Part shown: one piece after another, positions 1 to 34,326 of the stretch
How the letters are laid out: each line of letters starts with the position of its first letter
Position numbering within the stretch: position 1 is the first letter of the stretch
Assembly: GCA_938015655.1 (NCBI GenBank)
Contig: CALLPP010000050.1
Location: forward strand, 1-34,326
Origin: an uncultured Algisphaera sp.
Lineage (GTDB): Bacteria > Planctomycetota > Phycisphaerae > Phycisphaerales > Phycisphaeraceae
Direction of reading: 5' to 3'
Length of the DNA: 34,326 bases
Translations under genes and position numbers: made by a program
The notes under the pieces: generated by a model
Told to the model about the DNA's origin: nothing
The model's database searches: none
Seen by the model: the letters and a program-made list of their open reading frames with translations, nothing else

Positions 1-1851
1 CCTGCGACTCTCTCCGTCCTGTCGTAGACGTTAACCCCAGCCGGTTGATGCGGAGCTTGCGTGAATGTGCTTTCGTCTACACGCCTGCCGAACGTTCTCG
101 TGAAAGCTTGCGAGGCATCTACATTCCCGCCTACGTAAAAATCAACCGTGTACTGGTTCTGCTCGCCGAGGGTTCTTGTTGCGTGCTGAATGTCCAATTC
201 GACCAAAACCGGATTAATTGTTGCTTTCCTGGAAACCTCACCCGCATCGAGCGTTCCGTCGCCATCGTCGTCAAAACCGATTTCGACGGTATACGACCGG
301 CCTGTATTTGACTTTGGCGGATCCAGGGTGATGGTCGGGTCCGCTCCACCGAAATCACCTTGGTCATTCCCTACCACAGAACCGCCGGTCACCTGCCATA
401 AAACACGACTCCCGGCCTCTGATGTCTGTGGCGATCCGAAAACATCGAGGTCAAGTCGGGCTGTGTTCGTTGTTGGGTCTTCATAGATCCATAATTCGGG
501 CTGGTTGGAGAGCGCCGCCGTTTCTTTTGAGAACGATGTGTTGGCATTATCTGCAATGTAAAGACGGTCGATTTGTACCACCACCACTTCGCTCTCGATC
601 GCTACCTCATCGGCGGTTAACGAGCCGTCGCCGTTGAGGTCGAAGCCGACCTGGGCGGTGTAGGTGCCGCCCGCAGAAGTGAGGTTGGCTGTGGCGGGGC
701 CGCTGGTGAAGGCCTGGCTGTCGAGGTTGCCCCCCGGCCCGGTGACCGACCAAAGGATCTCGACGTTTTGCGGCAGCGGACCGGATGTCAGGCGGGTGAC
801 GCCGAGGTCGATGGGCACCGAGGGTGCGCCGTCTTCTAGCTCGACGTAGAGAATCTCCCCCGGACCGATGATCGGTTTTTCCACCGCATTCGTGCTGTGC
901 TCGGTGCTGCTCAGGGTGAGGGTGTCGAGTTGGACCGTTTCGACCTGGACGGCGAGCTCTTCTTCGCCGTTGTTGACGGTGCCGCTGCCGTCGGCGTCGT
1001 ACCAGGCGGCGAGTTCGTAGGGGGTGGTGCTGGCCCCTGCGAGATCGACGACGGTGCCGCTGCTGTAGTCGCCGGCGTCGACGACGCTTCCGCCCCGCCG
1101 CAGTTCCCAGCGGATGTTGCTGAGGTTGAGTCCGGCTTGGGAGATGTAGCGGTCGGCGCCGAAGTCTGCGGAGAGGGCCAGCGGGGCGTTGCCGTTCTTG
1201 TCCAGCGGGAGGGTCACGATCCCGGGGGTCGGGGTGCCGCCGCCGGCCGGGCGGGTGGCGGAGGCGGAACGGTCCTCGTGGCGGTTGTCCGTGACGGTCA
1301 GCGACTGGAGCTGGACCTGCTCGTACACCCGGACGCTGAGGGAGCCGGAGTTGTTGGCGTAGCTTTTGGTTTGAAAATCGTTGATCTGGCCGGCCAGGCG
1401 GGTGTTGTTGCCGGTGAACGTGGTGCCGTAGACGTGGTCGCTCTGATAGCCGCCGAAGTTGACCGGCGCGGGGGTGTCGAGGCCGAGCTGGAGCCCGTAG
1501 TCGAACCCGCGTGAGGGGCTGGAGTCTTGGAGCTTGGTGCCGTCGGGGAGGGCCGCGTATTCGGCGTCGAACACCCGCCGGGTTGGGGGTTGATGGTGCC
1601 GGTGCCGCTGACTTGGGCGAAGTAGGCCCGGTCTTGCTCCAGCACCGCGTCGGACAAGGTCGGCGTGGTGCGGTTGAAGTCGACCCCGAAGGTTTCGACG
1701 AGGCCGAAGCCGTCAGGGACGGCGGCGGACATCAGTGTGCGCGGTTCGAGGGAATCGAAACGGGGCGGGGCGGGGCGGGGCGGGATGATGCTTGACGGGC
1801 GAGCTTGCGGCGAACACGCCGGGAGGGCTTGACGGTGAGGGTTTTGAACAT
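1..1851 (-). CDS. Large secreted repeat protein with planctomycete LEPR motif; 3'-truncated by window edge and frameshifted twice
   Basis: No single ORF covers this gene, but three minus-strand frames join into one sensible protein. An ATG at 1851 opens MFKTLTVKPSRRVRRKLARQ. It would run into the motif FDSLEPRTLMSA if one CGGGG unit were removed at 1761-1784. A second frame change near 1585-1589 (one C missing from a C5 run on the coding strand) restores INPPTRRVFDAEYAALPDG, and the frame then stays open to the left edge. FDSLEPRTLMSA is the N-terminal signature of many large planctomycete exported proteins. The rest contains at least three related segments of about 120 residues, each ending in a calcium-loop-like motif (DADGSGTV..GEEE, DLNGDGSLTADEV, DDDGDGTLDAGEV) followed by a beta-strand pattern. 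It is probably a cell-surface or extracellular protein. Whether the frameshifts are real, phase-variable or sequencing errors cannot be settled here. Confidence 0.7.
1761..1784. repeat. Pentanucleotide tract (CGGGG)x4 plus CGGG inside the N-terminal coding region
   Basis: Four perfect copies of CGGGG plus a partial fifth lie between the predicted ATG (1851) and the LEPR motif. Loss of one 5-bp unit places the ATG frame exactly in frame with the LEPR frame, giving ..QASSRPAPPRFDSLEPRT. A tract whose length sets the reading frame is a typical slippage site, so it may act as an ON/OFF switch or may be an assembly error. Confidence 0.75.
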
Positions 1852-2127
1852 GTTTTGAGGCTCGGTTGACGAGGCGGCACTGCACAAATGAAAATTGATA
1901 TTTCTTGGAATAAATTAGGCGGGCAGCGCAGCGACGTCAAGGCGAGCGTCATGGCTCATCGAATCCTTACATGTTGCCCAATGGCATGATTCGCGTAAAC
2001 ATGGCGGACCCAAGATCGCGCAGGTTCGGCGGGATCGGGTGAGGCCGCGTCTTGATTTGCATACAGATGCAAACCTTTCACTTCGATCGCATCCCGCCAC
2101 GCCTCAACCCGCCGCTTCTTCCGATTT
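1852..2127. other. Intergenic region upstream of the LEPR surface-protein gene
   Basis: No credible gene is seen. The part nearest the LEPR gene (about 1887-1920) is markedly AT-rich for this genome and probably holds its promoter, but I cannot pick a convincing -35/-10 pair. An 18-nt palindrome lies at 2056-2073. No clear intrinsic terminator is visible behind the transglutaminase gene. Confidence 0.5.
2056..2073. promoter_or_regulatory. Operator-like palindrome TTTGCAT-ACAG-ATGCAAA
   Basis: Two perfect 7-bp arms (TTTGCAT / ATGCAAA) flank a 4-bp centre. The site is AT-rich in otherwise GC-rich DNA and lies about 205 bp upstream of the LEPR protein start. The symmetry suits a dimeric DNA-binding regulator. 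A short transcript hairpin is the alternative, although no T-tract follows it. Confidence 0.35.
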
Positions 2128-3654
2128 TCACTTTGCGTTCTTCGCTTTGGCGGCCCCGCCGCCCCCCGCTTCCAGCACCTCGATCTCCAGGTTTCCCAGC
2201 AGCGGCAGCATCGCGGCCATGTCGTTGCTCGCCACGCCTTGGTTCAGGTCGCTCGCGCCCAGGGTGATGTGCGTGGCGTCGTAGGCCACGCCCGGCAGGG
2301 TGGCGTCGAAGTCGGTCCACTGGGCCGGGCGCGGGCCGGCGCCGTCGGGGTCCAGCCAGGCCTGCGTCCACATGTGGTAGCCGAACACGCCTTCGCGCCC
2401 GGCGAACCGGTCGGCGTACACCAGCCCGCTCACGCAGCGGGCCGGCACGCCGGCGCCGCGCAGCACGGCGGCCAGCAGCACCGCGTGCTCGGTGCAGTCG
2501 CCCTGGGCGGTGCGGGCCACGTCGCCGGCGCTGGCAAAGCCCACCGACAGGTCTTTTTTCTGGATAAACCGGTATACCCCGGCCCGCAACGCTGCGGCGC
2601 GCTCGGCGTCGCCCACCGCGCCGTCGCCGTCCGCATCCACCGCGGCGGACGCCCAACGCTCACCCAGCCGCTTCACGCCCGGGTCCGCATGGTCCAGCAT
2701 CGGGGAGGCGGCGTTCAGCTCCGGGCCCGGCGGGTCGGCGCGGTCGCCCGGGTCCGCGTCCAAATCCACCACGACCTCCACCCGCCCCGGGCCGCGGGGT
2801 TGTACCCGCTGGGACGCCACGCCGGGCAGAGAGATCGCACGGCCGTCTACGCTGCGCAGCACATAACGCGCCCGCCGCAGCGCCCGCGGATCGACGATCG
2901 GCCGGTCGGGGCTCACCAGCGTGTTGGCGATCATCTCGGTGGGCGTCAGCGGCGACAGCGCCAGGTCGCGGTCGGCCAGCAGCAGCGTCAGGCTCAGCCC
3001 CGGCATCAGCTGCACGGTGCTCTTGAGCCGCCGCCCGTCGTGTCCCACGTACTCGCGCAGCGCCACCCCGGGCATCATCGACACTTCGGCATCCCACACC
3101 ACCGCCGGCACCGTGCGGCCGTACACCTCGATGTCTTCTTCGCCCGCCACGCGCATGTTCATGGACACCACCTGCGGGCCGCTGGTGATGTCCATGGCGC
3201 GCACCGAGATGGCTTGATCCCCCGCGGCCAGGCGCTCGGCGACGTACCGCTCCAACGCCGCAGGCGGCAGCCAGCCGGGCTCGGGCAGCGGCCGGGTGGT
3301 GGTCGAAGGCTTGCCCGCCCCCTGCCGCACCGTGTACCGAATGCCGTCGTCGGTGAACTGGGCCCGGCTGGTCAGCGGGGTGCCGCCCATGCTTAGCACC
3401 GACGTCGCCTCGATCGGCGCCCCCGCGCGCGTCTCGACAAAAGCGCTCTCGACGGCGATCTCGACCGTGGCCCCGGCCCGCCCCACGGCCAGCTTCATGG
3501 TCTGCCCCGAGGTGATCCGCTCGCCTTCGTGCCGGGTGGTGGTGTGCAGGTACCCCAGGCGGTCCTCGCCGTTGAGTAGCACAAACCACTGGTCTTGGGC
3601 CCGGGCGGGCCCGGCCATCAGCAACCACAACGCAAGGGCAAGGGGGTAACGCAT
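2128..3654 (-). CDS. Secreted transglutaminase-like (cysteine protease fold) domain protein
   Basis: About 508 residues from ATG 3654. This start was chosen because it opens a clean signal peptide (MRYPLALALWLLMAGPARAQ), whereas the longer ORF start adds 30 unlikely residues. The C-terminal third is a transglutaminase-like core: Cys in QGDCTEHAVLL (about 386), His in YHMWTQAW (about 427) and Asp in WTDFDATLPG (about 448-450) form the usual Cys-His-Asp triad, and the G(V)PARCVSG segment between them fits the family. A DADGDGAVGDAE segment near 339-350 resembles a calcium loop. The first ~300 residues are beta-rich and unassigned. Export is likely, but the substrate is unknown; bacterial members can be proteases or crosslinking enzymes. 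It lies 108 bp downstream of ftsH on the same strand. Confidence 0.85.
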   Translation of the reverse strand: MRYPLALALWLLMAGPARAQDQWFVLLNGEDRLGYLHTTTRHEGERITSGQTMKLAVGRAGATVEIAVESAFVETRAGAPIEATSVLSMGGTPLTSRAQFTDDGIRYTVRQGAGKPSTTTRPLPEPGWLPPAALERYVAERLAAGDQAISVRAMDITSGPQVVSMNMRVAGEEDIEVYGRTVPAVVWDAEVSMMPGVALREYVGHDGRRLKSTVQLMPGLSLTLLLADRDLALSPLTPTEMIANTLVSPDRPIVDPRALRRARYVLRSVDGRAISLPGVASQRVQPRGPGRVEVVVDLDADPGDRADPPGPELNAASPMLDHADPGVKRLGERWASAAVDADGDGAVGDAERAAALRAGVYRFIQKKDLSVGFASAGDVARTAQGDCTEHAVLLAAVLRGAGVPARCVSGLVYADRFAGREGVFGYHMWTQAWLDPDGAGPRPAQWTDFDATLPGVAYDATHITLGASDLNQGVASNDMAAMLPLLGNLEIEVLEAGGGGAAKAKNAK

Positions 3655-3762
3655 GCCCCAGCCTATGCAGCCCCGCGGGCCCGGCGTCCGGTCGGGCCGA
3701 GCCACCCACCCCCTAGACGGCGACTCACGCCCACCGACCGGCACACGGGCCCCCCGCGCCCC

Positions 3763-5856
3763 TCACGCGGGCGTGGGGATCGCTCCGCCCGCCGGGGCGT
3801 CGTCGCCGTCCGGCTCGCCCGGGGCGTCGTCCGCTTCGCCCGACGCTTCCTTCGCCGAGGCCGCCGCCTCGGCCAGCCGCTTCTGCTTCTCGGCTTCCAG
3901 CACGTCGGCCACGGTCGCTTTTTCCAGGGTCTCGCCCGCCAGCACGCGGGTCACCTCTTCGCGAGTCAGCGTTTCGTATTTCAACAGCGCCTGGGCCAGC
4001 CGGTCCAGTTCGTCGCGCTTTTCTTCCAGCAGCGAGCGTGCTTCGCCGTAGGTCCGGTCGATCAGCGCCTTCACCTCGGTGTCGATCAGCTTGGCCGTGG
4101 CCTCGCTGTACATCTTGTCGGGCTGCTCCCACTGCTGCTTGCTGTCGTCGGGGCCGAACAGCTGGAAGCCCAGCTCTTCGCTCATGCCGTACTCGGTCAC
4201 CATCGCCCGGGCCAGGGCCGTGGCCTGGCGGATGTCCATCGCCGCTCCGCTGGTGATGTCGCCGCAGAACATGTCTTCGGCGATGCGCCCGCCGTAGGTC
4301 ACGCGCAGCTGGTCCAGCATCTGGTTGCGGCTCATCAGGTGCCGGTCTTTTTCGGGCAGCATGAAGGCCGTGCCCAACGCCTGGCCGCGCGGGATGATCG
4401 TCACCTTGTGCAGCGGGTCGTTGTGCTGGCCGTAGTACATCAAGATCGCGTGCCCGCTCTCGTGGTAGGCGATGACCTTGCGCTCGTCTTCTTCGATCTT
4501 GTGGCTCTTGCGGCTGCGGCCGTAGCGCACCTTGTCGCGGGCCTCTTCCAGGTCCGCGGTTTCGACAAAGTCTTTACCCAGCAGGGTCGCGGCGATGGCC
4601 GCCTCGTTGATGATCGCCGCCAACTCGGCGCCGCTGAACATCGGCGTGCCGCGGGCGACTTTTTCCAGGTCCGCCTGCGGGTTCAGCTTGATCTTGCGGG
4701 CGTGGACTTTAAGAATCTCCAGCCGGCCCTTGATGTCCGGCAGGCTCACGTGGACCTGGCGATCAAAACGACCCGGCCGGGTCAGAGCCGGGTCCAGCAC
4801 GTCGGCTCGGTTGGTGCTGGCGATCACGATCACCTGGTCGTTGCTGTCAAAGCCGTCCATCTCCACCAAAATGGCGTTGAGCGTCTGCTCTCGCTCGTCG
4901 TGACCTCCGCTGGAAAAACCGCTGCCGCGGCGACGACCCACCGCATCGATCTCGTCGAGAAAGATGATGCACGGGCTGCTGTCTTTGGCCTGCTTGAACA
5001 GGTCGCGCACCCGGCTGGCGCCCACGCCCACAAACATCTCGACAAAGTCCGAGCCGCTGATCGAGAAAAACGGCACGTCCGCCTCGCCCGCCACTGCCTT
5101 GGCCAGCAGGGTTTTGCCGCAACCCGGCCGACCAATCAGCAGCACGCCGCGCGGCACACGTCCGCCCAGGCGCTGAAATTTCTTAGGGTCCTGCAAGAAC
5201 TCGATGATCTCGCCGACTTCGTCCTTCGCTTCGGCGATGCCCGCCACGTCGTCGAGCTTTACGGTGCTGTGCTCTTTGTTGAGCATCTTGTGCTTGCTGC
5301 GGCCGAAGCTGCCCAGCATGCCGCCGGGGCCGCCGCCGCCGCCGCGCAGGCTGCGGAACACAAAGAAGTAAATCAAAAAACCCAGCAAAATCAGCGGACC
5401 CCAGGCGATCAAGATCTGCAGTAGCACGCTGGTTCCCGGCTGCTCCTTAGTGTCCTGGCCCACCTTGTCGAGCAAAAACGTGCGGTAGGTAAGGTTCTGC
5501 GGGCTTACCGGCGTGTAGATGCGCTGCGCCTCGCTGGCCTCCACCACGCCTTCTTTGATCTCCCCAATCATCCGGTCAGATTTAATCACCACCGGCACGT
5601 CGGCCTTAAACTCGCCGTCTGTGGCCCGCTTGTAGAACTCCTGCCAGGCGACTTCTTTCGCCCCCGTGTTGGCCGAATTGACCATTAGCAGCATGGCCAG
5701 GGCCAATACCACCAGCATGATCCACGCGAAGGCGCCGCGCGACATGGCCGGCGGCTTACCCCCAGACCCCTTGCCGGGCTCGGGCTTGCGGTCGCCGCCC
5801 TTGGTGCGGTCGGGCTTGGTCTCATCGTTCTCGTCGGACAGGTTCTTGTCGGGCAT
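3763..5856 (-). CDS. ftsH: ATP-dependent zinc metalloprotease FtsH
   Basis: About 697 residues from ATG 5856 ([10 protein letters not shown]). The 61 extra residues of the longest ORF are not family-like. FtsH is a membrane-anchored hexameric AAA+ protease that degrades membrane and short-lived cytosolic proteins. Visible order: a charged N-terminus, TM1 at about 43-60, a periplasmic domain, TM2 at about 145-168, then the AAA+ module with Walker A GRPGCGKT (242-249), Walker B IIFLDEID (297-304) and the second region of homology [10 protein letters not shown]. The M41 protease domain follows, with zinc site HESGH (465-469) and likely third ligand Asp541 in AAMDIRQAT. The tail is rich in Ala, Glu and Gly. 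Walker A departs from the usual GPPGTGKT, with Arg in place of the first Pro and Cys in place of Thr, but the nucleotide-binding Lys and Thr are kept. The leader to the lptE-like stop is 179 bp. Confidence 0.96.
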
Positions 5857-5982
5857 CGTCTGGGCCGGGCACGGGCGCCCGCAGGAGGGGAGGGCGCCGG
5901 GCCTCTCGGAGGCCCGCACCAGGTCGCGATGAAAACGGATCGCGTGAAAAAGGAATCGTCCCAATCTCACGGCCGTGGATCC

Positions 5983-5988
5983 ATTGTA
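5983..5988 (-). promoter_or_regulatory. Candidate -10 box (TACAAT) for ftsH
   Basis: TACAAT on the minus strand, preceded by GGC, lies in the 179-bp gap between the lptE-like gene and ftsH. It would give a 5' leader of about 120 nt. No good -35 hexamer is found about 17 bp upstream, so this is a weak call. Confidence 0.3.
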
Positions 5989-6035
5989 GCCGCGGTGGGG
6001 CCCGCCCACCCCGCGGCCGCAGCGTCTCCCCCCGT

Positions 6036-6563
6036 TCACCAGGGTGAACGTAAGGACGCCACCACGTCCTGAGCCACGCGGTCGGCCGCGGCTTGCTGAC
6101 CCCGCGTGAAATCCTCGCCCACCGGCTGCGTGGGCACGTAACGGCCGATCGCGGTGAAGCCCCGCTCGCTGACCAGGGTCTCGCCCCGCCGCTGGTCCTG
6201 CCAGTCAAAGTCGATGGTGACCTCAATTTCGACTTCCTGGGGCAGCCCCCCGATCGGCGTGCGGCTGAGCTGCCGCCGCCGCACGGCCGTCACCGTGCCC
6301 CGCAGCAGGGTGTCGGCCCGCGCCGCGTCGGCCACCTTGTACGGCGTGCGCTGCTCGATCTCTTTGATCACGGCCTCGGTCAGGTCGTAGGCCACCCCAC
6401 GCTCAAAGGTTTGGTTGCCAAACACCGGCACCGCCACCGTGGTGTAGCCCGCAGGATAAAGCTCCGCGTGGCGGTAACCACAGGCCGACAACCCACACAG
6501 CACCGTCACCAGCACCACGGCCCGCTGGGCCCAACGCGCGGCATCGCCGATCAGACCGGCCAT
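6036..6563 (-). CDS. LptE-like LPS-assembly lipoprotein
   Basis: 175 residues. The N-terminus is a lipoprotein signal: a hydrophobic stretch ending in the lipobox LSAC, with Cys28 as the lipid attachment site, followed by GYRHAELYPAGYTTVAVPVF. The pattern 'ACGY... V.VP.F.N.T...G..Y.LT.A..KEIE.RT' matches the LptE (lipopolysaccharide-assembly) family, which in proteobacteria plugs and assembles the LptD barrel in the outer membrane. Its ATG directly follows the stop of the BamD-like gene (TAGATG), so the two are probably translationally coupled. The pair suggests an outer-membrane assembly operon. The family call rests on motif pattern and context. Confidence 0.75.
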   Translation of the reverse strand: MAGLIGDAARWAQRAVVLVTVLCGLSACGYRHAELYPAGYTTVAVPVFGNQTFERGVAYDLTEAVIKEIEQRTPYKVADAARADTLLRGTVTAVRRRQLSRTPIGGLPQEVEIEVTIDFDWQDQRRGETLVSERGFTAIGRYVPTQPVGEDFTRGQQAAADRVAQDVVASLRSPW

Positions 6564-7532
6564 CTACTGCTCCTCCGCAACTGGGCGTTCTGTCACCACC
6601 GTCTCGCCCAGCTGGGTCAAACGCCCGGCGGCCTGCCCCCCGGCGTCTGTGTCGGGATACTCCTCAAGCAGCCGCCGGTACAGCACCACAGCCGAGACCC
6701 GCCGCCCGGTGCGGTCGTACCAGCGGGCGCTGGTCAGGTCACGCCGGGCCAACGACTCGCGGATCCGCACCCTCAGGCCCGCAGCTCCGACGCGCTCCGC
6801 CGCCGCCGGGAATTCGGATTCGAAACGTCGCAGTCGCTCCTGGGCGTCGATGAGGCCCGTGGCGTCGAACGCCGGCCCCTTGAACTGGGCCAGGCTCGCC
6901 TGCACCCCGCGCAGCATCGCCAGCGACCGCTGCTCGCTGCGCGGATAGTTCTGCAAAAACAGGTCGTAGGCTTCGGCCGCCAGGTCCATCTGCCCGTCGT
7001 CGAAGTAGTAGTCCGACAACGCCATACTCGCCCGTTCCCCCAGCTCCGACCCCGGGGCCCGCTCCTGGATCCGGATCAGCAGCTCCGCACCGTCGTCGCC
7101 TGCCGGAAGCCAGCGCCGCCCCCACAGCCGACGCTTCACGCCCTGGGTAAACCGAGTCGCGACCTCGAATTCACGCTGCAACGCCACATTGAACTGCTCG
7201 GTTGCGGGGTAGTAAGTCACGATCGTCTCGTAATCAAACAGTGACTTATAAAAATCCCCCGCCGCCACCCGCGCATCACCGCGTAAAAGCAACGCTTCGG
7301 CCCGCAGCGGATGCTGCGGGTGGGCCTTCAGCCACACGTCCAGGGCCTTCGAGGCCCGTTTCGGATCGTCTTGGGCGATCAGTCGCCGCGCGTCGGCCAG
7401 CTCGGCCTCCGCGCTGCCCGGCTCGGGCACCTGGGTGGCGACAAACCCCCCATCGGCCAGCTCGTACGACGTCTGGGCCCGGACGGAAATCCCAAGCAGC
7501 AGCAGCAAGGCGATGGAAAAGGCGTTTCGCAC
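6564..7532 (-). CDS. BamD-like outer-membrane assembly / TPR protein
   Basis: About 322 residues from a GTG at 7532, chosen because it begins a signal peptide (RNAFSIALLLLLGISVRAQ). The track start at 7814 adds a low-complexity, non-family stretch. The mature part has tetratricopeptide-like helical pairs: ..RASKALDVWLKAHPQHPLRAEALLLRG.., ..FYKSLFDYETIVTYYP.., ..DLAAEAYDLFLQNYPRSEQ.. and ..SAVVLYRRLLEEYPDTDAG... This spacing and the 'YP.s' turns are typical of BamD/YfiO and YbgF-type proteins, which hold outer-membrane beta-barrel assembly complexes together. No lipobox Cys is seen in the signal, unlike E. coli BamD, so it may be a soluble periplasmic TPR protein. It is coupled to the lptE-like gene. 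Confidence 0.7.
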   Translation of the reverse strand: MRNAFSIALLLLLGISVRAQTSYELADGGFVATQVPEPGSAEAELADARRLIAQDDPKRASKALDVWLKAHPQHPLRAEALLLRGDARVAAGDFYKSLFDYETIVTYYPATEQFNVALQREFEVATRFTQGVKRRLWGRRWLPAGDDGAELLIRIQERAPGSELGERASMALSDYYFDDGQMDLAAEAYDLFLQNYPRSEQRSLAMLRGVQASLAQFKGPAFDATGLIDAQERLRRFESEFPAAAERVGAAGLRVRIRESLARRDLTSARWYDRTGRRVSAVVLYRRLLEEYPDTDAGGQAAGRLTQLGETVVTERPVAEEQ

Positions 7533-7820
7533 GGCCCGCAGTTTAGTCGGCAGTGAGCCGGGGTGTGGGGCGTATCGAACCGCCAAGCGAAGAAGACTCC
7601 GGGGTTCGACTCCCTTTTCCGCTTTGGAAAGGAAGAATTGGACACGTCTGCACGCGTCGTCTGAACCGAAGGCTTGCCACGGGTGAAAAGCGTTCACAAG
7701 ACGGGGACCGCCCATTTTTAGCGGAGGCCGGAAGAAAAGGTACGGTTCCCTGATACCCGCGTTTGACCGGAGCGTGTCCGCAGGGTGCCCCCGCATCGCC
7801 GCACATCGCCTCACATCGCC
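7533..7820. other. Intergenic region between mutL and the BamD-like gene
   Basis: No credible gene. The ORFs entering it read as low-complexity tails. Around 7599-7620 the plus strand resembles the T-arm and acceptor end of a tRNA (GGGGTTCGACTCCC then TTTTCCGC), but no matching D-arm or anticodon arm precedes it. No clear promoter or terminator. Confidence 0.45.
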
Positions 7821-9752
7821 TCAGCGATGAAACAGCTTCTCCAGCTCGCGCAGCGAGATCCGCACCGTGGTCGGCCGCCCGTGCGGGCAGCTGCCGGACC
7901 GCTCGACCCGCTCGCGGGTTTCAAGCAGCGCCGCCAGCTCCGCGTCCGTCAGCTGGTCCCCCGCCTTCACCGCGGCCTTGCAGCTCATCATGTCCAGCAC
8001 TTTGTGCAGCGCGGCCTCGCTCTCCAACGCGTCGGCAGCGCCCGAAAGCTCGCCCTCTTCCACCTTACCCAGCAGGCCATCGACGAACGCCGCGGGCTCC
8101 ACCCCGCGGCTCAGCAGCAGCGAGGGGAAGGCGTGAATCCCAATCGCCGCGGGCCCCATCGCGGCCGCCTCGATCCCCAACCGCCCCAACAGCGGAGCCG
8201 CGTCCTCCAACAGGGCCATCCGCGCGGCGTCGGCGCCAATCACTACCGGCATCAGCATCCGCTGACTCTCCAGGTCGCCCGGCCCTCCCGCCGAGTCGCC
8301 CACCTCCCGCCCCAGAATGCGGGCCTGAATCGCCTCGAACATTACCCGCTCGTGCAGCGCGTGCTGGTCGATGATCAACACACCGTCCGGATCCTCCACA
8401 ATCACGTAGCTGTTATGCACCTGCAGCATCCGAGCCGGCGCTGCGGACCCGGGTACGCCCGCCACCCGCGGCGGCGCCCCTCCGCGGGGCGGCCCCTCGC
8501 GCACCAGCAGGCCGTCCGCGGCCATCGCCCGCTTCACCTGGTCGTAGACAAACCCCTTCTGCCCCGACACCACACTCGGTCCCGCCGCACCCCATGCCCG
8601 GGTGTCGCCGCGGGCCGTCACACCGTGCGATGCACCGGCGCTCGGCCCGCCCGCGGGGCCCGCAACCGGTTCACCCGGGCTCGGTCCCAACGCTTGGGCC
8701 GCGGGCGCACCCGCCGGCGTGACATCGCTGGCCAGTAGCCGCTCACGCAGCGGCGCCCGCACCAGCCCGTGCATCATCCGCGGCTCGCGGAAGCGCACTT
8801 CGGCCTTGGTCGGGTGGACGTTCACGTCCACCAGCCGCGGGTCCATCTGGATAAACACCGCCGCCACCGGGTGGCGGTCTCCGGCCATCAGCCCACGGTA
8901 AGCCTCCTTCACCGCGTGGTTCAGGCTGCGGTCCTTCACCGGGCGCCCGTTGATGTAAACGTGCAAAAACTTACTCGTGGCCCGGGCCACGCTCGGCTCA
9001 CCCGCCACCCCCCACACCCGCGGAGGCTCGGCGGCCGGCTCGTCGCCCCCGTCGCCGCCGTCGCCGCCACGCCCTTCAAAAAAAAATTCAATCAGCGCGT
9101 CGTCCAGATCTTTGCCCAGCACCGCCACGCACCGCGCGCGACGCGACTGCCCGGGCGGCAGACTCAGCGTCTTGCGCCCGTTGTGGCTCAGCGTGTAGCC
9201 CACGTCGGGGTTCGCCATCGCCGCACGGTTCACCGTGTCGGCGATCTGCCCGTATTCCGCTGCCCCCGACCGTAAGAACTTGCGCCGCGCCGGCACGTTC
9301 CAGAACAAGTCTTTGACCTCGATTACTGTGCCCGGGGCCATCGCCGCGGGCCGCACGACGGTGCGCTCGTCACCGTTCTGGGTCACCTCGGCCCCGCCTT
9401 CGGCGGCGTGGGTCCGGCTGCTCAGCCGCACCCGGCTCACGCTGGCAATCGATGCCAAAGCCTCGCCGCGAAACCCCAGCGTGTCGATCGCCGCCAGCTC
9501 CCGGGCCGTGGCCAGCTTGCTGGTGGCGTGGGCGGTCAGGGCCAGCTCCAGCTCCCCTTCGGGGATGCCGCAGCCGTCGTCCGCGATACGGATTAGCTTC
9601 GCCCCGCCCTCTTCCACCGTGATACCGATCCGCGTGGCCCCCGCGTCGATACAGTTCTCGATCAGCTCTTTGACCACCGAAGCAGGCCGCTCCACCACCT
9701 CGCCCGCGGCGATTTGATTCACAAGGTGCGGATCAAGGCGAGCGATGGGCAT
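7821..9752 (-). CDS. mutL: DNA mismatch repair protein MutL (endonuclease type)
   Basis: 643 residues from ATG 9752. The N-terminal GHKL ATPase is clear: ELIENCIDAGAT (31-42), DDGCGIPEGE (58-67) and TLGFRGEALASI (91-102). It is followed by the family's NVHPTKAEVRF segment (about 311-321). A Pro/Gly/Ala-rich linker (about 345-440) leads to the C-terminal dimerisation domain. This domain keeps the metal-dependent nicking motifs: DQHALHERVMFE (462-473, the DQHA(X)2E(X)4E motif), SCKAAVKAGD and CPHGRPT near the end. The protein is therefore predicted to nick DNA itself, as in bacteria that lack MutH. It is divergent from rsmA. A possible -10 (TAAACT) lies about 45 bp upstream of the start. Confidence 0.96.
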   Translation of the reverse strand: MPIARLDPHLVNQIAAGEVVERPASVVKELIENCIDAGATRIGITVEEGGAKLIRIADDGCGIPEGELELALTAHATSKLATARELAAIDTLGFRGEALASIASVSRVRLSSRTHAAEGGAEVTQNGDERTVVRPAAMAPGTVIEVKDLFWNVPARRKFLRSGAAEYGQIADTVNRAAMANPDVGYTLSHNGRKTLSLPPGQSRRARCVAVLGKDLDDALIEFFFEGRGGDGGDGGDEPAAEPPRVWGVAGEPSVARATSKFLHVYINGRPVKDRSLNHAVKEAYRGLMAGDRHPVAAVFIQMDPRLVDVNVHPTKAEVRFREPRMMHGLVRAPLRERLLASDVTPAGAPAAQALGPSPGEPVAGPAGGPSAGASHGVTARGDTRAWGAAGPSVVSGQKGFVYDQVKRAMAADGLLVREGPPRGGAPPRVAGVPGSAAPARMLQVHNSYVIVEDPDGVLIIDQHALHERVMFEAIQARILGREVGDSAGGPGDLESQRMLMPVVIGADAARMALLEDAAPLLGRLGIEAAAMGPAAIGIHAFPSLLLSRGVEPAAFVDGLLGKVEEGELSGAADALESEAALHKVLDMMSCKAAVKAGDQLTDAELAALLETRERVERSGSCPHGRPTTVRISLRELEKLFHR

Positions 9753-9833
9753 GGCGCGTGTCGTTTTTGCGGGGTCTGGGGCTCGGGGATCGTCGAGTTT
9801 AGCGGTTCTTTGGGCTCACTCCGGTGACCCGCG

Positions 9834-9945
9834 AGCCGTTAGGCGCTAGCTGCTAGCCGTTAGCAAGAGCGCAAGCGGGTACGCCCTCCCAAAAAAACGC
9901 CAGTCTTTCTCTATCCTTCTTGCTAACGGCTAGCAGCTAACGGCT
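9834..9945. repeat. Long inverted repeat (28-nt arms) between mutL and rsmA
   Basis: The right arm 9918-9945 reverse-complements the left arm 9834-9868 perfectly over 28 nt, except that the left arm carries a 7-nt insertion (GCGCTAG). The loop is about 49 nt. The core word GCTAGCCGTTAGC is itself near-palindromic and the word GCCGTTAG recurs within each arm. It lies in the shared upstream region of two divergent genes, so it is unlikely to be a simple terminator. It looks like a REP/MITE-type mobile palindrome. No coding capacity. Confidence 0.8.
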
Positions 9946-9974
9946 TTCTCCGACCCTTCTACGATGGTCCCCCC

Positions 9975-10808
9975 GTGGCCCAAACCCTCACCGACATCAA
10001 GCAACTGCTGGCCACCCATGGCCTGCACCCCAAGCACAAGTTCGGGCAGAACTACCTGCACGACGGCAACCACATGGCCCGCATCATGGACGCGGCGGCC
10101 ATCGGGCCCGGCGACCGCGTGCTGGAGGTCGGCCCGGGCACCGGCGCCCTCACCGAACGCCTGCTGGACACCGGCGCGTCGGTCGTCGCCGTCGAGGTCG
10201 ACGGCGACTTCGAGACCCTGCTGCGCGACCGCATCGCCCACGCGTGCGGCCCGGACGCACGGTTCGAGCTGCTGATCGCCGACATCCTCGCCGGCAAGCA
10301 CGCCATCGCCCCCGCCGCGATCCACGCGGTCGGCGACGGGCCGTTCAAGCTCATCGCCAACCTGCCTTACCAGATCGCCTCGCCGCTGCTGGCCAACCTG
10401 GTGCAAAACCACCCGAACATGACCGACGCGGTGGTGATGATTCAAAAAGAAGTGGCCGACCGCCTCGCCGCGCCGCCGGGCGGCAAGGCCTACGGCGCGC
10501 TGGGCATCCTGGTGCAAGCCATGTGCGATGTCACCCGCGTGGGTGTGCTGGCCCCGGGCTGCTTCTGGCCCGCGCCCAAAGTAGCCAGCGCCGTGGTCCA
10601 CCTGCGCCGCCGCCCCCAGCCGCTCACCGACAACCCCCAGGCCCTCAGCGCCCTGCTCCAGAAGCTGTTCACCCAGCGGCGCAAGCAGCTGGGCAAAATC
10701 TTGGGCCGCGGCACCCTCCTGCCCGCGGGCGTGGGCCCGGACGCCCGCCCCGAGCAGCTCAGCGTCGAGCAGCTGGCGGAGCTGGCCGCCCTGACCGCCC
10801 CCGGCTGA
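9975..10808 (+). CDS. rsmA: 16S rRNA (adenine(1518)-N6/adenine(1519)-N6)-dimethyltransferase RsmA/KsgA
   Basis: 277 residues. It dimethylates two adjacent adenines in helix 45 of 16S rRNA during late 30S maturation, using S-adenosylmethionine. Visible: HKFGQNYLHD (22-31, the family's FGQ[NH]FL start), SAM motif I VLEVGPGTGALTE (about 49-61), acidic VVAVEVDGDF and catalytic NLPYQIASPLL (about 129-139). The C-terminal half has the KLFTQRRKQL helix typical of the family. The start is a GTG; the nearby ATG at 9964 is in another frame. A TACGAT box at 9960-9965 ends 9 nt before the GTG, which suggests a very short or absent leader. Confidence 0.95.
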   Translation: MAQTLTDIKQLLATHGLHPKHKFGQNYLHDGNHMARIMDAAAIGPGDRVLEVGPGTGALTERLLDTGASVVAVEVDGDFETLLRDRIAHACGPDARFELLIADILAGKHAIAPAAIHAVGDGPFKLIANLPYQIASPLLANLVQNHPNMTDAVVMIQKEVADRLAAPPGGKAYGALGILVQAMCDVTRVGVLAPGCFWPAPKVASAVVHLRRRPQPLTDNPQALSALLQKLFTQRRKQLGKILGRGTLLPAGVGPDARPEQLSVEQLAELAALTAPG

Positions 10809-10908
10809 TCCAGCCGGCTTACCTCCGCCGCCCCCCCTGCCGCGTGACTCTGCACCGCTCCCCCGCCGCCTAAGATCTCCGCTCCCGCCACCGCTCCCCG
10901 AGCCCCCC

Positions 10909-11649
10909 ATGTCGCAGCCCGAACCCCAGTCAAAAATTCTTGTGGCCGTCCCGGTCTACAACGAGCAAAAATACATCCAGAACGTCATCGCCAAGATCGC
11001 TGAATACGCGCCCAACGACGTGCTGGTGGTCGATGACGGCTCCACCGACTACACCCCCATGCTGCTAGCCATGCAGCCGGTCGACGTGGTCCGCCATAAA
11101 ACCAACCTGGGCTACGGCCGCGGCATCCGCGACGCATTTCGCTGGGCTCAGACCTACGGCTACGAGTGGCTCATCACCATGGATTGCGACGAGCAGCACG
11201 AGCCCGAAGCACTGCCCGAATTCGCCGCCGCCATCGCCGCCGACGACGCGGATGTCATCAGCGGCAGCCGCTACCTAGTCGAAACCCCCGGCGTGCCCGC
11301 CCCGCCACCGGACCGCCGCAAGATCAACCACACCATCACCGGCTGGGTCAACGAGAAACTGGGCCTGAACATCACCGACGCCTTCTGCGGATTCAAGGCC
11401 TACCGCGTCAGTAAGCTAGACGACCTGAACCTCTGCGTGGACGGCTACGCCATTCCTCTGCAAGCGTGGGTGCAGCACGCCGCGCACGGCCATCGGGTGA
11501 AAGAAGTGCCCATCAAGCTGATCTACAACGACCCCAACCGCAGCTTCGGCGGCCCGCTGGACGACGCGGTCGAACGGTTGAAACACTACAAAGAGGTGTT
11601 CGACGCCGAGATGACTAAGCACCCCAGCGGTTTCACGGTGCAGAACTAA
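10909..11649 (+). CDS. Family 2 glycosyltransferase, DPM1/polyprenyl-phosphate glycosyltransferase type
   Basis: 246 residues. GT-A fold signatures: VAVPVYNEQKYI near the N-terminus, VLVVDDGSTDYT (the nucleotide-binding DDGS) and WLITMDCDEQHEP (DxD-like metal site). FCGFKAYR and KEVPIKLIYNDPNRSFGG then match the dolichyl-phosphate-mannose synthase branch. It has no C-terminal membrane segments, so it is probably a soluble or peripheral enzyme that moves a sugar from a nucleotide donor to polyprenyl phosphate. Such products feed GT-C enzymes like the one at 20619-22031, although that link is inference. Only 3 nt separate its stop from the next ATG. Confidence 0.88.
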   Translation: MSQPEPQSKILVAVPVYNEQKYIQNVIAKIAEYAPNDVLVVDDGSTDYTPMLLAMQPVDVVRHKTNLGYGRGIRDAFRWAQTYGYEWLITMDCDEQHEPEALPEFAAAIAADDADVISGSRYLVETPGVPAPPPDRRKINHTITGWVNEKLGLNITDAFCGFKAYRVSKLDDLNLCVDGYAIPLQAWVQHAAHGHRVKEVPIKLIYNDPNRSFGGPLDDAVERLKHYKEVFDAEMTKHPSGFTVQN

Positions 11650-11652
11650 TAC

Positions 11653-12174
11653 ATGTGCGCAACGCCCCGCCGCTGGTGGAACGGGTGGATCGCAGGCGCG
11701 GGCGCCGGCGGGATCTTCGTCGCCGGGTTTTTCCTGGTGATGGATGCTCTGTCCGATGGCCGCCGCCCGGCCCCGCCCACGGATCCGTGGCCACCGGGTC
11801 CGATCCACCCCGTCTCGGTCTACCGCCTACTCGGATCGCCCGACGAACTAGACGGCCACCGGGTCCGAATCATCGCCTATTTCGTGCGAGAATTTGAAGG
11901 CACGGGACTTTTCGCAACATCTGAAGACGCCGACCGAGGGATTGCCGCGAACGGGATCGCCCTTGGTAGTTTTCGCCGCACCCTAAACGGCGGCCAACGC
12001 GACCACGACGTGCCCGATCGTGGTTACGTCATCGCCAAGGGGCGCTTCACCGCCGGGCCCGGAGGCCACCGGGGCATGTGGAGCGGCACCCTCGAAGACA
12101 TCAACCGTTTCGCCTCATGGGGATGGCCTCCTCAGCAAGCCACCGCCCCAGACCACCCCGCCAACATTGACTGA
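11653..12174 (+). CDS. Small membrane-anchored protein, possible OB-fold domain, function unknown
   Basis: 173 residues. One N-terminal hydrophobic segment (about 12-32, GWIAGAGAGGIFVAGFFLVM) is followed by a Pro-rich linker and a soluble domain. The soluble part reads YRLLGSPDELDGHRVRIIAYFV, then FEGTGLFATSEDADRG, IALGSF and GYVIAKGRF. This pattern ('lL..P..ldG..V.i.Gy...e.eg..Ly.s.eda') is seen in bacterial hypothetical proteins with OB-like beta barrels. I recognise the pattern, not a named family. Start 3 nt after the GT2 stop; the end overlaps the proposed TTG start of the next gene by 8 nt, so all three are likely co-translated. Confidence 0.65.
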   Translation: MCATPRRWWNGWIAGAGAGGIFVAGFFLVMDALSDGRRPAPPTDPWPPGPIHPVSVYRLLGSPDELDGHRVRIIAYFVREFEGTGLFATSEDADRGIAANGIALGSFRRTLNGGQRDHDVPDRGYVIAKGRFTAGPGGHRGMWSGTLEDINRFASWGWPPQQATAPDHPANID

Positions 12175-13507
12175 GTCGACCTCCCCCGAGACCGATGTTA
12201 CCGCCAGCACGGACCGATACCGCTGCACCCCGGCCATACCTAAGTGGCCCGCGCTCGCCGCGGGCCGCGCGGTCTGGACCGGCCACCAACCGCGCTTCTG
12301 GCACCCGGGCATCCTCGCCAAGTACCTCGCCGCTGATCAGGCCCTGACCGCCGCCGGCGACCGCGACACCCCGCTACACCACCTAGTCGTCGATCAGGAC
12401 GTGCAAAACCCCCTGGCCCTCGACGTGCCCACCCTGCAGGCCGACGCCCTGGGCTTCGGCCGAGTGCGTCTGGGCCCGGTCCGCGTCGATGTGCCCACCG
12501 GCCGCCAACCCGCGGTCGCTGCCGCACTGCCCCCCCTGCCCCCGGGCACCGATCCGCGTGCGGCCCGCGGCCTGCAGCTCATCACCCACGCCCTGCAACG
12601 CCACGCCGATCAGCCCACCCTTGCCTGGCAGGTCACCCACGCGCTGCACGAGCTACTTACCCCGCACCTGGGCCGCAAACTCCGCGCCCACCCCGCCACC
12701 GATTTTGCGCAAGCCCCGTGGTTCAACGACGAAATTGACCGCTTGCTGCACGACGCAGAACGCTGCGTAGCGTTCTACAACCACGCCGTCGCGCAGCATC
12801 CCGACGCCGGCATCGCGCCCCTCCGGCGCGAGCCCTTCCGGGTCGAACTGCCCCTGTGGCACCTGTCCTGGAACGCGCCGCGGCAGCGGGTCTATGCCGA
12901 CCTGGCCGACACCCGGCCTCTGCTCACCGTTGAGGACGGCACCCCGATCTCAGACGCGCAACAACTGGCCCCGCGCGCGCTCATGATGACCGCGTGGCTC
13001 CGCCGCCCCGGCGGCATTCACCCCGAATGCGGACTGTTTGTTCACGGCACCGGCGGGGGGCGCTACGAGCGCATCACCGACGCCTGGTGGACCACCTGGC
13101 GGGGCGAATCCCTCACCCCCATCGCCGTGGCCACCGCCGACCAGCGTCTGCGTTTCGACGCCCCGGTGCACACGTCCACAGACCATCAGCGTGCCGTCTG
13201 GTTTGCCCACCATCTGCCGCACAACCCCGAAGGGGCCCTGGCCCTCCACCCGCCCGCGGCCGACACACGGGCACAAGCACTGATTCAAGAGAAGAACGCC
13301 TTGCTCGCGTCGATGCACCAAGACCGCCACAAACCACGTCGTCGCAAGGCGTTTCACCGCATCAAGCAGATCAATAAAACGCTCTGCGCCCAGGCCCCAC
13401 AGGCCTTACAAAACGCGCAGGCTCACGTCGATCGCACCCGGCAGGGACTGGTTAACGCCACCGTCGCGGGGCGGCGCAACTGGCCGTTTGTCTACCACAC
13501 CGCCTGA
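12167..13507 (+). CDS. Uncharacterised protein with weak BshC-like resemblance
   Basis: About 446 residues if the TTG at 12167 is the start. The track start (12020) would overlap the previous gene by 155 nt, and no ATG or GTG lies between the TTG and the conserved-looking region. Near the N-terminus WTGHQPRFWHPGILAKYLAA then HHLVVDQDVQNP resembles the 'TGQQ..lftGPLy.iYKa' and following 'DHD' segment of BshC, the putative cysteine-adding enzyme of bacillithiol synthesis. The C-terminal ~80 residues are charged and probably coiled-coil (ALIQEKNALLASMHQDRHK..), as in BshC. No bshA or bshB partner is visible in the window. The resemblance is by eye only, so the function should be treated as unknown. 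Confidence 0.6.
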   Translation: MTESTSPETDVTASTDRYRCTPAIPKWPALAAGRAVWTGHQPRFWHPGILAKYLAADQALTAAGDRDTPLHHLVVDQDVQNPLALDVPTLQADALGFGRVRLGPVRVDVPTGRQPAVAAALPPLPPGTDPRAARGLQLITHALQRHADQPTLAWQVTHALHELLTPHLGRKLRAHPATDFAQAPWFNDEIDRLLHDAERCVAFYNHAVAQHPDAGIAPLRREPFRVELPLWHLSWNAPRQRVYADLADTRPLLTVEDGTPISDAQQLAPRALMMTAWLRRPGGIHPECGLFVHGTGGGRYERITDAWWTTWRGESLTPIAVATADQRLRFDAPVHTSTDHQRAVWFAHHLPHNPEGALALHPPAADTRAQALIQEKNALLASMHQDRHKPRRRKAFHRIKQINKTLCAQAPQALQNAQAHVDRTRQGLVNATVAGRRNWPFVYHTA

Positions 13508-13684
13508 ACGCGCGGCCGCCAACCCACGAGCCCCGAGCGCCCACGGCTCCCCCAGACCAGCCAGCCGCCCCCCCAGCCGACACGCGCCGGTTCCCACCGG
13601 CCCGTTCACGCCGCTGCGCGGGAAAACTCCGCCCCCGAGTTCGCCGATGTAACTATCCCAGGTAATCCCTGACCCCGCCAAGCC

Positions 13685-14686
13685 ATGTCCCTATCTTTTA
13701 CTCACCGCCTGGCCTCACCTTGCGACGTACCCGCGTCTACGCGCGAGGCCCTCAAAGCCCAACAAGCAAGCGGACCCGATGCAACTCCGCGCTGCGAACG
13801 GTGCGGCTGGCGCACCACCCTCGACCACGTCCCCCTGTTCCACTATTGCTTCTGTCCCCGCTGCGGCCAGGGCTTCGCCGCAACGCAAGGTGAAGGCCGC
13901 TACCGTTTCGAAGGCGTACTAAGCGACGGCCCGGACACCCGCCTGTTCCTGGCCACCGACACGCGGCTGGACCGCGCCGTCAGCGTGCTTTACTACAAGC
14001 CCTCGGAGCCAGGCGCCCCCCAGTTGGCTGTTCCGCCGGACCTGCGGGCCAAGCACGAGGCGCTCACCCTGGCCAAGCTCGTACACCCCGGCATCGCTCG
14101 CATCCACCTCATCGAAGAAGCCCAGTGCCGACCAGCCCTGGTCGTCGAGTCGCTGCTGGGCACCCTAGCCCAACCCATCGCTTTCGGCATGACCGCCCAC
14201 ATTCAAGCAGCCCTCACCCTGCTCTGGCGCCTGGCCGACGCGCTACGTTTCGCCGCCGAATCCGGCCACTGCCACCACCGTTTGTTACCTGATCACATCG
14301 GTCTGACCCCCGACCACCAGCCCAAGCTGCTGGGTTTTGGCCACCAGCGCCCCGCTAATTTTATGCCCGGCCTGCGCCCGGTCGAGGCGGCATTCCTAGC
14401 TCCCGAAATCCGCGTCCTTCACCCCGACGCCGACGAACGAGCAGACATCTTTAGTCTCGGGATCCTCGCCTACGCCATCCTTGCCGGCCGCTACCCCGTG
14501 GTGCCACGGCGGCGTGGATCCGTGTCCCCGATCACCAAGTTTCGTCCCGACGTTCCCCCCGCGTTTGCCGCATTGCTACGCTCGATGATCTCCCACCAGG
14601 CCGCTGACCGACCTGCGGGTTACGCCGAGCTTCTGCAACAACTGCAAGCCATCAGCCCCGCGCCGCTGGTCAACGCGGCGGCTTAG
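13685..14686 (+). CDS. Zinc-ribbon pseudokinase (Ser/Thr kinase fold, catalytic residues lost)
   Basis: 333 residues. An N-terminal zinc ribbon (CERC at 37-40, CPRC at 57-60) precedes a protein-kinase-like domain (about 72-325). Fold landmarks survive: a beta-hairpin RYRFEGVLSDGPDTRLFLATD in place of the Gly loop, AVSVLYYKP at the usual Lys strand, AFLAPEIR (the APE motif) and ADIFSLGILAYAILAGRYP (helix F). The catalytic motifs do not: HRDLKPEN is replaced by HHRLLPDH (197-204), so the catalytic Asp, Lys and Asn become Arg, Leu and His, and DFG is GFG (217-219). It is therefore predicted to be inactive as a phosphotransferase and to act as a scaffold or sensor. No membrane segment. It lies 177 bp after the BshC-like gene on the same strand. 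Confidence 0.82.
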   Translation: MSLSFTHRLASPCDVPASTREALKAQQASGPDATPRCERCGWRTTLDHVPLFHYCFCPRCGQGFAATQGEGRYRFEGVLSDGPDTRLFLATDTRLDRAVSVLYYKPSEPGAPQLAVPPDLRAKHEALTLAKLVHPGIARIHLIEEAQCRPALVVESLLGTLAQPIAFGMTAHIQAALTLLWRLADALRFAAESGHCHHRLLPDHIGLTPDHQPKLLGFGHQRPANFMPGLRPVEAAFLAPEIRVLHPDADERADIFSLGILAYAILAGRYPVVPRRRGSVSPITKFRPDVPPAFAALLRSMISHQAADRPAGYAELLQQLQAISPAPLVNAAA

Positions 14687-14703
14687 AGCACCGCGGCCGC
14701 ACA

Positions 14704-15535
14704 CTACCTCCTGGTCACCGCGGGGCCCGCGGGCAGGACCGGCACCCAGTCCGCGGGTAGCTGAGCCTTCAGCCGGTCGCGGAAGTTCTCAAGCATCTGG
14801 GCGTGCGCCGCATCGGTGGCAAGGCTGGCCCACTCCTACGGATCGCGGCGGTGGTCGTAAAGCTCCTCACCCTCGTCGCGATAGCAGATATAGCGAAGTT
14901 CCCGGGCGCGCAGCCACCAGTTGCGTTGGTCCGGTCGTTTTTTTCACCCGCCCTCGGAATACAAAAAACTCAGCGAAGCGTCCGGGCCGTCCCAGGCTCC
15001 GCCCTCCGGGTCTTCGAGTAGCAGCACAAAAGTAAAACCACCCAACGGCAGGCCCGCATCGGTCCGCCAGGTACCGCCTTCCAGCCCGCACCAATCGACC
15101 AGCCTCGCGAACAGGTCGAGCGGCGACACCGGCGCCCGAGCCACCGACCCGCCGGGGGTCACCCCGGGCGCCCGCACCACCAGCGGCACCCGCGTGCGCT
15201 CCTCCCACAAGATCAGTTTGTTAAAGATGCTACTTCTCGCCCAGGTGCAGCCATGGTCGCGGGCAAACACCACCACCGTATCGTCGCGGTAGGGGCGGCG
15301 CTCCAAGGCATCCAAGACCTGCTCCACGTTTTCGTTCATGGCAGCCACACTGGCCAAGTAGGCATAAACGAACCGCTTCAACCCCTCACCGAGCGTGGGG
15401 TACGACTTCGCCAGATAGTCGTAATAAAACTTGTACCGGCGCTTGCCCAACGGAAAAACCGTCGGGCAGCCCGTGTTATTCATGTCGTCGAACCAAAATC
15501 AAAAACACGTTGGGGCCTCGCCCGCAGCGGCGGCA
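14704..15535 (-). pseudogene. Decayed sulfatase (alkaline phosphatase superfamily)
   Basis: Remnant of a type I (iduronate-2-sulfatase-like) sulfatase. The upstream piece GPNVFLILV should continue into DDMNNTGCP but is out of frame by a small indel near 15485-15490. The ORF 14944-15483 then jumps straight to the C-terminal half (KFYYDYLAKSYPTLGEGLKR.., FARDHGCTWARSSIFNKLILWEE, TRVPLVVRAPGV). The central segment with the CxPSR site that becomes formylglycine is therefore missing. After 14944 the frame shifts again into RARELRYICYRDEGEELYDH and RRDP, then hits an in-frame TAG (14842-14844) before EWASL. Several independent lesions including an internal deletion show it is non-functional. It lies about 100 bp downstream of the polysaccharide cluster. 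Confidence 0.82.
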
Positions 15536-15639
15536 GCCACGCGGAGCGTGCCCAAAATCGGTCACGCCTCAAAAAAGTAAAATCAAATCTCCGGGGACAC
15601 CGAGTGGAGCAGAGCCTACCCTCGCGGGACCACGGCCTT

Positions 15640-16404
15640 TCAGTACGCGCCGCGCCGGGACCACACGGCCCCAAAGGTCTTGAGCAAGATCAGCACGTCG
15701 CCCCGGAACGTGCGTCCGCGCACGTAAGCCTTGTCCAAGGTTTTTCGCCGTTCGTAAGGTAGATCGTTACGGCCGTTGACCTGCCACGGCCCGGTCAGCC
15801 CTGGCCGCACGCGGACGTACAACGAAAACGCCTCGCCGTACCGAGCCCGTTCCACCACCGGCACCGGCCGCGGCCCCACCAGCGCCATATCACCCTTCAA
15901 CACGTTGATCAGCTGCGGCAACTCGTCCAAACTCAGCCGCCGCAGCACCCGCCCCACCCGGGTAATTCGCGGGTCCTCGCGCAGCTTATGCAGCCGGTCC
16001 CACTCGGCGGTGCGCAGCGAGCACGCCGCCAGGTGCCCGGCCAGGGCCGCATCGGCGTGATGGTGCATGCTGCGGAATTTCAATAGCCGGAACACCCGCC
16101 CGTGCCGGCCAAACCGCGGCTGCACAAACAGGGCCGCGCCGGGTGAATCCAGCCGGACCGCCGCGGCAATCAGCACCAGCAGCGGAAGCCAAAGCGGCGC
16201 CGACGTCAACACCAACGTGACATCAATCACCCGCTTGCTCCACGGGGTCGCCCGCGGCAGCGGGTCGCCTGCCCCCCGCCGGACCACCAGCCCGCGGTCC
16301 AGCGTCCCGCGCAGCACATCAGGACGCACCACCACAGCGCCAGACGGTGACCGTTTAGGATCTGTCCCGAAAGTGCCTTCTGTTGAAGAGACGTTGGGCC
16401 TCAT
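15640..16404 (-). CDS. Initiating sugar-phosphate transferase (WcaJ/RfbP-type bacterial sugar transferase)
   Basis: 254 residues from ATG 16404, whose first base overlaps the TGA of the upstream GT4 gene (ATGA). This enzyme class moves a sugar-1-phosphate from UDP-sugar to undecaprenyl phosphate, the first membrane step of polysaccharide repeat synthesis. Seen: KRVIDVTLVLTSAPLWLPLL (membrane segment, about 57-83), FVQPRFGRHGRVFRLLKFRSM (about 92-113), RLSLDELPQLINVLKGDMALVGPRP (about 156-180) with the catalytic Asp-Glu, and RPGLTGPWQVNGRNDL (about 200-215). This is the short, single-anchor form without the N-terminal multi-pass domain of WcaJ. It is the last intact gene of the cluster. Confidence 0.93.
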   Translation of the reverse strand: MRPNVSSTEGTFGTDPKRSPSGAVVVRPDVLRGTLDRGLVVRRGAGDPLPRATPWSKRVIDVTLVLTSAPLWLPLLVLIAAAVRLDSPGAALFVQPRFGRHGRVFRLLKFRSMHHHADAALAGHLAACSLRTAEWDRLHKLREDPRITRVGRVLRRLSLDELPQLINVLKGDMALVGPRPVPVVERARYGEAFSLYVRVRPGLTGPWQVNGRNDLPYERRKTLDKAYVRGRTFRGDVLILLKTFGAVWSRRGAY

Positions 16405-17576
16405 CACGAGTCGTCCTCTGCGGGGGCGCCGCCAAACCGGCCCCAGGCCTCTCGAATCCACACCTCCACCGCGCGGCGAAACGGCTCGCGGCCGAAGGCC
16501 GCAGCATGCAAGTTTAACCCCGCCGCATCCGCCACCACGCCCTGGGCTTCAAACCGTCGCACGCCCGCAGCCACCTCGTCAGCCGTAGGCACCGGCTCCG
16601 CCGCAGCAAAGCGTACGCCCGTCTCGCCGTCCACCACCGTCTCCCGAGCCCCGCCACGGTCCAGGGCAATCACCGGCGCCCCCGCCGCCATGGCCTCCAC
16701 TGGGGCCATCCCAAAGTCCTCTTCCCCCGCAAACACCAAAGCGCGGCACCGCTCCAGCCGGTCCGCCACCCCGGCGTCGTCCAGCGCCCCCGCCAGTTCC
16801 ACCCCCGGCCCCGCGGCCCGCCGCAAAGCAGATCCTAGGGGCCCGTCGCCGATCACCACCAACCGGCGCCGCGCGCGCCCTTCCCCGCCCCCGCCGTGCT
16901 CCGTATTCAGCCGGTTGAACGCCTCCACCACCAGCCCCGCCCGCTTGTAAGGCACCAGCCGCCCCAGCACCACGTAGAAATCCTCCCGCGGGCGAGTCGG
17001 GTCAAACCGCGCCGTGTCCACCGGCGGATGAATCACCCGCGCCGGCCGCCCGTAAACCTTGCGGATGCGCCGGGCCACCGTGTGCGCATTGGCTGCAAAC
17101 CCGTCCACCCGCTGCCCCGCCAGCTGGTCCCACTGCCGGAACCGGTGCAGCACCGTCCGTTTGAGCGGCGCCGCTCGCCGCGGGTCCACGTGCTCGTGCA
17201 CCAGGTCCCAGGCGTACCGCGCCGGCGAGTGGGTATAGCACAGGTGCAGCTGGTCGGACCGCGTCAGCACCCCGTGCGCCGCCGCGTGGTGGCTGCTGAT
17301 CACCACGTCGAAACCGCGCAGGTCGTGGCGCTGCACCGCGTGGGGCATCAGCGGAAGCATCAGCCGGTGCCGCCCGCGCAGCCCCGGCACCCGCAGCAAC
17401 CGGTCCAGCCACGTGCGGCGCAACTCCCGACCCGCCAGCGGCGTGCCGTCCAGCACCCCCGGTTCGCACGCGGTCACAAAAATCGGCGCGTCCGGATACA
17501 GGTACGCCAGCTCCGCCAGTACCCGCTCACTGCCGTGAAAACCCGCGACACACTCGTGAACCAAAGCAACCTTCAC
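16404..17576 (-). CDS. Family 4 glycosyltransferase
   Basis: 390 residues from a GTG at 17576. GT-B fold: N-terminal acceptor domain with VALVHECVAGFHGSERVL and YTHSPARYAWDLVHE (the latter typical of mannosyl/rhamnosyl GT4 enzymes of the WbaZ kind), the interdomain region VIHPPVDTARF, then the donor domain with YVVLGRLVPYKRAGLVVEAF, VVIGDGPL and the EX7E motif EEDFGMAPVE (285-294). It probably adds one sugar to the lipid-linked polysaccharide at the cytoplasmic face. It overlaps the sugar-phosphate transferase gene and follows the ANL ligase by 63 bp. Donor and linkage cannot be read from the sequence. Confidence 0.92.
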   Translation of the reverse strand: MKVALVHECVAGFHGSERVLAELAYLYPDAPIFVTACEPGVLDGTPLAGRELRRTWLDRLLRVPGLRGRHRLMLPLMPHAVQRHDLRGFDVVISSHHAAAHGVLTRSDQLHLCYTHSPARYAWDLVHEHVDPRRAAPLKRTVLHRFRQWDQLAGQRVDGFAANAHTVARRIRKVYGRPARVIHPPVDTARFDPTRPREDFYVVLGRLVPYKRAGLVVEAFNRLNTEHGGGGEGRARRRLVVIGDGPLGSALRRAAGPGVELAGALDDAGVADRLERCRALVFAGEEDFGMAPVEAMAAGAPVIALDRGGARETVVDGETGVRFAAAEPVPTADEVAAGVRRFEAQGVVADAAGLNLHAAAFGREPFRRAVEVWIREAWGRFGGAPAEDDS

Positions 17577-17639
17577 CGCGACAGCCTACCCGGCCCGCCG
17601 GACCGCTTCCCCGCCCCACCCCCCCCGCACACAAATCCG

Positions 17640-18998
17640 TCACGACGAGACCGGCCGCCGTACTTTTTTCTGCCGCTCATTGGTCAGCGGCCGGGTCGAA
17701 AAAGTGATCTTCGCCGGCACTTTGTACCGGCTCAGCTGCGCCCCGCAGCGCTGTTTGATTTTTTTCTTCAGCGCCTTTAAATCGCTTTCACCCACCGGAC
17801 GCACCGCCGCGCACACCATGCTGCCGATGATCGGGTTCGACTCGCCGTAGACAAAGCATTCCGCGACCTGAGCCACCTGCTCGATGACCGCCTCCACTTC
17901 GCTGGGAAACACCTTCTCGCCGCCGACGTTGATCAGTTCCGAATCTCGCCCCAAGATCCTCAGCCAGGGCCCGTCCTGCTCCACCCGGTCGCCGGTGTTG
18001 AACCACCCGTCCACCACCACCGGATCCCCGTCGTCCAGGTACCCCAGCATCGTGGTCTGTGACTTCACATACAAAATTCCGTCCACCACCTTGGTCTCGA
18101 AGCCCTCGGCCTCCATCCGGATCCACCGCTGATCATCACCGCGGGAGCGCGACGCGGGCGAACCAAACTCCGACGTGCCGTACTTCTGCTTGACCACCGC
18201 CCGGGGAAACATCATCGCTAGATGGTCCAGAACCCCCGGGGTCATCGGCTCAGACCCGCAGGTCACGATCTCCACGCTGCTCAGGTCGTGGCGTTCGTAA
18301 TCCACCGACAGCCACAGCAGATTCACAAACGACGGCGATACCGGCAGCACCTGCACCTTGGCGCTTTCGATCAACCGGCACACGGCGCCGGTCGATCGTG
18401 CTTCGGGCGCCACCAACACCCCGCCGCTGTACAAAATGTAAAACAGCGTGTCGATCCCAGCGATGTGATCCAGAAGCAAAAAGCTCAGCGTCACAAACGG
18501 CTTGCCCCCTGCCTGATATTTCTGCAAAAACCGGTCCAAGCTGTGCAGCACCGGCTTGGGGCGGCCGGAACTGCCCGACGAAAACACCACAAAACCCGCC
18601 CCGCCCTGGTCCCGTAGCCCATCGACCAGAGGGTGATACGGCCCGCCCGGGCCGCGTGGGACACACACCGCAGTCTCATCGCGTACTTCAATCAGCACGT
18701 CCGCCGCGACCTGCTCGCACAGCCCCGCCACGTCCGCCGAACCAGTAGGGATCAACGCCACCACTGCCCGATGCTCAAACAGGGCCAGCAGCAGCGCGAT
18801 CGTCTGCGGCGAAAAATCTCCGCGCAGCGCCACCACACTCCCCGCAGCCACGCCGCGCGCCGCCAAAAACCCGCGCTGGGCTTCCACCAGCGCGTGAAGC
18901 TCGGCGTACGACGTGGTCTGCCCGCGGAACACCACCGCCGGCGCACCACCCAGCGTGGCGAGCTGTTCTTGAGGGGATCGCGTCACGGCCGGCTTCAC
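17640..18998 (-). CDS. ANL-superfamily AMP-forming acyl/aryl ligase (likely carrier-protein loading)
   Basis: 452 residues from a GTG at 18998 that directly follows the TAG of the SDR gene. The enzyme class activates a carboxylate with ATP to an acyl-adenylate and passes it to a thiol. Motifs: P-loop FSSGSSGRPKPV (139-150), YGTSEFG (273-279), GWFNTGDRV (331-339), GRDSELINVGGEKVFPSEVE (350-369, hinge and C-terminal domain) and RPLTNERQKKVRR, which ends near 448 with the catalytic Lys region. It is short for a stand-alone acyl-CoA synthetase but close to carrier-loading ligases of the DltA/acyl-ACP synthetase kind. The adjacent ACP is the obvious acceptor, which is an inference from context. 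The substrate is unknown. Confidence 0.9.
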   Translation of the reverse strand: MKPAVTRSPQEQLATLGGAPAVVFRGQTTSYAELHALVEAQRGFLAARGVAAGSVVALRGDFSPQTIALLLALFEHRAVVALIPTGSADVAGLCEQVAADVLIEVRDETAVCVPRGPGGPYHPLVDGLRDQGGAGFVVFSSGSSGRPKPVLHSLDRFLQKYQAGGKPFVTLSFLLLDHIAGIDTLFYILYSGGVLVAPEARSTGAVCRLIESAKVQVLPVSPSFVNLLWLSVDYERHDLSSVEIVTCGSEPMTPGVLDHLAMMFPRAVVKQKYGTSEFGSPASRSRGDDQRWIRMEAEGFETKVVDGILYVKSQTTMLGYLDDGDPVVVDGWFNTGDRVEQDGPWLRILGRDSELINVGGEKVFPSEVEAVIEQVAQVAECFVYGESNPIIGSMVCAAVRPVGESDLKALKKKIKQRCGAQLSRYKVPAKITFSTRPLTNERQKKVRRPVSS

Positions 18999-19690
<692 letters not shown>

Positions 19691-19694
<4 letters not shown>

Positions 19695-19990
19695 GAATGC
19701 TGCCCTTCCACGCGCGCCAACACAAAGTCGGTGAACGTCGCCACGCTGCGGTAGGGGCTGTTGCGCGATGACATGGCTTTTTCATCCGCCAGCGTCACCT
19801 CCGCGTCGAAGGCCTCGCTGACCCCCGCCTCGACCTCCACCACCAGCCGCACCAGCGAGAGTGAATCGATGCCCGAGTCCCCGCCGAAGATCGGCGTGTC
19901 GGGGGTCACCTGCTCCAGCTCTTCGTATTCCAACTCCTCGTTGAGCTCGTCGATGGCTGCCTTGATGATTTCGAAAATCTGTTCTTTCAT
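19691..19990 (-). CDS. Acyl carrier protein
   Basis: 99 residues, strongly acidic, with the 4'-phosphopantetheine attachment motif GIDSLSLVRL (Ser43). It is longer than fatty-acid ACP (about 78 aa) because of an insertion between helices II and III (..EVTLADEKAMSSRNSPYRSVAT..). It is therefore probably a dedicated carrier protein rather than the housekeeping AcpP. Upstream by 4 bp is the hexapeptide acyltransferase. Downstream it overlaps the SDR by 4 bp. Neighbours imply it carries an acyl group for polysaccharide decoration or lipid-precursor building. Confidence 0.93.
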
Positions 19991-19994
19991 AACG

Positions 19995-20537
19995 CTACCC
20001 CTCTCGCTTCATCAGCACTTTGGCCGGGTTTCCAGATAAAATCACGTTGGGCTTGAACCGGCGGTTCACCAGGCTGTTGGCCACCACAACGGTGTTGTCG
20101 CCAATCACCGCCCCGTCCAAAACCGTACACCCCGCACCGATCCACACGTTCCGGCCGATCTTAATGCCCTTGGACGTGTGCCCCAAATCTTCCAAGTGGA
20201 CATCCAACGCATCCGTGCGGTAGTTGACAGACACGATGTTGACGTTCGGGCCGACGATGATGTTCTCGCCGATCTCGATGCCCCCTGCCCCGGTCGCCAC
20301 AAAGCAGCCGGTGGCGAACCCGCCCCGTGGGCCCACCACCAGCGGGCCGTCGGCGGCCTTGACCTTCACGAAGGAGCTGATCACGCAGCCCTGACCCAAC
20401 TTCAAGTTCGAGGAAAGATCCACCTCGGCCCTGGGGCTGACCTTCGCCCCAAAACGCAGATAGTAAACCGCGCTGACCACCAACGAAGGGGTCACAAAGC
20501 GCCTCAACCCTTTGATGAGTCCGTTCAGCTTCATCAT
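19995..20537 (-). CDS. Left-handed beta-helix (hexapeptide repeat) acyltransferase
   Basis: 180 residues; two adjacent ATGs (20537, 20534) could both serve. Hexapeptide repeats are plain: IEIGENIIVGPNVNIVS, IKIGRNVWIGAGCTVLDGAV and IGDNTVVVANSLV, ending with the NPAKVL signature of maltose/galactoside/WcaF-type acetyltransferases. In that family a catalytic His follows the 'pnV.I' strand. The aligned position here is Tyr (VNIVSVNYRTDAL), although His residues occur a little further on (DVHLEDLGHTSKG). The protein probably transfers an acetyl or longer acyl group to a sugar hydroxyl or amine. The neighbouring ACP makes an acyl-ACP donor possible. Confidence 0.88.
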   Translation of the reverse strand: MMKLNGLIKGLRRFVTPSLVVSAVYYLRFGAKVSPRAEVDLSSNLKLGQGCVISSFVKVKAADGPLVVGPRGGFATGCFVATGAGGIEIGENIIVGPNVNIVSVNYRTDALDVHLEDLGHTSKGIKIGRNVWIGAGCTVLDGAVIGDNTVVVANSLVNRRFKPNVILSGNPAKVLMKREG

Positions 20538-20618
20538 GTTAAAAGAGGTACACCGTGGACGTCATTCATCAACTCAAACATCTCTCGAATCATCTTTTAA
20601 TCGACCTTCCCCCCCGGC

Positions 20619-22031
20619 TCACTTCCTCACCCGCCACCCGCCATCCTTGGACTCTAGCCACACGTCGATATTAAATACATCCGGGCTCCCCTCTCGGACC
20701 ACCCTCCGCTGGGTGAGCGCAGACAGCACGTCGGGCACAACGCCCTCGGGGCAGCCCACCACTGCGTCAGCCGGAAGCTCCATCGCCTGCACCTGCCGGG
20801 CCGCGGGCACTACGGCCGTATACTTTCCATCGCGGTACACGGTATAAAAACCCTGCTCCCCGCCGCCAACCCGCTGCTCGCGGATCGCATCTCCCACTCC
20901 GATCAGATTTCCAACCAAAAGTACCCCCAACACCCCCAACTGCACACGGTCGCGATGGGACGCGGCCAGCCGCTGGGTGGCCATGCCAACTAGCCGAAGC
21001 AGCCCCACCACCAACACCGGCAACAGCGGTAAACAGTAACGACCTTCCGGTAAAAAGACCACCCATTGCAGCAAATTGGCCAGCCAGAGCACGCCCCAGA
21101 AGCGTCTTACCCACAACAACATAAATCCCCCGACGATCAAACCCCCGCTGACCACGCAGCCCGTCGCCGCGTCGGTGTCCAGCCCCAGGGTCACCTCCAC
21201 CAGGTGTTCGGTCAGTAGCAGCCACAAGTTGTGGGCCGCTCGGCCCACGTCGATCGCCCGCAGATGCCACACAAACAGCCGCAGGTCGTCGCGGACCGCT
21301 GGCGACAACCACCACACCAGCAGGCCCGCCCCCGCACCGGCCACCACAACCGCCCACGCCCAGCGACGCCGAGACGGGTTTCGAGCCGCCTCCCAGAGCT
21401 CGCTGAAGACGTAAGCCGCCGCCACCACCGCCGCCACGCTGCGAAACGCCGCCATCACCGCGAAGCCCAATCCGATCAGGCCCCACGCCCGCAGCCCCGC
21501 AGCCCACCCGCGATCGCGGCGCCCCTCGTGCCCCAACAGTAGCAGCATCAACCCCACCGCAAAGGGCAGTTCGGTCAGCAGGTTCAGCGTCTGCTCGTAA
21601 AACAGGCTGCTCACCGCCACGCCACCGGTCACCGCCAGGGCGAAGGGCGCCCCCCGCCGGCCACCGCCCCCCACGCGCCGCATCACCAAAAACGTCAGCC
21701 CCAGCACCGCCAGAGCGCAGGCCAGCATCACCCCCTGGGCCGCCGGCCCTGGGCCGCCCACCCACCCCAGCAGCCACGGCAGCCCCGCGGGCGAAGGGTT
21801 GGCCTGCCCGCGCCCGTCCAGCATGCCTTCTCCGGCCACCAGCGACCGGCCCAGGCTGACGTACAGCGCGCTGTCGGGGGTGATCCGCCACCGGCCATTG
21901 AACCCCAGGGCGTACAGCAGCCCCAGCCCCACCACCACCGCCCCCCGCCGGCGCCACAGCCACGCGAAAGCGCCGTCCCAGGTCCGGTCGAACCCCTCTG
22001 CCACCGCCGGGTTGTCACAGCCACTGAGCAT
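20619..22031 (-). CDS. Multi-pass membrane glycosyltransferase, GT-C / GT39-like
   Basis: About 470 residues from ATG 22031. The longer ORF start is a GTG at 22106. About ten hydrophobic segments alternate with short loops. After the first segment comes RITPDSALYVSLGRSLVAGEGM, which has the Asp-containing first external loop typical of GT-C enzymes (PMT/ArnT/GT39 kind) that use polyprenyl-phosphate sugars outside the membrane. VVFLPEGRYCLPLLPVLV near 340-360 matches the 'RY..p..P.l' helix common in that group. The C-terminal ~120 residues form a soluble domain. It would fit as the enzyme using a DPM1-type donor to decorate the glycan or a protein. The exact family is uncertain. Confidence 0.72.
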   Translation of the reverse strand: MLSGCDNPAVAEGFDRTWDGAFAWLWRRRGAVVVGLGLLYALGFNGRWRITPDSALYVSLGRSLVAGEGMLDGRGQANPSPAGLPWLLGWVGGPGPAAQGVMLACALAVLGLTFLVMRRVGGGGRRGAPFALAVTGGVAVSSLFYEQTLNLLTELPFAVGLMLLLLGHEGRRDRGWAAGLRAWGLIGLGFAVMAAFRSVAAVVAAAYVFSELWEAARNPSRRRWAWAVVVAGAGAGLLVWWLSPAVRDDLRLFVWHLRAIDVGRAAHNLWLLLTEHLVEVTLGLDTDAATGCVVSGGLIVGGFMLLWVRRFWGVLWLANLLQWVVFLPEGRYCLPLLPVLVVGLLRLVGMATQRLAASHRDRVQLGVLGVLLVGNLIGVGDAIREQRVGGGEQGFYTVYRDGKYTAVVPAARQVQAMELPADAVVGCPEGVVPDVLSALTQRRVVREGSPDVFNIDVWLESKDGGWRVRK

Positions 22032-22129
22032 CAACGCGAGCCTACTGGCACCACCCGTTTTAAGCGATCGCACCAGGCCCACGGCACGACCACCACCGCG
22101 CCCCACGAACCGCCAGGCTTCCCCACCGC

Positions 22130-23413
22130 CTAACCGGCCGTCGGGGCGTTCGCGGGGCCGCTCCGCTCCAGCCGGGCGTAGGCTCCGGCTAAACGGCGAG
22201 CGATCGCGTCGGGCGCAAATGCCTGCAACCGCTCATCGCCACGCTGCACCAGTTCTTCCGCGTACGCCCGGTCACCACACACCCGGTCCAACCCCGCCGC
22301 AATCGACGCTACGTCGTACGGGTTCACCAAACACGCCGCCTCTCCCGCCACCTCCGCCATGGCGTTTCGGTCGCTGGTGAGCACCGGCGCCCCGCAGCGA
22401 AACGCCTCGACGATTGGCAGCCCAAACCCCTCGTACAACGAAGGGAAAGCCACGCAGGCCGCACCCGCAATCAGCCCCTCTAGTTCCGCCCGGGTGACGT
22501 ACCCCAGATCCAGCACGCCGCCCGGCGCCGCCCGCCTAACGACGTCGCCGGGCAGCTTCCCGGGTCCGGTCCGCACCAGCGGAATCTTCAGGGAAGACGC
22601 CCGGTGCGCCGCGGTCAGGCGGCCGAAGTTTTTTCGCTCTTCGATCGCGCCACACGTCAGCACGTAGCCGCGGGGCTTCAACCCCAGGCCTCCTAAGGCT
22701 GCGTTCGCCACCGCCGGCTCAACCCCCGGCGCCGCCGGCAAACACTGGTAAGTGTTAACCACCTTCGCCGGATCAATCTCCAGCAACTCCACAATGTCCG
22801 CCCGGGCTGCCTCGGACACCGTCAACACCAAGTCTGCGGTCGAAGCAATCCAGTTCAGCAGCTTGAAATAAGCCTGCTTATTGATACCCGAGGTCGAGGG
22901 CAGGCGCAGCGGAATCATGTCGTGGATGCAGTAAACGTTCGCCGCCCCCTTCAGCCGCACCGGCAGCGGGCTGGTCCAGTGCGCCACGTCGGCCTGGATG
23001 CCCCGATTGCTGAGCGTCGTAAACCCCCCGGTCACCAACTGGCGAGTGATCGCCCCCCAATACAGTTGCGGACTGTTCCAGACCCCCGCCCCCACGGGCA
23101 CCGCCTCACCGCGGCTCTCCGCCACCGTCACCGAGCTGATCGGCACGCGGAAGGGGCGGGTGCGGCAAAGCCGCAGAGCCATCCGCGCCCCGCGAACCAC
23201 CTCCGCCGCCCGGCCCCGCTTGCCCTGCGGCGGCGACTCAAAAAACTGCACTTCCTTCACCAGGTCCGAAGCACCCCGTGCGACCGGCTTGCTGTAAAGC
23301 ACGTCCAGGCGGTGCCCCATCGAGCTCAGCAACTCAGCGGTGGATGACGCGTACGTAGCAATCCCCGTACCCAGCCCCATCTCCAGGTTGTGACCGTCCA
23401 TCAAGATGCGCAC
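22130..23413 (-). CDS. Family 4 glycosyltransferase
   Basis: About 427 residues from a GTG at 23413, chosen because VRILMDGHNLEMGLGTGIATY matches the normal GT4 start ('MRILIDG.nL..g.TGI.tY'). The track start at 23638 reads through the upstream ABC ATPase gene. Motifs: CIHDMIPLRLP, LTVSEAARADIVELL, YVLTCGAIEERKNF, CVAFPSLYEGFGLPIVEAF (EX7E) and GAPVLTSDRNAMAEVAGEAA. These are typical of mannosyl-transfer GT4 enzymes in O-antigen clusters. The start lies 13 bp inside the ABC ATPase gene, so the two are probably translationally coupled. Confidence 0.92.
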   Translation of the reverse strand: MRILMDGHNLEMGLGTGIATYASSTAELLSSMGHRLDVLYSKPVARGASDLVKEVQFFESPPQGKRGRAAEVVRGARMALRLCRTRPFRVPISSVTVAESRGEAVPVGAGVWNSPQLYWGAITRQLVTGGFTTLSNRGIQADVAHWTSPLPVRLKGAANVYCIHDMIPLRLPSTSGINKQAYFKLLNWIASTADLVLTVSEAARADIVELLEIDPAKVVNTYQCLPAAPGVEPAVANAALGGLGLKPRGYVLTCGAIEERKNFGRLTAAHRASSLKIPLVRTGPGKLPGDVVRRAAPGGVLDLGYVTRAELEGLIAGAACVAFPSLYEGFGLPIVEAFRCGAPVLTSDRNAMAEVAGEAACLVNPYDVASIAAGLDRVCGDRAYAEELVQRGDERLQAFAPDAIARRLAGAYARLERSGPANAPTAG

Positions 23414-24267
23414 GGTGCTTCTCCCTGCATAGCCGGTTCGGAAGTGGCCGGCCCCAACGTCAGCCCCTGGTCCGCGTAGTAACGCCCACACACCGCCTGG
23501 GGCGCTCCCTGCGCCGCCACCCGGCCACCTTGCAGGTAGAGCACCCGGTCGCACAACTTCAACACCGTCGACACCTCGTGGCTCACGTACAACATGGTGA
23601 GCCCGCGGGCCCGCTGCTCGGCAATACGGGCATAACACTTCGCCTGAAACGCCGCATCACCCACCGCCAGTATTTCGTCCACGATCAGCAATTCCGGGTC
23701 CAGGTGCGTGGCCACCGAAAACCCCAAACGCGCCAGCATGCCCGACGAGTAGTAGCGGACCGGCTGCTCCATCAACTCGCCCAGCTCGGCAAAAGCCTCA
23801 ATGGCCCCGAACCGCGCCCGTACCTCCCGGCGGGTCAGCCCCAGCAGCACCCCGTTGAGATAGACGTTCTCACGGCCGGTCAGGTCCGGGTGCACCCCCG
23901 CCCCCAGCCCTAGCAGCGGGCTCACCCGGCCACGAATCGTCACCCGGCCGGTGGTCGGCCGCAGCACGCCCGCCGCCAGCGACAACACCGTGCTCTTGCC
24001 CGAGCCGTTGCGCCCCAGCAGCGCCAACGCCTCACCGCGGTGCAAACAGAAACTCACGTTCCTCAAGGCGTCGGTCCACCCCGTCGCGCGCGTTTCCCGC
24101 CCCCGCCGGCGAACCCGCTGCGCCAGCCAGTCTTTCAATCCGTAGCAGCCCGCCGTACGCCGGAAGCGTTTGCCCACACCGCTGAACTCGATCAACGGAT
24201 CCCCCGCAGGCACGGCGCGCGGGCCGGTGCCGGTCGGGCCCGAGATAAGAGGGGGCAGCGTCGTCAT
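23401..24267 (-). CDS. Polysaccharide ABC exporter, ATP-binding protein (Wzt/KpsT/TagH-like)
   Basis: 288 residues from ATG 24267; the track's longer start is a GTG at 24276. Walker A GRNGSGKST (about 85-93), signature YSSGMLARLGFSVA (about 173) and Walker B LLIVDEILAVGD (about 193-204), followed by AFQAKC and YVSHE. The 'VDE.LAVGD..FQ.KC' stretch is specific to polysaccharide/teichoic-acid exporters. An N-terminal extension before the nucleotide-binding core is normal for Wzt. The protein ends shortly after the core, so it lacks the ~150-200-residue C-terminal carbohydrate-binding domain of Wzt proteins that recognise a capped chain end. It pairs with the permease 46 bp upstream. Confidence 0.95.
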   Translation of the reverse strand: MTTLPPLISGPTGTGPRAVPAGDPLIEFSGVGKRFRRTAGCYGLKDWLAQRVRRRGRETRATGWTDALRNVSFCLHRGEALALLGRNGSGKSTVLSLAAGVLRPTTGRVTIRGRVSPLLGLGAGVHPDLTGRENVYLNGVLLGLTRREVRARFGAIEAFAELGELMEQPVRYYSSGMLARLGFSVATHLDPELLIVDEILAVGDAAFQAKCYARIAEQRARGLTMLYVSHEVSTVLKLCDRVLYLQGGRVAAQGAPQAVCGRYYADQGLTLGPATSEPAMQGEAPCAS

Positions 24268-24313
24268 AAAGAGCACACCATCCGCGACAGCGTACCGACC
24301 TCAGCGCCCGCGC

Positions 24314-25144
24314 TCAGATCAACTCGGCAAACCGCGGCTCCAAGCGCCGGAACACCACCACCCCCGCAGCCACCGCCGACACCGCCCAGGCCACCGCCAA
24401 CCCCAATATCCAAAGATCGACGCTGGCGTTGATCATCACGTCGCGCCAAAGCACCACCAGGCACCCCATCGGGTTGGCGTAAAGAATCCACTTCAAATCC
24501 TGCGGAATCAGGTCCGGCGGATACACCACCGGCGTCAAGTAAAAGAGCATCAGCAGGCCGATGCCGATCAGCCGTTCGAGGTCTCGCAGCACCAAGTTGC
24601 CCGCCGCTGCCAGCAGCGCCAACCCTAAGGTCAACAACGCCTGGACCAGCAGCAGCAGCGGCAGCTGCCACAGCCACGCCAGCCGCGGTCGGCCGCCGGA
24701 CCCAAAAAGAAACAACAGCATGATCGGCAGGGTCAGCACGAAGTGCAGCAACTCGTTCAAAAGCCCGCTGATCACCGCATAAACCCGCGGGAAGCTCACC
24801 TGCTTAATAAGCGTCGCATTCACGACCAGCGCGTTCGCACCGCCCGCCACCGCGTTGTTGAACCACTGCCAGGGGAAAAGCCCCAGCACCAAAAACAAGG
24901 TGTACCCCACCTCCCCGGTGTCCACCCGAATGAACCGACGAAACACCAGGTAGTACACCACCGCGAAGGCCAGAGGCTGAAGCACCGACCACGCATAGCC
25001 CAGCACCGTCCGCTTGTAGCGAACCCGAAACTCCTTGAGCACCAACACCGTCAGCAGGTCGCGGGCGTGCTCGATGCGGTGGGGGGAGTGCTTCAACATC
25101 ACGGCGAACGGCAAGCGGTCGGGGACCAGCAGCAACTCACGCAT
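24314..25144 (-). CDS. Polysaccharide ABC exporter permease (Wzm/TagG-like)
   Basis: 276 residues from ATG 25144 (MRELLLVPDRLP), which overlaps the FkbM gene stop by 8 bp; the longer track start would overlap it further. ABC-2 type transporter: RDLLTVLVLKEFRVRYKRTVLGYAWSVLQPL is the family-typical amphipathic stretch before the first membrane helix. About six hydrophobic helices follow, including LFPWQWFNNAV, LFYLTPVVYPPDLIPQ and YANPMGCLVVLWRDV. With the neighbouring ATPase it would export undecaprenyl-linked glycan across the inner membrane. Confidence 0.94.
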   Translation of the reverse strand: MRELLLVPDRLPFAVMLKHSPHRIEHARDLLTVLVLKEFRVRYKRTVLGYAWSVLQPLAFAVVYYLVFRRFIRVDTGEVGYTLFLVLGLFPWQWFNNAVAGGANALVVNATLIKQVSFPRVYAVISGLLNELLHFVLTLPIMLLFLFGSGGRPRLAWLWQLPLLLLVQALLTLGLALLAAAGNLVLRDLERLIGIGLLMLFYLTPVVYPPDLIPQDLKWILYANPMGCLVVLWRDVMINASVDLWILGLAVAWAVSAVAAGVVVFRRLEPRFAELI

Positions 25145-26090
25145 CGCGTCTAAGCAGCAGGTTCTGCGGCCAATCCACGCTTTCAAACCAGCCCGGCAGC
25201 GCCGCAAAGTCCAGAGGCTGAACCTTACCCCAGGCATCAATCAGCCCCACCGAAAACCCCATATCGCGTAACCGCTCCAAATAAGGTACCGGCTCGTACC
25301 CCGCCAAGCCCAGGAACAGCGGCGAAAACTCGATCACGATCGCCAACCGGCGGTTGGCCTCCAACGTCCGCGTCATCCCTTCCAGGATCGCCGGCTCGGC
25401 CCCCTCGGCATCGATCTTCATCACATCGACCTTCAGCGTCTCACCGACTGCCTCCTGCAAGTAGGCATCCAGCGTCACCGTCTCCACGGTGATGTGCTCC
25501 TGATCCGCCTCGTTCTCCGCCCCGCCGTGGATCAGGGTGTGCCCACCACACGACCCCGCCGAGCGGCGCAGCGTCATCTCCCCCGCCTCACGCCACAACG
25601 CCTTCCGCGAGGCCTGCACGTCCCAAAAACCGTTCACGTCCGACGCGTTACGCAAACACCAGTGGTTGCGCGGATCCGGCTCAAACGCGAACACCCTGCC
25701 CTGGGCCCCGACCGCCCGGCGCCCCACCAATGTAAAATAGCCCACGTTCGCTCCCACATCGATGAAAGTCATCCCCGGCTCCAGCAGCTCGCGCAGCACC
25801 TGGGTCGTGTTCGCCTCCCACACATCGCCCAGCATCAGGTGCGGTGCAATCGCGTTGTCGTCCGTCGGCACGTACATCAGCATGCCCTGCACGCGCGTCA
25901 GCGCACGCCGGTCGCCCAGGTAAACCGAGCCGCCACCCCCGCCGCCCAACCCTCCCAGCCCACCCCGCGACTCCATCAGCCGCTGAACCTCATCGCGGGC
26001 CTTCTGCTTCTCCTGATCAATCATCCCCTGCAGTTCTGCCCGCACCTGATTGAACACAAACCTACGCAGACGGCGAAGCAAGCTTTTCAT
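25137..26090 (-). CDS. FkbM-family SAM-dependent methyltransferase
   Basis: 317 residues from ATG 26090 (MKSLLRRLRRF). The 40 extra track residues are upstream DNA. An N-terminal basic and coiled-coil stretch (about 15-42, QVRAELQGMIDQEKQKARDE) is joined by a Gly-rich linker to the catalytic domain: SAM motif TFIDVGANVGYFTLV (about 108-122), VFAFEPDPRNHW, VDVMKIDAEGAEPAIL (the family-diagnostic 'K.D.EG.E..vl') and AIVIEFSP. FkbM enzymes O-methylate sugars or other hydroxyls, so here methylation of a sugar or chain end is likely. The coiled coil could set oligomer state or chain length, as in capping methyltransferases; that is inference. Confidence 0.92.
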   Translation of the reverse strand: MKSLLRRLRRFVFNQVRAELQGMIDQEKQKARDEVQRLMESRGGLGGLGGGGGGSVYLGDRRALTRVQGMLMYVPTDDNAIAPHLMLGDVWEANTTQVLRELLEPGMTFIDVGANVGYFTLVGRRAVGAQGRVFAFEPDPRNHWCLRNASDVNGFWDVQASRKALWREAGEMTLRRSAGSCGGHTLIHGGAENEADQEHITVETVTLDAYLQEAVGETLKVDVMKIDAEGAEPAILEGMTRTLEANRRLAIVIEFSPLFLGLAGYEPVPYLERLRDMGFSVGLIDAWGKVQPLDFAALPGWFESVDWPQNLLLRRDA

Positions 26091-26192
26091 AAAAAAGTCG
26101 GGGTAGAAGTCGCAGCGGCCCGGAACGGTCAACCCGACAGTGTAATCCACCAACCCCACCACGTTGCCCTCACCCCGAGAGTACGCCTCAGG

Positions 26193-26333
26193 ACGTGTGA
26201 GAGAAGCCACGCACGCCTATGTGCGGCGAAAACGTTGGCTCACCTCCCCGCAACGACGGCCGGGGCTCGGCCGCCGCCTTAGGAGCGAACGCTTTCGCTC
26301 GCCCGCAACAAGCACGTGGCTTCTCACACACGT
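26193..26333. repeat. Imperfect 19-bp inverted repeat flanking ~100 bp, with an inner hairpin
   Basis: ACGTGTGAGAGAAGCCACG (26193-26211) matches the reverse complement of 26315-26333 at 18 of 19 positions. Inside, 26283-26300 forms a perfect 7-bp hairpin (GAGCGAA-CGCT-TTCGCTC). The element fills the gap between two minus-strand genes and reaches to 2 bp from the stop of the upstream GT4 gene. It could be a MITE-like insertion or a structured intergenic RNA; no coding capacity is seen. Confidence 0.6.
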
Positions 26334-26335
26334 TT

Positions 26336-27454
26336 TCAAGCACGCGTCAATTCGGCGTAACGCCGCAAATGGGCCGCACCAAACGCCACCAACGAAAAAC
26401 AGCCAGACCGCCGCAACCCCCTCCGGGCCAGCCCCGCCGCCAGCCGCGGGCGACGCAGGACCCGGGCCATCGCGTCCGCAAACCCCACCGAATCATCGGG
26501 CGCCACCAGCAGCGCCGCGCCGCCCGCCACCTCGGGCAAACACGACGCGTTGCTACAAACCACCGGCGTACCGGCCCGCATGGCCTCGGCCAGCGGCAGG
26601 CCGAACCCCTCGTACCGGCTGGGCACCGCCACCAGCGCCGCAGCACGGTACATCGCCGCCAACGCCTCGTGCTCGACGTACCCACAAAACATCACCTGAC
26701 GGTCGATACCCAGCCGCCGGGAAAGGTCCTCCGCCTCCGGATAGCGCCGATCACGCGGCCCCACCACCAGCAACCGCACGTCGCCTAAATCAGGACAGCC
26801 CGCCCGCATCTGCGCAAACGCCCGCACCAAGCCCGGCACGTTTTTGTAAGGATCACGACGCCCCACGTTCAGGATAAAACGTCCGGCATCTCGGGCCGCC
26901 GCCGGCATCCCCTCCGCCAACCCCGCGGGTGGAGCAACCGCATTGTGAATCACCGTGATTTTTTCCCGACGCACCTCCAGCGTGCGCACGATGTCCCTGG
27001 CCGAGTAATCACTGACGGTCAACACCGCCGCCGCGCGGCGGGTCTGGAGCCTCAACCACCGCTCCCAAAACCACAGCAAACGCTGCTTCCGGCTGCGGGC
27101 CAGCTGCCCCCGGCACACCAGCGGGATCACGTCGTGCAGAGTCACCACCCGCCGCCACCGTCCCCGCAGCGGCGCAAACACGTCCGGACAGTGAAGCACC
27201 GCGTCACGCTCGCCGGGCCGCTGGCGGGCGCCACCCCAACCCACGCGGCCCGGCTTAGGCACCAGCCTCAGCGCCGACGAACGCTGCACCGCCGCCGGCA
27301 ACGCATCCATCACCTCCGGGCGGATCCACGCCGTCACCGGGCGGTCGGGGCCCGCCGCGTCGATCCCCCGCAAGAGATTCAGCGTGTAGACCCCGATCCC
27401 CGACGGCTCGGGCCCCAGGGTCCGGGCGTCGATCGTTGTCGCAGCCGTAGGCAT
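26336..27454 (-). CDS. Family 4 glycosyltransferase (first gene of the polysaccharide cluster)
   Basis: 372 residues from ATG 27454 (MPTAATTIDARTLGPEPSGI). The longer start adds 17 residues of upstream sequence. GT4 features: DARTLGPEPSGIGVYTLNLL start, VVTLHDVIPLVCRG, VLTVSDYSARDIVRTL, FILNVGRRDPYKNVPGLVRAF, VPSRYEGFGLPLAEAMRAG (EX7E) and SCLPEVAGGAALLV. It resembles the other 'DGxNL/DARTL' GT4 of the cluster (22130-23413), which may indicate an old duplication. A TACCAT box at 27462-27467 lies 7 bp before the ATG, so the transcript may begin at the start codon. Confidence 0.92.
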   Translation of the reverse strand: MPTAATTIDARTLGPEPSGIGVYTLNLLRGIDAAGPDRPVTAWIRPEVMDALPAAVQRSSALRLVPKPGRVGWGGARQRPGERDAVLHCPDVFAPLRGRWRRVVTLHDVIPLVCRGQLARSRKQRLLWFWERWLRLQTRRAAAVLTVSDYSARDIVRTLEVRREKITVIHNAVAPPAGLAEGMPAAARDAGRFILNVGRRDPYKNVPGLVRAFAQMRAGCPDLGDVRLLVVGPRDRRYPEAEDLSRRLGIDRQVMFCGYVEHEALAAMYRAAALVAVPSRYEGFGLPLAEAMRAGTPVVCSNASCLPEVAGGAALLVAPDDSVGFADAMARVLRRPRLAAGLARRGLRRSGCFSLVAFGAAHLRRYAELTRA

Positions 27455-27461
27455 AGCCGCG

Positions 27462-27467
27462 ATGGTA
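27462..27467 (-). promoter_or_regulatory. Candidate -10 box (TACCAT) giving a leaderless GT4 transcript
   Basis: TACCAT on the minus strand ends 7 nt before the ATG at 27454, about where transcription would start. No ribosome-binding site lies between. No good -35 is seen. Confidence 0.3.
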
Positions 27468-27606
27468 CGTCCACCGCCGTCCCGCACACGCCCCCCAGGC
27501 TCCACCCCAGCTCGTCCCCCTCCGTACCGAGTTCACCGCACTCAGATCCGAAGCCGTCCCGGCGCCACGACCTCGCCGGCCCGCCGCTCCCCGTGCAACC
27601 CGAAAG

Positions 27607-27647
27607 AAAAGCCGACACCGCGGCCGGCGGCCACGGCGTCGGCTTTT
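27607..27647 (-). terminator. Intrinsic terminator downstream of frr (possibly bidirectional)
   Basis: An inverted repeat with 19-nt arms (AAAAGCCGAC..., 17 of 19 paired, 3-nt loop) is flanked by A4 and T4 runs. On the minus strand the stem is followed by CTTTTCTTTCG. It lies about 200 nt after the frr stop and before the polysaccharide promoter. Confidence 0.75.
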
Positions 27648-27845
27648 GCGGTGGCTCTGCGCCCAAAGCCCCGTCGGCCCGCGTCGCCGCCAGAACGCAG
27701 CATCGAAACTCAACCGGCTGCCGCCAGCGCGACGCGGTTTTCGCAAGGAGGTTGAAGCAGACAACCCCGAAGGATTACCGATGACACCGAAGCCGCGGAG
27801 GCCGCAGCCCACAAGACACGCGTTTAAATAATTCGATGCGGTGCT

Positions 27846-28412
27846 CTAAACGGCTTCAATGTCTGCCGTCTTCTCCGACACCAGCTTGTCCACGACCCCC
27901 TCGTACTTCTTCAGCAGACCCTGGATTTCGTCTTTCGCCCCCTTTACGTCGTCCTCACTCACCGGGCTATCCTTGTCTTTACCCGCCTGGTCCACGTGCT
28001 TGTTCGCGTCGCGCCGCGCGTTGCGGATGGTGACCTTCGCGTGTTCGCCCATCTGCTTCACACTAGCCACCAGCTGCTTGCGGCGGTCACCCGACAAACT
28101 CGGAATACTCAGCCGCACCTGCTTGGCGTCCACCACCGGCGTCATCCCCAGATTTGCCTTCTCCAGACTCTTGGCGATCTCGTTGGCCGTGCTCGGGTCA
28201 AAAGGCTTGATGAGTAGTTGATTGCTCTCGGGCGCCGAGATCAGCGCCACCGACCGCAGCTCGGTTTCCGCCCCATAGCACTCGACCTTTACCATCTCCA
28301 CCATCGACGCGTTGGCCCGCCCGGTCCGCACGCCCTTCATCTCGTGCTTGACGTGGTCCACGCCCTTCTGCATCGCCTCTTCGGCTTCAAGTTGAATTTC
28401 GTCGAGGTCCAT
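27846..28412 (-). CDS. frr: Ribosome recycling factor
   Basis: 188 residues from ATG 28412 (MDLDEIQLEAEE), chosen because GGAG lies 9 nt upstream and the length fits the family (about 185). The track start adds 12 residues. RRF splits post-termination ribosomes together with EF-G, which is also encoded here (fusA, 30892). Signatures: KHEMKGVRTGRANASMVEMV near the N-terminus, the central SAPESNQLLIKPFDPS, ANEIAKSLEKANLGMTP, IPSLSGDRRKQLV and the C-terminal helix VTIRNARRDANKHV. It lies downstream of pyrH, as in many bacteria, but the gap here is 239 bp. Confidence 0.96.
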   Translation of the reverse strand: MDLDEIQLEAEEAMQKGVDHVKHEMKGVRTGRANASMVEMVKVECYGAETELRSVALISAPESNQLLIKPFDPSTANEIAKSLEKANLGMTPVVDAKQVRLSIPSLSGDRRKQLVASVKQMGEHAKVTIRNARRDANKHVDQAGKDKDSPVSEDDVKGAKDEIQGLLKKYEGVVDKLVSEKTADIEAV

Positions 28413-28651
28413 TGCGTTGCGCTCCATGAGTAGGACGGGGGATGGCACATCCTACAAATCCCCGCGTCGCTGCGCGGCCGCTCGGCGCCGGACGCCCCCC
28501 CGGCCAAGCCGGGCGTGCCCGGGCCGGGACCCACCCCAAACATCGCTACGGATGACCTTCATCTCCGCGAAAGCCGGACCCCAGCCAAAATGGCCCCCGC
28601 CCAGCAAGAACCAGTTCCACCACGCTCCCGCCCCGCCGCCGGGCCCGAACG
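28413..28651. other. Intergenic region between pyrH and frr
   Basis: 239 bp, C-rich on the plus strand. A 6-bp GC hairpin (CCCGGC-CAA-GCCGGG, 28499-28513) has no T-tract. It holds the frr Shine-Dalgarno sequence (GGAG) at its left end. No gene seen. Confidence 0.45.
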
Positions 28652-29419
28652 TCAAGACGAGCCGCCTACCCCCACCACCACCCGCGTGCCGATGTCCTCG
28701 CCCTGCACCACCCGCGCAATGTTGCCCGGCTTTTTCATGTCGAAGACCACGATCGGAATGTTCTGCGCCCGGCACTGGGCAAAGCTGCCTACGTCCATCA
28801 CCTTCAAATCGCGCTCGATCGCCTCGTCAAACGTGATCGAGTCGTAGCGCACCGCGTCGTCAAACTTGTTGGGGTCCTTGTCGTAGATCCCGTCCACCTT
28901 CGTCGCCTTGAGCACCACGCTGGCCCCGATCTCGCTGGCCCGCAGGCTCGCGCCGCTGTCGGTCGTGCTAAACGGGTTGCCCGTGCCCGCCGCAAAAATC
29001 ACCACCCGCCCCTTCTCCAGATGCCGCAGCGCCCGGCCGCGGATGAAGTGCTCGGCCACCGACGACACCATCAACGCGCTCATCACCCGCGCCGGCACGC
29101 CCGCGGTCTCCAGCGCCTCCTTCAGCGCCAGCGCGTTCACCACCGTGCCCAGCATCCCCATCTGGTCCGCGATCGCCTGCGGGATCAGCCCCTCCTCGGC
29201 CAGCGTCGCCCCGCGGATGATGTTGCCCCCGCCCACCACCACCGCCAGCTCGGTGCCCTGCCGCGCCGCCTCGGCGATCTCCCCGGCGATCAGCTTCAGC
29301 TCTTTCGAGTCGATCCCAAAGCCGTCCTTCGCACAGAAAGACTCGCCGCTGATCTTCAGCAAAGCGCGGTGATAATGGGGCTTGTCTGACGGGTTCACGG
29401 GCTCAGCAGGCGTGTTCAT
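28652..29419 (-). CDS. pyrH: Uridylate (UMP) kinase
   Basis: 255 residues. It phosphorylates UMP to UDP in pyrimidine nucleotide synthesis; UDP-sugars for the glycan genes here draw on that pool. Amino-acid-kinase fold motifs: ALLKISGESF (19-28), VVVGGGNIIRG (60-70), ADQMGMLGTVVNALAL, VIFAAGTGNPFSTTDSGASLRA, LKATKVDGIYDKDP and the C-terminal FDMKKPGNIARVVQGEDIGT. An N-terminal extension of about 15 residues precedes the core. Upstream, TTCAAT ends 7 nt before the ATG and may be a -10 box for a leaderless message. It is divergent from the Uma2 gene. Confidence 0.97.
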   Translation of the reverse strand: MNTPAEPVNPSDKPHYHRALLKISGESFCAKDGFGIDSKELKLIAGEIAEAARQGTELAVVVGGGNIIRGATLAEEGLIPQAIADQMGMLGTVVNALALKEALETAGVPARVMSALMVSSVAEHFIRGRALRHLEKGRVVIFAAGTGNPFSTTDSGASLRASEIGASVVLKATKVDGIYDKDPNKFDDAVRYDSITFDEAIERDLKVMDVGSFAQCRAQNIPIVVFDMKKPGNIARVVQGEDIGTRVVVGVGGSS

Positions 29420-29506
29420 GGGCAGGATTGAACCACCCCCGGGGCCCCACGTCCACCGAAAACACCACGCCCCGCGATTTCCACCGGTTTCTGGCCGCGC
29501 AGGGGG

Positions 29507-29512
29507 TACGAT
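29507..29512 (+). promoter_or_regulatory. Candidate -10 box (TACGAT) giving a leaderless Uma2 transcript
   Basis: TACGAT ends 6 nt before the ATG at 29519, so transcription would begin at or near the A of the start codon. The same word occurs 9 nt before the rsmA GTG. No convincing -35. Confidence 0.35.
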
Positions 29513-29518
29513 TCAGCC

Positions 29519-30052
29519 ATGGAAGCCCGCTCGCACCCCCCGCACTACACCGCCGAGGACTACCAGACCTGGCCCGGCGACTGGGAGCTGTGGCACGGCA
29601 CCCCGGTCTCCATGTCCCCCTCGCCCACCTTCCGGCACCAGAAGCTGCTGGGCGATCTGGTCTACCAGCTTCGTCTGCAACTCGAAGGCCGCTCCGCCTG
29701 CCCCTGCGACATCGTGGTCGAGCACGACTGGCACATCGCCCACGACCACATCGTCCGCCCCGACCTCATGATCGTCTGCGGCCCCTTCGAAGGCGACTTC
29801 CTCGACCGCCCCCCCGCCCTGGCCGCCGAGATCCTCTCCCCCGCCACCGCCCACAAAGACCGCAGCGCCAAACGCGACCTCTACGCCCGCCAAGGCGTCG
29901 CCGTCTACCTGATCGTCGATCCCGACACCGCCACCATCAAAACCCTCACCCGCACCGCCGACGGATCGCTCGAGCCCGCCCCCCACGCCGGCGACACCAC
30001 CCCCGTCACCCTCCACGACGGCTGCACCCTTCAGATTCCGCCCACCCTCTGA
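29519..30052 (+). CDS. Uma2-family (DUF820) PD-(D/E)XK-type endonuclease
   Basis: 177 residues. The layout follows the Uma2 family: YTAEDYQTWPGDWELWHGTPVSM ('..YEL.dG..v.M.P'), P(T)FRHQKLLGDLVYQL, then VRPDLMIV with the conserved Asp, ALAAEILSPATAHKD with the conserved Glu, SAKRDLYARQGVAVYLIVDP with the conserved Lys, and a beta-rich end. The restriction-endonuclease-like active site (Asp, Glu, Lys) is complete, so a nuclease is plausible, but the role of this widespread family is not established. It is abundant in cyanobacteria and planctomycetes. It stands alone between the divergent pyrH and the convergent NYN gene. Confidence 0.88.
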   Translation: MEARSHPPHYTAEDYQTWPGDWELWHGTPVSMSPSPTFRHQKLLGDLVYQLRLQLEGRSACPCDIVVEHDWHIAHDHIVRPDLMIVCGPFEGDFLDRPPALAAEILSPATAHKDRSAKRDLYARQGVAVYLIVDPDTATIKTLTRTADGSLEPAPHAGDTTPVTLHDGCTLQIPPTL

Positions 30053-30099
30053 ACCGCCGCGGTATCCACCCCATCCGCCTTCCGGACGCGCCGGCGCCG

Positions 30100-30588
30100 T
30101 CAGTCGTCCTCTATCCCAAACACGTCCAGCCAGGCATCCACGCTCTCGGCGTCCAGCGGCTCGATCCGCGGCCGCGCCGGCGGCCGCGGCCCCACCACCC
30201 CCTTCGCGTGGTCGCGCGTCAGCCGCGCGATGAAAACATCACTTGGTAGATCCGTCGCCCCCCGCGCCCGGGCCGCCGCCCGAATTTCCCGGTCGCTGCT
30301 GACCACCGTCAGCCGCTTGGGCGCCGAACTCGCCCGCACCCGTGCGATGATCACCTCGTCCGCCGACCGCCCGGAGCCCGAATAGATCAGCTCCACCCCC
30401 TCCACCGGCGACACCGCCGCCCCCATCGGCTTCACCCGCCCGTCCGCCACCACCAGCACGCCCCCGCCCCGCGGCCCCACCCACCGCGACGTCGCCAGCG
30501 CCCGGCACAATCCCGCCTCGTCCATCCCCGCCATCCGCGGCGGCAGGTCCGCCCGCAACACGTTGTAACAATCCACCATCAGCGGCAT
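30100..30588 (-). CDS. YacP-like NYN-domain protein (putative RNase)
   Basis: 162 residues from ATG 30588, supported by an AAGGAG Shine-Dalgarno sequence 5 nt upstream; the track start adds 21 residues. The NYN (PIN-like) fold is shown by an N-terminal MVDCYNVLRADLP with the first Asp, VLVVADGRV, then YSGSGRSADEVIIARV and VVSSDREIRAAARARG. These acidic positions correspond to the metal site of PIN-like ribonucleases, and the 'S...ADE.I' and 'VVSSD..I' words match the YacP/Rae1 family, which cuts mRNA in Firmicutes ribosomes. The match is at motif level. It is convergent with the Uma2 gene, with 47 bp between stops. Confidence 0.82.
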   Translation of the reverse strand: MPLMVDCYNVLRADLPPRMAGMDEAGLCRALATSRWVGPRGGGVLVVADGRVKPMGAAVSPVEGVELIYSGSGRSADEVIIARVRASSAPKRLTVVSSDREIRAAARARGATDLPSDVFIARLTRDHAKGVVGPRPPARPRIEPLDAESVDAWLDVFGIEDD

Positions 30589-30891
30589 GAGGGCTCCTTC
30601 GACACCAGGACCAGGCCCCGGGCCGCCCGAAGACCAACCCACCCGGGCCACCCCCGGACCGCGTGTCTCTTGACGCCTGCCGGTGATCGGCTAATCTCTT
30701 CGGCTCGGTGGCGAGCTGATCCTAACGTGATGCCACACCGCAACCTGCGGACTCCCTCCGGCAGCCTCGGCTAAAGCCCGAACGGCTCGAATGTTATCGT
30801 TGCCTCCCCGCTCGTTGGCCTGGTCAACCCCACGCCGCGGCGCCGGCCTTCCCCCCCCTCGCCCCACCCCTTTCCGCCCCCTGGTCCCCCC
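30589..30891. other. Divergent intergenic region upstream of fusA
   Basis: 303 bp with no gene. It holds the NYN Shine-Dalgarno sequence at the left and a good plus-strand promoter (30670-30697), leaving a fusA leader of about 188 nt. I see no recognisable riboswitch or ribosomal-protein binding structure in that leader; its last 60 nt are strongly C-rich. Confidence 0.5.
30670..30697 (+). promoter_or_regulatory. Sigma70-type promoter for fusA
   Basis: TTGACG, 16-bp spacer, TAATCT. The -35 matches the consensus at 5 of 6 positions and the -10 keeps the key TA...T. Expected start near 30704. It is the best -35/-10 pair I found in the window. Confidence 0.5.
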
Positions 30892-33030
30892 ATGAGCACC
30901 GCAACCGACACCGGCAAACTCTCCCGCCTGCAAAAGACCCGCAACTTCGGCATCTGCGCTCACATCGACGCGGGCAAGACGACCACCACCGAGCGGGTTC
31001 TTTACTACACCGGCAAGAGCCACAAGATCGGCGAAGTCCACGACGGCGCCGCCACCATGGACCACCTGCAAGACGAGCAGGACCGCGGCATCACCATCCA
31101 GTCCGCGGCCACCACCTGCCCGTGGACCCGCGCCGGGGTGGAATACACCTGCAACCTAATCGACACCCCCGGCCACGTGGACTTCACCATGGAAGTCGAG
31201 CGGTCGATGCGCGTGCTCGACGGCGCAGTGGTGGTTTTCGACGGTAAAGAAGGTGTCGAAGCCCAGTCTGAAACCGTGTGGCGGCAGGCCGAGCGCTACG
31301 GCGTGCCCCGCATCTGCTTCATCAACAAGATGGACAAGATCGGGGCCGACTTCGACTTCAGCTTCAGCTCCATCGGCGAGCGTCTGGGCGCCAAAGCCAT
31401 CGCCGTGCAGTGGCCCATCGGCGCCGGGCACGACTTCAAAGGTCTGGTCGACCTGATCACCATGAAGGCCGTGTACTTCACCGGCGACATGGGCTCGGTC
31501 ATCGAAGACCAGCACGACATCCCCGACGACCTCAAAGAAATCTGCGAGAAGAAACGCGAAGAAATGATCGAAGGCGTCTGCGACGCCGACGACGACCTCG
31601 CCGAGAAATACCTGGGCGGCGAAGAAATCACCGAAGCCGAGATCCGTGCCGCCCTGCGCAAGGGCACGCTCGAAAAACTCTTCCACCCGACATTCTGCGG
31701 CAGCGCACTGCAAAACGTGGGCGTGCAGAAGGTGCTCGACGGCGTGATCGACTACCTGCCCGACCCCACCGAAGTGCCCGAGACCGAAGGCACCGACCCC
31801 GACGACGCCGAGAAGCGTCTGACCCGCCCCCACAGCGAAGACGCCCCCCTGTCGGCGCTGGTGTTCAAAATCGTCAACGACGCCCACGGCGACCTGACCT
31901 ACGTGCGCATCTACTCGGGCAAGCTGGAAAAAGGCACCCGGGTGCTGAACTCCAACAACGGCAAGAAAGAGATCGTCAGCCGCATCTTCGAGATGCACTC
32001 CAAAGACCGCCTGGCCCGCGACGAAGCGCTCGCCGGCGAGATCGTCGCCGTGGTCGGCCTCAAGCAGTCGTTCACCGGCGAAACCCTGTGCTCGGCCGAC
32101 GACCCGATCGTGCTGGACCGCATGGACTTCCCCGAGCCGGTGATCAGCATGAGCATCGAGCCCGCCACCGCCGGCGACAAAGAAAAGCTCTCCACCGCGC
32201 TGGGCACCATCCGCCGCGAAGACCCCAGCTTCCAGGCCAACTACGACGAAGAAACCGGCGAGACCATCATCGCCGGCATGGGCGAGCTGCACCTGGACAT
32301 CATCACCACCAAGCTCACCCGCGACATGAAGATCGGCGTCAACGTGGGCCAGCCGCGCGTGGCCTACAAAGAGTGCATCACCGGCGCCGCCGAGGCCCGC
32401 GGCATCCACAAGAAGCAGTCCGGCGGCCGCGGCCAGTTTGGCGACTGCACCATCAACGTCTCGCCCATCACCGAAGAAGAAGCCGAAGAGCAAGAGCTCA
32501 AGTGGCAAGACGGCGTAGTCTTCGTCGACAAGGTCACCGGCGGCTCGATCCCCCGCGAGTTCATCCCCTCGGTTGGCGTGGGCTGCCGCAATACCGCCAA
32601 GGGCGGCGTGCTCGCCGGCTACCCGCTGTTGGGCGTCAAGGTCGAGCTGCTGGAAGGCAAGTACCACGACGTCGACTCGTCGCAGATCGCCTTCGAAATG
32701 GCCGGCACCATCGCCTTCAAGGAAGCCACCCGCAAGGCCGGCCTCCAGCTCATGGAGCCGATGATGAAGGTCATCGTCACCACCCCCGACGAGTTCTTCG
32801 GCAACGTCACCGGCGACCTCAACCGCCGCCGGGCGATGATCATCGGCGATGAGGAACGCGGCGTGGTCCGCATCATCACCGCCGAAGCCCCGCTAAGCGA
32901 GATGTTTGGCTACAGCAACAGCCTCCGCGGCATGAGCCAGGGCCGCGCGTCCTACGCCATGGAGCCGCTGCGTTACGCCGCCGTGCCTGCCGGGGTGGCC
33001 AAAACCATCCTGGAAGATGGCAAGTCCTGA
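30892..33030 (+). CDS. fusA: Translation elongation factor G
   Basis: 712 residues. This GTPase drives translocation of tRNA and mRNA and, with RRF, ribosome recycling. G1 [19 protein letters not shown] (23-41), switch [24 protein letters not shown]4 [10 protein letters not shown], then the domain III-V signatures [36 protein letters not shown] and the C-terminal [16 protein letters not shown] and [22 protein letters not shown]. Length is usual. It lies apart from the rpsL-rpsG-tuf genes with which it is often grouped, and it has its own promoter and terminator, so it is monocistronic here. No Shine-Dalgarno sequence precedes the ATG. Confidence 0.98.
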
Positions 33031-33062
33031 ATTTAAACAGGCACAACACCGCCTTCGGCCAG

Positions 33063-33088
33063 GCCCCGCCCAGCGCGGGGCTTTTTTT
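33063..33088 (+). terminator. Intrinsic terminator of fusA
   Basis: Perfect 7-bp stem GCCCCGC / GCGGGGC with a 5-nt loop, followed directly by T7. It lies 33 nt after the fusA stop. A classic Rho-independent terminator. Confidence 0.92.
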
Positions 33089-33091
33089 GCG

Positions 33092-33206
33092 CCTACCAAA
33101 AATTTGCACCATAACAAAAAATTTTATGATGACATCTCCTGATCCCGTGCTACGCTTTATACCCGTAGTTTTTGAAGTTGTTATTTAGTTCTTCAAGAGG
33201 TTTTCG
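33092..33206 (+). promoter_or_regulatory. AT-rich promoter region of the PEP-CTERM gene
   Basis: The stretch is much richer in A/T than the surrounding sequence (AAAATTTGC.., AAAAAATTTTATG). Overlapping -10 candidates TACGCT and TTTATA occur at 33151-33161, giving a leader of about 40 nt. A Shine-Dalgarno-like AAGAGG ends 6 nt before the ATG. No -35 is clear. Confidence 0.4.
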
Positions 33207-33875
33207 ATGTTTGACCCCTTCTCCCGCCCGTCCGCCTCGGTCGCTGCCGCATGTGGGCTCGCCCTTGCCTTCGGCACGCAAAGCCTCGCCCAGTTTTCCC
33301 CCCCCGACATTTCCAACAACGTCGATGAGCCCGACCGTTTTGTGCTAAGCGAAGGATCCAACACGGTGAGCGGCTCGGTCTCCAACGCGGCCCAGCCCGG
33401 CGGTGACCCCGACTTCTTCACCTTGGTGGTGCCCGACGGCTGGCGGATCGACCGTATCGAGCTGACAAATTACACCGGCGCTGCCGTCTCGTTCTTCGGC
33501 TTTGCCGAAGGCGACAGCCTCCCTGCCGTGCCCACCCAAGATGGGGCAACCTTCACCGCCGAGGCCGACGGGTTCGCCCTCATCGGAGCCGATCAAATCG
33601 GTGGTCAGCTTTTTTTCCCGCTGGTGATCGGCGATGTCAACATCCCCGGCGAGCCACCAACGCCCCCCCTCATTTCCACCCCCCGATTTGATCCCATCGC
33701 CGGTCTGGGCCCCGGAAGCTACGCCTTTGTGTTCGAAGAAACGTCGGCCATCGCCGTGAACTACGAACTAGATTTCCAGGTGTCTCAAGCCATCCCCGAG
33801 CCCAGCTCCGCCCTGCTTACCGTCGGCACCACCGCGTTGTTGAGCCTGCGCCGCCGGCGTCGCGCTAACGCCTAA
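33207..33875 (+). CDS. PEP-CTERM sorting-signal exported protein
   Basis: 222 residues. N-terminal signal peptide (SASVAAACGLALAFGTQSLAQ). The middle is an acidic, beta-rich domain with no named family (SNTVSGSVSNAAQPGGDPDFFTLVVPDGWRIDRIEL resembles pre-peptidase C-like beta domains that begin 'D.D.f.l.v..g'). The C-terminus IPEPSSALLTVGTTALLSLR followed by RRRR is a complete PEP-CTERM tail: the PEP motif, a hydrophobic helix and a basic cluster. Such proteins are cleaved and sorted by exosortase (EpsH/XrtA type) and are usually tied to exopolysaccharide clusters; no exosortase gene is in the window. Own promoter and, unlike most genes here, an SD-like sequence. Confidence 0.9.
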   Translation: MFDPFSRPSASVAAACGLALAFGTQSLAQFSPPDISNNVDEPDRFVLSEGSNTVSGSVSNAAQPGGDPDFFTLVVPDGWRIDRIELTNYTGAAVSFFGFAEGDSLPAVPTQDGATFTAEADGFALIGADQIGGQLFFPLVIGDVNIPGEPPTPPLISTPRFDPIAGLGPGSYAFVFEETSAIAVNYELDFQVSQAIPEPSSALLTVGTTALLSLRRRRRANA

Positions 33876-33926
33876 GCACGCCGCTCCTATCATCTCGGCC
33901 GTGCCCCGCCGCACGTCGACACCGGG

Positions 33927-34326
33927 TTGATGCTCGCTCTGCTTCCACTGGTCGCCGCCGCGGGCCTGCCGTGGTGGACCTCTCACTGGACATCACTCTA
34001 CGTAGACGCCACCATGCTGCCGATCGGCTTGCTGGCCGCCGCGAGACCGGCAGCGACCGTCCCGCCGCCAGTGTGCGGCTGGCCCGTACCGGCCACCGCC
34101 TGCAACTGGTCGGCGTACACACCGCACGGCCGCGCAGCACGGTGACCCCCGCCCCGCCACTCAGCGCGCCGAGCTTAACACCCTGGCCAAGCGTTTCCCC
34201 ACCGATGACCGCCAGACGGTTATCCGGCTGGGCGACTTCAACGCCGTACCGTGGCCCGCCCCGGTGAACGAGGCCGCGAAGACCACGGGCCTGCGCCCCG
34301 TACGCGGCGCCGCGTTCTGGCGGCCC
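33927..34326 (+). pseudogene. Decayed endonuclease/exonuclease/phosphatase-family protein, cut by window edge
   Basis: Pieces of an EEP-superfamily protein lie in three different plus frames. A hydrophobic start is in one frame (LALLPLVAAAGLPWW, from about 33930). Then RLARTGHRLQLVGVHTARPRS, the strand-plus-catalytic-His segment, is in a second frame (about 34070-34140). Finally RAELNTLAKRFP..RQTVIRLGDFNAVPW with the GDFN catalytic motif is in a third frame from about 34160 to the edge. The first catalytic block expected between the membrane segment and the VGVH block is absent or too short. Frameshifts plus the missing block point to a decayed gene. The window ends before its C-terminus. Confidence 0.65.

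Follow-up and report, generated by a model that had tools for sequence, protein, structure and literature searches.

The window, a 34,326-nucleotide stretch of DNA from an uncultured Algisphaera sp., encodes what by sequence appears to be a Hanks-type kinase that is soluble, fused to a ribbon, and catalytically inactive (Table 1). On balance, we read it as a pseudokinase of a zinc-ribbon family that would be inactive by the Hanks mechanism and would work as a protein-binding module through its small lobe. Bacterial pseudokinases have been little studied, and a 2025 review of their families makes no mention of planctomycetes or zinc modules (PMC12599244). The protein is a further bacterial pseudokinase, interesting but not extraordinary.

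Table 1. Positions of the pseudokinase gene and of its features in the window.
Feature	Residues	Position	Strand	Basis or comparison
Ribbon-fused pseudokinase gene, 333 residues		13685..14686	+	ATG-start open reading frame; Pfam, PknA, AlphaFold2, dN/dS
Predicted C4 zinc ribbon CERCGWRTTLDHVPLFHYCFCPRC	37-60	13793..13864	+	CxxC-x16-CxxC spacing as in the ortholog and 29 kinases of the order
Kinase-like domain	71-320	13895..14644	+	Pfam, PknA alignment, AlphaFold2, structure search
Degraded Gly-rich loop LSDGPDTRL	79-87	13919..13945	+	IATGGMGQV in PknA; LDDGPDTRL in the ortholog
β3 VSVL for VAVK	99-102	13979..13990	+	Lys to Leu (L102); VSVL in the ortholog
Invariant small-lobe stretch (αC, β4, β5, hinge)	121-166	14045..14182	+	46/46 identical in the ortholog; contains Glu125
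Catalytic loop HHRLLPDH for HRDxKPxN	197-204	14273..14296	+	HHHLLPDR in the ortholog
GFG for DFG	217-219	14333..14341	+	Metal-binding Asp to Gly (G217); GFG in the ortholog
Retained APE (E241)	239-241	14399..14407	+	Alignments
Retained helix-F Asp254 (ADIFSLG)	254	14444..14446	+	Alignments

Overall Fold and Domain Architecture

An initial annotation of this DNA had proposed a soluble protein that keeps the kinase fold, encoded by an open reading frame on the forward strand, and each of these points is upheld. The reading frame starts with ATG and runs for 333 codons, and its product matches the Pfam Pkinase family at an E value of 7e-8, over the Pfam cut-off, and Mycobacterium tuberculosis PknA at 3e-18 across residues 70-307 (HMMER). 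An AlphaFold2 model, calculated from 25 rows comprising the window protein, its ortholog, and 23 kinases from viral contigs, has a mean pLDDT of 79 and a pTM of 0.78, with the kinase domain mostly near or above 90 and residues 268-291, the expected site of helix G, of low confidence in part; with the two orthologs as the only input, the pLDDT was 36. The model adopts the bilobal kinase fold, and a Foldseek search of the PDB places PknA and PknB nearest to it (E about 1e-15, probability 1.00, TM 0.66-0.78 depending on the target). A hydropathy scan reveals no transmembrane helix, the best 19-residue value being 1.64, within helix F. Assignments to the NCBIfam families MAD6 and PknB_PASTA were rejected because the matches fall far below the cut-offs of those families.

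Catalytic Motifs Lost and Retained

The register of the motifs was taken from three separate alignments, an HMMER alignment with PknA and two independent multiple alignments. As the initial annotation had stated, HRDLKPEN has become HHRLLPDH and DFG has become GFG, with loss of the catalytic Asp, the Asn, and the metal-binding Asp, and this is found in all three alignments. The segment HHRLLPDH aligns on HRDVKPGN, such that the catalytic-loop Lys is gone as well, and no plausible register in the three alignments restores an Asp at the HRD or the DFG position. Two more losses had been overlooked: the β3 Lys and most of the Gly-rich loop, in which G82 alone is left of the three consensus glycines. 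One multiple alignment opens a gap between VSV and LYYK, and only through that gap does Lys105 reach the β3 Lys column. The three residues expected of an active Hanks kinase, the β3 Lys, the HRD Asp, and the DFG Asp, are thus L102, R199, and G217; absence of any one of them defines a pseudokinase (PMC12599244), and here all three are absent. The former Asp and Asn positions of the catalytic loop are basic in both orthologs yet differ between them, R199 and H204 in the window protein corresponding to His and Arg.

The claim that every alignable catalytic motif is altered stands for the catalytic loop and DFG and is slightly too strong for the domain as a whole, given that αC Glu125, the APE motif, and Asp254 are kept; His197 and Phe218 are also retained. 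By alignment, residues L129, L142, H197, F218, and D254 would form an intact regulatory spine, and in the catalytic spine the catalytic-loop Leu that faces adenine would be replaced by Gly206. Intact HRD and DFG motifs in orthologs, or functional residues elsewhere in the domain, had been named as observations that would overturn the assignment; the ortholog has the same losses. From these residues, we infer a lack of catalysis, and phosphotransfer by the protein is very unlikely.

The Zinc Ribbon and Related Ribbon-Kinases

N-terminal to the kinase domain, residues C37-x2-C40-x16-C57-x2-C60 constitute a CxxC...CxxC ribbon, which the initial annotation had correctly described as fused to the kinase. 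The spacing is conserved in the ortholog, and the four conserved cysteines presumably bind zinc. A further 29 Phycisphaerales kinases have exactly this spacing, directly ahead of the kinase domain. The fusion had been taken as a hint of the role of the inactive protein, and it turns out not to be peculiar to this protein, being probably inherited from active ribbon-kinases.

The pseudokinase probably arose within a family of active ribbon-kinases and lost its catalytic activity, because the relatives with the exact ribbon spacing nearly all retain the Lys, Asp, and Asn and the DFG motif in alignment. These kinases (e.g., L005, L006, and L009) share the ribbon spacing and the ribbon-then-kinase order at about 22-33% identity and, unlike the window protein, nearly all have VAxK, HxDVKPxN, and DFG. 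Many of them carry long parts fused at the C terminus; the window protein stands alone. In a phylogenetic tree, the stem of the pseudokinase pair is very long (2.82 changes per column versus a tip median of 0.44), and its exact placement was left open; a grouping of the pair and the ribbon-kinases as a single clade could not be rejected (p-AU 0.33, with the long stem). The shared ribbon with its exact spacing is a better argument than the tree for a probable common origin. Set against the many ribbon-kinases of the same architecture that appear active, the inactive protein makes a clean pair for study.

Ribbon-kinases occur in many copies in family f6 of the order (genomes G063, G075, G059, and G071; loci L005-L010 and L033-L051), with more than 20 kinase matches in G063, and range from stand-alone forms of 300 residues to open frames of at least 1,500 residues. 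Two of the ribbon-kinases are themselves partly degraded, each on its own. Row L039b (L039, 5387-6301, reverse strand) lacks the β3 Lys and the αC Glu, with VVVQ, FIQQ, and HGDVNTQN, and L051 (2354-3115, forward strand) is partly degraded, with HRDVIPGN and DLS. Their degradation suggests that activity may have been lost repeatedly in the family.

Distribution and Selection

The sole ortholog, 72% identical, is found in a metagenome-assembled genome of Phycisphaera sp. (G001, JALZVY010000035.1), where gene order is identical over about 19 kb. All motif losses are shared by this syntenic ortholog; hence, sequencing error and recent decay are both excluded as their source. The pseudokinase is absent from the third member of the genus (G002, 99% completeness) and was not found in the remainder of 400 genomes of the order or in 397 sampled genomes of the class. 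In a kinome comparison of the three genus genomes, the remaining typical Hanks kinases all retain the Lys and both Asp residues; the count for the window genome, 78% complete, is a lower bound. Loss of catalysis in the ribbon-kinase family can thus be recent and limited to one genus. The third-position GC of the gene (0.745, versus 0.79-0.94 in its neighbors) is suggestive at most of horizontal arrival.

Comparison of the window gene with its ortholog over 327 codons gives dN 0.217, dS 0.907, and dN/dS 0.24, which falls inside the range of seven neighboring genes (0.07-0.31). Purifying selection acts on the pseudokinase and is most intense in the small lobe (β3, αC, β4, β5, and the hinge). Residues 97-166 of this lobe are identical at 65 of 70 positions (dN 0.041, dS 0.73); dN is 0.25 in the large lobe (residues 167-333; dS 0.93) and 0.40 in the N-terminal 70 residues. 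For the 46 consecutive identical residues, permutation gives a p of 2e-4, and 15 of the 46 codons carry silent changes, synonymous change being somewhat lower there.

In active-kinase orthologous pairs of the same genus, identity from the catalytic loop to APE is 0.76-0.94 and never well below that of the small lobe, whereas in the pseudokinase pair it is 0.75 versus 0.93. The small lobe of the active kinases is commonly well conserved too (0.69-0.93), and most of the contrast comes from the relaxed catalytic segment. The pattern, drawn from this one orthologous pair, appears to be that of a catalytic site released and a small lobe still held.

Comparison with Known Kinases and Pseudokinases

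PknB, which together with PknA is the best match to the window protein among solved structures by both sequence and fold, packs back to back in one of its crystal forms, through an interface proposed to be allosteric (PMC6333020). Unlike the window protein, PknA and PknB are active transmembrane kinases without a ribbon. In an ungapped comparison by hand, which we treat as a lead only, we take L33 and V74 of PknB to correspond to L95 and I140 of the window protein, hydrophobic in both orthologs, and D76 to correspond to L142, which could not form the classical salt bridge.

Among bacterial pseudokinases, MviN (ActPs3) dimerizes back to back, and the constraints of its family fall on this N-lobe interface (PMC12599244). 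It is like the window protein in having lost all three motifs and in the concentration of constraint in the N-lobe (PMC12599244). ActPs3 is, however, actinobacterial and lacks a ribbon, and its VALT, Lsidhpsr, and Y-- motifs (DFG missing) and membrane anchor contrast with VSVL, HHRLLPDH, GFG, and no transmembrane helix in the window protein. The DLHK and CP1 pseudokinases are soluble, as the window protein is predicted to be, and one DLHK example resembles it in having AVLT and GFG (PMC12599244 Table 1). DLHK, frequently a fusion with a helicase or nuclease, retains the HRD Asp, and CP1 is fused to COG3899, whereas the window protein has Arg199 and stands alone at 333 residues. The human pseudokinase VRK3 combines a degraded catalytic site with a conserved surface and retained regulatory-spine residues, an inverted pattern of conservation (PMC4718504). 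The window protein shares this inversion and the spine; VRK3 differs in being eukaryotic, in having the β3 Lys-Glu pair, and in lacking a ribbon.

Proposed Function and Alternatives

In the mechanism proposed here, the ancestor would be a Phycisphaerales zinc-ribbon Hanks kinase, with the losses confined to one lineage of one genus. Phosphate transfer by the Hanks mechanism would cease with the loss of the Lys that anchors ATP, the catalytic Asp, the Asn and Asp that bind metal, and the greater part of the Gly loop. The fold, the ribbon, and the regulatory-spine residues have been kept, and the protein is under purifying selection. The small lobe would offer a fixed surface to a partner protein, perhaps one of the cell's own active Hanks kinases, which could be engaged via the αC/β4 face through which Hanks kinases and MviN dimerize back to back, and the ribbon would supply a second contact. 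Both the role of the surface and the kind of partner are what we infer. The sharply bounded conserved surface would predict the partner-binding site. The best fit is a role in protein binding or allostery exerted through the small lobe, with VRK3 and MviN as possible analogs, and the scaffold role suggested by the initial annotation agrees with a small lobe that is held and a catalytic segment that is relaxed. That the protein is, more specifically, a genus-specific descendant of active zinc-ribbon kinases and an allosteric partner in trans of one of its own cell's active Hanks kinases, acting like STRAD or HER3 through a frozen αC/β4/hinge face with the ribbon as a targeting arm, we regard as distinctly unlikely.

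The invariant hinge and αC could equally be explained by a retained ligand pocket. The ligand-sensor role that was also suggested initially has gained no positive evidence and is possible, if unlikely: the pseudo-active site would bind a nucleotide or other anion without metal, and binding would switch the conformation. Full invariance of the hinge and β5, a small gatekeeper (Val154, by alignment), and the basic residues at the two altered catalytic-loop positions are in keeping with such a pocket, and DLHK pseudokinases have been proposed to bind ATP through arginines (PMC12599244). Evidence against it comes from the missing β3 Lys, the disrupted Gly loop, and, by alignment, a Gly (Gly206) at the catalytic-spine position that faces adenine, as well as from D81, D84, and T85 within the Gly loop, which is much like that of VRK3, a non-binder (PMC4718504). 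A kinase fold repurposed for another reaction, as in SelO (AMPylation) and SidJ (glutamylation), would also account for a kept fold under purifying selection and could draw on the few polar residues near the site (E125, H197, and D203). In SelO and SidJ, however, a DFG-type Asp is still present along with the β3 Lys (PMC12599244 Table 1), both being missing in the window protein, and the catalytic segment is the relaxed part, making a new enzymatic activity very doubtful.

Confinement to two genomes and the long stem branch are what might be expected of a decaying gene heading for a pseudogene. Decay is contradicted by the selection test, which shows purifying selection (dN/dS as above), and with reading frames intact in both genomes at a dS of about 0.9, identical motif losses, conserved synteny, and an unchanged stretch of small lobe, we hold it to be highly improbable. 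It is barely credible that the protein is an active kinase whose catalytic residues have migrated, as in WNK, and are hidden by the alignments. Lys105 does lie three residues from the lost β3 Lys, and Asp203 follows the Pro and precedes the former Asn, but neither ortholog has an Asp at the HRD or DFG position in any of the three alignments, and nearly all relatives have their catalytic residues at the normal places. 

Genomic Surroundings

The pseudokinase gene is located at the junction of two blocks. Upstream lie rsmA, a family-2 glycosyltransferase gene, and a conserved gene at 12020-13507 (forward strand), a block that is kept across the family without the pseudokinase. Downstream, on the opposite strand, is a set of the surface-polysaccharide type (a sugar transferase, a glycosyltransferase, an AMP-binding enzyme, and a short-chain dehydrogenase). 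The junction may suggest a link to envelope sugars, and the placement is not evidence of one. A defense role was rejected, as the PADLOC matches (PD-T4-6, MkoA, and MAD6) hit the generic kinase domain and no defense neighbor was seen. Between the pseudokinase and the downstream set, at 14690-15483 on the reverse strand, is the remnant of a sulfatase gene (Pfam Sulfatase, E 5e-16), in which only the C-terminal part is left, with in-frame stops and the N-terminal half missing. The remnant is absent at the matching site in the relative, where the pseudokinase adjoins the sugar transferase.

No neighboring gene is specific to the pseudokinase. The adjacent gene at 12020-13507, whose product the initial annotation had linked to the pseudokinase as an uncharacterized enzyme, is separated from it by 177 bases and is present in 85 of 101 relatives, at about one copy per genome and almost always without this pseudokinase. 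Being nearly order-wide, it is rejected as a dedicated partner, and that link is unsupported. In the relatives it stays beside rsmA and the glycosyltransferase gene. The protein family that it encodes, placed at 12203-13504 of the forward strand, matched nothing in Pfam or the PDB, even when searched with a profile of 23 rows, and a BshC-like ligase, suspected from GHQ...HPGILAK, found nothing in support. The product carries the strongly conserved series GHQ...HPGILAK...VDQD...HGTGGG...HHLPHN and, as a conserved order-wide protein, perhaps deserves separate study.
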